From Prorocentrum cordatum (lineage: Eukaryota > Sar > Dinophyceae > Prorocentrales > Prorocentraceae), in NCBI GenBank assembly GCA_963575745.1, contig CAUYUJ010018722.1, forward strand, positions 1-64,000: a stretch of DNA of 64,000 bases. The letters run 5' to 3'. Position numbers and translations under genes: made by a program. The notes under the pieces were generated by a model. It was not told the origin of the DNA and ran no database searches. It saw only the letters and a list, made by a program, of their open reading frames with translations. The first letter of the stretch is position 1. Each line of letters starts with the position of its first letter. This document shows positions 1 to 64,000 of the stretch, piece after piece.

Positions 1-1193
1 GAGAAGGTGATCGCAGACAAGTTGGCCAGGGGCTGGTGGAATTGGCACCCAGAGTTTCCAGGTCAAAGATGGCATTGGAAATCTCCTCATCCATCTTCCT
101 CCTCCTCCTCCTCCTCTTCCTGATCCTCCTGACCTTCCCTGATCCTGATCCCCCTGATCCCCCTGATCCTCCTGATCTTCTCCTTGCTCCTGATCCTCCA
201 GATCTTCCGTGACCCTCCTCATCACCCTGATCCTCCTGATTCGTTTGATCCTCTTGATCCTGCCTCCAAGTCCTATCCATCCTGATCCTCTTCGACCCTC
301 CCTCTTCTCCTCCTCCTCCTCGTCCTCCTTCCTCTCCTTCCTCCGACCTACTCTTTATCCTCCTCCTCCTCCTCCTCCTCCCTCCTGCAGGTGACGAGGG
401 CATGCGCCTCGTGTGAGTGTGGCTGGAGCAGGACTTGGAAGTTAGTGACATCGACCATCGCGAGCTGGCCATGGCATTGAATGCGGAGTTCGACCCTAAG
501 AGCGCTGCAGCCTTGTTTCCGGTGTTCAACGCTGAGCAGGTTAAAGTCAAAGGCCTCTCGGAAGGTGCAGTTGGAGCGGCTATCAAGGACTCGGAAATTC
601 CAAGTGGCCCGTTCGACCAGCCGGCTGCGCCCCATCCTGCCGGCGCTGACGGAAGTGGCAGCGGCGCCGACGACGCGGGCGGCAAGGGCAGCAAAGGCAA
701 CAAGGGCAAAGGCAAGGGCAAGAAAGGCAAGAAAGGCAAGGACCCCAAAGGCAAGGGCAAGAAAGGTAAGGATCCAGCGCAAGAGAGGCCACTGAGTCCG
801 ACCGACATCGCGAAGAAGTTCCTAACAAGCCTGACCAAATCCAAAGACGCAGCAGGGAATCTCAAGATGAAGATGCACGGCCGCAAGTTCCCAGAGGAGA
901 CCTTGACCAACTTAACCAAGATGGTAGATGACCTGACAACAAGCTCGCTGGAGATCCAAGAACTCATCGCCAATGACTGTGACGACCCGGATGCATACGC
1001 CGCGAAGATGAACGCTGCTGAGAAGATCAAGGCGGACCACCAACTGATGTACGACATGGCCAAGGGGTCCTACGACGCGCTCATCCGGGCCCAGAACAAG
1101 GCGAAGGCGCCCAACAAGGACCATGAAGAGGATGAGGACGAGGAGGACGAGCTCGAGGATGGACACATTGAGACAACTGCCGGCGGTGCCTAG
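1..1193 (+). CDS. 3' part of unrecognised gene (two exons, in-frame TGA)
   Basis: The gene enters from the left edge. Exon 1-61 reads ...WWNWHPEFPG in frame 1. With intron 62-390 removed, the frame continues as GDEGMRLV, meets a TGA at 414-416, then stays open for 258 codons to TAG at 1191-1193. The downstream part has a globular-looking start (LEQDLEVSDIDHRELAMALN), a Gly/Lys-rich basic linker at about 690-780, a helical region (DIAKKFLTSLTKSKDAAG onward) and an acidic tail (EEDEDEEDELED). I do not recognise a function. Codon use and composition look coding and unlike the flanking low-complexity DNA. If the TGA is real, this copy is a pseudogene or is truncated; TGG to TGA would be a single change. 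The upstream part of the gene lies outside the window. Confidence 0.55.
62..390 (+). other. Inferred intron 1 of the first gene
   Basis: GT at 62-63 and AG at 389-390, with a long C/T-rich tract before the acceptor. Splicing joins the frames exactly (phase 1). CAGGT occurs at both borders (59-63 and 388-392), so the intron lies between 5-nt direct repeats. The interior is repetitive, with CTCCTGATC-like units. Confidence 0.55.
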
Positions 1194-1324
1194 GGCCGCG
1201 CTCACGGTTTGAGCTGGCTGATGCCAGCAGGGTGGTCATCACAGCGATGAGTAACATGTGCTGTGCGACCCTGCAATGGGGGGTAGCAGTTTGCGAGAAA
1301 ACAACTCCTGTTTGCATTTCTCGC

Positions 1325-1505
1325 ACTCCAGATCTCGTAATAAAAGGGAGGGGGTCTGGACCCTCCAAGACAAGCCATTTCAGACCTCCCCCGTGGGAGA
1401 ACCCTCCAAAACATCGCCCCCAGACCCCCCAGGCCCTCGAAGATAGCTTGGAAGAGACCCCCCCCCGAAATGAGACCCCCTCCCTTTTATTACGAAATCT
1501 GGAGT
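1325..1505. repeat. 181-bp foldback element with 33-bp inverted repeats
   Basis: The arm at 1325-1357 is the reverse complement of 1473-1505 at 32 of 33 positions; its core is TAATAAAAGGGAGGGGGTCT. The 115-bp middle is C/A-rich and non-coding. No clear target-site duplication is visible. It is MITE-like and lies between the first gene and the transposase-like gene. Confidence 0.8.
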
Positions 1506-1656
1506 AACATTCCTCATCGTATTCCATGCGTCTCCTCGAGTTTCCATCCGATCACCTTCTACACTCCTTCCCCTATGGGTGCGCATCCTCGCGAACCTCA
1601 ATCCTATTTCCTGCCCCAAGAAGGCCCGTGACATTCAAGCTGGGAAGGGGCCTCAA

Positions 1657-1912
1657 GCTCAAAATACAACTACTCAAGCTACTGCTACCTCAAGCAACCT
1701 CATAGCCTGCGACTGCTACCTCCTAGCCCGCGCTGTGAGCGCCGACCGCGGATAGAGCTTCCAGGGGTCTTGGGGTAGCTTGAGGTAGCAGTGGCAGGCT
1801 ATGCCAGCATGCAGTAGCCTGAATAGTTGTATTTTGAGCAGTGGATATGCGGTAGCTTGAGGTAGCAGTCGCAGACTATGAGGTAGCAGTAGCTCGAGGT
1901 AGCAGTAGCAGT
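1657..1912. repeat. Inverted-repeat cluster built on GAGGTAGCAG
   Basis: An arm from about 1657 to 1721 (starting GCTCAAAATACAAC) pairs imperfectly with about 1780 to 1839 (ending TTGTATTTTGAGC). Further direct copies of TTGAGGTAGCAG follow to 1912. This is a second, sequence-unrelated foldback in the same intergenic gap. Confidence 0.65.
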
Positions 1913-2134
1913 ACCATAGGTAGGACACCACAGAGTATGGCACCAGCTAGCGCAAGACACCTAGGGGCATCATGCGCTTCCTAGCAACAGGGCACCATCT
2001 GGATAAACAAGACACCACCTATAGGGCGCAACTCCAAGGTACCAGCGCTCGAGCGGCCGACTACCCACGAGGCCCGAATGCAAGGAAGCTGCTCTCGATG
2101 CAAAGCTCATCCTTCCTCGCCCCATCCCCTCTTA

Positions 2135-2600
2135 CTCTGTCGCCTCCTCTCCCCCCTTCCTCTCCCGCCCCGGCCTAACTCCCCCCCTCCCTCCTCCTTC
2201 CCTGGCCTACCTCCCCCTCCGCGTCCCCTCGCGCCCTTGCCACGCCACTGCCCGGCCCGCAGGAGACGGATCCAACACCTGCCGGAATGCTCGAAACAGG
2301 ACGCTGCCGCGCCCTCTCTCTCTCTCTCTCTCTGGGCCGTTCCTTGGGCCAACGTCGAGGCTCCGGAGCATGCTTCAGGTCGAGATTTGTTTTGACAGAA
2401 AAACTGCTGGACCTGCCCTGGCCTGGCGGCGCAGTCGATCAGGCGGCCTCCCCCTGCCATCCTCCTCTTCCTCCTCCTCCTCCTCCTGCTCCTGTTCCTT
2501 CCTGTTCTTCCCTCCTCCCTTCTCCATTTTCCTCCCTCCCCCTCTCCCTCTCCATATCTCTCTCTCCCTCTCTCTCTGCTGCCCTGAAAGGAGCGAGAAA
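2135..2600. repeat. Pyrimidine-rich low-complexity tract
   Basis: Mostly CT and CCT runs on the + strand, including (CT)n at about 2318-2335 and 2555-2578 and (CCT)n at about 2461-2490. No gene is seen. It may be an intron or 5' region of the next gene, because dinoflagellate splice acceptors often follow such tracts. Confidence 0.6.
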
Positions 2601-2632
2601 GATGTGGGGGAGGGTGGATTCGGGAGAAGGGG

Positions 2633-4892
2633 GTGGGGAAAGAGGAGGATGGCAACCTTGTCAGCCCGAGGACACTGAGAAGAACTCGGCGACCATGGGA
2701 AGATCTACCACGATCGCCGTTTGCTGAAGAATTACTGCGTGCACTGACTTCAGGAGTGTCTCATGTTGCACCACAGTGCAGGCTCGCAAGGGCCATAGTT
2801 GATGAAGGGAATGCAACTCCTGCAGTACAGGCAATAGCATCTTTAGGCTGCCATGGACGCTGCCCACAAAATGAAGAGCGTGATTTACACAGGTGGCTTC
2901 AATCGGCATATGGAATGAACCTGAAACCATACTTCTTGCAGATTGTACTGGCGACCAAAAAAAAGTTGAAGCTCAAAAAGGTCAACATCCCAGTCCTCCC
3001 TTTGCACGAAGTGTTTGGGCAGCTCCACGACGCTGGGAAAGAGCGATTTGAAAGGAGCGTTCTTGGGGAACGATGGCCATCTAATCTTGCAGATTTTTGG
3101 GCGGGTGTGCAAAATGAGCCCTGGGCTGTGGAACACCGCAAGCATTTGGAAACGCATGCAGCTTCTACAGTTGTGCCTTATGTGTTATACTCTGATGGTG
3201 CTGCTTCCTCAAAGCTTACAGAGATGCAAATATGGTCGCTCGCGTCCCTGGTGACAAAAGGAGACTCATATGATACGAAATTCTTGGTGGCACTTTGCCC
3301 CATCAGTATGTTTCCGTCAGCCAAGCTTCGCTCTAGGATACACGCTCTGATCGCTAGGTTTTGCGCATGGTGTGGGGAGCAACTTCGCAAAGGGAAGTAT
3401 CCAACTAGAGGATTTTACGGAGAAGAGTTGCCATCTTGTTCTTGGAGGGCGAAAGTTGCTGGAACAGATATTGCTGGTGGGCATACGTTCCTCTATGCTG
3501 GCTTCAAAGCTGACCTGAAATGTCGATACGAAGCCAATGGTTTCAAAAATAAATACGGACGAACCTACATGTGTGACCTATGTGCAGCCACAACGCCATT
3601 CAAGAAGGCGCCGCAAGCTTTACATTTTGGGGATTGTTGCCGATCGGCCAATTGGAGGAAATGTGTAATAACACACGAAATGTATATGGATGCGGAAGTT
3701 CCAGAGACAGTGAGCCCCTGGTCAAATATCTACGGCTGGCGGCTGGAGACCGTGCACCACGACTTGATGCATATATTACATCTTGGCGTGCTCCTGACTT
3801 TGGTAGGCTCAGTGATGGCTGAAATGGTGGACAAACGTTGGATACCGTATGTCGATCATGGCCCAGACATTGCATTAAAACAACTGTACATTGATTACAA
3901 GAACTGGTGCAAAGACAGAAAGATCTCGTACACCCCCGCTGTGTTTTCAATGAATTTAATTGGCAGAGGCACGTCTTCCAGAAAAAAATACCCAGAACTC
4001 AGTTCTTCGGTGAAGGCGGCGAACATGGTCATACTCACATCGTTTTTATCGGCCAGGCTGGCACTGATCTGTGACGACAGCCGGCACACGGGGTTAGCAA
4101 TGAGTTTCTGTCGGGTGGCAGCCCCTGCTTTTTTCCAGTCCCTGGTGAAACAGATAAGTTTTTCTCCTCGGGGTGTCAGTGCCGTGGCCCCGGTGCTTTC
4201 GTCGAGCTCCATCGGCTGACGCCCAGGCTATATAGGTGCAGTTGTCCACATGAGATACGGATGGGAGGAGGAATAAGAGGAGGAGGGGTAAGATGAGGAC
4301 GACAAAGACGAGGAGGGGAAGGGCCCGCAGGATGAGGAGGAGGAGAGGAGGATCAGGAGGGACAAGGTGATGAGGAAAAGGAGGATGAGAGGACGATGAG
4401 AGGAGGATGAGAAGGGAGAGAGGATCGGGGAGAGAAGGAGGAGGCTGAGGAGAAATAACAAGATGAGCAACCCCCAGTTACATGCGAACACTTTCAACGT
4501 GTCTGTGGGCTATGTGCAGTTACTTTGATGTGCTCCACCAAGAGGGACTTGTGATGAGTGAGAACGCTCGGCAAGAGGCATATGAACATGGGTGTTTGTT
4601 CTTGAACTGCTACCAATACGTTGCTGGTGAGAATCTGCGATTGTCGAAATGCCTGTACAAGATCAAACCCAAATTGCATTATTTTTGTCATGTTGTAGAT
4701 TGCCACCTTATGTCTGCCATCAATCCGAGATGGCTTCACAATTTCCAGGATGAGGATTTCAATGGACGGATCGCCAGGTTGTGCGGGCGCGTGCACGTTG
4801 CAAATGTGATGATCAGGTGCTTCCAGAGGTACTTGTTATTCTTAGGCATGCGTTTTGAAGCAATGCGGAGAGCGCAAGATGCGCTGTCATAA
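2633..4892 (+). CDS. DDE-transposase-like protein (TNP2/CACTA-like), two exons
   Basis: Exon 2633-4092 and exon 4478-4892 (stop TAA 4890-4892) join in frame across an inferred intron. The layout resembles plant TNP2/CACTA transposases: a candidate catalytic Asp in VLYSDGAA (codon 3194), a CxxC (codons from 3572) with a following CC as a possible zinc ribbon, a second Asp in HHDLMHILHLG (codon 3761, compare the DxMH motif of TNP2), and an acidic stretch FQDEDFNG (Glu codon 4752) after KPKLHYFCHVVD in exon 2. The true start is uncertain: upstream DNA is pyrimidine-rich and 2633 may lie before an acceptor. No stop or frameshift was found within the two exons, so this copy may be fairly intact. 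A related minus-strand remnant lies at 19.4-20.2 kb. The family assignment is by motif order only. Confidence 0.6.
4093..4477 (+). other. Inferred intron of the transposase-like gene
   Basis: GT at 4093-4094 and AG at 4476-4477. Removing it joins ...SRHTG to YMRTLSTCLW in phase 2. GTTA is present at both ends (4093-4096 and 4477-4480). The second half is purine-rich (GAGGA runs), the reverse of a normal polypyrimidine tract, which is unusual. A donor at about 4145 is an alternative but does not restore the frame. Confidence 0.5.
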
Positions 4893-5039
4893 AGCATTGC
4901 TGCGTACTGTTTTGAGCAAGGGGTAATGCTCAAGTCCATTTGAAAAGATATGGAATTGGGCAATGTGAGGTGGAAGGTGACTTGCGGTGGTCTGCAGGGG
5001 CCTGCCCTGTGCATCGTCGCCACGCCTGCGCGGATCGAA

Positions 5040-5420
5040 AAACACGGAACGAGAAGGAGGGGGGAGGAGGAGGAGGGGAGAGGTGGCGGGAGAGATCTGC
5101 CCAACAACGTGTTTCCCTTCTCCCCTCACTTTGCCAATCCTCCTGTAGTCTTCAATCCTCTCACCCCCATCCTCTCTGATCCTTCCCTCCACAACCCCGT
5201 CTTCCTCGCCCCGTGAGCCACGAGGAAACTCCCGCCTTCGTTTCGCCGCGCCACGGGCGCCCCCCCCTCCCCCGGGAGTCGGCTGGCGCCGCCGCGGCCC
5301 CTTGGAGGGGGTCAAGATTGCCTGGATCAAAAGGAAAGGCGACCTGCAGACAAAAGAAAAAACATGGGCCGAGGAGGAAGAGGAAGAGGAGGAAGAGGTG
5401 TTCTCCCCAGACAAAGAGCA
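5040..5420. repeat. Purine-rich tracts and no recognisable gene
   Basis: Runs of GGA/GAG at about 5055-5095 and 5370-5400 separated by C-rich DNA. No coding signal beyond chance open frames. Confidence 0.4.
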
Positions 5421-5459
5421 GGTTGAAATCCAGGCGGGGCCAACGACGGGGAGGGCGAT

Positions 5460-5510
5460 CAGTCGTCGTCGTCGTCGTCGTCGTTGTCGTCGTCGTCATC
5501 AGAGTCGTAA
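5460..5510. repeat. (TCG)n trinucleotide repeat
   Basis: About 15 mostly uninterrupted TCG/TCA units. A larger related array lies at 5879-5998. Confidence 0.85.
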
Positions 5511-5878
5511 CTCGAACCCCCAATCCAAAGTCGCCCTCTCCGTCGTGAGCCCGATGTTTGGCGCGTCCTGCCCCATAGGAGTACCCGTCAGACTCCGACG
5601 TTCTAGAACGAGAAGAGATAAAGCGGAACCGCCGCGAGGAGGCCCAGGGGGGGAATGAATGGTTCCTGTGCCCCACTTGTCTTTGGTTGTCGGGGAGCCC
5701 CCCTCGTCGCCGCGGCTGAAGGCAACTCGCAAGGAAAACTTGGCAGTTCTGGACCTCGCACCGCCCATGCCCCCAGGCAGAGAACACGCGGTGGTATTGT
5801 GCTGATCTCGAGCGGGAAAAGCAAGAAGCGGAGCGCGCAGCTCTGCCCGCCCAGGGGGCCACCTGCCCTGCTAATGCC

Positions 5879-5998
5879 GCGTCGTCGTCCTCCTCGTCCT
5901 CGTCATCGTCATCGTCGTCGCCGTTGTCGGCGTCGTCGTCGTCCTCGTCCTCGTCATCGTCCTCGTCGTCGTCGTCGTCGGCGTCGTCGTCGCCGTCT
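5879..5998. repeat. (TCG)n/(TCC)n trinucleotide array
   Basis: About 40 units of TCG interspersed with TCC and TCA. It keeps several frames open (poly-Ser on +, poly-Asp/Glu on -), which are artefacts of composition. Confidence 0.85.
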
Positions 5999-6239
5999 CC
6001 TGGGGAGGTCGGGGCTGGCGGGGCAGTTAGCCCCCTAGGCCAGAGGCCCAGCTCTAGCTCTGGCGTTATCAGCTCTGTTTCACCGCGGACGCCGCGGCCC
6101 AAGGCCCCGGCCCCCCTCGCCCAGACCGTCGCGTTTTTTAACCTCGGGTGGGATTTACCCCGCTTGCCCGACTGCGTGCTGGACATGTTTGTCCGCTGCC
6201 GCCCCCGCGGTTGCCTGTGCGAGCGGCGCAAGATCCGCC

Positions 6240-7150
6240 GCCTTGAAAAACAATTACATAATATTATTATATTATCCTAGAGCGGTTGTTTGCGCAGGCA
6301 ATTATTAATAAGATCCGCCGACTGCGAACGGCAATTGTGCACTATTGCGATGATACTCTAATGGCGCCTGCCGGCATGCCCCGACGACACCGTTGCTCGT
6401 GGCCCGCGGCCCACCGTGGCAACAACGGCCCCCATGGTGGCCACCCCGTCGCAGACCACGCTAAAACAAGATGGGCTTCAATGTGATATCGTATGTGATG
6501 GATGCACAATTTCACAATGTGCAGCTCTAGATAAAGAACAAATGACGTGATAAAGATGAGCATGCCATGCTTGCGATGCGCGGGGTCGAAGATCTAACGC
6601 GCGCCGACTGCTGAAAAAAGAAAACCGTGTATGTATAACATATGTAATACAGGTGTATGTATGCGATGACCTGTTATGTAATATATAAATGTGTGTATGT
6701 GATAACCTGCTATGTTATGACCTGACTAGATGCATCGATGTACGCTTGAACGCTGACCAAAACAAAAGGGGGAGAAGGAACAATAACCGGGGGGGTCCGG
6801 ACACGCGCGGGGGGGCCCCGCGAAGGCTGCGGATTTCGCCAATGCCGTCGACGCACAATTGGTTTGTTTTGCGCCGCCTTTTTGACGCGTACATGTCCAA
6901 AGAGGACATGAGAGCGCTACAACAAAAAGTGGCGCTTGGCACTGGCGCTCCGACGACATGAACAAATCGAGCGGGAACTTGGGGCGCGCCGGGCCTTTGC
7001 CAAACTTGCTGTTTTTATGTACGCGCGTATAGTATGCATGTGTAACTTGTATATATATATAGAGAGAGAGAGAGAAAAAGAAAAACGCGGGGGCCCGGCG
7101 CGGCCATTTTCCAGCGCCACGTTCTGTTAACAGCAGCGGGCCCGGCCGAT
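6240..7150. other. AT-richer intergenic DNA, no gene recognised
   Basis: Locally AT-rich, with short TGTATG-type repeats at about 6628-6720, where two diverged copies of a GATRACCTGYTATG motif occur, and a (GA)n run at 7058-7078. The phrase AAGATCCGCCG occurs twice (about 6229 and 6310). No gene was identified. Confidence 0.4.
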
Positions 7151-7260
7151 ATTTTGATGATGAACGGCTATGGCTTTGAAATTGTGCGCTCGCATTCGCG
7201 CTCGGAGGAAATCGCGAACACCGCGAATATCGCGGACGCGCCGCAAGATATATGCGTATG

Positions 7261-7290
7261 TCTTTTTTTTTTTTTTACTTATATATATAC

Positions 7291-7325
<35 letters not shown>

Positions 7326-7400
7326 TATACATATACCTATACATATACATAAATATACATATATATACGTATATGTATGGATATATATATATGTGTATGT
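7261..7400. repeat. AT-rich (TA)n/(CATA)n microsatellite with T run
   Basis: Starts with a T run at about 7262-7276 followed by alternating TATA/CATATA units to about 7395. Very unlike the GC-rich surroundings. Confidence 0.85.
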
Positions 7401-7471
7401 GCTGTGGGCTTCTTTGTGCACGCCCATGCACGCCAATGCTCCGGGGCGCCATGTCGGAACATGCATCATGC

Positions 7472-7785
7472 GCGGACTTCGCGGATATCGCGTTCGAGCG
7501 TAAATCAACTGCGCTCGCTTCATGTATGCGGTTTCTCCCGCATACGAAGACTGCCATCCTGCGTTAAAGAAAACAAAATGCGCACGCGCGCGCGTTGCGC
7601 GAGGCACGGATATAAGCAAACACGCACACACAACATATAAAGATATGGCGCGGGGCAAACGCGCTCGGCCCCCCCCAGAGAAATTGGCAAATGAGCTCGG
7701 GTACTCCCGCTCGCGGGGGTCGCGGATCGGATTTTGAATGAGCGCAGACTACGCGTATATCGCGTTCGAGCGCAAATTTCTGCAG
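7472..7785. repeat. Pair of related GCGGATATCGCGTTCGAGCG segments
   Basis: A segment at about 7472-7512 (GCGGATATCGCGTTCGAGCG) recurs with changes at about 7743-7784 (CGTATATCGCGTTCGAGCG). A weaker third version lies at about 7200-7245. Between them the DNA is non-coding as far as can be seen. Confidence 0.5.
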
Positions 7786-8224
7786 ATGGCCCGCCCTGCG
7801 AGGCCACGAGGAAAACCTGGACACGGCGAGGGCCGAGTCTAGGGGCGCTTGCGCTGCGACAAGAAAAAAAACAGAACCCATGTCTACGAACAAAAAGAAA
7901 TAACGGAGTCGGCACGCCGTCTCCGATCCCCCTCTCACACCCCAGGGAGCAAGGCCGCCCCGCGAGGGCGGGGAGGGCCGCACCCTCATGTTTCACCGTG
8001 TTTCACCATGGCAACATCTGAGTTGCTGTGTTCCCGCCCTTCGGTCTCGAGGTTGGCCACAGGGCAATGTTGCGTGCGAGAGTGCGGCCGCGCTGGGGCG
8101 CCCATGCGGAAACGAAAAGGCGAGAAGCCAACAATCATCAGTTTCCTTTCTAGGTGTTTGAATGAGTTTGGTTTCTTGGAGGCCTCCTTGGGCTATCTGG
8201 CATCATGGAGCCGTCTTGGTGGCC

Positions 8225-8299
8225 CCTCACCGAAGGGGAAGAAGGAGGTTGGAAGATGAAATGCCCTAAACCACCCACGCCCAGAGGGCGGGTGGGATT
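8225..8299 (+). repeat. Dispersed repeat D, copy 1
   Basis: The core CTAAACCACCCACGCCCAGA (from 8266) followed by GGGCGGGTGGGATT is shared, diverged, with 28018-28051, 32101-32135 and 36943-36980, all in the same orientation. Copies 1 and 2 also share CGAAGGGGAAGAAGG upstream. Confidence 0.7.
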
Positions 8300-8580
8300 A
8301 GAAGGACGCGGCCCATCGGGGCGCATTTCGTTCCAGGTTTTCAACGAAGCCTGCGGCTGGGCAGCGCGGGCCTGGGAGTTACTACACGTGTTGCTTGTGT
8401 GCGATCGAGAAAAGTAGCTTGATCCCCCAGGGAATGTGGCAGCAACCATGTATTCCAGTGCGGGGCATATGTAGGAATATGAATAAAAATCTGCGCCTGC
8501 GGCGGGTGTCCTGCAGCAGGAGCAGGCGCGCGAACAACTGCATGGGCCATCTGCGAATCGAGTGTACTATGTGTATATAT

Positions 8581-8690
8581 GTGTGTATGTATGTGTGTAA
8601 GTATGTATGTATGTATGTATGTATGTATGTATGTATGTATGTATGTATGTGTGTGTATGTATGTATGTATGTATGTATGTATGTATATAA
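8581..8690. repeat. (TGTA)n tetranucleotide microsatellite
   Basis: About 25 units of TGTA/TGTG. Long frames across it on both strands are repeat artefacts. Confidence 0.95.
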
Positions 8691-9014
8691 GAATAGAGAA
8701 GGAATCTCGGAGGGGCGCTCTCATCCGTCCCCATGCCCACATCCATGGCGGCCCCTGCAAAACGGCGAGCGCCTCGGCGCCTGGCCGCCTTCGCCGAATT
8801 AGGACCATTGCAGGCGCGATCAAACCGTGAGCGCATGAGTTTAGCCCGAGGAGTATGAGGACGTGCCCGAGGACTCGGGCCGACTCGGGGACTCGTGCGC
8901 ACGTGATAACTAATATGCGCGGTTTCCTGGGCATGCGCCTTTTCCGCACACGTGGAGCCACCCGGTGGTGAAGACGAGGGGGAGAGGAGGATGAGGCACG
9001 AGGGGGAAGACAGC

Positions 9015-9124
9015 GATGACGATGACGATGATGATGATGATGATGATGATGATGCTGCTGCTGCTGATGATGGTTTTTGATGATGATGATGACGAGGAGG
9101 AGGAGGAGGAGGAGGAGGAGGAGG
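9015..9124. repeat. Trinucleotide array: (GAT)n, (GCT)n, then (GAG)n
   Basis: GAT units to about 9050, GCT units at 9052-9065, GAT again, then GAG/GAC units to 9124. Non-coding low complexity upstream of the three-exon gene. Confidence 0.9.
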
Positions 9125-9498
9125 GGAGAGGCGCGGAGCTGGATTGCATAAGTTTGCAGTTTGCATGGACGGTTGCCCATGGATGTTGCCCTTCCCTTCT
9201 GCCCCCTCTGGACCTTCGGGTCCAGCTTGGGGTCCTAGGGTTTGGCAATATCCCGCCGCGGCGCGTCAGTGCTTGCTCGCTCGGCGTCGAGACGCCAATT
9301 TTGCTCCGTCGGGCCACGTTGATGCGTAGAGGATTTGGAGGGGGACACATTCGAAAGCTCGGTTTTGGATTCGTACCTCACCTCAGAGCCTCAGACCTCA
9401 GACCTCAGCAGTTTTAGAGATCAGAGCTGGGGCACTGGGGCCCCCAGCTGGGGCTGGGCCTGAACGACATAGCTGCGCCGATCGCCGATCCCACCGCC

Positions 9499-12400
9499 AT
9501 GGCCACCTCTGGGGAGACGGACGAGTTCCGGCTAGAGTTGGACACGGAGGTGCAGCCACCTCCAGAGCCACAGCATGTTCCTGAAGAAACCCCAGAGACA
9601 TCGCAGAAGATGTGCATTTGTTGCGACAAGCCCCGCAAGAACAGCAAGACGAGGTTCTGCACGGCCCACTGCAACACCGAACGCTCGATGCATAACAGCT
9701 GCACGACCGATGACGAGAGGAGAGCACACAAAGAGACCATGAAGGACGACGTCGCAGCCGCTTTAAAAATCAAGGAGTACGAGCGGAAGAACCCGAAGAG
9801 CAAGCCTGGCAAGAAGCGTGGAACGTTCGACCACATCGGGTTTCAGCAGCGTTGGAAAGCCAGACACTTCTCAAACGACTTCGTGAGGGTCCAGCGCATG
9901 GACTTCATCGAGTACCCCGTCAGAGAACGACGACGAGCAGGAGAGAGGATGGAGGATGAAGGAAGAGGCCCCTGGAATTTGAATATTGGAAGCCCGAGTC
10001 CTGAGGTCCGAGGTCCGAGGTCCATCAGTCCAGGATCCAGGAGTCCAGGAGTCCAGGGCACGACCGCCCTGAGGTCCCCGTGGGCCTGGAGCCTTGAGAT
10101 TTCGTGACTCTGCTCTGATCAGGTACGCGACTCACTCCAACAGAACGAGAAACTGGGACGTGACCAGATCCGAGAAAGAGTGGGATAAGTTGGCCGCTCG
10201 TAAAACCAAGGACAACTCAGACATGCTCGGCGAGGAAGAAGGCTACGAGTTGCGCCTCGACATCAAGATCGGAGAGTTCAAGGACGTCGGCAGTGGCCTC
10301 GAGGAGGAGAAGGAGCTTTCTTTGCACGCGAAGCGCCAGAAGAGTGCGTCGGACGAGTCGTTCGAGAAGATGAAGATCGAGCTTCAGAAGGGTCTTGGAA
10401 GCATCTCCGACAAGGGCGGCTTCCACGCGTCCGCAGCCAAAGCCGTGAACTTGCAAGACAGGGTGGATAGATTCACGGGGTCCGTTGGCGACACACCTTG
10501 TTATGATTTGCTTGGCCAAGCCTTGTCAGCGGCGGCGCCTCCGCCATCGACGCCCACTGGGGCCGCTTCGTCAGCGGCAACGCCACTGAAGGAACCAGCC
10601 GGCTTTGCGAGCAGTGCAGGTACGCCAACTCAGTTGCCGCTCGACTCTGGTAAGAAAGGGGATCCGCTGAGTACGCGAGCCAAGAAGCATAACCAGTGCA
10701 CCCGGGAGCTCGTCGCCAAGAGAGACGCTCTGCATAATGCATCCGCCCAGGCGATCGACAGCCTCAAGTGCGGCGGAGTTGATGGCACCTTGGATGCAGA
10801 GTTCATCGGGATCTTGAAAAAAACGCGTAGATCTAAGCCTACTAGTGCTTGGCATGTACGACGCGCTCCCCTTCGGGCACGGTGGGCCACCAGACTTGAA
10901 GCCGAAATACCCAAACACCCCCGAGGGTCGAGAGCAGAATGATATTGCGGTTAAAGAAGCCCTGTCTGCGTTTGGCTCCCTGAAGCCAGTGGAAGACGTC
11001 AAGAATTGCATCTCCGTCTCGGGTGCAGAGGCTACGATCAACGGGCTCCTCCTGTGCCAGTCCTTCGAGGCTATCGACGCTGTCGTTGAGGAGTGGGGCC
11101 TGGTCAAAGTTCAATGGGATCTCCTGACGAGGTCGGTGAAGAGGAGCACGCAAGACATTCAGAGCAGCGTGAAGGAGAGAGCAGCTTCGATGAGGAAACA
11201 AGCCAACGCGGAGGCCAAACGGAAGGCTAAGTTGGAAGCTGAGGCCAAGAAGAAAGCTGTCGAGCAGAAGCGCCGGGAGGCGGAGGCTCGGCTGTCAGCA
11301 CCGACTGTGTCCGTCTTCAACTTGGACCTCTCCATGCACCCCAAGATCCTGGAGTTCTCGACCGACGCGGACTTCAAGGCGAAGCTCAGTGAGAATGGCG
11401 TCGATTTCACGATGCCCTTCATCATCCACGCGTCCGAGTGCGCGACCATGCTGCGCAGCGGGGAGGGCTCGGACGCTTTCAGCTCCTTGTTGTCGCGCTT
11501 CTGCGCGCAAGTCCAGGCCGTGTTGTCGAAGGCGAAGGATAGGGGATAGGCGGCGGGGCCCATGTCGTGCGTCGTGTGTATCGTGCTTTGCTTGCTCGCA
11601 GTCTTAACCGAGGCCCCCGCGAGGCGAGAAGGAGGAAGGAGGGGGGAGGGGGAGGGGAAAAGAGGAAGTGGAGGAGAGGATTGCAGGAGGAAAGTTGAAG
11701 AAGAAGGAGAAGGAAGGAGGAATAATAATAATAATAAGAAGAAGAAGCGATGCGGCGATGCGGAGATGGTCGATGATTTTTCTGGGCGTCAGATGCTTGC
11801 ATGCTTGCTGCTTGTCTGCGTGTAGCCTGGGACCCAGACCCCTCAGAGAGCCCAGTTCCCATTGGCCCTGTGCCCTGGGCCCCGAGGACCTGGGGGCCTT
11901 GCTTCTGGAACCCTGAACTTCCTTGAGCACCCTGGGACTCCCCTGCAACCCTGGGCCTGGGGCCCCAGGAAGGCCCTGGAAGATTCGAGTGTTCAGAGTT
12001 CGGAGTTCAGAGGGGAACGAGCGACTGACAGACTCCTGCCTCTGGTCATGCCCCTCTACCCGTCTGCGCGCCTCATTACCTCGCCCCTCATCACTACTCC
12101 TCCCCCATCCTCCCTCCCCCTCCCCCCTTCTCCGGGATTCCTCCGACCTTCTTACCTGCCCCTCTCCTTGCGCCCCCCCTGCCCGCCTGCCCGCAGGACG
12201 TGAATCAGAAGATCCAGAGCCCGGTGCCGGACATCTCGTGCGCCAAGCGGGCTGCCGAGGCGTTGTCGCAGATCTGGGCGCCGAGTAACGCCGTGAGTCT
12301 AGGTGACGAAGGTGGCCTTGACAAGATTACGGAGACTATGTGGTTGTGGGGGGCATCGCCTAGCGGCACCTCGATTTCGAAGGAACCCCGCGGCCTCGGC

Positions 12401-13774
12401 AGCCTGAGGATCAATTTCGGCGATCCTCTGCGCGTGATCACGACGCCAGTGGCGAGGCTCACTCCTGTTGTCTACAACATTACCAACCAGCCTGTGACGT
12501 CCAACGCGTTGTCTCAGTTTTTTGTCAACTTGAAGGCTGGCGACTTGAACGGGGTGGCCATGTACAACGGCCGAGTTGGATCGAATGCTATCGTATACAT
12601 TCCTCCTGCTTGGTTCGCGTGCTCTCAGGGCAGTCCTGCGGCAGCGGGGACCGCGGCACAGCACGTCTACGGCGTCCGCCAGAGCGTCACGCCAATGCTC
12701 GATGACAATGCCCAGCAACTCTCGAGCTTCATGATCGAAGCCGTCATGGATGTCTTGGTGAAGGATCTTGCTGAACTGGGATCGGGCCCCCAGACTTCTG
12801 CAACGACGCGCAGCACGGCTGCTGTCAAGAAGGACTTGTCTGTTTTGGCGAAGTGCAGGTCCAGCCTCAAGGCCTGCGACGAGACTACTGCCAAGACATT
12901 CGTGGCGATGCTGGAGGCAGATAACCAGAAGGTCAGGCAGCCAGAGGGCGAGCCCGAGGCGGCGGCCTCCGATGGTGCCCTGGCCTCGTCCTTGCTGGTG
13001 GCGGTAAAAGCCGAGGCTGAGAAGAAGGAGAAGGCTGAGGCTGAGGCCCAAGCCGAGGCGGCCCAGGCTGAGGCTGAGGCGGCTGAGGATGCAGCAGCTC
13101 GAGCGCCTGCCGATGGCGCCGACGAAGAACGCGGAGACATGAAGAAGGCCGCTGACGCTGAGGAGGCTGCCGTGACGCCGGGTGGCCCAGGAGTCAACGA
13201 CGACGTCCCCGACGAGGCCGAGGTTCACTTTCACTGCGATGGAACTGCTACCCCGATCGACGGGCAGATTCCGGACGAGGAGCAGCTCGACGGGCCCGAC
13301 GCCTCCATGAGTGAGGCGACGACGGCCGTGGCGGCTGAGCAGCAGGCGCTGGACTCGAACAAGGAGAAGGACAAGGAGAAGGACAAGGAGAAGGAGAAGG
13401 AGAAGGGGCCTCAGCCTGAGACAGTTGTTGAGCCAGCTGTTGCGGCGGTCGGCGGCGGCGTCGGGCAGGAGGAGGAGGGTCCTCCAGTTAAGAAAGCGAA
13501 GCTCGCTGATGAGGCGGAGGCGCAGCAGCAGGAGCCGCAGCAGCGGCAGGAGCAGCCGACCAAGAAGCTCAAGGCGGCGGACGACGCGCCCGCAGCGGCA
13601 AAGTCAGCAGGAGCACCTCCAGCGGCGCAGGAGGTCCCGGGCGCGGCGGCGGCGGCAAAGGCGGTTGCGAAGGGGGCGAAGAAAGCAGTTGCAGCTGCGA
13701 AGGGAGGAGCTGCGGCGCAGGGGAAGCTGCCCTTTGCGAAGGGCAGCAGTAGCAGCGCCGCAGGCTGCAGCTGA
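9499..13774 (+). CDS. Three-exon gene of unknown function, Cys/His-rich N-terminus and NLS-like C-terminus
   Basis: Exons 9499-9911, 10123-11537 and 12197-13774; about 1134 residues if the frameshift at the A7 run 10817-10823 is discounted. The start ATG sits in CCGCCATGG. Exon 1 carries MCICCDKPRKNSKTRFCTAH, a possible zinc-binding module, then a basic region. Exon 2 has a charged helical part, an Ala/Pro/Thr linker, and a coiled coil (about 11190-11290, AKRKAKLEAEAKKKAVEQKR). Exon 3 starts with an apparently folded domain (KRAAEALSQIWAP ... VAMYNGRVGSNAIVYIPPAW), then Ala/Glu helices, a KEKDKEKDKEKEKEK run, PVKKAKL and TKKLKAADD (NLS-like), and an Ala/Lys tail. I do not recognise a known family. 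Nuclear or nucleic-acid-binding is an inference from composition. Stop TGA 13772-13774. Confidence 0.6.
9912..10122 (+). other. Inferred intron 1 of the three-exon gene
   Basis: GT at 9912 and AG at 10121-10122. Splicing joins MDFIE to YATHSNRTRNW in phase 2. GTAC begins the intron (9912-9915) and begins the next exon (10123-10126). The interior has short repeats (GAGGTCCGAGGTCC; AGTCCAGGAGTCCAGG). Confidence 0.65.
11538..12196 (+). other. Inferred intron 2, apparently GA-AG
   Basis: No suitable GT lies near the end of exon 2. The frame is continuous if the intron starts GATAGG at 11538 and ends CCGCAG at 12196 (phase 0, ...SKAK/DVNQKIQ). AGGA stands at both borders (11536-11539 and 12195-12198). 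GA donors have been reported in dinoflagellates. The interior is purine-rich at 11620-11750 (with (AAT)n at about 11721-11736) and C/T-rich before the acceptor. Confidence 0.5.
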
Positions 13775-13859
13775 GGGGCTGAGGAGTGAGGAGGGGCCGA
13801 GGGCCGAGGCGGCCGAGGGCCGAGGCGGTCGCCGACGCAGGCGGCCAGTGAGGTTCAGC

Positions 13860-14225
13860 CAGAGCCTCGGTTGCTGGCTGAGTCAATCCTCCTCGTCCTC
13901 CTCCCCCTCCTCCCTCCTCCTCCCTCTGCCTCTTCCTCTTCTTCCGTCCTCCTCATCCCTCCATCCTCCTCGTTCTCCTCCTCCTCCTCCTCTCGGATCC
14001 TCCTCCGACCTCCGACTCCTCCCACCTCCCACTTCCACCTCCCACCTCGCCTCCGTTCACTCCTCGCTCTTCGCCTTCCTCCGATCTTTGACCTCTGATC
14101 TGACTCTTATCTCTGATCTCTGATCTCTGATCTCTGATCTCCGCCGCGGCCGCGGATCTCAGATCTTCGATCTCCGATCTCAGATCTCAGTTCTCGGATT
14201 CAGATCTGCGATCTGCGATCTCCTG
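13860..14225. repeat. Pyrimidine-rich tract followed by (CTCTGAT)n
   Basis: CTC/CCT-rich to about 14095, then 7-bp units CTCTGAT and variants of GATCTC to about 14225. Downstream flank of the three-exon gene; no coding evidence. Confidence 0.75.
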
Positions 14226-15860
14226 TCCAATTTCTGAGTCCAATAGAGTACGATGTGCCTACGTGCGATGTCCGATGCGTGGTCCGAGGTCCGAAGATCC
14301 TCTGATCCGATCCCCCCCTCGCTCCTTGGGCCCCCCCGACCCCCGACTAAGGTGTTGAACCGCCTCCGCGGGGCGGTCGCGCACCACGCGCCAGACGCGC
14401 GTGCTTGGCGAGTGGCGACGGAAGGGGAAGGAGAAGGAGGTAGGAGAGGAGAACGAAGCCGAGGGAGGGAACCTCAGACAGGATAGAGGATACACGAGGA
14501 AGAGGAGCAGATAGACAAAAGGAGAGGAGAGAGGAGGAAGAGACGGAGGGAGATGTGGAGGAGGAGGGAGGAGATGAGAGTGAAGCAAACTTAGGATCAG
14601 AAAAATGAGGGAGAGGGTGGCTGGCGGCTTGCGGCTGACGGCGCGCGCGCATCATGTATTCTGGATTCTGGCAGATGGCAAGATGGAAGGACAGATCGTG
14701 TCTTGATAGAGACACAATTGGCACGTTGGCACGGTTTCTGGGGAAACCTGTTCTTGATAATGTTGTGGTTTCCTCTTCTCCTCCTTCCTCTCCTCCTCCC
14801 TCCTCCCTCGTCTGGCCAGGTCCAGTTTGTCCTCTTTTCCTCGTCCTCCTCCTCCACCTCCTTCACCGCCTTCTCATGCTCCTCCTCCTCCTCCTTCTCC
14901 CCCTCCCCCTCCTCCGTTTGCCCCTCGCGGCGCGGGCGGCCGGCGGACGGGCTGGCCGGCCGGCTGGCCGGATGCGCTTTCTCTTTTCCCATCCTCCTCG
15001 GTTTGTCGGTGTCCTTCCTGCTTCTCCGCTCTGCCTGCTACCTGCTACTGCGGATCTGCTCCGTTTTTCCTTTCTGCGTTTCTTTTTCTCCTCCTCAGCA
15101 CGTTATGCGCAAATTCTCATTCGTAATGTCCAAGAACGCTATTCTCAAAAATGGGTCCAAATTCATGCTCTCACCATTGCACCGCGGGTTTTCCTAGGAG
15201 AGGGAGGAGAATGAATCCGCTGCCCTCCGCGAAGGCTATCCTCAGCACGCCCGAGTGATGACGACCGCGACGCACAGAAAACCCGGAATCGGGTAGCAAT
15301 GGCGAAACGCCGGCACGAGCGGCAGGGATGTCTTGCGAACGTGGCCGAAATTCTGGCCGCTGTATAAATCAAAGGGGAATGAGGCAGGTAGAAAGAGAAC
15401 CAGCAGGAGGGAGAAGAGCGCGAAGAAGACTGCACAAATGCAGCCAACACTTAGCACGCAGGTGCCGCCGCTGCTTAGGATAACGGCCACCGACTAAGAT
15501 TGCGCGAGCACGGAGCGATGCGAAGCACCCCAAAGTCGCATCGGTGAGACCGCGCGGAGAAGAAAAAAAGAGGAAGGAGTAAAAGAAAAGAAGAGGGAAG
15601 GAGAAGCGAAAAAGGGTGCTCAGAAACACTTGGCGCAGAGTTCGGGCCAACCTGCGATAGGTGAGCCGTTCCGCGCGACCTTGGAAATGGCGAAACTTCA
15701 AAGCAGAGCCCGAGTTCTGTGAACGACCACGTAAACTTAGGAGCAGGACGGCGTCGCTTGGGCCAGCGGCGGGCTAGCGGTGGGCCTTTGAAACAAAACT
15801 CTCGGTTCTTGTCCGTGCGATTGGCCCTGTAGAAACACGATTCTTGTCGGCATAGTCGCT
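14226..15860. other. No recognisable gene; purine tract then pyrimidine tract
   Basis: 14400-14610 is AGG-rich, 14760-14930 is CTC-rich, and 15540-15615 is AG-rich. The remainder is mixed sequence with only short open frames, none with a motif I can name. Confidence 0.4.
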
Positions 15861-15869
15861 CCCGCTCGT

Positions 15870-16045
15870 GCGTTATCTCACTTAGTGGGATAACTGAGGT
15901 GTGTTCCCATTAAGTGGGGTAACATCTCAGTGTTGCCCTAGTAGGTGTTACCCCGCTAGAGATTATCCCACCAGGTGGTAGCTCACTAGGGTGTAACAGT
16001 AAGTGTTATCCCACTGAGGCGTTATTCCGCTCAGTGGGATAACGC
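15870..16045. repeat. Palindromic minisatellite on GTTATCCCACT / AGTGGGATAAC
   Basis: About six to seven degenerate copies of a near-palindrome whose half-site is AGTGGGATAAC, head to head and spaced by about 26 bp. The outer copies (about 15870-15893 and 16022-16044) are the best preserved. Confidence 0.75.
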
Positions 16046-16540
16046 TTCGGTTGGCAACTTCGGATAGATCGCGCATCCGCGAGCCAGTGCTGGTTCTGAA
16101 CAGTTCCGTCGCCGCGCCGAAAACCGCCCGCGCTGCGAGATGGGCGTCGCTCAAACGAACGATTCCGCGCCTTTTGGCGCGGACGCGTTCCAATTCAACT
16201 CATCCCTGTCCTTCTGTTGCGTTCGTGGTTGCGTTAGCCGCGTCGCTGTTTGACCAGCGCGCAGCCCTTTCGTTCATGCGTTTACGTCGTCGGAAGATCT
16301 AATAACGCTGTTTCGATCGGGTGCGCTCCAGCGCAGGGATAGCGTGCACGGGTGTTCTGCATCCCGTTGCCACGCCTGCAACGGCTGCCTTGGCCATGCG
16401 CAATCCTGTTTTGGCCACTCCAACTGCAATTCATTCAGTTGAGGACCCCCCTACAGATACCATGCGAGCTGTTGAGGCCCATTGGGGTCGTGTTGCGCTA
16501 GATTCCGCCTGGCCACGGCCTTACCAACCCTCGGCGTCTT
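16046..16540. other. No gene recognised
   Basis: Mixed sequence with short open frames only; no motif identified. Confidence 0.35.
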
Positions 16541-16925
16541 GGAGGCCCTTTCGCCTTTCGGAGGCCGTATTGGGAGCCCTTTGGGCCGTCCTGGGGCCAT
16601 CTTGGGGGCCTCTTGGGCGCGGTCGGGGCGACCGTGGGGGCCTCTTGGGCGGTCGGGAGGCCGTGGGAAACTGAAAAGAAGCACATGCCAACATGTGTCA
16701 AACTTTGTAGAAACAATTAATGATTTTGGTTTCTTCGGGCCTTCCTTCTCGGGCCGTTTTGGATGTTTCTTGCGGGCCATATTGAAGCCATTTTGGGCTG
16801 TCTTGGGTGCATATCGGGCCGTCTTGGGCGCATCTCGGGGCCATCTTGGCTCTCTCGAGGACATCGTGGCTGTCTTGATGGCCATCTCGACCGTCTTGGA
16901 GTTCATCTTTGGCCATATTGGAGCG
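16540..16925 (+). repeat. TTGGG-core degenerate satellite (plus orientation)
   Basis: Irregular 9-15 bp units around CTTGGGGCC/CCGTCTTGGGC. It is interrupted at about 16690-16735 by an AT-richer insert containing AATTAATGATTTTGG. Related to arrays at 17.2-18.9, 27.5, 36.3, 39.5 and 49.8 kb. Confidence 0.85.
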
Positions 16926-17142
16926 TGAAAAAAAGCATTGGGCCGGAGATTTTGCGCAGCTCTCCAGGTGGCCGCGTCGCGATCCGGTAGCCGGAAGAAA
17001 TAATTACAGGGGGCGTGAAGGGTTTGGTCTCCGGGGGGCCCAGATGACGGAAAGCGCGCATTAGCATGCGGTCCGTTAGTAGGAAGAAATTGGACTTGGG
17101 GGGGTTCGAGGGGGGTGGCATCGCCGGACCCGGATCTAATTG

Positions 17143-18960
17143 CCTTCCCGCTTCGTTTTTTATCGAGTAGGACGGCCTTCGGGGCTTAACCACAACGTTT
17201 CGTTCGAGACATCATCGGGAAAAGGCTTCTTTGGCGCTTCTTGGGCCGTCTTAGGCGCTTAAGACAGCCCAAGAAGCGGCCAAGACGGCGCCCAAGACGG
17301 CCCAAGACGGCCCAAGAAGCGCCCAAGACGGCCCAAGAGCGCTCCAAGAGAGCCCAAGACCGCCCAAGGCGGCCCCAAGACGTCCCAAGAGGCTTCCACG
17401 ACGCCCCAGGAGGCGCCCACGAGGCGTCCCAAGAAGGCCCCAGGAGGCCAACATCATTGATTTTCGTAAGAAAGACGTGCATGTTTAGCATGTACGGCTT
17501 TTCGCCTTTCATGGCGTTGAAGACGGTCCAAGAGGCCCCCAACACCGCCCCGAGACGGCCCAAGATGCCCCCAAGAGGCCCCCAAAATAGCCCAAGAGGG
17601 CGCCAAGACGGGCCAAGAGGCGTCCAAGACTGCCCAAGAGGCCCCCAAGAGCGCCCAAAGAAGGCCCAAGAGGCCCCAAAAAAGACCCTAAAACGGCCCA
17701 AGAGGGCGCCAAGACGGCCCAAGAGGCGCCAAGACGGCCCAAGACGGCGCCAGGACGGCCCCAAGAAGGCCCCAAGAGGCCCCCAAGAGGCCCCCAAGAG
17801 AGCCCAAAGACGGCCAAAGGCAGCCTAGTCCCTTCGCCGTCTTAGGCGCCTAAGACAGCCCAAGAAACGGCCAAGACGGCGCCCAAGACGGCCCAAGACT
17901 GCCCAAGAAGCGCCCAAGACGGCCCAAGAGCGCTCCAAGAGAGCCCAAGACCGCCCAAGGCGGCCCCAAAACGTCCCAAGAGGCCTCCACGACGCCCCAG
18001 GAGGTGCCCACGAGGCGTCCCAAGAGGGCCCCAAGGGGCCCAAATCATTGATTATCTTAAGGAAGACGTGCATTTTTAGCATATACGGCTGTTCGCCTTT
18101 TCATGGCGTTGAAGACGGTCCAAGATGCCCCCAAGACCGCCCCAAGATGTTCCCAAGAGGCCCCCAACATCGCCCAAGAGGGCCCTCCCGCTTCGTTTTT
18201 TATCGAGTAGGACTGCCTTCGGGGCTTAGAACACAGCGTTTCGCCTGAGACATCATCGGGTAACGCTTCTTGGGCGCTTCTTGGGCCGTCTTAGGCGCCT
18301 AAGACAGCCCAAGAAGCGGCCAAGACGGCGCCCAAGACGGCCCAAGAAGCGCCCAAGACGGCCCAAGAGCGCTCCAAGAGAGCCCAAGACCGCCCAAGGC
18401 GGCCCCAAGACGTCCCAAGAGGCCTCCACGACGCCCCGGGAGGCGCCCACGAGGCGTCCAAAGAGGGCCCCAAGAGGCCCAAATCATTGATTCTCTTAAG
18501 GAAGACGTGCATTTTTAGCATATACAGCTTTTCGCCTTTCATGGCGTTGAAGACGGTCCGAGGCCCCCAAGACCGCCCCAAGACGGCCCAAGATGTTTCC
18601 AAGAGGCCCCCACAATAACCCAAGAGGGCGCCAAGACGGGCCAAGAGGCGCCCAAGACTGCCCAAGAGGCCCCTAAGAGCGCCCCAAGAAAGCCCAAGAG
18701 GGCCCCAAATCGGCCCAAGAGGGCGCCAAGACGGCCCAAGAGGCGCCAAGACGGCCCAAGACGGCCCCAGGACGGCCCCGAGAAGGCCCCAAGAGGCACC
18801 CCAAAGAGCCCAAAGACGGCCAAAGGCAGCCTGGTCCCTTCACCCCCGCCACCCAGAAGCTCCCAGGAGGCCCCAAGAGGCCCCCGAGAAGCCCCAAAAG
18901 GTCTTCAAGAGGCACAAAAGAGGTTCCCCAAGAGCCCCCCAAGAGACCCCACATACTCCC
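17143..18960 (-). repeat. Composite TTGGG-core satellite with palindromic junctions
   Basis: Here units read CCCAAGACGGCCCAAGAGGC on +, opposite to the 16.5-kb array. Three sub-arrays each begin at a palindrome, GTCTTAGGCGCYTAAGAC, at about 17249, 17839 and 18288. Each contains an AT-richer insert (AAGACGTGCATKTTTAGCAT) and GTTGAAGACGGTCC. A 78-bp flank beginning CCCGCTTCGTTTTTTATCGA at about 17147 recurs at about 18187. So the region grew by duplication of large blocks as well as of short units. Confidence 0.85.
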
Positions 18961-19393
18961 AAAGGCTCTTAGCACCGCGGCTCCCAAGAGCGAGCGGTGA
19001 CGTAATCGAGCTGATAAGACCAAAGCTCCCAAAAGAGAGCTGCGGCGTAATAAGTTCTTGACGCCAGGGCACAGGGACGGGCGGCAACGCGTGGACAACG
19101 AGCGGTCCACGCAAGGACAACGCGGGGTTCTGGAAAGCTGGCAGCCCAAACGCGGAAAACACAACGCGACCCGACCGCCCCCTCCAAAACAAGAAACGCG
19201 CTCAAAGAAAGCCCCGCGACTCTCCGAGGCTGAGATAGGACAAGAGCGAGGGGAAGGGAGTCAATCAGAGGTGTAAGAGCGGACGAGCCAGCGATCTCGT
19301 GCGCTCTGAAAGTAAGTGCGCTTTCCGCCCCCGTGCCAAGCAGGTCCAATGGCCAAGTGTTCGGCCACGTTGCTGCGACAGCCGCGTCCAGGT
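18961..19393. other. No gene recognised
   Basis: Unique-looking mixed sequence between a satellite and a transposase remnant. No motif identified. Confidence 0.35.
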
Positions 19394-20240
19394 TTAAATT
19401 TTCATTTGCAAGCGTTCCGCAATACATCCTAGGTTTCCAAACCGAGATATCCCATGTGGACCCAGACATGATGTTTGTGCTGACGCGTGAAACCTGCCAG
19501 CTCCATTGACAGGTTGTGCTGCCCACCTATGTAAATCAAACAGCTGCCGAGCGGTGGCCGGGGGCGGCTGTTTGGGGGCAGCCTTCAGGATGCCCATATC
19601 CATATGTTTGCGCAGTGAACTCACAGCATCCAGCAGATGACGTCCGCTGCGCATGGCCGCGACGAACTCTCCACGCACCTGCTCGGCCCATGGCAACCAT
19701 TTGCTGGCCTCGGATCCCGCAATTTTCATGATGGGGTATTCCCCCGCTCCAATCGTCGGCTTTTCGAACCGCTTGACCATGCAGTCCTGGCCTGCAATGT
19801 TTGCGTCGCGCCAGTGCTCTAGATCGCTGCGCGGGCGGCCGGGCCCATCCGCGCAGACCTAAGTCGAACGGCCCACGGACGTTCTAGGGGCTGGCGCGAA
19901 GAATGGCCCAGAAGATCGCGCTGACGCGGCCCCCACGGATTCCTAGGTACAGCGCGTGTAAAACATCGAGCACGGACGTCATGGACGGCCAAACGTCAGC
20001 CGAATCCGAGAGTGGCGGGTTCCCGTGGTTGACAGCGCCCGCGGTTGCCTGGCCGCGTACGTGCGACCTCCAAAGTGCGGCCACGAAGGGCGCCTGGGTG
20101 GCCGAGAAGTCCCCTGCGTCGGCGAGCTGGGGCGACGGCGCCATCGGCCCCCAGCTGCAAGGCCGAGCTCGGGAACTCCGTGGCCCGAGGTCCGACTGCG
20201 CACCCGACCCAACCGATGACCCCAGAAGAGCATGCCATTG
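19394..20240 (-). pseudogene. Remnant of DDE-transposase-like gene, minus strand
   Basis: Reading right to left, SVLDVLHALYLGIRGG (about 19940-19990) matches the pattern of HHDLMHILHLGV in the plus-strand gene at 2633-4892. In another frame EYPIMKIAGSEASKWLPWAE (about 19655-19730) corresponds to KYPELSSSVKAANMV of that gene. The frame changes between the blocks and a stop lies at about 19884, so a frameshift or an unrecognised intron separates them. The part upstream of 20240 on this strand becomes pyrimidine-rich, perhaps an intron. No sign of the first Asp or exon-2 blocks was found. Assignment rests on the two conserved blocks only. Confidence 0.45.
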
Positions 20241-21335
20241 CGGAGGACCTTCAAGAGAGAAAAGATGGGGGTGAAAGGGGGAGCGATAGGGGGAGCAAGA
20301 TGCCGAGGAGGAGGTGGGGGTCGAGCAAGAGGGGGCGAGCAAGAGGAAGAGGGGGGGAGACAGTGTGGGAGGGGGCCGACCTTGACCCGAACTGTTTCGC
20401 CCCAGATCAGCACCTGGACCTCGTGCCGCTGACAATGCAGTTCGCAATCTGTTCCATCGCCTACTTCTCCCCGGAGATCGTTGAGCTAATCAATTGTGTG
20501 ATGATCGTGCATGTTGTCTACGAATGCTGCGCAAAAGAACCGCAGGCGTCATCCGCCCCCTAGGCCTCGCGGGCCAAACGTGACGGCTCGTTCGATTCAG
20601 TCACCCCTGATCCAAACGAGCTGCCCCCGGCGCAGCGGCGCGCCCGCGCGCGCGAGACGGGGGCCCATGGGTGGCCACTCCGAATCATCGTGCCTGAGGC
20701 GTGGCTTAAATTCAATTGCAACGCTTCCAAACCCCAGCTCGTAGCTAGCATGCTTGGGTATATACTGCACCGGCCGCGGCGCCCTCACCTACAACGCTCG
20801 CTCTTCTTTGGCGGGGCAGTCGGATGGCGCCTCTGCGTCTTGATTGTATATACGAAGAAAGAACCCAACAACGAATCATATGTTCCAACATTCTCCGAAC
20901 GGGCGAACCGAATCCCGCCCGCGTGGAGGCGCGGCAACAGCGGGGCGGGCGACCGACCCAACCTGCGCGGGCCAGGGAGAAACGAGTAGCCATCATACCA
21001 CTCCTGCGCATCAGGGTCCGCATCGCATCGCACCTTGCGATAACGCCGGCGCGCGCTCTGCCTCTTCCTGGGCCGCTTCGCAGCGCAGGCGACGCGGGGG
21101 TCAGCTCGAGCTCTCGCCCCGACCCTGCGCCGCTGGCGGCGCGTCCGTCCAGTGGTGCCCAGATAGTGGCTTGCGGGGTAATATGGTGTCCAACTGTTTC
21201 TGGAAGTTGCCGCTCTTGTTGCAATCAAGGCTAAAGCCGCGCATAGCAGCGCCCGCCCCCCCCCCCTCCCCCCCTTACGGTTTTATCTCGGTGCCCTGGA
21301 ACAATGCTCGCGGAAGGGGTTTTAAGGATTCCGAG
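20241..21335. other. No gene securely recognised
   Basis: AG-rich at 20260-20370. On the + strand an acceptor-like CCCCAG at 20401-20406 precedes a short open stretch with a hydrophobic run (FAICSIAYF) to about 20563. This is too little to call an exon. The rest is mixed GC-rich sequence. Confidence 0.3.
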
Positions 21336-21339
21336 ATAA

Positions 21340-21510
21340 GTTTGTGCGGATTGCAAGTTGATTCCTTTTTCGGCGGATTGCACATTGATTCTTTTTGTGG
21401 CGGATTACGAATTGATCCCCAGTGTGGCGGATTACACATTGGTTCTTTGTCTCGCGGATTACCAAAGGATTCTCTGCGTGGTGGATCTACACATTGATCC
21501 TTATTGTGAC
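21340..21510 (+). repeat. Tandem repeat, about 31-bp unit
   Basis: Five to six copies of a unit containing GGCGGATTACACATTGATTC, with TTTGT spacers. Confidence 0.85.
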
Positions 21511-21659
21511 GCCTTCAAATAGAATTCCTTTCCGTCGGCTCAGAGGAACGGGGAGTGGGGCCCTGGCCGACGGAAAAGACAAAAAACGACGAACAAGCCA
21601 ACCAGGGGGGACCAACAACGCCGTGCTTCTAAGTGTAAAGTTGTTTTTAATTGACGACA

Positions 21660-22200
21660 AAAACCACAAGCACACCCCGCACATGTTTCGTGGCCCCCTA
21701 GGGGGCTCCATCGAAGGCCCCAGTGGGTGCGTTCGCATGCGCCCGCCGCACCCATGCCAGCACACCCATCACGCGCTTCGTGGCCCCAAAAGGGGGCTCG
21801 GCAGCGTTCGCATGCGCCCTGCACCCATGCCAGCACACCCCTCACACGCTTCGTGGCCCCCTGGGGAGCTCCATCGAAGGCCCCAGCGGCTGCGTCCGCA
21901 TGGGCCCGCCGCCCTCCCATGCGAGCACACCCCTCGCACTTTTCGCGACCCCTAAGGAGCTCCACCGAAGGCCCCAGCGGCTGCGTTTGCATGCGCCCGC
22001 CGCGCCCATGCCATCACAGCTTTCACACGGTTCGTGGCCCCCTAAGGAGCTTCACCAGATGGGTCGGTTGTTGCCTTCGCATTCGCACGCCGCACTAATT
22101 TCGGTACGTGTCTCACACGTTTCGTGGGCAAATAGGGAGCTCACCGAAAACGACACTCATACCGGCAGCATTCACACTTGCATATGGTTGGGGATTTCGC
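21660..22200 (+). repeat. Tandem repeat, about 90-bp unit (family C)
   Basis: Units anchored on TTCGTGGCCCC at about 21684, 21778, 21851, 21940, 22030 and 22123 (spacing 73-94). Each unit contains GGAGCTCCATCGAAGGCCCC and CATGCGCCCGCCG. The array ends with CATATGGTTGGGGATTTCGC. A diverged relative with the same ending lies at 38252-38490. Confidence 0.85.
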
Positions 22201-22429
22201 CAGGCTAATTGTTGTGGCAAGGGTGATGGTTATGGTGATGTCGGTGATGAAGATGCTTGCGGTGGTGGTGGTGATTATGATGATGGAGATGATTGGGTGA
22301 TGTCGGGTGGACCCTGGGAAGTTTTAGGGCCGCGGGCGTCTTGGGAATTTCAAAGGGCTTCTATTGTAGACAACATGCCCTTCTCTGTACCTCGTGCTAG
22401 CGCGTGTGCCCGTCGTGTTCTCAATTTCA

Positions 22430-22600
22430 GCGTTGCACCGCTTCTCCAGCTTCTGCTTCTGCGAAGGCACAATGGAGAGCCGGATGGGGACCTTGCAGCA
22501 AAGCATGGACTTCCTGAAGGAGAGGGAGGGCACGATGGAGAGCCGGATGGAGTCTTTGCATGAAGACATTGTCTTCCTGAAGGAGAGGGAGACGAGTGAG
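22430..22600 (+). CDS. Possible coiled-coil exon with internal repeat
   Basis: In one open frame the sequence reads EGTMESRMGTLQQSMDFLKE and then EGTMESRMESLHEDIVFLKE, two copies of a 21-residue heptad-like unit. The repeat is preserved at protein level with base differences, which hints at coding. There is no clear start, splice site or partner exon, and downstream DNA is plain AG-rich. Treat as a weak candidate. Confidence 0.25.
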
Positions 22601-23388
22601 GAGTTGGGGAGGGAGGGGGGAGGAAGAGGGAGGGACGGAGGTAGGAGGAGGCGGAAAGCAATTTTATGGGTTTGGGGCGGGCACGGTTTCTAGGGGAAAC
22701 AGGGGGAGAGGTGGAACAGGAAGACGAGAGGGCACGAACAAGGAGGAGTAGCAAAGAATCGGGGAAGGACTATGGGGAAGAAGGAGGAGGAAGAACAACG
22801 AATGCGGATGAGGAGGAAAAGCAAGGGCATCATGCGGGCTAGCGGGAAGGAGAGGGGGTGACGAGGATGATGAATGAGGAGGTTGAGAAAGAGGTTGAGG
22901 ATAAGGATATGGGAAATAGACCATAGGAGGGGAGCATCCGAAGAACAAAAAAACGGAAAAGAGGAGGTCTGAGGATTATGATAGGAATAACCTCAACATC
23001 TACAGTGTATGTTTCAATGCCCGTCAACCATATCGCCCCAGACACTTTGAAGATTTGTGTAAGTTTAGTTTGAATTGTTATTCGGGTTCATTTCTCCCGC
23101 TTCCTCCATTTCCCTCCCCCTTCTTCGCCCTGTGGTGCAAGAGCGCCCCCCCCTCGAGAATACCAATGGATTCAGAATTCAGTGCGAGACACATCGGTGA
23201 TCCGCAAGGGCTTCGCCCCTTGCCGCCGGCCCTCTCTCTCGGAGAATGCGCTACGCAAGAGCTATGTCATGAGGCCTGCGCGCTGTCGTGAAGCAGTATC
23301 GGAACTTCATTCGAGGCCGACTCGCAATTAGCAAAACAAATTGATCACCAGAGGGGTTACCACACTTGGCGATTGGTAAGACGTCGTG
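22600..23388. other. AG-rich tract and unique sequence, no gene
   Basis: 22600-22930 is strongly purine-biased. 22980-23388 is mixed. No gene recognised. Confidence 0.4.
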
Positions 23389-23389
23389 G

Positions 23390-25136
23390 CCCTACGGATC
23401 TGCGTGAGGGGTGCAGCTGAATTTCAGAAATTGGCAAATCCCCCATGTTTTTGGACCCTGACCCTGCCGATCTGCGTGAAGGGTGCCGCCGTATTTCAGA
23501 AATGTAGCAAATCCCATATGTTTTTGGACCCTGACCCTGTCGATCTGCGTGAAGGGTGCCGCCGTATTTCAGAAATGTAGCAAATCCCATATGTGTTTGC
23601 ACCCTGACCTCGCCGATCTGCGTAAGGGGTGCCGCCAGATGTCAGAAATTTTGCGAATCCAATGTGTTTTTGCACCCTGACCCCGCCGATCTGCGTGAGG
23701 GGTGCCGCAGAATTTTTGAAATGTGCCAAATCTTATTTGTTTTTGGACCCTGACCCCGCCGATCTGCGTGAGGGGTGCCACCGAATTTCAGACATGTGGC
23801 AAGTCTCATATGTTTTTGCACCCTGACCCCGCCGATTTGCGTGAGGGGTGCCACCGAATGTCAGAAATGCTGCAAATCCAATGTGTTTTTTGACCCTGAC
23901 CCCGCCGATCTGCGTGAGGGGTGCCGCAGAATTTTAGAAATTTGGCAAATCTTATTTGTTTTGGACCCTGACCCCGCCGATTTGCGTGAGGGGTGCCACC
24001 GAATTTCAGACACGTGGCAAGTCTCATATGTTTTTGCACCCTGACCCCGCCGATTTGCGTGAGGGGTGCCACCGAATGTCAGAAAAGCCAATCCCATGTG
24101 TTTTTGGACCCTGAGCCCGCCGATATGGGTGAATATTGTCACTGAATGTCAGAAATATGGCAAATCCCATATGTTTTTTGCACCCTGACCTCCGCCGATC
24201 TGTGTGAGGGGTGCCACCGAATGCCAGAAATGTGGCGAATTCCATATCGATCTGCGTGAGGGATGCCACCGAATTTCAGAAATGCGGCAAACCTTTTGTT
24301 TTTGTTGGACCGTGACCCCGCCGATCTGCGTGAGGGGTGCCACCGAATTTGAGACATGTGGCACATCCCACTTGTTTTTGCACCCTGACCTCGCCGATCC
24401 GTTTGAAGGGTGCCACCGAATATGAGACATGTGGCACATCCCATGTGATTTTGCCCCCTGGCCCCGCCGATCTCCGTGAGGGTGCCACCTAATTTGAAAA
24501 ATGTTGCAAATCCCATATGTTCTTTGCACCCTGACCCCGCCGATCTACGTGAGGGGTGCCACCGAAAGTTAGAAATGTGGCAAATCCTATTTGTTTTTGG
24601 ACCCTGACCCCGCCGATATGCGTGAGGGGTGCCACAGAATCTTAGCCATGTCGCAAATCCCATGTGTTCTTGGACCCTGACCCCGCAGATCTGCGTGAGG
24701 GGCGCCACCGAATTTCAGAAATGTGGCAAATCCCATATGTTTTTTGCACCCTGACCCCGCCGATCTGCATGAGGGGTGCCACCGAACGTTAGAAATGTGG
24801 CAAATCTTATTTTTTTTTAGACCCCGCCGATTTGCGTGAGGGGTGCCACAGAATTTTAGCCATGTCGCAAATCCCATATGTTTTTGGACCCTGACCACGC
24901 CGATTTGCGTGAGGGGTGCCACCTAATTTCAGACATGTGGCAAATCCCATCTGTTTTTGGACCCTGACCCCGCCGATTTGCGTTAGGGGTGCCACCGAAT
25001 TTGAGAAATGTGGCACATCCTATATGTTTTTGGACCCTGACCCCGCCGATCTGCGTGAGGGACGCCACCGAATGTCAGACATGTGGCAAATCCACTGCTT
25101 TTTGGGATCCTGACTCCGCCGATCTGCGCGAGGGGT
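23390..25136. repeat. 73-bp satellite array, about 25 copies
   Basis: Unit anchored on CCGATCTGCGTGAGGGGTGC with TTTTTGGACCCTGACCCCG and an AT-richer half (ATGTGGCAAATCCCATATG). Spacing is mostly 73 bp, with a few shorter or longer units at about 24119, 24253 and 24827. The unit length is not a multiple of 3 and frames drift, so the open frames across it are not genes. Confidence 0.97.
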
Positions 25137-25419
25137 TTAAATTTTTACACAGCCCAGCAATTCAGACAATACGATTTCTCCGTGGTAAAAAAGCCCGTTG
25201 TGGGCCTCCCCCCCTCGCGCGGTCCATCAACAAGGAACAGTAAGCAGCAAGAAGTCAACAAGGAACAGTAAGCAAGAATAGCCAGAACTATAACAGTGGA
25301 AATTACAAGTTGCAACTGGTACAGGAAACTGCGAAGCTTAGCCCTACAGCCTGGTGGCCCCACAAGGGGGCCGGCGGATTTTTCCTCTCTCACCCCAAGC
25401 CTACATGAACTCAGCCCCA

Positions 25420-26830
25420 TCAGCATCAGCAGCTTCGACACCAACCTCGCGACCATCTACGACCCCAGCGCAAACGAGCAGCACAGGATGTGACAGAACT
25501 ATTTGTGCACATGCCGACGGCGACGCGCCAAGCAGCATCCTGGGCCTCCCGCGCCATCCACACAGACTCCAGCCGACCAGCAACGCCCACCACCACCCGC
25601 CAACCAACACCGACCAGCATCACAGCAAACAACACCAACCCCAACTGACCAGCAGCGCCCACCGTCACCCACCACCGACCAGCGACAACCAACAACACCA
25701 CCGCAAGCAGCACAGACTCCAGCGGACCAGCACCGCCCACCACCACCCACCTACCACCGACTAGCACAACCGCAGGCAGCACCGACCCCAATCGACCAAC
25801 AACACCCACTTGCGCCTACCGCCGACCAATACCGAGCAGCGACATCACCGCAAGCAGCACCGACTCCAGCTTCCCAGCAGCGCTCACCACCACCCGCCGA
25901 CCAACACCGACCAACATCACAGCAAGCAGCACTAAACCCCAGATGACCAGCAGCGCCCACTGCCACCCACCACGGACCAATGACAACTATCAACACCACC
26001 GCAAGCAGCACAGACCCCAGGTGACCAGCAGCGCCAACCACCACCCACTTACAACCGACCAGCATCACAGCAAGCAGCACCGACCCCACCCGACCAGCTA
26101 CACCCACCAGCGCGCGACCAGCACCGACCAGCAACACCACCGCAAGCAGCACATACTCCAGCCGACCAGCAGCGCTCACCACCACCCGCCAACCTACCAC
26201 CGACCAGCATCACAGCAAGCTGCAACGACCTCAACCGACCAGCAACACCACCGCAGGCAGCACAGACTCCAGCCGACCAGCAGCGCTCTCCACCACCCGC
26301 CGACCGACACCAACCAGCATCACAGCAAGCAGCAAAAGCCCCAGCCGACCAGCAGCGCCCACCGCCACCCACCACCGACCAGCGACAACCAACAACACCA
26401 CCGCAAGCAGCACGGACCAAAGCCGACAAGCAGCGCCCACCTCCAACCAGCGACCAACATCGACCAGCGTCACAGCAAGCATCCCATACCCCACCCGACC
26501 AACACCCACCAGCGCCCACCGCCGACCACCACCGACCAGCAACTCTACCGCAAGCAGCACAGACTCCAGCCACCCAGCAGCGCCCACCAACACCCAGCAA
26601 CGACCTCCACCGGCCAGCATCACAGCAAGCAGGACCGACCTCGACCGACAGATTACAGGCACCAACTCCCACTACTGGCCGCCACCGGCCAGCAACAAAA
26701 CAAGCAGCACCGAACCCAACCGACCAGCAGCACCCTCCATTTTTCACTGCTGACCACCGCGAGCCACAACCACCACAAACAGCACCGACCCCAACAGACA
26801 ACGCCCATCACTACCCACCACCGGCCACAG
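25420..26830 (+). repeat. Tandem repeat, 69-79 bp units, C/A-rich
   Basis: About 18 copies anchored on CAAGCAGCACCGACCCCA and CGACCAGCAGCGCCCACC. Observed spacings are 78, 69, 78, 72 and 79. One + frame (25943 on) stays open for more than 400 codons as a Gln/His/Thr/Pro-rich repeat, and other frames are open too. I treat it as a satellite rather than a gene. A C/T-rich tract follows to 26940. Confidence 0.85.
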
Positions 26831-27029
26831 ACCAACAGCTTCGAGCCCCCCTCTCCCGTCCCCCTTTTCCTCCCTCCCCCTTCTCCTCCCTCCCACCCCT
26901 CCCCTCCCTCTCCCCCCTTCCCTCCCTCTCCCCTCCCACTTCGAGCAAACCCTGTCCGACGCATCAAGAGGCAAGTGCGAGGAATCGGCATCATGGATTT
27001 TGCAGTCATGCACGAACGTGCGAAGTCTT

Positions 27030-27082
27030 TGGAGACGAACGACCAGATTCTTCACGCTTCGCGTATCCCCACCAGCCCATCT
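27030..27082. repeat. Short dispersed motif S, copy 1
   Basis: 32 bp at 27047-27078 (ATTCTTCACGCTTCGCGTAT...) match 35754-35785 at 28 of 32 positions, same orientation. Confidence 0.55.
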
Positions 27083-27254
27083 CAAAACAGCAACTCTAGC
27101 GAAGCATGCCGACAGTCGTGTTTTTCAGGCGTGTTTCCGCCTGCCCCCGCATATCTCCCCTGTTCCTCCTTCCTCCCGCCTCCTTGTACATCCTCCTTGT
27201 GGTGGGAGCGGGAGAAGGACGAGGCGGAGGAGGAGGGAGAGAAAGCGCTCCTCG

Positions 27255-27445
27255 TGGTTTGAGTCGTTCGGGCTTCTCGTCCTGGTGTGAGTCGTTCGGG
27301 CCCTTCTTCCTGTGTGAGTCGTTCGGGCTCTTCGTGGTGTGAGTCGTTCGGGCTCTTCGTCCTGGTGTGAGTCGTTCGGGCTTTCGTGGTGTGAGTTGTT
27401 CGGGCCCCTCGTCCTGGTGTGAGTCGTTCGGGCCCCTCCCCCTGC
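27255..27445 (+). repeat. Minisatellite on GTGTGAGTCGTTCGGGC
   Basis: About seven units of 24-31 bp alternating two spacers (CTCTTCGTCCTG and TTCGTG types). Confidence 0.9.
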
Positions 27446-27489
27446 CCGTCCAGAAACGACGCCCAGGCGAGTAGAGGGTCGTCCTGATG

Positions 27490-27640
27490 GGCTTTTCGGC
27501 GTCTTGGGTGCCTTGGGGGGACCTCTTTGGGCCGTTTGGGATCCTCTTGGGGGCCTCCTGGGGGCCTCTTGGGGCCATCTTGGGGCCTCTTGGTGCCTCC
27601 TGGGCGCTTCTTGGGGCCATCTTGGAGGAAATCGATCGAA
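27490..27640 (+). repeat. TTGGG-core satellite, short block
   Basis: CCTCTTGGGGCC-type units; same family as at 16.5-18.9 kb. Confidence 0.8.
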
Positions 27641-27835
27641 GAAGAGGGGAGGTTTAAGTAGCGCTGCCCCCTCAGAAGGCCAAAATGGGGCCAAAACCTA
27701 AGTAAAATCAATGATTTTGGCTTGGAAGAAGAGGGGAGCTTTAATTAGCGCTGCCCCCTCAGAAGGCCAAAATGGGGCCAACACCGTAGTAAAATCAATG
27801 ATTTTGGCTTCAAAGAAGAGGGGAGCATTTCCGTC
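27639..27835 (+). repeat. 87-bp tandem repeat, 2.3 copies
   Basis: AAGAAGAGGGGA occurs at 27639, 27726 and 27813, exactly 87 bp apart. Each unit holds CCTCAGAAGGCCAAAATGG and the small palindrome AAAATCAATGATTTT. Confidence 0.9.
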
Positions 27836-27839
27836 AGTC

Positions 27840-28051
27840 CCCCCGTCGGGGCCAGAATCCTCGTGAGGGGTGTGGTTTTTTAGCCCTCCCAGGAGTCGGA
27901 AAAGGACCCTCCAACCACCCGCGAAAGGCCCCCTCCAGGCCCAGGGGGAGGGGGGAGGGGGAGGGGTAAACCCCTCCCCGAAGGGGAAGAAGGGGGGCTG
28001 AGAACAGAGAGAGCTCGCTAAACCACTCACGCCCAAAGGGCTGGTGGGATT
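27840..28051 (+). repeat. Dispersed repeat D, copy 2 with G-rich lead
   Basis: Core 28018-28051, preceded by CGAAGGGGAAGAAGG as in copy 1. Upstream (27940-27970) is a GGGGGAGGG run also seen before copies 3 and 4. Confidence 0.7.
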
Positions 28052-28140
28052 GGTGAACGTTGGTTGCATACATTTTACGTTTTTCGCATTGGGATGTTGT
28101 TCGAATCGACGAAACTTGGCGGGCAGAACAGTGAAGAGTT

Positions 28141-31135
28141 ATGGATTACAACGAGCACACGGAGTCTACACAAGCGTTGGAGCAAGCACGTGTCAGAGTG
28201 GTAGGCTATCAGTGCGAGAATCGCGACTCTCAACATCAGGGAAAGGAAGCTTTGAGTTCAATTGGTGTCGGCATAATGTCCGCACGCCGGGTATACGGAC
28301 CACCACATTCACCGCCGGCGCCCAACTCACAAAAGCACGCCCCCGACGCATACGACACTTATGACTGCCGACCTCAACGCCCAAATTGGTTCTCCACCGC
28401 GCCCCGGAGTGGCGCCGCCGACATTGCGCAACCCCGATCCGACATATGTCTCGATTGCGTGGGAGCCCGCGGGCTCTGCGACGAAACTTCCCGAAGCCAA
28501 TGGTTGCGACATTGCGTTGCAAACGAGCTGCCTGCAATCGTGAGCACGTTTTTCCGCAAGCGTCCAGACAAGCCGATTACCTACACAACGGGCGGCGGAG
28601 CATTCCGGCGCTACGATTACACATTCGTGGACAAGTGTTTGCTCCGTTCATGCTGGAACGCCGAAGCCAGCAATGCGATTGATTTCAACTCATACCACAA
28701 GGCGGCATGTTTGCGCGCGCGTCTCAAATGTTGGACCCCGGCACAGACAGACATCAGCGACCGAGTAAACATGACACCGACCAGGAGCAGAGACGCATCG
28801 ACCCCAATGTGCGTTGACGTCATATGCCCCCGAAGCTGCAACGCAAGCTATTACATGTTGGCCCGGACGATTTCAACAAAACAATCGAATTGAGTTCGAA
28901 TGACGCCACGCAGCACAGCACATCCCCCAGGGAAAGACATGCCATGATCGGGAGAAGCTCGATCAACGACGACGACCCTGACAATGCCAACGACATCATC
29001 ACCCACGTTGTGGAGCAGCGCAACAGCATCCCAAACACAGACGCGAGGGGCCGACGGAAGCGCACCAAGCGACGACAGCAGATGAGCACCGAGACGGCAC
29101 CAAGCACGGGACTCGCCAGCGAATTTCTGAATCATTCGCGACGTTTCGCGAGGAGCTGTGCAATCCCACCGGCGCCGCCGCCGCATCACCAAGCGCGACT
29201 GACGCCCAGCAGCATATTATTACCGGCGCAAGAACTCGACACAGCAATCTCGCAATTCAAGCTGGGGAAGTCACCCGACACTGAGGGGATCACATAATAC
29301 ATGCTCAAATTGTTTGGAACTTGTTGGCGCCTTGTTGCAGGTCTACGGCGTAGTCCCAGATCCACGCGCACCCGCGCCAACAAGTCGGAGGGCAACAAGG
29401 ATCACGCTGATCCCCAAATCGGGTCACGATGTCCGATCTGCGCAATGCCCGCGCTATGCAAACTAGTCCGTCGTCTTCTTTACAACATGCTACAGCGAAT
29501 ATGTTAACAATGTCAGCTGGGTGCCCAAGTGGAGCCCAGAACACGGCGCGGCACGCGAGACCACCTTCTCATTGTCAAGAGCTTGCGCGAGAGGGCGTCC
29601 GAATTGAATTGGGGTCTGTGGATAGCTGCCGTAGGGTTTAAGAAAGCTTCCGGCACAGTGGAACACAATATCCGCGACAATATTGCGGCGACAAGGCGTG
29701 CCACCCGCGTGCGTCCACCTGCTGCGGCGTCTTCACCACGACCAGAAGGCTTTCTGTTCGCACCGACTTCACCAGCTAACCGTTCAAGCGCAGACGAGGC
29801 ACGAACACGCAACACGAAGACCGTTCGAGCTCACTTTGTTGGAAACTACTGCAACGCGTTCCGGAATTACGCACTCTTCGACTGGCAGCGACGACGACGA
29901 CGAGTACAGTTAGCACGCACGGACGAATCTGTTCTCGCCAACTCCCTCTTCGCCGACGACACCTTTCTGCTTTGTCAGACTATTCCCAACCTGAAGACAT
30001 TGCTTGGGTACCTAACCAGGGCAGCGGCTCCTCACGGTCTTGAGTTAAGCTTTGATAGACACCCGACAAAGACAAGGGTAGTGACACACCGAACGGGGAC
30101 CTGAACGTTAGCGGCAACGGCTGCAACGCTGGAATTTCTCAGATCACCTGAACCACTTCTGCCAGGTCAAAGCACCGCGGCGACCGAAATTCAGCGTCGC
30201 ACCCAGGCTCCACAGGCGTTGATCAAAGGTCGCAGAAGAGAACTACCGAGCAAGCGCTGCTCATTCAAGCGCAGGCTGCGACTGCACCGCGGCACCGTCA
30301 TACCCGCGATGATGCACGGCGCAGAGTCAAGACGGCAACCGAGCCTGTCAAACAACAGCTGCGCTGGACGCAACGACGGATGGCCAGGGCGATGACGCCG
30401 CGGCGACGCACGACGGCAGCTTCACCGTCGCACGCCGCCCCAGCAACGGGCATTCCTAAGAACGACGGCCCCCGCGGCAGCACTTCTGACGATTGCAGCG
30501 GCCACGACGCTTCTAGCAAACCGCCAGCTCCATCATACACCTTCCGATCAACAGAGGACAGCGTCGGCCCATCCCGGGCGACAGACGACGCCGAGCTTTG
30601 GTCTGACTACATCCACCTGTGCACCCGCGGAGATGAGGAGCTCGCGCGACATCCCAGACGCGGCGCAGATGCATCGCAAAGTGATTTAGCAGTCGGCAGT
30701 ACGTGTAGCGACCCACCCACCCAGTAGGTGGACACAGCGAGCTACTAATTGGAAGCCTAACTTGGACAAAGCAACAGGGATACCGACAACCCGATAGCCA
30801 GCACAAGCGATGGGACGACGATGCGCGGAAGTTTCTGCGCAACGCGCGCCGGTATGCTGCCGAGTATAGCACACTGCGCGACACCGATGACGCCATGCGG
30901 CCGCGGTAATACCTCCTCCGTGACAGCAAGAATGCGGCGTGGCTCCCATCTGCGACAAAGACGACAAGGTGGAAATCACGAGATCTCGCGTCGACGCACG
31001 ATGATAATGATTGTCGCACTTAGGACTGGCAGAGCCGACCACCCGACCACGAGCACCAACAACCAACAACCAAGCGCGGCAACACAGACCACCGGCGCCT
31101 GGCGTCACCAGACGACCGGAACACCTAACCGAGCA
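28141..31135 (+). pseudogene. Degenerate non-LTR retrotransposon (LINE)
   Basis: Family landmarks appear in the expected order but in several frames: an AP-endonuclease block DLNAQIG (about 28370-28390, compare GDFNA.IG), FFRKRPDKPITYT...YDYTFVD (28550-28630, the endonuclease C-terminal block), ELDTAISQFKLGKSPDTEGI (about 29235-29294, the linker before RT), PICAMPALCKLV (about 29437-29472), RT motif A as VGFKKASGTVEH (about 29629-29664), RT FADD (29949-29960), and a C-terminal KRWDDDARKFL (about 30805-30836). The catalytic Asp of motif A is replaced (GGG, Gly) while FADD is kept. At least four frameshifts or stops separate the blocks. The element is dead in this copy. Its exact ends were not defined; no poly(A) tail or duplication was found. 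Confidence 0.85.
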
Positions 31136-31950
31136 TAGACGACCGACGCCGATTCCACCCAGCGACGTGGCACCGCCAACGCGACGACATCGACAACAAG
31201 GTTTGCGCTTGCCCCTTTCGCACCATTCAATTTTTGATATGTCTGGCGTGCATGATTCACGTTGCGCTACAGCATCAGGAGGCTACGGCCTCGCTCGCCT
31301 GGTCTCACGAAGCCCGGACAGCTGTCCGCGCCGGTTGTCGTTCGTTCGTTCGTTCCCGTCCGAAGTCTTTCCCGCATAGGTCAATGCGCGTGTGTTTTCT
31401 CATTTGGGCGATGGCTCGCCGGAGAGGTGAGGGCCGCGGTGAGAGCCGGATGTTTTTGGAGGGAAGTATCGTTGATTCATCAATTTGTATTCGACATCGT
31501 GACGTTACAACGCGCATTGAGGTTGGCAGGGGGACGCATTCGATCCACGCGTGTCGTAGATGTCTGGGGAATGCCTGCGACGCCGGCGACGCGAGAAGGC
31601 GTCGCTCTCCACATTTGCAATCGTTCAACGCTAAATGCCCAGGCTCGACATTGGATTAGCACCGTTCCCATCTTTTAACCAACTGGAGTGTTCATTGGGC
31701 GGCGAGCTTCATGTGCATTCGATTTTTCGAATTAGAATGTCATCCGCCCATGCGGTTGATGGAAGTGTCAAGCTGAGCTGTGCGCGCGTGGCTGTTCTCT
31801 ATCGGAAGCCCCGATTTGCGCGGAGAAGCCAGGTGCATTTTGCCCCGGACCCCGTTGGAGCTCCTAACTTGCAAATGCTTCGCGTAACATTCCCACCGCG
31901 TCTGATTCCGTGCCCATGCGCCCCGTGGCGCAGACGCTGGCCATGAGCGT
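31136..31950. other. No gene recognised
   Basis: Mixed sequence with a short (CGTT)n at about 31340-31352. Possibly the distal part of the LINE or unrelated. No motif found. Confidence 0.35.
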
Positions 31951-31989
31951 TCAAGACTACCTCAGGTCCTTTCCGGGGTCACCTTAGGC

Positions 31990-32135
31990 CACCATCGACG
32001 CCCTGACCCTTCGCGCATCCCCCGCCCCGACCCAAGAGGGGGGGGGGGGGGGGGGGCAACCCTTTCCGAATGGATAATGACGGACCTGGAAAGCAAACGC
32101 CCTAGACCACCTGCGCCCGCAGGGCCAGTGGGTCT
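31990..32135 (+). repeat. Dispersed repeat D, copy 3 with poly(G)
   Basis: A G run at 32039-32056 precedes the core CCTAGACCACCTGCGCCCGC (from 32101). Confidence 0.6.
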
Positions 32136-32235
32136 GCGCGCCAGAATGTCAGGCAATCGCACGCGAGGGCCACCTGAAAGACACCAGGATCGGACACATG
32201 CCTGCGAACACCACTTTTCGCAATCGACCAGAACC

Positions 32236-32366
32236 CAAGCGCGCGCGTAGAGCGCGCGCGGTTCTAGTCTGCATGTGTGTATGTATGTATGTATGTACAT
32301 ATATAATACATATGTGTATATATGTATATATACACATATGTATATATACATATATATATATATAGA
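32236..32366. repeat. CG hairpin and AT-rich microsatellite
   Basis: GCGCGCGCGTAGAGCGCGCGC at 32239-32259 can fold back on itself. (GTAT)n and (TA)n follow from 32277 to 32366. Confidence 0.85.
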
Positions 32367-32747
32367 TGCTCGTAATTGCACATTGATAGTGTGTCCCCTT
32401 TCCAACATAATTGGTCGAATCTTGATGTGTGTCTTTATGTACTCAACCGTCTTCGCTCAAGATTAATTTGCGGACAGGCCGCGCCTCTTTTTGCTTCCGA
32501 AGTGGATGCGGGGAGAGCACCCGCAGCTGGCTACAGGACTGACGCAGAGCTAGCTGGCGAGCTGCCCGCGCTGCCCCGAGCACCACCACCCCGTCTTCGA
32601 TTTCGGTCGGCGCCCATCCACCCCCGCGCGCTGCGCCGGCCGCGGCGGCGGAGGTGCAGCTCTCGATCGGGCTGCCGTGGAGCGGGACTATCGCGCTGCT
32701 CGCGGGCGGGTGCCTGGCCGGGATCTTCGGCGGGGAGGCGTTGAGCC

Positions 32748-35229
32748 TTGCAAGAGGTTGCTGCTGCCGACGGCGACGCGGCGAGGACGCCGACCGTGCT
32801 GACCCAGCTGGAGGAGCCCACTCACGCGTGGGCGCGCGCGTTCTACAAGGGGGAGGGCGAGCTGTGGCACCAGAAGCGACGCGTCGCGACCTCAAGGGTG
32901 TCTGAGGCGACTAACTACATCCCGACGGCTGACGGCGACTGCTACGCGGAGAAGCGCGGCATGGGGGAGCGAAGCATTTTGGCGGCGAGGCCGAGCACCG
33001 CGCCCTGGAGTTCGCTGCCGGGCGCGACCCAGTTGTGGTGCCCGCGGGAGTCTACGTCGAGCGGCTGCCCGCGGCGGTGGCAGCTGCGGCCGCGCCTGCG
33101 CACGCCCCCGCCGCGGCCGCGCCAGCCGCCGGAGTACGGGGCGGCGGCGTGGCAGCCGCGGGAGGGCTGCGGGGCGCGGGCGCCCCTGTTGGAGCCGCTG
33201 GCGGTGGAGCTGGGGCCGGGGGAGTTGGCGGGGATCGAGGTGGCCAGACGGCCAGACCTGGGCGCGGGTCGTCGTGGAGACCAGCGTGCACTACCGCCGA
33301 GTAGACGAGGTGGGGTTGCCTGCTGGTGCCACGATCTTCGGAAAGGGGGTTGCCGTGTCCTTGCTGGCCGATGGCCCCGTGCTCACCCTCCGACAGATGA
33401 AGCGCTGCGACGCGTGAAGCTGGACTGCGGCCGAGGCGGGGGGAGACGCGAGGATCCTCAGGATCCAGATCAGCGACCTGGGGCGGCAGCGGCCCCAGTG
33501 GCGGGACATCGTGGGAGTCGAGACGCAAAGGATGTGTCTGAAGGCCGTGGAAGAGGCAGGCGGGCACGGCCACGTGGAGCTGGGCAACCTGGCGGGTTTC
33601 GAGGTGCTGGTTCGCCGGGCGCAGCTGGTGGAGTACGTCTGCGAGCAGGAGCGCGTCGCCAAGCTGACCGCCAGCGGCAAGGGGAAGAAGGGCGTCGGCA
33701 AGGGTGCTGGAATGTTGGACGAGTCGCCAGTGTTCACAGGACAACGCCGAGACGCTGGCGGTGCCACGCGGGCGCCGGAGCCGATGGACTTCGCATCTAC
33801 GGAAGTCAAACGGGGCGCGAACATCGCGAAGCAGGCGAGGAAGGCGCGGGAAGAGCGCCGAGCCCTCACCAACGACATGCAGAAGGATGGGGGTGATGAG
33901 GCGGGAGTTTCCGCCCCCTTGCTCCGGCCGCTGGCTGGAGCAGCTAGCGGCAGGGGCGGTGGCCTGCCTCCGCAGTTTTGCAGTTCTGATCGCGAGCGTC
34001 GAGTGGCTCGCGAGCTCTCGCCGCTTCCTCTGCCTGCAGGCCGCGCGCCTCTCTCCGAGCTGGTTTGCGAAGCAGGTGGAGGCGAGCTTTTGCACCGTGC
34101 AGTCCGCCGGCTAGGTCTTCGGAGGCGTCGTCGAGAGAACGGAGTGTCTGTGGCCATCGCCACCCCCGACGACTTGCACGGGGCCGCCCAGGGCCTTGGA
34201 GATTCGAATTTGCAGCGCAGCGCGGCGCAGCACGCCTGCCGGCAGCGGATCCAGCAAGCTCATCAAGAGCTGGGCTCACTGCCGGCTGACGTCGCGGACA
34301 GGGGGGCCCGGGGGAGCTCCTGTCCAAGCAGGGCTACGGCGGCGCCGCCGGGCTGTTGCCCCCCTCGAGGTGGAGCGGGTAGCTTTGCCCAGTCTCCAGC
34401 GCCGTCCCGCGCGCATCCTGGGCGTCGGCGGCATGGCGGGCGCTCGAGGTTCTCGAGCGTTTGGCTCGGGCGCCCGAGGAGGGGGCGGCCGGAGAGAAGC
34501 GACGGCTGCCCCGCGCCTGCAACGACCCGATCGCGCGCGAGAAGCCGAAGGGGCACGCGAAGCTCCTGCGGTGGCTGCGCGAGCGGGGGGTCATCGAGCA
34601 TAGGCGCAGCTGCAAGAAAACCGCGGGTTCATTTTGCGTGCTTCTGGACGGGGGGGGAACGTCTCATCCTGGATTGCTGCGTGAGCAACTGCTGGCTCAA
34701 GGGTGCGCCGGGTGTGAACCTCGGGGGGCACTTTGGGTTGCCCGAGTTCGAGGGGGCCGCGCCGGTGCTCGCGTCGGGCGTAGACGTCGAGGTGGCCGTC
34801 TACTCCATTGGGCTATCGGAGGAGCTGCGGAGGCACTTCGGGGTGGAGCCGGCGCGGGCGGGGGCCGTCGGTCTCGGTTGGCATGGCGGAGTGCGTCTGC
34901 ATCCTGGCGAGAAGGTGGCGCCCGCGCCGATCGAGCGCCCTGCCGATGGTTCAAGGTCGCGCTGTGCGCCCGCCACGCGCTGCTCGAAGCGGTGGCCGAG
35001 AGGGTCGCCGGAGTCGAGGTGGGGGGCTGGCTGGTGGACAGCCTGCCCGCGCCAGCCGTGAGCTGCGGAGCTGCGCGCGCCGAGTAGCTACGCGGACAAC
35101 TTCGTCGCGCTCGGCGCGGGCGGGGAGGGAGGGCGTCGTCTGGCGACCGAGGTGGCCGAGGCGCTCAGGGCCGACGGCCCGGGCGCCCACCTGGTCACAT
35201 GCAGCTGCGGGGGCGACGCGCTGGGCTGA
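32748..35229 (+). pseudogene. Degenerate reverse-transcriptase element with YADN motif
   Basis: GC-rich coding remnant in shifting frames. N-terminal block: THAWARAFYKGEGELWHQKR ... PTADGDCYAEKRG (from 32748). Middle: LPAGATIFGKGVAVSLLADG (about 33316-33375), a TGA at 33415-33417, then DARILRIQISDLG and ELGNLAGFEVLVRRAQLVEY in the same frame, and MLDESPVFTGQ. RT part: LLRWLRERGVIEH (about 34560-34600), GERLILDCCVSNCWLKGAP (about 34650-34710, compare the RT .RLI.D.R..N pattern), VAVYSIGLSEELRRHFGV (about 34793-34846), LLEAVAERV, WLVDSLPAPAVS, and SYADNFVALGAG (35086-35121). YADN takes the place of YADD. At least three frame changes occur (about 34640, 34930 and 35080). These blocks resemble a reverse-transcriptase family abundant in dinoflagellates; subclass not determined. 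Confidence 0.7.
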
Positions 35230-36100
35230 CACTTCGACGAGTGGAGGCCGGCCGCGGCTTCGAGTTCGCGGGCCCCGTCGCCGGCGGCTTCGTGGAGGTC
35301 GATGGCGGTGACCGTTGCGCGTCCTTCGCGTTCTGCCCGCCACTTGGGCCCCCCCGCCCCAGCGAGCGGGTCGGCAGGGGGTTCCAGCGGGGGCCCGGGG
35401 CGGGCGGGCCGATGGCGCCGCCGGCAGTGAGCCAGCCCCGCTGCAGGTTGCAATGTTGCTTTAAGACACGGCCAGCGGCCCCTCGCACAGGGCGCAGGAG
35501 GGCTCTTTGGGCAAGTTTTCAAACACAGGTGAACCCCGCCCGCCAGGCAGTGCGTGGCCCGCCGGCCAGTGCAGGGATGGGCGCCGGAGCTTCTTGTCCC
35601 AGTGTGATATTTGTGTGGAGCGCCGTTCAGGGCCCTGCCATGGCCGTTCGGAGGCTCAGCGTGGGGCATCCGAATCTGTCCTGTGGGTGGCAGGTGCCGA
35701 TGCTGCTGGTACTCCTGGGGAGCCCGCGTCGCCACTGGCATTTTCTCTTCGAAATTCTTGACGCTTCGGGTATCCTCACCAGTCCGCTTGCTGCCCCAAG
35801 CTTGTTCGACCCGCTCTCTGGAATCTTCCTTGGAGCCGCAGATCAAAAAAAATATCCCCACCAGCTTTGTTAATCGTGCATGCGCGCGCTCCTGGGCCTG
35901 GTCCCTGGCAGCTGCAGCCCGTACCCCCCCTTACGCCGGCCCGCCCGCTCAGGCGCTGCTTAGGTCGCCGGCCCGTCGTCGTTAGGCAACTAGGCTCTTG
36001 CGCGGCCCGCTCGGACCTTACTCGCCGCTGGCACTTTCGCCTGCGGTTGCGACGCAAAACAAACCCCTACCAGCTCATCCAGAAACGATTGCGCGACCTG
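35230..36100. other. No gene recognised; contains motif S copy 2 (35754-35785)
   Basis: GC-rich sequence following the RT remnant, possibly its decayed 3' part. The only recognisable item is the 32-bp motif shared with 27047-27078. Confidence 0.4.
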
Positions 36101-36103
36101 CGC

Positions 36104-36215
36104 GACGTGTCGCTGGTTGCCTGCTTCTCCCGACGTATCGCTGGTTACCTGCTGCCTTCGCGTGGCACTGGTTGCCTGCTTCCCTGGACGTGTCACTCGT
36201 TACCGGTTGCCTTAA
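36104..36215 (+). repeat. Minisatellite, about 30-bp unit
   Basis: Four units on CTGGTTGCCTGCTTC plus GACGTGTCRCTGG. Confidence 0.8.
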
Positions 36216-36264
36216 ACGCGTCGCGTCTTGGGCCCGATGGTTCAAAGAGAGGGGTTCCTAAATG

Positions 36265-36835
36265 TAGACCCCCTCCTTCGGAGGCCCAACATTTTTGGCT
36301 CTTTGGGCCCTCCTTGGGGTCCTCTTTGGTCCTTTTTGGGTTCCTCCTGGGGCCCCTCTTGATATGTCTGGGAAGTCTCTTGGGGCCGTCAGGGCCCCCA
36401 TGGCTCAAAAAGAGGGCGGTCGTCAATTCAGCCCCCCCGCCTTCGGAGGCTCCAAAATGGCCATTTGGAGCCCTCTTAAGGTGTTTTTGGGCGTCTCTTG
36501 GACGCTCTTGGGGCCGTCTTGGGGCCCTCTCGGGCCCCTCTTGGGGCTCCCTTTGGCCATCTTGAGATCATATTGAGACCTCTGATGCCTATTGGAAGCG
36601 CGAAAGCAAGAAGGCAAACATTATTGTTTTTGTTGCAAGGTTGTTAAGGATTTTGGCCTCTTGAAGGGTGCATGGGAAGGCTCGAATGGGCACTTAGAGC
36701 CGTCTTGAGGCTGTCGTGGGGCCTCTTGGAGGTATGTCTACTGCTATCTTGAGCCACTTTCGGCTATCCTGAGCCATCCCGGAGGCCGTCTTGGACTGCC
36801 GAGGGCCCCCGTGGAGCCATCTTGGATCATCTTGG
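36265..36835 (+). repeat. TTGGG-core satellite
   Basis: CCTCTTGGGGCCGTC-type units with two inserts carrying CCTTCGGAGGCYCAA (about 36270 and 36440), as in other arrays of this family. Confidence 0.8.
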
Positions 36836-36859
36836 ATGCTCTAAATACACGCCGCCCCC

Positions 36860-36980
36860 CCTCCCAGGTCCAGGGGGGGGAATGGGGGTAGGGTAGACCT
36901 CGTCCCCGAGCAGGGGAGGGATGGGGACAGACGTCACAATTCGTTAAACCACCTACGCCCAGTGGGCTTGAAGGGATTCT
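36860..36980 (+). repeat. Dispersed repeat D, copy 4
   Basis: Core GTTAAACCACCTACGCCCAG (from 36943), preceded by a GGGG-rich lead and CCCCGAGCAGGGG. Confidence 0.65.
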
Positions 36981-37299
36981 GGTCAGCATGCACCCCAGGA
37001 TCGGGGGAGCGTAAGACCCGGGTTTGCCAGGACTCGGGTTCGCCATCGTTTTTTGACGACCGCGGCTCGGATTTTGACGAGGAGGAGTTTCGTGGGATGT
37101 CTGCAGCGGGAGGCCTCGTCAAAATGCAGGCTCGGCCTCGTCATTTTTTGACGACCTCGTCGGGGATTTCCGAGTCCCCCGTACCCGGGTCTTACGTCTC
37201 CCCGATTCAATGCTGCGCACCAGACGGAGGCGGCGCATCCCGTTTCCTCACGTCGCCTGGGGGCGGGGGAGTCGGACCTCCGTCGTTGTTTTGGCGCTC

Positions 37300-37850
37300 C
37301 TCGTTGGAGGAAGGAGGAGGAGGACGAGGAGGAGGAGGAGGAGGGCGAGAAGGAGAAGGAGGAGGAGGAGCAGGAGGAGGAGGGCGAGAAGGAGGAGGAG
37401 GAGGAGGAGGAGGAGGAGGAGGAGCAGGAGGAGGAGGAGGAGGAGGAGGAGGAGGAGGAGGAGGAGGAGGAGGAGGAGGAGGAGGAGGAGGAGGAGAGGA
37501 GGAGGAGGAGGAGGAGGAGGGGAGGAAAAGGAGGAGGAAGGAGGAGGAGGAGGAGGAGGAGGAGGAGGAGGCTCCGTCGTTGTTCTGGCGTTCCGCCGGA
37601 CGTTCCGGCCAAGAGTCGCGTGCGCCCGTTGTCGGCCGGGTGCGGCGCTCGCTCCTGGGAGCAGGCGGGGGGGGGGGGGGGAGGAGGAGGAAGAAGAGGA
37701 CCAGGAGGAGGACGAGGAGGAGGGAGGAGGAGGAGGAGGAGGAGGAGGAGGAGGAGGGGGACGGGGGGGGAGGGGGACGAGGAGGAGGAGGAGGAGGAGG
37801 AGGAGGAGGAGGGGGAGGGAGAGGAAGGAGAGGAGAGAAGTAGTCACTGA
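37300..37850. repeat. (GGA)n purine tract
   Basis: About 37311-37575 and 37675-37845 are nearly pure GGA/GAG on +, including an uninterrupted G run at about 37667-37681. Very long Gly/Glu, Arg or Pro/Ser frames here are artefacts. Confidence 0.95.
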
Positions 37851-37879
37851 AGTGGAGGAGGTTGGGTAGGACAAGGAGG

Positions 37880-37950
37880 AGGATCTTTCTCTCTCTCTCT
37901 CTCTCTCTATACATATACACATATATATATACATATATATATAGAGGTAG
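37880..37950. repeat. (CT)n and (TA)n microsatellite
   Basis: (TCTC)n to about 37908, then ATACATATATAT-type units. Confidence 0.9.
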
Positions 37951-38251
37951 ATAAGTAAAGGACAGGATGGGTGAGCAGGAGCAGGAGAAGGCGGCCCGAA
38001 GGAGCTCCTGCAACGGCGGCTGCCGCCAGATCCACCTGACCTGACATGAGTGGCTCTTGCCATAGGCCTCCATCCTCCCAGGGCTTCCCTCCTTACTCGT
38101 CTATCCTCCTTCATCCCTCAGCCTCCTCCATCCCCCAGATGCTGCTCCTGCTCCTTCCCCTCGTCCTCCCTCCTCCCTAGAAGGTACGGTTCATCCCGCG
38201 AAGTTCTCTGCGACCGTCCTCGCGCGCGGCTTCCCAGACCATTTCGGCATG

Positions 38252-38490
38252 CCTCTCACACGTGTCGTTGCCCTTTAAGAAGCTCCATCGCAGGTCACAA
38301 CGGCCGTCCTCGCGCGCGCCTCACCCACAGCCCGCGTGCGGTACCCGCCCCATGTTGGTACACCCCTCACGCGGCTCGCCCATCTCACGCGGGTCGCGGC
38401 CCCATCGGGAGTTCCCCCGAGTTCCCCCTCGATCCGTTCGCCTGCCTTGCGGCACTCAAAATTGCCTATGGTTAGGTCCTTCGCCAGGAT
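38252..38490 (+). repeat. Diverged copy of the 90-bp tandem family C
   Basis: Shares CCTCTCACACGTGTCGT..., AAGAAGCTCCATCG and the ending CTATGGTTAGGTCCTTCGCC with the array at 21660-22200. Confidence 0.6.
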
Positions 38491-39490
38491 AAGTTGGCTC
38501 GGAAACACAGCGGATGCGTTTTTGTTTGAATCGGCACAGCTGGCTCTCGCGCGCCAAAGGATGGGCAGTTGCTATGACGTTGCGAAGACAGGTTGGCCCT
38601 GTTACCCCCACATGACCTGTCCGAATCGTGTACTTACGTCTCACTGTCTCACTGCATCCTAGTCGTCTGGCAAACGTTACGTGTCTGCGCCTGCACTGCG
38701 TTCAGCTCAAATGTTTGGCAAGCTCACCTTGCCTGCCGTACCTTGGGCCCAAACGTGCACACCACCAGTAGAGGGCAAGAGGTGGGTCGTGGTGGACGAC
38801 GAACAGGGTGGAACCGGAAAGGGGAGATTACGACATCTGCTGTGTGCAGTTGGTTTCGACCGTGTCGCCTTTGACGCTAGTAGGGACATGGAAATCCAGC
38901 TACATGCAGCTGGTTCGCTAATCCCTTGTGCTGTGTCTCCTTTTCGTTTGCCCCGAGTAGTTGAAGGGTGGAGGATTGCCAGCCTGAAGCACAATCCTAT
39001 CCCAACGATTGGTATCACATGATGCCGGTGCCGATCCGAAGGATCATTGCCCCACCCCCAATTTCTGAGGGCACATCCGTAGCGTTGTCACCGCCTCGGG
39101 TCTGTCAGTTTGAGGGGTGCGGATCAGCTTGAGGCTGGGCAGGGGGGAAGTCCCAGTGGTGTGTATTTTTGGCCCTGTATCAGGGACTGTGAACTGTAGG
39201 CTCTGTCTCCTGTCCGCGCCGCCCCCGGAGTCCTTCGCCTCGCCCGGTGCAGGCGGGAGGCTCCTGGCAGAGGGGCGCTTTGCGGGCGAAGGAACGTGAT
39301 GACATAATTGGCCCGCAATCGGGAACGCACGAGCTTGGCTGGCTGGAAAGATTTGTGTACATCCACTTGCCGTTGTGGAGGCATCAGCTTCCGGCCGCCA
39401 CAGGACAGGCGTTCCCGATGGCGGAGACTCGTTGTGTATACAGTTATCAATCGCTTCGCTCATTCCGCCGGCCCATATTGTCGCACCGTT
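38491..39490. other. No gene recognised
   Basis: The sequence is not repetitive. An open frame at 38681-39022 (113 codons) has a mixed composition that could be an exon (VEGKRWVVVDDEQGGTGKGR), but I recognise no family or splice sites. Confidence 0.3.
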
Positions 39491-39499
39491 GTGGGCTAG

Positions 39500-39600
39500 C
39501 CGAGCTTTGGGGCCTCTTGGGGGCCGCTTTGGGGCCTCTTGGGGCCTCTTTTGGGCCTCTTGGGCGCCTCTTGGGGCGTCTTGGGGGCCTCTTGCGTTGT
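39500..39600 (+). repeat. TTGGG-core satellite, short block
   Basis: CCTCTTGGGGCC units flanked on both sides by TGTGTAYACAGTTAT (about 39434 and 39600). Confidence 0.8.
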
Positions 39601-39939
39601 GTGTACAGTTATTCGTCTGCGGAGTGGTGGCCCGGCTCTCCCCTGCCGCCGCCCCTCGAGGTGAGTGGGAAGAGATGGAACGATGGACGGCCAGTGGGTG
39701 AAATGGAGGTACACCTTAGGCGATGCTTAAGAAAACTTAAATTTTCGGCCAGAGTCTCGATTATTCTTAATGTTTCGATGTAAATCCTAAGTTCTGAATG
39801 GAAATGTTGGGTTGTTATTCAAGTTCTGAGACTATGAATTTCTGAACCCATGATTTCTTAAGCATTTCGCAGGGTGTACGCAGAAGGCCAACCCCATCTG
39901 CTCACCAGCCCTTCATGGCTGGTGAGCACTTCGAGGGGA

Positions 39940-40600
39940 GGGGATGAGAAAGAGGCGAGGGATGACGATGGGGTGAGAGTAGGGACGGAGGAGGAGGGAG
40001 GTCACATGGAGAACGAGGATACTGAGGCAGGGAGGACGGGCAGGAGGAGGATAAGGGGTAGGATGCGGATTGGTGGGCAGGGATGGGGGGGTGAAGGAAG
40101 AGCAGGAAGAGCGGTACGAAGAGGAGGAGGAGGACGAGGAGGAGGAATGAGCCGGGAAGATGTGGAGGAGCAGGAGGAGGAAGAGGATAGAGGATGAGGT
40201 TGAGGTTGAGGATGAATCGGAGGAGAGGAGGATTTGGGGAGGACTGGTTCAGGAAGGTACGGGGAGGGAGGGTGGCGAAAGAGGAGGAAGCAGGCCGAGG
40301 CGGACATGGAGGATGGATGGAGATGACGAGGATGCCAATCCACTCTGCCCAGGGCCCCCCCCTCCCAGGAGCTGAACTGCACATTGCCTGTCGCGGCCCG
40401 CGTCGAGGGCCAGGGCAATGCGCCGCCCTCGCCGCCGCGGCTCTCGGAGTCGAGAAATAGCGGGACCAGGAGGAGGAGGAGGAGGAGGAGGAGGAGGAGA
40501 AGTGGAGGGCGGTCACGGGAGGGGGAAGAGAGGGACGGAGGGGGGCGGACGAGGGCGACGGGAGGCGGAGGAGGAGGAGGACGAGCAGGCACAGCGAGAT
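39940..40600. repeat. Purine-rich (GGA)n-biased tract
   Basis: Strong A/G bias on +, with a GC-rich gap at 40360-40450. No gene. Confidence 0.75.
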
Positions 40601-41485
40601 GGTCAAGTTGGCCAGTGCGAGCGAATCAGAGGGCCCCCGTTTTTCCCACCCTCCCTCCAGCAACATTGTTCGGAAACTGGAGCATCTACATTACCAGTGG
40701 CGGGCTGTTTTTCAATCTCAGGATTTTTTTAGGGTCGGGGACGACATCGGGGTTGTGCGGTGTATATGTTTCCTTGCTTTCCCGGGGAGACTACGAAACA
40801 TGTATACACCAGGATCCCGTATACACCAGGATCCGCTTTCTTGTGCGAGTTTCAGTGCGGGGCCGGAAATGGCGTCGGTGTATAGAGTTCGGCTTCTTAA
40901 TAATGACCAAGTGTGGCACATGTTGTTCTTGGGATTGGACCGCGCTCCCGCCACTCAAACGAAGGACGCCCGCGCGCGGTCCGGCTTCTGACGGTCAACT
41001 TGGCGAATCGAGTGCCTACGCGAGCCATGCAGGGGCGGGAGCGGCTAAACTTCCGATGGGCGAAGACGAAGCATGCGCCGCGCTGACAGAACACTGTCAC
41101 ATTCACTCGCAAAGCGTGCGGCGTTCTCGGCGAGGTCGGCACTTCGCCCGCTCTCGCGTGGCCCTGCTGCCGCTGCCGCTTCCACGCGCTTCGGCGAACG
41201 AGCCGTGCGCCGCGCCCGCGCCGGAATGCCACTTCCGACCCCTACAGAACGAAGGGCAACAGCGTCGCCCACTCGCGTGGGCCCTCCCAAGTGGGCGGGT
41301 GACGAAGCTGCGCCGCGTCGAGGCGGGGCCGCCACCTGCAGGCGGAGTCTGCGCGGCGCCGGAGGCGAGCGCGCTTCCTTCTCGCCCGCTCGCGCGTCCA
41401 CGAGCAGGCGCCGCGCCGGAGCGGGAACTCACTTCTGTGGGCAAGTGCGCGCGGCGCCGAGGCCGGAGTCGAGAGTTCGATCGCA
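40601..41485. other. No gene recognised
   Basis: GC-rich, with a direct repeat of GTATACACCAGGATCC at about 40802-40836. One long + frame runs through the area but changes composition abruptly and shows no motif. Confidence 0.3.
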
Positions 41486-41683
41486 GGCCTAGAGGTTGAC
41501 ACCAACACCAACATCGGCGGTGTTCCTCCACCGAGGGAAGAAGAGATCCCGATCTCGGTGATGGTGGTAATATTCTGGCTTCCAATGGCGACCGGAAGAT
41601 TACCACCAAGACCGAGATCTAGGATCATCTCCCCCCTGTGGAGGCAGCCCCCTGTATTGGTGTTGGTGCCCATCTTCAGGCCT
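41486..41683. repeat. 198-bp foldback element
   Basis: Arm 41486-41571 pairs imperfectly with 41599-41683. Shared parts include CACCAACACCAA near the outer ends and ATCTCGGT.NTGGTGGTAAT near the centre. A 27-bp loop (TTCTGGCTTCCAATGGCGAC) separates them. Both strands therefore give similar peptides. Confidence 0.75.
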
Positions 41684-41879
41684 CCAAAGTTCGGTCGTTC
41701 GCGCGGGATGCGCGCCCCGCCCCACTCGTGTTGCGCATGTTGCAGCATGCACGGGGTAAGGTCTTCGTTGGGACGGAGCGATGGGTCTACGGCACTGACG
41801 GGAAGGTTTGAACGTCTCGGGCTGGGCCGCCCTCGGCTGGCTAGGAGGCGGATCGCGAGTATATGCGAATGCGTGTGAC

Positions 41880-42520
41880 ATCAGGGTGCGGAGGGCGAGG
41901 CCGAGGACGAAGAAGAGGAAGCCGTGGACAAGGGGAGAAGGCGGAGGAGGAGGAAGGTGAAGGAGCGAGAGGGAGGAGGCTGCGGGTTCAGGGGAAAGGG
42001 GGTAAGGGAGGAAGGGTGCGAGGGAGCGAGGAAGGAAGAAAATGTGGTAGGAGGTGGGGGAGGAGAAGGAGGATGAGCCAGGATGAGGCAGGAGGAGGGA
42101 GGAGGGTGAGAGAGGGATGTGGAAGCGGGGGGGAAGGGAGGGATGGTGCGGAGGAAGTTGGGAGGAGGGGGGAGGAGGGGGGACGGGAGGAGGGGTGGTG
42201 GCTGAGGACGAACACGAGGAGTCGAGGCAGGAGGAGGCAGGAGGGACAGGGCGGCACGGCAGCAGGCGGGAGGAGACGGAAGGGAGGAGGGGGAGGAGGA
42301 GGAGGAGAGGCCACGCGTGGCCGTCGTTGTCGTCGTGGTGGCATTCGTCTCCGCCTCCTCCTCCTCCTCCTCCTCCTCCCCCTCCTCCTCCTCCTCCCCT
42401 CCTCCTCCTCCTCCTCTCCTCCTCCTCTCCTCCTCCTCCTCCCCCTCCTCCTCCTCCTCCTCCTCCTCCTCGTCCCCCTCCTCCTCCTCCTCCTCCCCCT
42501 CCTCCTCCTCCCCCGTCGCC
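41880..42520. repeat. (GGA)n tract switching to (CTC)n
   Basis: Purine-rich on + to about 42310, then after a short GTCGT spacer pyrimidine-rich from 42350 to 42515. The pair is a large imperfect mirror/inverted arrangement. Confidence 0.85.
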
Positions 42521-42634
42521 GCCGCGAGCCATTTTGGCACCCACTTCGCCGGCGGCCGTCGGGCCATGGCGCCGCCGGTCGCCCAGGCGAAGCCGAAGGA
42601 GAAGCCGAAGGAGAGGGCGGGGGGGGCCTCGTGC

Positions 42635-43940
42635 TAAAACGACGCGAAGATCGGGACAAAATCGGATCGGGATCACTCGAAATCTCTGAGAATCGGCGGG
42701 TTTGGAGGATGTATTGGGCGCCGCGGCCGCTCCAGAGCGTTCCGGAAGGCTCTGAGAGCGCTCCGGAACGCTCTGGAGCGATTTATCCCGATCCTAGCCC
42801 TGCTTTACTTGCTACTCCCCCCAGCATCCGAATCACCTGCAGAACACATGGAGATACGTTGTCCGTCGTCCGCCTGAGTCTCTTGGGTCGGCGCTGGAAC
42901 CCTGCCGCCACATCCCAGCGACCTCCGCGCGCTGGTGAAGGGAGTGTGGGGAGGGTGTCCAGCGCTGGGAGTTCGCGCAGCCGCCCGAAACGCTGTGTTC
43001 ATGCATCGGAGGACGACTAGTCCGTTCTGACAAAGTCAGTGCGGAGTGCTCGGTCTCCATTTGGGCTTACTCTGGCTCGACTTAGCCGCTCCTGATAGGA
43101 TGCTGACTGAGTCCGTGCGAAGTAAGCCCTCAAGGAGTGTTCGGCCTCCGTCTGGGCTTACCCCGTTTGGACGCAGCCTCTCCAGAATGCAGTCTTCTGG
43201 TCTTCTGGTCTCCCCGAGTAGGGGACCACATGCGAACCCTGCCCCTACCCCCCACGATTTCTGAGGGGGAGGGTGGGGCTCACTTCGTTCGGGAGCTCCA
43301 AAGCGAAGTGACCCCCACCCTCCCCCTGCCGGGGTAGGGTAGGGGGCAGGGGTAGGGGGGGCAGGGGTAGGCTTCGCACGTGGCCCCCTGCCGAGGGAGG
43401 GGGGCGGGATGCTCTCATCGTGCAGCCTTGGGTGGCCACAGCGGGCTGCCAGTGGGCTCGCTCCAGGGAGCCCACCTCTCCTCGCCAGTGTCTTGTCTGA
43501 TCCGATTCGACATCGGTTCTGGCCGGGCCGATCCGATTCGATTGCGATGCTGTGACGACCCGATGCGAGTTGTGAGGCTTGCATGGCGCTGCTGTGCCTC
43601 CTGACGCAGCCGATCGATTCGACGTCGATTCCGTTCCGATGCAGCCCGATCCACCGCACATTCTGGGGCGAGTCGATTTCCCTGTTCGATGTTGACTGGC
43701 TCACCCGTCCCCCCTCCAGCTCGGGCCGGCATAGGGACACAGGGGAGGTAGGAAGTTGCTTGCATGTTAAAACAGGGCTAGGATCGGGATAAATCGCTCC
43801 AGAGCGTTCCGGAGCGCTCTCAGAGCGTTCCGGAACGCTCTGGAGCGGCCGCGGCGCCCAATACATCCTCCAAACCCGCCGATTCTCAGAGATTTCGAGT
43901 TATCCCGATCCGATTTTGTCCCGATCTTCGCGTCGTTTTA
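42635..43940. mobile_element. 1.3-kb element with 173-bp terminal inverted repeats
   Basis: Left arm 42635-42807 is the reverse complement of right arm 43768-43940, with about three differences in 173. Both arms begin TAAAACGACGCGAAGATCGG and end near ATCCTAGCCCTG. Within each arm a second palindrome occurs (GCTCCAGAGCGTTCCGGA ... TCCGGAACGCTCTGGAGC). The 960-bp interior has no recognisable transposase; it holds two diverged copies of a segment with TGGGCTTAC (about 43040-43125 and 43125-43195) and CCCCTACCCC-type runs. It looks non-autonomous. No target duplication is evident (left flank ends CTCGTGC, right flank begins CATGTAG). Confidence 0.85.
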
Positions 43941-44049
43941 CATGTAGCTGGTTCCAGCCTCGCCGCCAGGCGCTTCCCCCGATACACTGTTGCCCCTGGC
44001 GCCGGGAGGCGTCCGAGAAGCCAGCTGTGCGAGCAGATCCGCTAACCCC

Positions 44050-45160
44050 CCCCTTTGCTATCCCCCCCTCGTCCGACCCGATCCTCGCGACCTGCCTGCC
44101 TGCCTACCTTCTCTCTCTCCCCCACCCTCTCTACGACGAGAAATCAGGACAGCCACACAAACTTTCGGAGGTCTGTGGGGACTTCTTGGATCCCTCCTCC
44201 CTCCTCTGATCACCGGCGCAACCAAAGCCGAGGTTCCCTTCTTCTTGCTCTACCCCTCCTCCATGTCACACTGTCCCATCCTCTCTCGTACCGCCCCTCT
44301 CATCGCGGCGCCGTGGCTTCGCTTCGCCTCTTCGGTTGGACTCTGGCATGGCAGCCCATACAGTCACGAGTGTGCGGCAGCACCAAAACATTATCTTGCC
44401 TTCTTCCTTCTTACATTTTCGCTCCCCCTCCGTCTCTTCTCCGCCGTCCTCCCTCGTTCCTTCTGCTTGCTCCCTCCATTTCTTCCGCATCTCTTCCGCG
44501 TCCCTGATCCCATCTCGTTCCTCTTTGCCTGTCGCCCTTCCCTCCATCTTCGCTCCCTGCTCCTGTTCCCCCTCCCTCCAGTGTATACCTCGCTCCTCTT
44601 CGCTCCTCGCTCGGTCCTCGCTGCTCAATCCGTTTCCTTTCTCCCTCCCGTCGTCCTCCACGCTTTTCCACCCTCGTTCCTCCCTCCTCCCTTCTCCCTC
44701 CCCCATCCCTCCTGTGTTCTCACTCCCCCCCATGCCTTTTCTGCTCCTCCTCGCCCGTCCTTCCTCTCTCCTTCCATCTTCCACTCTCCTCTGTCATACC
44801 TCCCTCCCTCATCATGACTCCTCACTCGTCGTGCTTCATCCGCCTTCATCCTCCTTGCTCAGCCTCTTCCTCCATCTTCTTCTCATCATCGATGTTTGTA
44901 CTTGTCCTGCAACTGCTTCGGCTGATGTCCGAATCTCTCCGAAAAGACCTCCGACGGTATACCACTAACCTTCGAGTCCCTCTGCGAACTCGGTCCGCAT
45001 CATCCGTGGAGCAGGCTTCGGCAGCACGTGTTGCGAGTGCACCATGAATCTCGTGGACCTCAAGAGTTCCCGGCGGTGGAGATCCCCATCATCCCACTCC
45101 GCATTTCCCGTCCATCTCCCCTTCTTATTCCTTCTCTTCCTCCTCCTTCTACTGTACGGG
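44050..45160. repeat. Long pyrimidine-rich tract
   Basis: About 1.1 kb dominated by C and T on +, broken by a mixed stretch at 44330-44400. Open frames on both strands are Ser/Pro/Leu or Arg/Glu rich and not credible genes. Confidence 0.7.
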
Positions 45161-46300
45161 TGGCTGGGGAGACGACGGCGGATTCCCAGAACTCACCGAA
45201 AACCAGTCGACGAATAAAGAAAGAATAGGTGTCCGAAGCCCTTGAGACTCCCGTCCTTGTCTTCGGATGCAGCCCCCGGCGAGGGCTAGTTCAGCTTTGG
45301 CGCTGCTGCGTCCGTGGTCGAGAACGTGCCTCATCGGGCATATTCCCGCTGGCGCCCGCTTAAGTCCGCCCACTCCGGCTCAATCGGCCGTAATCCCGTG
45401 CTTAATCCAGGCTCGATCTGGCTTGATCGCCCAGCCAGTCTGGCCTGCTGGCCCCGCATCGTTCCTGCGACGGCCGCCCAGGACTCGCCCCTGCTCCTCA
45501 CCGTGCCCCTCCCCGGAGGGGGTGGGATGGCCCCCTGCCTGGCCCCCCCGCTGCAGGCGCCAGGCGCCAAGGCGGAGCCTGAGGCACCGAAGCCAGTGAT
45601 CGGCATCGGCGCGACGGTGCCCGCCGGGAGGGCGAGGGAGAGCGAGGGGACGAGGGGAGAGTGGGCAGGGGTCACCGAAATTACGCTACCGAGGAACCCC
45701 ACATACTCTGGTTGAATCTCATGTGCTTGCTTATCGTTGCCATATATGCGCAATCCTGCGTTCTGAACCCTCGTCGCGAATGTTTCCTTATTTTGCCATC
45801 CATCACACCATTGCTTGAACCTTGTCCCCCGCCTTCTGTCCTCCATCGGGGAAAAGATCGAGGTGGTCACCGAAGCCCTTTCCCCGTGGCGGCAACAAAC
45901 AATGAGGTAATGCAAGACGATCTGCCACATCGCGGTTAGTCAGGGGGCGCAGTGTGGAAGTCGGTGCAAAATAAGCCCGTCGCGCAAACGCCCTAGGGAG
46001 TCTCCAGAATGTTCCTTTCTCCATCCCCTCATGCCGCGTTCTCCTGCACCCCTGCCTCACTTTCTCACCTAGGTCTGGCTATGGTTCTTAATTTGTTTAT
46101 GATGCAGCTTCCACGTCTGTCCCCGCGTCTCTTCGACGTAGGGTCTCTAAGCTGCGCGCGCAAAGGCGTTGCAAAGCAAACGTAATCCGCCTGCATGCAA
46201 TTGTGAGTGCCCTTCGATGGAGAATCTCTGGGCTGCGGTTGCCACGAGGACAAGCGCTAGGCGGTCGCTCCGAAATCGTCAAAGAGCGGCGCGGGCCGCT
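45161..46300. other. No gene recognised
   Basis: Mixed sequence. An open + frame at 45314-45715 ends in a Pro/Ala-rich stretch, without a motif I know. Confidence 0.3.
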
Positions 46301-46369
46301 CGAATACGATGCGGCTGGACAGCGGTGCATTTGTCGGAAATACTCCAGCGCCAGTGCGCACCAACGACC

Positions 46370-47392
46370 TCACGCCGCCGGCAAAATCCATTGGCGTTCC
46401 AGGGCGACGGCCTCGATCTCCCGCGTCTCCGTGGCCCTGCGCTCGTCGATCTTCTGGAGCGCTTTGAGCACGGAAGGAGGCGGGCCTTTCTGCAGGACCT
46501 CCCTTGGCGGCGGCCGAAGCAAGAGCAGATCCTCCATGCAAGTGGCTCTGCTGAGCATCGCGTACAAGTGGAGCCGCCAGTTCTCTGCCTTCTCCTCCGG
46601 TCTGCCAATGCTCGTGTCCTGCGCGCAGTCGATGGTAACCCCGGTGCGGATCGTTTGGCCCTGCGGCGCGATGGGCGTCAGGAAGCGCCCGCGCGTGAGC
46701 GCGTGCCCAAACCTTTTCACCCGGTGCGCTATGTAGGCGTTTTGCCATTTGAAGTGCGCCTCCTTTAGCGGGGAACAGAACAAGCCGTTCGCCTTCTCTT
46801 TCTGGATTCCGACGGGGTTGACAAGGGTTGCCACCACGTCCGGGCTCTGTTTCTCGAACTTGCGCACCTGCGCTCGCCCGTCTCCGCGGGCCCAGGAGAA
46901 AGCTGAATACGGAGGGCGCCAGTGGAACGAACGCAAGCAGCCAGCAACAAGGTCGGGTACCGCTGCGGAGTGCAAGTCTGCATTGGCGGGGCCTTCGTTG
47001 GCGTGGCCTTCGTCGGCGTAGCCTTCATAGGCGTGGTAAGCGCTGCGAAAAGGCCTCTGTGTCAGCAGCCGCGCTGCCGGTCTCGCGCACTTGCCGGACC
47101 TTCGATGGTGGGCCGCCGTCGTCGTCCAAAAGAGCCTCCTGAGGGAATCCTCCCGACGCAGGGTTCCGCAGGTACTCCGCCAGGCACTGCCCCTTTGCCG
47201 TCGGCGTTCATCTCGGAGTACTGTGGGTATAGCGCATCGAGCCCACCCATTGTTCAGCTGGCGGCGGTGCGCATTCAAAGAGGACTGCACCACTCCGTTG
47301 GCGCATCTGCGCGAGGTCTCCACGCTGACCTCGCCGCCCATCTGAACCATTGCATTCTTCGTCGCCAGAGATAGAAGTGGTAGCGCGCCCAC
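46370..47392 (-). pseudogene. PIF1-like helicase C-terminal fragment
   Basis: On the minus strand an open frame of 340 codons ends at 46370. Its C-terminal half shows the PIF1/UvrD-like end: HFKWQNAYIAHRVKRFGHAL, then PIAPQGQTIRTGVTIDCA (compare SQGQT followed by a hydrophobic strand), LHLYAMLSRATCMEDLLLLR (compare YVALSR...L.L) and GPPPSVLKALQKI. The first helicase motifs (Walker A and B) are absent. The N-terminal half of the frame is of low information and includes a 15-bp tandem repeat (46983-47037), so it is probably intron or junk. It is either the last exon of a gene whose upstream exons I cannot find, or a broken copy. Standard PIF1 helicases act on DNA 5' to 3' in replication and maintenance; Helitrons carry related helicases. 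Confidence 0.6.
46983..47037. repeat. 15-bp tandem repeat, about 3.5 copies
   Basis: GGCGTGGCCTTCGTC and variants. Confidence 0.85.
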
Positions 47393-47754
47393 GGCGATTT
47401 ATAGGGGCATGGCTGCCGCGCGCGGGTAGGGCGGTGCTCTGAAGTAGGATCGCAGGAGCGCCTGCGTGAGAGCGAACGCGCGCGGAGCCGGCTTGAGCCA
47501 AGGTGTTTACAGCTTTGGATAAGACACGAGCTCTCGCCCGTGCGCCCCCCGTCCCCACCCCGCGCGCAGCTCTCAAGGGTCATGGAAGTGCCGCGCCAAT
47601 CGCGCATTGGGAACACGAGCCGTGTACTTGGGAAGAGGTCGAGAGCTGCTGGGGCGGTGGGAAGATGTTGGGAAACGCCACGCTTGCCACGCTGTGTCTC
47701 ATGCGGGACACTTCGACAGAAATCCAGAACCGTGGCCTGGAGCGCCCAATGCGA

Positions 47755-48190
47755 ATTCCCTGCGAGCCTGCAACGCATGGCGCCCCCACCCCCCCGCGCA
47801 CCCCCTGCGGCGTCGAGGACGCGCCACGCCTGCCACGCCCTGCGAGCCTGCAGCGTCTAGCGCCCCCACCCCCAGCGCACCCCCATTGGCGTCGAGAAAA
47901 TGCCACGCCATGCGAGCCTGCAGCGCATGGCGCCCCCACCCCCAGCGCATCGTCTGCGGCGTCGAGAAAATGCCACGCCTTGCGAGCCTGCAGCGCACAG
48001 CGCCCCCACCCCCTGCGCACCCCCTGTGGCGTCGAGGAAATGCCACGCCCGGCGAACCTGCAACGCATAGCGCCCCCACCCCAAGAGCCCCCCTTGTGGC
48101 GTCGAGGAAATGCGACGCCTGCCACGCCATGCGAGCCTGCAGCGCATAGCGCCCCCCCCCCCCCCCCTGCGGCGTCGAGAATTTGCCACT
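47755..48190 (+). repeat. Minisatellite, 70/79-bp unit, six copies
   Basis: GCGAGCCTGCARCGCATGGCG anchors at about 47762, 47841, 47911, 47981, 48051 and 48130. Two units carry an extra 9 bp (GCCACGCCT). Confidence 0.92.
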
Positions 48191-48512
48191 CCTGCGATGC
48201 CCTTGGCGACGGTGCGCGTACGTCTTGGGTTATGATGCAGTGCGCCTGCCACGCCCTGCGAATATTGAGCGCATGTGTTTTGCGTGTGTGCATGCGCGCG
48301 GCTGTATGTAGAACGCGCGTCTCATGCATGTGCCGGGCATGTGCTGCGCGCGGGTGAGGCGAGGAAGAGGAGGAGAGGAAGAGGATGAGGGGAAGAGGGA
48401 GGTGTGTGTGGGAGGAGACGCGGGTGCGACGCGGCAGGACAGAAAACCAACACCCCGCTAGACATGCGGGGGAAACCACAATTTCGTAAACATAAGTTTT
48501 TGAAGTTCCGTG

Positions 48513-48618
48513 CGGAGTTTTCGGATCGGCTCTGGGGCTTCCCTGGCGGCGCCTCCAGCGCCGCCCGTGTCGCGTTCCGCGCGCCAGGGAGGCGCTCAGC
48601 GCCATCCGAAGAAATCCG
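48513..48618. repeat. 106-bp foldback element, family F copy 1
   Basis: Arm 48513-48549 pairs imperfectly with 48582-48618 (TTCGGAT, CCCTGGCG). Centre rich in GGCGGCGCC. Followed by CCGTCGTTTGTTTTTCC. Related to 51901-52011. Confidence 0.65.
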
Positions 48619-48619
48619 A

Positions 48620-49760
48620 GTTGAGGTCAGAGAAATTATGTTCATGCCGTCGTTTGTTTTTCCAGGTCCCCTTTCTTTTGCGCGCTCCTTGTCCGCCCGT
48701 CGCCCGCTGTGCCCGATTCGGCCACGTGCATCCCACGTCTGCGCTCGAACGCGGTAAAAATTCGCTGCTGCGAGCGAAACAGTTCTTCTAGGTCAGGGCA
48801 ACGCTAGGGGGGATAAGGCCAGGGGGCGATGCATCGGCCTGCAATCGCTCACTGGTCGCCGATGGCCCACCCCCATCCGAGGAATGTAGGGCTTCACTGC
48901 CGATGATCGATCGGCGATATGCCGCCGATTCAGTCCGATGTTTTCGTTTCCTGAGCTGGTCCCCCGCCCTTACCTCCGCTCGTATGGGGGAGCCTTGACT
49001 TCCGATCGCGTTGTGACGCAATCGCGGCGGGAGGCCTGGGCCAGTCTTCGGATTCCGCTGGGGCCTCGCCAGGCCCCGGGACCGGCAACAACAACGGCCT
49101 AGGACGAACGGCCAGTCTTGGGTAAGCGGCCCACGCGGGGCCACAAGTGACAAACATGCGCCGCTCTGAGGCGGGAGCGCCACTCACAAGCGAAAGCCGC
49201 GCGGCGCCAACGCGTGCGAAAAAGAGGCGACGTGCCCAAACGGGGGCTGAACCACCCGGAAACGTAAGCGCGTCGCCGAGGCGAGAGCGATGTTTCGCCT
49301 TTTTGCGCGCAATATGTGGCCCGTCCCTTCTTGCCACGCATTTCGCGACGTGGGCGAGAAAGCGTCGATGTTGGAAACGAAAACGTCGACGTTATTTGTT
49401 TTTGAACACGCAGCATTGGAGTCCCAGTTGGTACTGTCGGCCAGCGAGGTGGCAAAGCAGGGGCAAATTCAGCTGCCTGCGGCAACCCTCGCCTCCGTGC
49501 CCGATTATGTATTAGCGCAGCAGGAAGGAGACTGAGTGTAAGAACGCAGTTCCGACGACTGGTCTCATTTGGACGGGTCGTGAACTCGACCGCATCTTCG
49601 TCCGCGCGGTAGGGAGGAGGTCCCAATGCAGTTCAGTGAGCGGTCTGACCTGCGGAGCGTCGCGAATTGCATTTCATCTTCATCCGCGCGGTCGGGAAGA
49701 GGAAGAGGAGGAGCAGAGGAGGAGGAGAAAGAACGAAAGTGAGGACAAGGAGGAGAAGGT
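48620..49760. other. No gene recognised
   Basis: Mixed GC-rich DNA. A phrase on CATCTTCRTCCGCGCGGT occurs twice (about 49592 and 49676), as does a nearby TGCAGTTCAG/TTGCATTTCA motif. An open + frame at 49290-49535 has coding-like composition but no motif. Confidence 0.3.
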
Positions 49761-50340
49761 TTCTTAAAGGTTCTCCTGGGGCCTCCTAGGGGCCTCCAGG
49801 GAGCTTCTGGGAGCATCCTGGGTGTCTTTTGGGGCCTCTTGGGAGCCCCTTGGGGTCCCTTGGGCAGTCTCAGGGGGCTCTTGCCACGTCTGTCGCCTTC
49901 GGAGGCCGTCTTGGGGACCTCTCTGGGCGGCCTTGGTGCCCTCTTGGTGCGCTTTGGGGCCGCTTGGGGCCCTGTTGGGAGGCTCCTGGGCAATCTTGGG
50001 TCCTCTTGGGCCGATTGGGGGCCCTCTTTGGGGGCCTCATGGGCTGTCTTGGAGCTATATTGGAGGCCTCTTGAGACGTGTTAGGCGGTCAGAAACTCAA
50101 ACAGTTGAGAGCCTCAACGCTGTTTCCAAAAACCATGATACAGTCAATGCTTTCGCCTCCCCGGGCTCTTTGGCCATCTTGGGGCCCTCTTGGGCCGTCT
50201 TGTGGGCCTCTTGGCTTCTTGGGCCGCCCGGAAGCAATCTTGGGAGCCTCTGGAGCTGTTTTGGGTCATCTTGAGCCGTCTTGGTGTCACCTTGGCTGTC
50301 GTGGAAACAGTATTGAGGCCATCTTGGCCGTGTAGAGGCC
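49760..50340 (+). repeat. TTGGG-core satellite
   Basis: CCTCTTGGGGCC and GTCTTGGGG units. An insert at about 50085-50160 is AT-richer, as in sister arrays. Confidence 0.85.
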
Positions 50341-50787
50341 GAAACGAATACCGGAGAGTCAGCTCGGGGGGGCGGCTTCAGAGGAACGCTTGCGGACAGG
50401 CGGGCGGCCCCTTAGACGATTAAGCAGAACGCTTGGGCGTGTTCCCGATTTTCAATATTGACCTTATGTGGTGTATCTTTATGTATTGGGCTGGTTTTTG
50501 TGTGTCTGTTGGGACTCTCGTTCGCGCCGTTCTCGGTTCGGCTTCGTTTTGTAAAGCATGTGCCTGATATGTTTGGCTTCCAGAGTTGTGTTTCGCTTAG
50601 TCAGCCGAACACCGACATGTTGAAAACGGTGACCCCCCCACACACAGTTTCTTGGTATCAACGAAGGGCGGCCTCCCCAAAAACCAAAACACCTTCCAGA
50701 CAACAGACCAGCATTCTGACACGCACACTCCGTGCGGGCACGGTGGCAGACATTTGTGAGGACGAAGAACGAAGGGGAAGGGGGAGG

Positions 50788-50864
50788 TTTTTTTTTTTTT
50801 TTTTGCATTTTTTTTTGCAATCCTTCGTTTTTTTTTTTTTTTTTTTTTTTTTTGCAAAAAAAAA
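50788..50864. repeat. Poly(T) tracts
   Basis: T17 at 50788-50804, a shorter T run with GCAA, then T26 at 50828-50853 followed by GC and A9. On the minus strand this is a poly(A)-like tract, possibly the tail of an old retrocopy. No linked gene was recognised. Confidence 0.8.
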
Positions 50865-50869
50865 GGGTC

Positions 50870-51895
50870 GAGGAGTTCAGAGGAACCTGTTGCTAATTGT
50901 ACGACCAGGGGTTCGCGAGGCAAAGTCGGCCTCACAGTGCCCGAGGCTTTTGAGGGGGGGGCAGACAGGGGTCTCGGCTGGAGCAGCAGCATCATCCTCA
51001 TACTGGGCAGCTTTGATCGCCTCATTGGACCCCTGGTGTGGCTTGCATCCAAGACCTCTTCTCCCTTGAGGGCCAGCTCAGGAGGGAAAGGCTTGGCTGA
51101 ACTCGTTCCCTGGGAATGGCCCCTCACAGGCCTAGCAGCGAAGCAGCTTCCAGACATGGACCTCACGCAAGCGGCGGGATGGATGGGCCGAGCTCCCACG
51201 ATCACGATCCCCCTCCCGACGACAGGCCCCACCTCGTCCCCCGTCCTCGGGCTTCGGGGCGCCTCCAAAGCAGGGCGCCGCTGCAGCCTGGATGAGGCGG
51301 TGGTCGTTCACGAGTGCCCGGCGAGCTGAGCAGCGCCACTCGTTGGCGCAGCGGTCGAACGTATTCGACAGCGCTCCTCGCGTGCGTTGGATTTCGCTTT
51401 GGTGTTTTTGAGCAGCCTGCCTTCTAGCGCTCAGTTTTGGGGCCGCCAACCGTGTCAGCCAAGTGTCATTTGAGACGCGCCGTCGATCTGCGCAACAAAA
51501 TGGCAGCACTAACGCGAAACCTTCGAACTCGTCAGTGCCTCTCGGGTGCGCCGAAGGCGCTTCAAATTTCCTGCGGCGCCCGCCAGCTGGTCAAGGCGAA
51601 GTGTGGAGGCAGCAAGGGCCTGCGCTCGACATTTCTGGCATGGGCCAGGGTTTTGAACAGCCGATGCGCGTGAAAGCCGTTTTTGGCAACCACGCTGCCC
51701 ACGCTCCCTGTTCCTCGTCTTCTCCTCCTTCCGCATCACCCCGCCCGAGTTCCGAGTCGTCCCGAGTCCAGGGCCACTGCAGGTGTTTGCATTCTTCATT
51801 GCAGAGATTCGTCGCGTATCATTCCCCTCAGTTTCTTTCCCTTCATATCCGAGAAATAGGAGAACAAGCAATGACAGAAGCATTAAAGCTTCTAG
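50870..51895. other. No gene recognised
   Basis: Unique-looking sequence. An open + frame at 50937-51329 is balanced in composition but lacks a recognisable domain. Confidence 0.3.
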
Positions 51896-51900
51896 GTTTG

Positions 51901-52011
51901 CGCGGATTTCTCGGATCGGCGCCAGATCCCTCTCCCTGGCACGCTCCGCGCGCCAGGGGCGGCGCCGGAGGCGCCGCCAGTGGGCTCCAGCGCCGATCCG
52001 AGGAATTCGCG
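51901..52011. repeat. 111-bp foldback element, family F copy 2
   Basis: CGCGGATTTCTCGGATCGGC at 51901-51920 pairs with 51989-52011 (19 of 22). The centre shares CTCCGCGCGCCAGGG and GGCGGCGCC with copy 1, and it is also followed by a TACGTCGTTGTTTG motif. Confidence 0.75.
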
Positions 52012-52074
52012 GTGACCCGCACGTTTATATGCTTACGTCGTTGTTTGTTCCCCTACTCCACCTCCACCATCACC

Positions 52075-52219
52075 GAGCGCGTTCCACTACTCGCAAAGTG
52101 CCTACTTGCAAACGTCCGACAAAAAACAAATGCCTGCTCTGATGTAATCTATCGTAGATTCCTCGCGGCGGATCCAAGCCATTTGCGAGTAGTGATTTTG
52201 CAAGCAGTGGAACGCGCTC
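52075..52219. repeat. 145-bp foldback element
   Basis: Arm 52075-52116 (GAGCGCGTTCCACTACTCGC) pairs with 52178-52219 with several mismatches. It lies 63 bp from the previous foldback and is unrelated to it in sequence. Confidence 0.75.
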
Positions 52220-52414
52220 GTCTCCACCAGGAAAAGCCAGGGCCTCCTCTCGAGGACCGACGGGCGGTCCGCGCTTCTGGCCCACCCGACGGCTGCAGCA
52301 CGTGCACGGGCCCCAGGGCCGAACCAGCGGCTGCGGCTGGCCCGGCGGGCGTGGCGCCTCGGCGTGGCGGTTTGGCGGCGTCCAGTCCATGCCCGAGCGA
52401 GCGAGCGGGAGGGG

Positions 52415-52478
52415 GGTGGGAGGAGGAGGAGGAGGAGGAGGAGGAGGAGGAGGAGGAGGAGGAGGAGGGGGAGGAGGA
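52415..52478. repeat. (GGA)n microsatellite
   Basis: About 20 GAG/GGA units. Confidence 0.9.
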
Positions 52479-53038
52479 GGCCTTCTCAGAGTCGGGGCTT
52501 CTCAGAAGCACTTGGGCCGTGCAAGAAGTTCTCCATGCCTTCGGTGAAGTCTCAGAAAATTGTTTGGAAGGCCGGAGGACTTCTGAGCCCTCTGAGAAGG
52601 CCCGTCCCCTCTCACTTCCCCCGTGGGCTGGCCGCCGAACGCGTGGCGTGGGCTCACAAGTCAGGCTTGCGGGTCTTCTTCGAAGAACAACAAGCGGCAC
52701 AATCCTGAGTTTGATGAAGTCAGCGCGGATTTCCAATAGTCCATGTGTGCATGCCATTTTTTTTCGAGGTGAGATGGTACGCGTGGCGCGGGCCCACACA
52801 TTAGGGCAGCTGGCTGCGTGTCTTCCCGTGCCAGGCTCCCGGGGCCCGCTGGGTCCAGCCTTGGACCCAGCCCTCCATGATGTGGCCTCGTGATCGGTGT
52901 CGAGTCTCATGGGCCCTGAGGAGGCCCGGAGTCTGGAGTAACGTGCGGAAGTCGAAAAGCCCAGCATGTGGGATTGTCTGCCGTTTGCTCGTCTGGCCGC
53001 GGCATCATCCGTGTGGACCTTCCAAGATCCTTCTCCGT

Positions 53039-53058
53039 CCGCAGCCATTTTGGTTGAG
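53039..53058 (+). other. Relic of the dinoflagellate spliced leader
   Basis: CCGCAGCCATTTTGGTTGAG resembles the known 22-nt DinoSL exon: 16 of the first 19 comparable positions agree and the AGCCATTTTGG core is exact. It lies 82 nt upstream of the transporter ATG on the same strand. In dinoflagellates such relics mark genes re-inserted from trans-spliced mRNA. Confidence 0.7.
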
Positions 53059-53139
53059 TCGATTCTGGTTCAAGGCAATCTGCGTCTCCAGCTTTTCCAG
53101 TTCGGAGCGTGCTGTCCGCAAAAGGAGCGTCGTGTCGAG

Positions 53140-55797
53140 ATGGCAGCGATGGCGTCGATTTGCAAGTATGAGGAGGCTCCGCCTGAGACGGAAGCGCACA
53201 TGAGGAAGTGTTGGCACTTTGAGATGAAAGGGGTCGTCGTGATAAACCCCCTCGTGTTCATCTCCTCGACAATCTTCCTGTGGGTCTTCGTGATCCTCTG
53301 CTGCGTTGAGCCAGACTACATGAAGTTCGCCATGGACGAAGTCGCCTGGGGCTGGATCCCTGAGGTGTGGACATGGTTCTACATCGTCTCTCAGGACATC
53401 TGGGTCATTGTCTTGATCTGGGCCATGGTCCAGCACGGTAAGCTGAAGCTCGGAAAGGACGACGATGAACCGGAGTTCAGCACTGCCACTTGGTTCTCGA
53501 TGTTGTTCTGCTGCGGCGTCGCCACAGGCCTGTTCTACTACGCCGTTGCGGAGCCGATGTGGCACTTCAAGGGCTGGGGTTCCCCGAGGTTCCTCTCCAC
53601 GGTCAAGGGCTACGGGAACGTGGACGAGGACGCGACTCACGCGCTGATGGTGAGCGTCTTCCACTGGGGCGTTCATGGCTGGATCCCCTACGTGGTGATG
53701 GGGGCTACGCTTGGCATCATGACTTACCGGCGTGGATACCCAATGACCGTCCGGTATGCGTTCTACCCTCTCATCGGCGACAACGTTTATGGATGGATGG
53801 GAGACGCCGTGGACTCCCTCTCCATCGTGACGTCTATCGCAGGCGTCTGCACGTCCCTCGGCCTGGGCGCCATGTCGATCAACGCCGGACTGCAGCGCCT
53901 CAGCTGGGGGACGCACCACGGTGAGAACTTTGCCATCCCGGACGAGGCCAAGTATTCAGTTCCTGGATGTGGTGGCCAAGGATATTCCTGTGATGATGGT
54001 CAGGAATCTTTCGGCATCCAGCGAAACACGACGACCATGATCCTCATCATTCTCATCATCACCTGCCTGTCGACCGTGTCAGTAGTGATGGGCCTCGGCT
54101 CTGGTATCAAGTTCCTTTCACAGTGCGTCTTCGCAATGGGGACATTCTTGATGCTTGTCGTGGCGTTGAACGGCGAGACCTACCTCATCCTGGACAACAT
54201 TGTGCAGGTTACAGGTTACTACTTGTGGTACATCGTGAAGATTGGATTCCATTGCGACGCTTGGGAGCGTCTCGGCACCAAAGACATGGGGCTGGGCGGT
54301 TCTGGCACTAGCGGAAACACGTGGATCATTGATTGGACCATCTTCTATTGGGGCTGGTGGATCTCTTGGGGCCCTTTCGTTGGCACATTCATTGCAAGGA
54401 TCTCCAAAGGCAGGACCCTTCGTGTTTTCATCATGTCCACGCTCTTTGTGCCCACCCTGTACAGCATCGTCTGGTTCTGCGTGTGGGGCACCGAGGGCAT
54501 TCGCATGCAACGCATGGCAGACTCGGCGGGCCTGTGCACTCAAGCTTACGCGGGAGGATCGGCCTGGGCTGACCAGTACAGTTTGGCGGATAAGCAGAAT
54601 TTGAATATGGGCTGGACCCCCAGCTGCGTGCTGGACGATGCCTACCACGGCGGATACGGCAGGTGCAAGAGGGCGAAGTTCACTAGGTACGTGGATCCTT
54701 CTAAAGACGAAAAGGGCAAGCAGTGTGTCAAGCATACCTCGTGGGTGGATGTACCGTGCGGCGGGGGTCTCGATCCTACCGCAATCAACATGACGAAGTA
54801 CGATGGTACTGAGTGTGCGAAGTACATGACCGAAATCAACGAGCTGGCTGCTGACAATTACGACCAGTTCCCGACTACCGACCAGTCTGACTGCTTCGTG
54901 CCTCTCCAGGATGGTACCGTATGCTTGTACAACCAGGCTACCGCAGACATCCTGTTCGACCAGATCTCCTCGTACGGCCCGCGCGGCTATTCCGACATGC
55001 TGTGCGCACTCACGCTCATCATTTTGACATTCTACTTCGTGACCTCGTCGGATTCTGGATCGTTCGTGGTGGACATCCTTTCCTCCAACGGCCACCCAGA
55101 CCCCCCAGTGTTCCAGCGTGTCTTCTGGTCCTTCACAGAAGGGGCCACCGCTATTGCCTTGCTGTATTCTGGCAACAACCACCCGAGCGCAGACGCTGCA
55201 CTTAAGGCCCTCCAGGCGGCGTCCATCATCACGGGCCTGCCCTACACATTCGTCATGTTCTGGTGCTCGCAGTCACTCGTGATCTTGTGCCAGGAGGAGA
55301 ACGGCGGGCTCGACCCTAACCGGAAGGCCTTCTCAACGTTCATTTTCAACATGAAGAACCTCGTCCTTCACTTGAAGAACACAGCCTTGCCTGGCGTAAC
55401 CATGGGCAGGGCTGTGGTGCACGTCGGCAAATGGCCTTTCGCTGGCCTCGGTCCGGGCGTCACGTTTGGCTTGTGGACGGGTGCCTTCTCCTTGCTGTAC
55501 TACACTGCAATCATTTTCACCATATGCACTGCGGCCCTGTACCAATGGGCGCTCATCGGCTGCACGTTCTACATCGGCTTCGGCACCTTCGTTGGCCTGC
55601 TCCGCAACCACATGCGCGTGAAGCACTTCATCGAGCATGGCGACATCGCCACTGACCTTCTTTGCGGCATATTCGCGCCCATGTTCACCCTCTCCCAGAT
55701 CGAGGCGCAGTTCACGGAGCCCATCGAGAACACGAAGAAGAACGACGACCTTGCTCCTCAGGAAGAGAGTAACGAGGAGCAGCCCGCACAGATCTGA
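53140..55797 (+). CDS. BCCT-family (betaine/choline/carnitine) transporter
   Basis: 885-residue multi-pass membrane protein, intact and intronless. Start chosen at ATG 53140 (MAAMASICKYEE); the frame is open upstream to 52966, but that part contains the spliced-leader relic and reads as 5' UTR. Family evidence: CCGVATGLFYYAVAEPMWHF (from residue 124), HWGVHGWIPY, the BCCT signature WTIFYWGWWISWGPFVGTFI (from residue 399) followed by ARISKGRTLR, and FYFVTSSDSGSFVVD (Asp 638). BCCT proteins take up quaternary-ammonium osmolytes, often with Na+ or H+; the substrate here is not determined. The segment between the helix after the signature and the TSSDSG helix holds an extra roughly 110-residue Cys-rich loop, longer than in bacterial relatives. 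The C-tail is acidic and polar (EESNEEQPAQI). Stop TGA 55795-55797. Confidence 0.93.
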   Translation: MAAMASICKYEEAPPETEAHMRKCWHFEMKGVVVINPLVFISSTIFLWVFVILCCVEPDYMKFAMDEVAWGWIPEVWTWFYIVSQDIWVIVLIWAMVQHGKLKLGKDDDEPEFSTATWFSMLFCCGVATGLFYYAVAEPMWHFKGWGSPRFLSTVKGYGNVDEDATHALMVSVFHWGVHGWIPYVVMGATLGIMTYRRGYPMTVRYAFYPLIGDNVYGWMGDAVDSLSIVTSIAGVCTSLGLGAMSINAGLQRLSWGTHHGENFAIPDEAKYSVPGCGGQGYSCDDGQESFGIQRNTTTMILIILIITCLSTVSVVMGLGSGIKFLSQCVFAMGTFLMLVVALNGETYLILDNIVQVTGYYLWYIVKIGFHCDAWERLGTKDMGLGGSGTSGNTWIIDWTIFYWGWWISWGPFVGTFIARISKGRTLRVFIMSTLFVPTLYSIVWFCVWGTEGIRMQRMADSAGLCTQAYAGGSAWADQYSLADKQNLNMGWTPSCVLDDAYHGGYGRCKRAKFTRYVDPSKDEKGKQCVKHTSWVDVPCGGGLDPTAINMTKYDGTECAKYMTEINELAADNYDQFPTTDQSDCFVPLQDGTVCLYNQATADILFDQISSYGPRGYSDMLCALTLIILTFYFVTSSDSGSFVVDILSSNGHPDPPVFQRVFWSFTEGATAIALLYSGNNHPSADAALKALQAASIITGLPYTFVMFWCSQSLVILCQEENGGLDPNRKAFSTFIFNMKNLVLHLKNTALPGVTMGRAVVHVGKWPFAGLGPGVTFGLWTGAFSLLYYTAIIFTICTAALYQWALIGCTFYIGFGTFVGLLRNHMRVKHFIEHGDIATDLLCGIFAPMFTLSQIEAQFTEPIENTKKNDDLAPQEESNEEQPAQI

Positions 55798-57890
55798 GCG
55801 AGGCCTCGCCGTCCCTGGGGGCTGCGATCTGCGACACAGTCGCCACTTTCGAGGGGAGGGGAGGTGATAGAGGAGGAAGAGGAGGAGGAGGAGGAGGAGG
55901 AGGAGGAGGAGGAGGAGGATAAAGACGAATCGTTGTTAATCGAGAGAGGGCTTCGATGGCAGAACAGGCTGGGGAGACCTTTCAATGGCATGGCACCCCG
56001 AGCCTACCCGCTGTGGTTGTGTGTCACCAAGCTGGGTTTTGCAAATGCGATCTTCCCCAAAGCGGCGCGCGTGACGCCTCACATTCTACGTATACCTGTA
56101 CGTACGAGCGTGGCGCGGCTGCGGCGCCCACAGCCATCTCGGCGGTCTTCCCTGGGAAGGAGAAATTGTGGAGATGGACAGAGGGTACGATACCAGGATT
56201 GACGAGGGGGAGGGGACCACGGACCAGGGAAGCAAAGGTTAGTGGCGTCGTCCGCCGCCTGGGTGTATTCGCCAGCCATGTTTCGTGCATTGCAGGCAGC
56301 GGAGCAAGTCGCTCTTTCTTGCGATCGCACAGGCTCGAATGTAGATAAATTATAGATTTTCGACGACCTGAGACTCGACTAATACACTAATATGGTTTGA
56401 CCCAGCCCGCTAAATTGTCGTTACCTTTAAGACATGTGGTGCGGGCAACCCATCTTGGCTTCAGACCTTGTGTCTTGAGCATCCATTCCGCCCATCCCGG
56501 TGGAGGCAACCTCTCCGAACATGTTTTTCCACATTGTCGTCGTCCCCCCTTTGACCCCCCTCCGTTATCATCACCATCCTCCTGCTATTCTTCCTTCGCC
56601 CTCCTCAACCTCCACAGGCCTCACCTGCCGACGAGAGCAGTCGCTAGCCGGGCAGAACGGTGATGAGAGTTGATGCCAGAATCGATTTTCTGCGCATCCA
56701 AAAGCAGGGATTGTAGAGAATGCAATGTACGTCGGGAGGTCAGAAGAGGAAGGATGAGGAGCAGTAGGAGGAGGAGGAGGAGGAGGACAGAGGACATTGT
56801 CACATGTTTGTGGTTTCAGAGATCCTGGAACCTACGCTCTTACCTTTTGTCAACTTGGCACCCTGTGCCGATGTGTTCTTAGGGTTGGAACTCGAGTAGA
56901 GTTCCAAATATTCTGCAATGGACGCCCAATTCAAGTTGTAAGCTTGTAATAGTCGGGCCTTCCCTGCCTGAGTTTGCAGGAGCGCCAAAGGGTACCTCCT
57001 CCCTCTGACTTCCCTCCCTTCGATCCCGCCTCTCATCTCGCCTCCCGCCTCCTTTCATCGGACGGGTGCTGCGCGAACACGCTGGCCAAGGGGAACAGAA
57101 AATGGAAGATCCTCTCCCGTCGTGGGCGAGCGCCACGACTGCACGCCCACATTTGCGCCTCCTGGGACCAGCAGAAGTGGCTCCTCCTGTGGCCTTCGCA
57201 CTCGACTCCCTTCCGCATCCCCCCCAAGCACCATCGATCCGTCCTCCCCTTCGACGTTTGGCGCGACAGAGAGAAGACATTGAACATACGGGGAAGAACT
57301 CTCAGCCAACAAATCAGGGCCTTGCTCTAGCCCCGCTGCGACCTCAGGTACTGTGCAAGAGGGTCGCTGGATTTTGAATATGTAGATGTGTTACCCGGTT
57401 AGCTCCGCATGACATGCTCAAAGTCTTCAGCATTGTTTGTGCCACAACGATCGCATGCACGAGGGATTTTCTATCCAAACTGATACAATCTCGCTTTCGG
57501 CCATTGTTCGCGTAAGCATTTCAAATATCCAACGCCCACTTGGACATCTTGTCGTCGTTTCGCTCGGCTGTGACTCCTACTGTAGCCCAGCGCCTGCGAC
57601 CAGTGATTCACCGGCCAGGCGGTGGGTCGACCACCGGGAGGCGGAACGAGAGGTGAGGATGAGAAGGAGGATGAACGGTGAGGGAGACGGTGAGGGAGGA
57701 GGAGGGGCAGGGAGAAGACGAGGTGCGCAGGAGGAGGCTTGCGAATGTCTTCGCTTGCTCATTATCGGATGTTCAAAGTTGCAGGAGGGCGAGGAGGAGG
57801 AGGAGGCCCAGGATCAGGAGCAGGAGGGGCGGGATGAGGTGAAGTAGGAGGAGGTTGGAGAAAGATAGCGATCAGGAGGAGAGGATGACG
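55798..57890. other. 3' flank of transporter; (GGA)n tracts; no gene recognised
   Basis: (GGA)n at 55866-55920, AG-rich at 56740-56795 and 57640-57730. The rest is mixed. No coding motif found. Confidence 0.4.
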
Positions 57891-58830
57891 TGAGTGTCTC
57901 GTCGTCTTCTGTGCCATCGTGATCATTTTCCCCACTCCTCCCTCCAGAATCCGTCACAATCTTGGGCCGACGATGACCACAAGATCTCCCCCCTTGCTCC
58001 TCCTTTTCGGTGCAGTCTCCCTTCTATCTTTTCAGTGTTGTTCCTGTGCATCTTCCTAAGAACGCGCAGAGGATGGATGCCCTCTCCCCCCGCCGTCCAG
58101 GTAGTTGGCCTCAAGGGCGAGGTCTGGGGCAAGGTCGAGAGGCGCGAGTCTTTTGAACCTGCGGTCTCGGACAAACGGCAAACTGGTAAGCCTTCGCGTT
58201 CTCCATCCTCCCTGATATCCTTGTTTTTTGGGACCAAACATCCTCACTCGAAATGAATGCCTGGTTGCCGTCTGGGCTCAAGCGCCGGCGCGAAGCATTA
58301 TTTCTGAGAAGAAAGAGTTCTCCGATCTACATCAGTTCAGCCACCATGCTTTCTTTCTCGCCTCCAGCCCCCGCAATTCTAGTTGGCAGCGGGGCTGGAA
58401 GCAATTCCAGCTCGCGATCCACGGATGACGCGCAGAATGCGACGGGGACGCACGTCGCAGTTCGTTCGCCCACCGCAGTGGTACCACCTTCTATGCCTTG
58501 AGCTGCTTTTGCTTGCGGTTGCTCTGCCACCCTCGCGGGGATTTGGCCAAAGCGCCCACAGGCGCACGAGGCCAAAACCGACGGCCGTAAGAGACCCTGT
58601 GGAGGCATCGTTACTGGGGGGACAAATGTCCTTTTGCTGGGGTAGGCCAACCCAAGGAGGCAGCGATGCCACGGCCCCCTCGCCACAACAACCCCCCGAC
58701 ATTGGCGGTGGGGCGCAGATTCCTGCGCTATGGTGGACTGTTTGGCCAGTGTTTGGGTTCTGATTGAGCGCGTTGGTTGTGACATTCGTCATGGTGGGCA
58801 CGCTGCGTATTCCGAATGGCTTCAAGCAGG
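57891..58830. other. No gene recognised
   Basis: Mixed sequence with only short frames. Confidence 0.3.
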
Positions 58831-58834
58831 TTGA

Positions 58835-58915
58835 CGTATATACAGATATATGCATAGATGTCGTATATGTATGTATATATTTTAATATATATACACATTT
58901 TTATCTATACTCTTG
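58835..58915. repeat. AT-rich microsatellite-like stretch
   Basis: TATACAGATATATGCATAG and TATATATTTTAATATATATA-type units just upstream of the gag remnant. Confidence 0.8.
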
Positions 58916-58964
58916 TGTTTCACCACCCCTTTGGGTAGTATCAAGGGATCCAGTATGACTAACG

Positions 58965-59998
58965 TTGTCCGAACTGTCGGGATGGTTTTTAGCCCCGTGC
59001 AGGTCCGAGTTTCAAAGCGACCGTAAGGCAAAACCAACGGGCTGCCTTTGGAGCATCTCCATCTTTGCGCTACTGAGCAGCAACATCGCTTCGGTGATCG
59101 TCTTGATGATGCGTGGAGGAGCTGGACAACAAGGTGAAGGCAGCGGCAGAGGAGGCACCGTGCGTCAGCCACCTGCCAGGTCACTGGAACGCGAGTCCGC
59201 CGACCCGTTTCACCACTGGGTGTCGGATTTGTTCGCGTGGAGCGAATTCGCCACAGACATGGACAGCACTCATCAGTGCGCAACCGTCATCGTGAACCTT
59301 GGTGGCGCTGCTCGCGAGCTCACACGTGCCATGGATTTCACAGAACTGACCAAACATTGGCTTTGGTGAACAGCCAACCCGGAAATGCCGCCACCTGCCT
59401 CATCCCGAGCTTTGCGGGTCAGTTCGGTCCATTTGGCAAAGAGAGATGCTTGCAAGCTAGAAGTGAACATTTCGAGTTCTCGAGACGGCGCAACGAGACA
59501 ACCGACGCGTTGCTCTCGCGGCTCCCCACACTGCGATTCCGAGCGACGCACAACGATGGAGCTGCGATGCCACTGGAAGGGCGCAGCTGGCTGCTCCTCC
59601 GAGCGGTCGGCGTTGCAGCCAGCCGCTTCACGACGACTATCCAGTCTCGCGGCATCCGATACCCCGCAACAGAGCCTGATATCAACCGTTTGTCGACGAT
59701 GCTCGGGCGCGTGGGCGATATCTTGGATCGCGCGCAACATCGCCAGCGCCTCGGTGCGCCACCAGTCCGAGGAGGCTTCGCAGGCATGACTAAAGACAAC
59801 AGCATCGACGCGCGCGCAGCAGACCCTTGGCACCGACGAGGGCTGGACCCTTGGGCCGCTAGCGCCGCCCGAAGCCCAGGTGCCAGATCTGGATTCGCGC
59901 GCGCGAGCAGCTCCCGGGCGATCGCCGCGCCGCCGCAGGCCGCGTATCCCTCCGCCGCGGGGCCGCGCGCTGACGAAGCGCAGGCGCCCTGCGAATGA
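58965..59998 (+). pseudogene. Copia-like gag region, frameshifted
   Basis: Frame 58965-59369 contains SADPFHHWVSDLFAWSEFAT, DMDSTHQCATVIVNLGGAAR and ELTRAMDFTELTKHW, then stops. The next frame (to 59998) continues with FAGQFGPFGKERCLQARSEH, RRRNETTDALLSRLPTLRFR, LEGRSWLLLRAVGVA and a Gly/Pro/Ala-rich tail. Together they read like the gag part of Ty1/copia-type elements seen in dinoflagellates. One frameshift at about 59360-59380 separates them. A likely original start is MMRGGAGQQGEGSGRGG at about 59106. No protease, integrase or RT follows in readable form, so this is a fragment. Confidence 0.6.
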
Positions 59999-60725
59999 GC
60001 GAGCGGCAGAAGCTCCGTCGCCAGCTCGCACTTAAGGGCGGACGCCCCTTTGGCGGCATAAGCAAAGACAGAGACGAGGGGACTCAGGGGCGCAGCTTCC
60101 TGGCTCGGCCGCCCGATGACCGGGTCGACGCCGCCCTCCGCGGAGGAGGCAGCGGCGCAGGCCGCGATGGGGGAATGTTGTCCAGCGGCGCGCGCAGAGG
60201 CCGCGAGAGGAAATATCGGGGCCGCGACGCGGTGGCGATGGCGCGCAGCAGCGCTGGTCCGGAGCGCCGCTCGCCCACGGGCTGGCCTGGGAAATGCAGG
60301 CGCTCGCGGAGGTGGCCCGAGAAGGCGCCGCCCCGGATGCCGGGCATTTCTCCGGCGCACCGGGAGTCGCCTTCATGGGCGCCGCAACTTGCCCGCCACC
60401 GCAGTCGGGGCTTGGCTTGGCTAGTCCTCAGCGCGGCCTCGGATCCGAGGGCTCCTGGCAGAAGCCCTGGTCGGCCTCTGGTCAGCGGCGACGCTGACCA
60501 CTGCTCGCGGCCGCGCGCGCGCAGGCGCCCCCCGCCGATCTACCTGCGCCCCGTGCGATCAGCATCGCCTTCCTTCGTCGAGGGCGCGCCCGCCGACGCT
60601 TCCGCCGCCCTCTGGCCCCGCCCCAGCTGCCCGGGAGCCGGCCGCGCGAACGAGCCGGCCGCGCCCAGGAGCTCGCGCCGCCCCACGGGCCTGGCCCCCG
60701 CGGGCCCTCCGAATTCGCCCTGATA
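59999..60725. other. GC-rich DNA after gag, no motif recognised
   Basis: May be decayed polyprotein of the preceding copia-like element. Frames are Arg/Pro/Ala-rich without recognisable blocks. Confidence 0.3.
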
Positions 60726-60728
60726 GTC

Positions 60729-60898
60729 ACCGCCCACCAAACCGCCCCAACCCAACCCGAAGGCCCAATTTTTTCTTCGATTTCCAGTGCGGGGGGGGGT
60801 CGGGGAACATCGAAAAAACACATGGAATCCGTACCCCCCCCAACCCGAAATTCGGGTCAAATTCGGGCCTTCGAGTTGGGTTGGGGTGGTCTGGTAGG
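60729..60898. repeat. 170-bp foldback element
   Basis: About 60729-60761 (CCACCAAACCGCCCCAACCC...) pairs with about 60866-60898 at 28 of 33 positions. The centre has a G9 run and a C8 run. Confidence 0.7.
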
Positions 60899-60899
60899 T

Positions 60900-61990
60900 A
60901 GTCAGATAGATCGACGACGCAGCGCGGGGGCCTCGATTCGCTCGACCAGGCAACTCGCGGGCCCCGACGACCAGCGAGCCGACGTTCCACGCGCAGGCGG
61001 GCTCAGCCAACTACCTCGCGGGAGTGCCAGCCAGCGCTAGCGGGCCGCCTTACTCAAGTCCAAGGGGCAGATCCACAGCTATCAGCGCCTCGCCGAGTTG
61101 CCGACCACGGCCCGCAGAACGAATGTCACGCGTGACCTAGCCCCTGAGACTGCGGCGCGACCCGCCCCTTGGCCGGCCGCGAGTCCACCCGCGATGCTCC
61201 GCCGGAACAACGCCGCGCTCGCCGCCGCGAGCGTGCTCGCAGAGAATCGAGCGCGTCGCGATTGGGCCGCCCGCCGCTGCTCCGCCGCCCCTGCCCGGGG
61301 ACCCACGAGGCGAATCGCCAGCTGCTGACGGGGAAGTGGACGGCGACACCGCGCTCGGTAGCTGCATTCGCGGATACTTCAGTCTTGACTTGGCACATGG
61401 CCGCCGCCCTGCAGCGCGGCCGCTAATGCCATCGGAGCAGCGCCGACGCCTGGGCCGCCGCGAGCCTCGGCAACTCTGGGCCCGGGGCCGCCGAGGCCGA
61501 GCTACGAGGCGAACTGGCGCGAGCGCCGCTCTCGCAATGCCCGGCGCGCAGACAGCAACCAGCAGCGCGCGTCGCATGCGCGCCCAGGTTTTGCCCGCGC
61601 CACGCCCAGCAGAAGCTGCGGACGACAATGCGCCGACGACACCTCCGATATCTCAAACACATGGCACGCTGGCACCACGCGATAATAGCCGTCGCCACAA
61701 GGCTCGCCACAAAGTGGCGCGGCCGAGATGCCGACGCACCCCTGGTGGCTCATTGACGACCCCGGCAATGAGTGCGGCACTCAGGTGCATCTTAGTCGCG
61801 CGCAGTCAACCAGGTGGGCGCAGCGCGATCGTCGACCCGAGTGCTGGGGCCAGACTCGCGGGAGACACGCTCGCCCGCCACCTGGGCCGGCGCGCCGTCG
61901 AAGCGGGGCGCTGGCCGCGGCATTCTCGTGATGCGCATGCCCTTGGGCGCCTAAGGTGTTGGCAACGCGACGCTTAGCGCGCCCGTCAGG
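60900..61990. other. GC-rich DNA, no gene recognised
   Basis: High GC, with many overlapping frames on both strands and no motif. Confidence 0.3.
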
Positions 61991-61995
61991 CGACG

Positions 61996-62716
61996 CCACC
62001 CGCGGCCTTCGCAGACGATCAGGGCCGCGCTGGACTCCGCAGCTCCACACCACCCACCGCGCGAGGTTCAGGCCGCGACCTGCCCAGACAAATTAGGGCT
62101 ACGAAGTACGGGGTCTGCGTTCGCAATCCTGGACATGGGCAACTACGAGTTGATTATCCCAGGGGCGCGTCGAGGCGCAGTTCCACTGGCCAGCGGGCAC
62201 GGTCTGGATCCCAGTCTAGGAGGCATCAGGTGTACGTTTCTCCATGATCATCGATGCCTCCAAGGGAGTTGCGCAGTCGTCCAGCGGGGCCCCAGATCGC
62301 CGCGCGCAGCTGCGCCTCCGCGCCGACGAAACGGAAACGGAGACAGAGGGCAACGAGCCGCCCGCAGCCCCATCAGGTGACGGCCCCCGCGGCAGTCGCA
62401 GACAACCAGGGCCACGCTACACTCCGCAGCTTCACGTCGTCCGCCGCGCGAGGTTCAGGCCGCGACCTGCCCGGACAAATTAGGGTTATGAAGTGCGGGC
62501 TCTGTGTTCGCAATCCTGGACTCCAGCGTCCAGCAGGCGCGGTCTGCACCCCGCACTAGGAGACATCAGGTGGACGTTTCGCCATGATCACCGACGCCTG
62601 CAAGAGAGCCGCGCGGTCGTCCAGCCGGGCCCCAGACCGCCGCGCGCAACTGCGCATCCGCGCCGGCGAAACGGAAACGGAGACGACAGACGGCAACGAG
62701 CCGTCTGCAGTTGCTG
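61996..62716 (+). repeat. Tandem duplication of about 340-390 bp
   Basis: GCGAGGTTCAGGCCGCGACC occurs at 62061 and 62449 (388 apart). GAAACGGAAACGGAGAC occurs at about 62328 and 62668 (340 apart). The difference is a 48-bp indel in the first copy (about 62140-62190). Both copies also share ACAAATTAGGGYTAYGAAGT and TTTCNCCATGATCA. Confidence 0.85.
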
Positions 62717-63540
62717 CTTCCCCGGCGGAGGCTGAGAAGCGGCCCACCTGCGGCTCCTCATGGAGCAGCGGCCCTTCCAGGACCACCCCGGCGCGCTTTG
62801 CCGGGGGCGTATCGCGCAGAAGCTTGCTCACGATTGAGCCCGTGCCCGGCATGGCGCGAGCTCTTGGCCCGCGCTGGAATACACTGCCCCTCTGGTCTGA
62901 GGCAGTTGTATAAGAGGGGGAACCGAGGACAGAGCGATCACACAGCTTTGAGGAATGAGTAAATCCAGCATGGGTCGGGCTTGAAGCGCCTCGAAGAAAG
63001 CGCGCGCGCCCGAATCGCAAGCATATGGTTATATGCGGACCCAGGACAGTTTGCTTCCCGTCGTCGTCCTCTCCCTTGCTCCGCCCCCCCTCCTTTCATC
63101 CCTCCCCTGGGTGGTGTCGAAAGCGTCCGCGGCTCGGGCGGGGGAGCGCCCCTTCCCACCTCCCTCATTATTCAAAGTTCCTCTTTGCCTCCCTGATTCA
63201 GCCCCCTTGCCGGGGCAGCGGTCTGTATGGAGACGCGTGGAGCGTTCGCTGTAAAGAGGCCCATGGCATGTGGCACTTCTCGTGTTTTCGGACTGCTGCG
63301 CGGCATTCTTTGGGGCCCTTCGAGGCCATTCGGGGCGTTTTCGGGTTGGGGGCCGCCTTGGCGCCGCGTTTCACCGCGGCCGCCCTGGGCCAGGCAAGCG
63401 CGCATTTGCAGCTCCCTCGGGGGCGCCCTGGGCCGGGGAAGTGCGCATTTGCATCCCCCCCGCAACTGGGCATGTCGACTTCGGTTCCGGGTTGGTAAAG
63501 TCGGGGCACCTTCGAGGTGGCGAGCTTTAACGTTTCCGAA
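62717..63540. other. No gene recognised
   Basis: Mixed GC-rich sequence without clear repeats or motifs. Confidence 0.3.
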
Positions 63541-63541
63541 A

Positions 63542-63660
63542 TACACAGATCAAGGTGTGATCTGTGTACGCAGCTTGCGTCTTCAACTGTGTATATTCGT
63601 GTGTGGGCCCACTGTTTATACAGATCGTGGTGTGATCTGTGTGCGCAGATCTCGTTCCCA
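63542..63660 (+). repeat. Two direct copies of an ACAGATC hairpin unit
   Basis: ACAGATCAAGGTGTGATCTG (63546 on) and ACAGATCGTGGTGTGATCTG (about 63621 on), each followed by TGTRCGCAG and a TGTGTATWT motif. Each copy can form a short stem ACAGATC/GATCTGT. Confidence 0.8.
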
Positions 63661-64000
63661 CTTGTGTATTTGGAGTGTGCGCCTCGCGGGTGGCGTTGAC
63701 TGGGCGGGAACTTTCACGGTTCTCCTTCGGCTGGTCCAGGGGGGGCGTCGCGCGCGATCGAAATGCGCAGCTCGTGTCTCCAACTGTGCATATGTTGCGC
63801 GCCGCTCGCTGGAGTGGTCCTTGGGCGGGAGTTTGCGCGAGTCTCCCGGCTGTTCCGGGAGGGGGCAGTGGTCTGGGCATGCAAAGGCGCGGGGGAGCGG
63901 GGATGGTGGGCTGTGGGAAGAATCGGACAGATAGAGAGCTACACTTTGGGCGAGTGGATTAGTTTCTCTCGCGGATCCCGAAATTTCAAAGTTAATTTTG

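Follow-up and report, generated by a model that had tools for sequence, protein, structure and literature searches.

A tandem spliced-leader relic in front of an intronless BCCT transporter gene of Prorocentrum cordatum points to a functional retrogene with repeated passage through mRNA

Processed retrocopies made by mammalian LINE-1 are intronless copies of mRNAs with 15–21 bp duplications and an A-rich 3′ end. LINE-type target-primed insertion typically leaves duplications of such a length; LTR integrases make duplications of 4–6 bp. In dinoflagellates, retrogenes tagged with DinoSL were reportedly described by Slamovits and Keeling in 2008, and SL-tagged retrogenes are already known as abundant in this group. 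In the parts of the literature considered here (Song 2018 review, PMC6050394; Haro 2025, PMC12014239), such retrogenes show a genomic relic before the gene, repeated rounds, and transport among the enriched functions; the locus described below shares these features, probably including the repeated rounds. The 37-nt tandem of SL and relic comes from transcripts in these sources, whereas it lies in genomic DNA here. Also unlike the retrogenes in the sections considered, the present family comprises numerous insertions of a single gene, for which intron-bearing counterparts can be identified, and it shows target-site duplications. The former source, in the part considered, treats the machinery as unknown and regards Ty1/copia as more likely, on the basis of Ty1/copia expression, while the corresponding part of the latter leaves it open; LINEs have been proposed for endogenous viral elements in Symbiodiniaceae (PMC10235124, in part).

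The analysed window, a stretch of 64,000 nucleotides, corresponds to contig C17873 of the 4,128,499,153-base Prorocentrum cordatum assembly. An intact, intronless BCCT-family transporter ORF occupies 53140–55797 on the plus strand, the strand of all features of the locus given here. Its frame is unbroken over 885 codons (885 aa) and collinear with relatives. The protein contains Pfam PF02028 (E 7.9e-134; 447 bits, curated cut-off 27), as do the BCCT transporters of solved structure (BetP, DddT, and the trimethylamine transporter), and its nearest solved chain is 8zw8, a trimethylamine transporter (E 7.2e-79); the stretch between residues 455 and 618, however, corresponds to only 30 residues of the closest solved chain. 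The best public relative, P0001 from Prorocentrum cordatum, is 79% identical over 99% with agreeing start codons. Among 120 listed proteins, no near-identical entry exists for the proteins of the window copy's clade, so the public gene set may lack the window gene.

Two leader units precede the ORF. The younger relic, a full 22-nt DinoSL at 53038–53059, matches 16 of 21 fixed positions and keeps the AG in CCGCAG. It is directly adjoined by an older, 15-nt truncated leader at 53060–53074 (12/15), which corresponds to the remainder left by trans-splicing at the AG inside CCGTAG. The 5′ UTR at 53075–53139 is common to other copies and starts with GCAATCTG, as does the sequence that follows the presumed acceptor in the relatives with introns, C16199 and C3014. 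Downstream, the 3′ UTR region resembles the copies C17309, C17206, and C13758 over 55798–56292, where the BLAST pieces stop; gapped similarity to the same three runs on to about 56530. The preliminary description had noted a near-copy of DinoSL with an exact core and changes gathered at its 3′ end. This leader is real: its core AGCCATTTTGG is unchanged, and four of the five changes fall within the last six positions. The upstream placement stands, but not the distance of 82 nt, since 80 nt separate the 3′ end of the leader from the ATG at 53140. The second unit had been overlooked. The gene is intact and intronless as described, but that it is the only long intact gene is doubtful, given a second long ORF at 12029–13774, along 309 residues of which a match runs with no intron. 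Over these residues, the second ORF, also delimited as 12194–13774, is 97% identical to an entry that EukProt assigns to Pyramimonas sp., an assignment that perhaps reflects contamination or mislabelling of that dataset.

Judged from sequence comparison, the window BCCT gene is most probably a functional retrogene that has passed at least twice through mRNA (probability roughly 0.93). DinoSL or its relic stands upstream of the start codon, with a joint tandem score of 28/36 that holds up against controls, and the open frame is under purifying selection (dN/dS 0.15–0.17 against five intronless sisters). The earlier proposal that the gene returned by reverse transcription gains support from intron-bearing paralogues, breakpoints at the leader, duplications in five sister copies, and this dN/dS.

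A protein search of the assembly yields at least 35 matches. Nine of them, the window copy included, span the full length with neither introns nor interruptions. C773 does not differ from C20774, flanks included (4,583 nt of unmasked part compared), and the two are therefore tallied as one, giving eight insertions. Six intronless copies (C17822, C773, C20774, C17309, C17206, and C13758) are 93–94% identical in protein, and two, C2235 (80%) and C16388 (79%), are more distant. Broken copies are found on C17698 (L023), C3780 (L034), and C3266 (L029); about 10 kb separates the two parts of C3780, which carries an exact leader. Intron-containing paralogues, which the preliminary description had suggested looking for, are present: C16199 with two exons, C3014 with three, and C2259 with several. 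C2235 shares 95–97% DNA identity with the exons of C16199, and C16388 98% with those of C3014, the introns being missing from the former member of each pair. From the window copy itself, the intron-bearing paralogues are far removed (dS 0.77 and 0.87 in the two comparisons made), and the assembly protein search found no intron-bearing member of its own 93–94% clade.

Compared with its five intronless sisters, the window copy shows a dS of 0.22–0.24, and it branches outside them in a tree rooted on other genes. Coding dS among C17309, C17206, and C13758 is only 0.005–0.015, which indicates recent retroposition in that lineage. C773 additionally carries an insertion in its 3′ UTR (L012, 4273–4429, about 130–290 nt past the stop codon), which is bounded by inverted GGTCGGGTCTGTCCC / GGGACAGGCCCGACC and looks like a small DNA transposon.

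Several of the sister copies retain footprints of insertion. Copy by copy, the 40 nt before the leader were sought again downstream of the stop codon; the test covers one gene family with nine testable copies. C17822 is not among them, since its (TCC)n flank scores 17 with itself and up to 27 with other copies. Five of the nine copies have duplications of 15–21 bp (scores 12–21), four of which adjoin A-rich tracts, while 81 mismatched flank pairs, again excluding the C17822 flank, score at most 10. The duplication of C17309 matches at 21/21 positions, its first three bases lying within a run of nine As, and that of C17206 at 20/20, with its first two bases within a run of eight As. Those of C773 (18/19) and C17698 (18/19, in a search covering only 1,497 nt) follow A8 and CAT and follow AAAACATAAG, respectively, and that of C16388 (14/15) has no A tract. 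No duplication above the level of mismatched pairs was found for C2235 (8), C3780 (6), or C13758 (10). At the window locus, the poly(A) trace and duplication that the preliminary description proposed to look for did not appear: no run of six or more As occurs up to 57500, and no duplication up to 64000 (best score 7, with five of nine copies positive in the family). As the window insertion is old, its missing duplication says little. Seven other SL loci likewise show neither a duplication nor a run of at least seven As in about 1.5 kb downstream, a span that may miss the 3′ end; simple repeats flank six of these loci.

Intron loss, duplications of 15–21 bp, and A-rich 3′ ends in several copies are shared with the LINE-1 retrocopies of mammals. 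In contrast to those, the A tracts here are short, with runs of 8–9 counting bases shared with the duplication, and a leader stands at the 5′ end, although the copies were chosen for it and the fragments C1311, C5396, and C15622 lie outside the comparison. In the sisters, the length of the duplications and the A-rich tracts point to LINE-type insertion rather than to an LTR route. From this footprint, LINE-type machinery is likely at the window copy as well: a LINE-type reverse transcriptase would have copied a mature, poly(A)-bearing mRNA by the target-primed mechanism. Retroposition by LTR (Ty1/copia-like) machinery, for which the considered part of PMC6050394 argues from Ty1/copia expression, is an unlikely alternative, as the duplications are not of the 4–6 bp made by LTR integrases and A-rich tracts stand beside four of the five, although four of the nine testable copies lack a duplication. 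PMC6050394 and PMC12014239 use the phrase “target site duplication” 0 times, and “target site” has 0 in the review PMC11453091; among the matches listed, no dinoflagellate retrogene paper uses the former phrase, and an earlier description may exist.

The tandem arrangement of leader and relic indicates at least two passages of the window gene through mRNA, and both rounds are read from it. In the first round, reverse transcription and insertion of an mRNA capped with the SL, its leader spliced to GCAATCTG, would have left a full relic behind. In the second, a transcript of this first copy would have been trans-spliced anew at the AG within that relic, CCGTAG|CCATTTTGG, and its insertion would have produced a leader plus a truncated relic. 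The second unit starts where the internal AG acceptor predicts. Its end coincides with the boundary between leader and common 5′ UTR in sister copies, which lends it independent support. Alternatively, retroposition could have happened only once, with the second unit produced when the leader was duplicated locally or copied again by template switching, and the similar wear of both units (16/21 and 12/15) is compatible with this. We consider it improbable, since the second unit begins exactly past the AG of the internal acceptor, an arrangement that C17309 and C17206 repeat, and tandems of the same form recur in the genome, with 622+580 exact 36-nt matches (1202 in total) against 0+0 for the reversed control.

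The relic of C17309 and C17206, which follows a leader as in the window, has TTCTGG for TTTTGG, and the same T-to-C change occurs in the single relic of C13758. On the simplest reading, a C13758-like locus would be the source of C17309 and C17206, trans-spliced at the AG inside its relic. As a sign of kinship between the older relic of the window and that of C17309/C17206, the shared change was set aside; it is probably parallel or ancestral because the tree places the window copy outside the other five intronless copies. A third relic in the window (7/15) was dropped, as this sequence is the 5′ UTR common to the copies. An SL RNA gene fragment was set aside by eye; no GT donor follows either unit, and both lie at the UTR junction.

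Since the relic contains an AG, every insertion carries its own possible trans-splice acceptor. At the window locus, CCGCAG of the younger relic presumably serves as the acceptor today; it follows a stretch of 70% pyrimidine, and an alternative candidate AG at 53099 has a stretch of 80%. Such a built-in acceptor would help to keep retrocopies expressed and open to recopying.

At their 5′ ends, the copies share a UTR that begins immediately 3′ of the leader, while the DNA upstream of the leader is unlike. The similarity breaks at an SL in all ten insertions compared, two of them broken. The leader match is 21/21 in C17822, C17309, C17206, C2235, and C3780, 19/21 in C773, C13758, and C16388, and weaker in the window copy (16/21) and in C17698 (15/21); the broken copy C3266, outside these ten, has 19/21. 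The flanks of C3780 and C17698 were compared by eye. Among the eight intact insertions, no aligned BLAST piece of more than 300 nt crosses the leader into the upstream flank, the identical pair C773/C20774 excepted. C16199 and C3014, which have introns, show ...TGGCTCAG|GCAATCTG at their presumed acceptor. Spread of the copies by DNA-level duplication, with the leader as a retained promoter or processing element, is very improbable in the light of these unrelated flanks with their common break at the leader, of the missing introns, and of the target-site duplications, most with A-rich ends; the identity of C773 and C20774 does show that DNA duplication or uncollapsed haplotypes occur.

A chance SL-like 20-mer upstream of an intronless gene can practically be dismissed: a 16/21 match does arise in 12 of 100 simulated 64-kb windows (one strand) and the 11-nt core AGCCATTTTGG occurs three times in the window, once inside a repeat of GCCATYTTGG-like units, but a second unit adjoins the leader and exact leaders stand at the same junction in sisters with other flanks. 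Of 300 scrambled leaders, too, 20 score 16 or 17 at some place in the window, so the single leader is weak alone, and the core was dropped as evidence, not being diagnostic by itself. The published 37-nt tandem, to which leader and relic at 53038–53074 correspond, stands out from its controls. The best tandem score is 23 elsewhere in the window and 25 in 100 simulated 64-kb windows (one strand). Scrambled leaders score at most 24, both for 2000 of them in the 200 nt upstream of the ORF and for 300 on both strands of the window. Matches of at least 12 to the 15-nt relic occur at 5 of 127,972 window positions, 53060–53074 among them. Further leader-like matches in the window (47512 on the minus strand, 56444, and 58262) are within the range of chance.

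Genome-wide, SL sequence is abundant in P. cordatum, far above chance: a 17-nt SL pattern has 10815+10744 matches in the assembly, and its reversed control 4+1. The pattern occurs about once per 191 kb, which answers only in part the comparison with random genome positions proposed in the preliminary description. On contig C1, five of seven SL loci (L002, L003, L005, L007, and L009) have (TCC)n-like sequence directly upstream of the leader, possibly because insertion prefers such targets, because the tract serves splicing, or because the loci belong to a repeat family. Several of these loci have up to 271 nt of similar flank in common, largely repeat. Targeting to microsatellites was set aside, as C17822 is the only one of the ten BCCT flanks listed with (TCC)n-like sequence. 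L002 and L009 stay similar for about 56 nt downstream of the leader, with GGATACCGCTAGTCCGCGG common to both, which suggests that some SL sites are part of a repeated element.

DinoSL also occurs in an AT-rich IMG/VR contig (22% GC), IMGVR_UViG_3300045993_001077 (L001), which its collection labels as viral. A GC-rich island at about 1785–2766 on its minus strand starts with an exact DinoSL (2746–2766), encloses a 254-aa ORF (49% GC), and finishes in A6; by its sequence features, it resembles an mRNA captured from a dinoflagellate. Another exact DinoSL occupies 2893–2913. The protein search returned no relative of the 254-aa ORF except itself, and no other viral contig contains an exact SL, nor does any contain an exact tandem.

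Comparison with the retrocopies also locates introns. The intron of C16199 measures 3524 nt and the second intron of C3014 3342 nt; the first intron of C3014 is split over two loci. None of the best-scoring placements in these two genes has GT-AG, GC-AG, or GA-AG ends, and short direct repeats are found at the intron borders. The C16199 intron and the second one of C3014 share a segment of 179 bp with 88% identity. At one junction, the public model P0001 reads YIQIG, the retrocopy YIVKIG, and the environmental relative P0004 YIIKIG, so that the public gene model appears to be wrong here. P0030 contains NYSRRFAFT, which equals the C3014 DNA translated onward into the intron. Introns without GT-AG ends are known in other dinoflagellates from the parts of PMC2488372 and PMC7789003 considered. 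The non-canonical introns and introners of Amoebophrya, as far as covered by that part of PMC7789003, share with those of C16199 and C3014 the lack of GT-AG ends and the short direct repeats at the borders; the host here, in contrast, is Prorocentrum.

All three intron-bearing members have leader-like sequence at the same UTR junction. In an anchored alignment control with 6000 random AG sites from the window and the intron-bearing loci, 3 sites score at least as high as C2259, 19 as C16199, and 207 as C3014; for the window relic, the numbers are 3 for the younger and 48 for the older unit, which by itself does not stand out in this control. C16199 and C3014 are related, so their scores are not independent, and the trace of C3014 is weak alone. 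Their 5′ flanks have no significant similarity, which at a dS of 0.54 carries little weight. If these older leader traces are real, the introns may have been gained, or retained, after an earlier retroposition. Tentatively, and at somewhat less than even odds, the BCCT family may pass through cycles in which retrocopies gain non-canonical introns, come to look like ordinary genes with introns, and are then recopied without introns by LINE-type retroposition, the relic giving the trans-splice acceptor each time.

To what is known of SL-tagged retrogenes, the family of the window adds the double relic, intron-bearing counterparts, duplications, and weaker SL-like traces before intron-bearing genes. 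Dinoflagellates have an exceptional number of mRNA-derived genes, and the considered parts of the retrogene papers leave the inserting machinery unsettled. With counterparts, young and old copies, serial relics, and duplications available in one family and one assembly, the insertion mechanism becomes directly measurable. The retrocopies further act as fossil cDNAs, pointing to introns without GT-AG ends. Were the proposed cycle true, intron-bearing need not mean ancestral in dinoflagellates.
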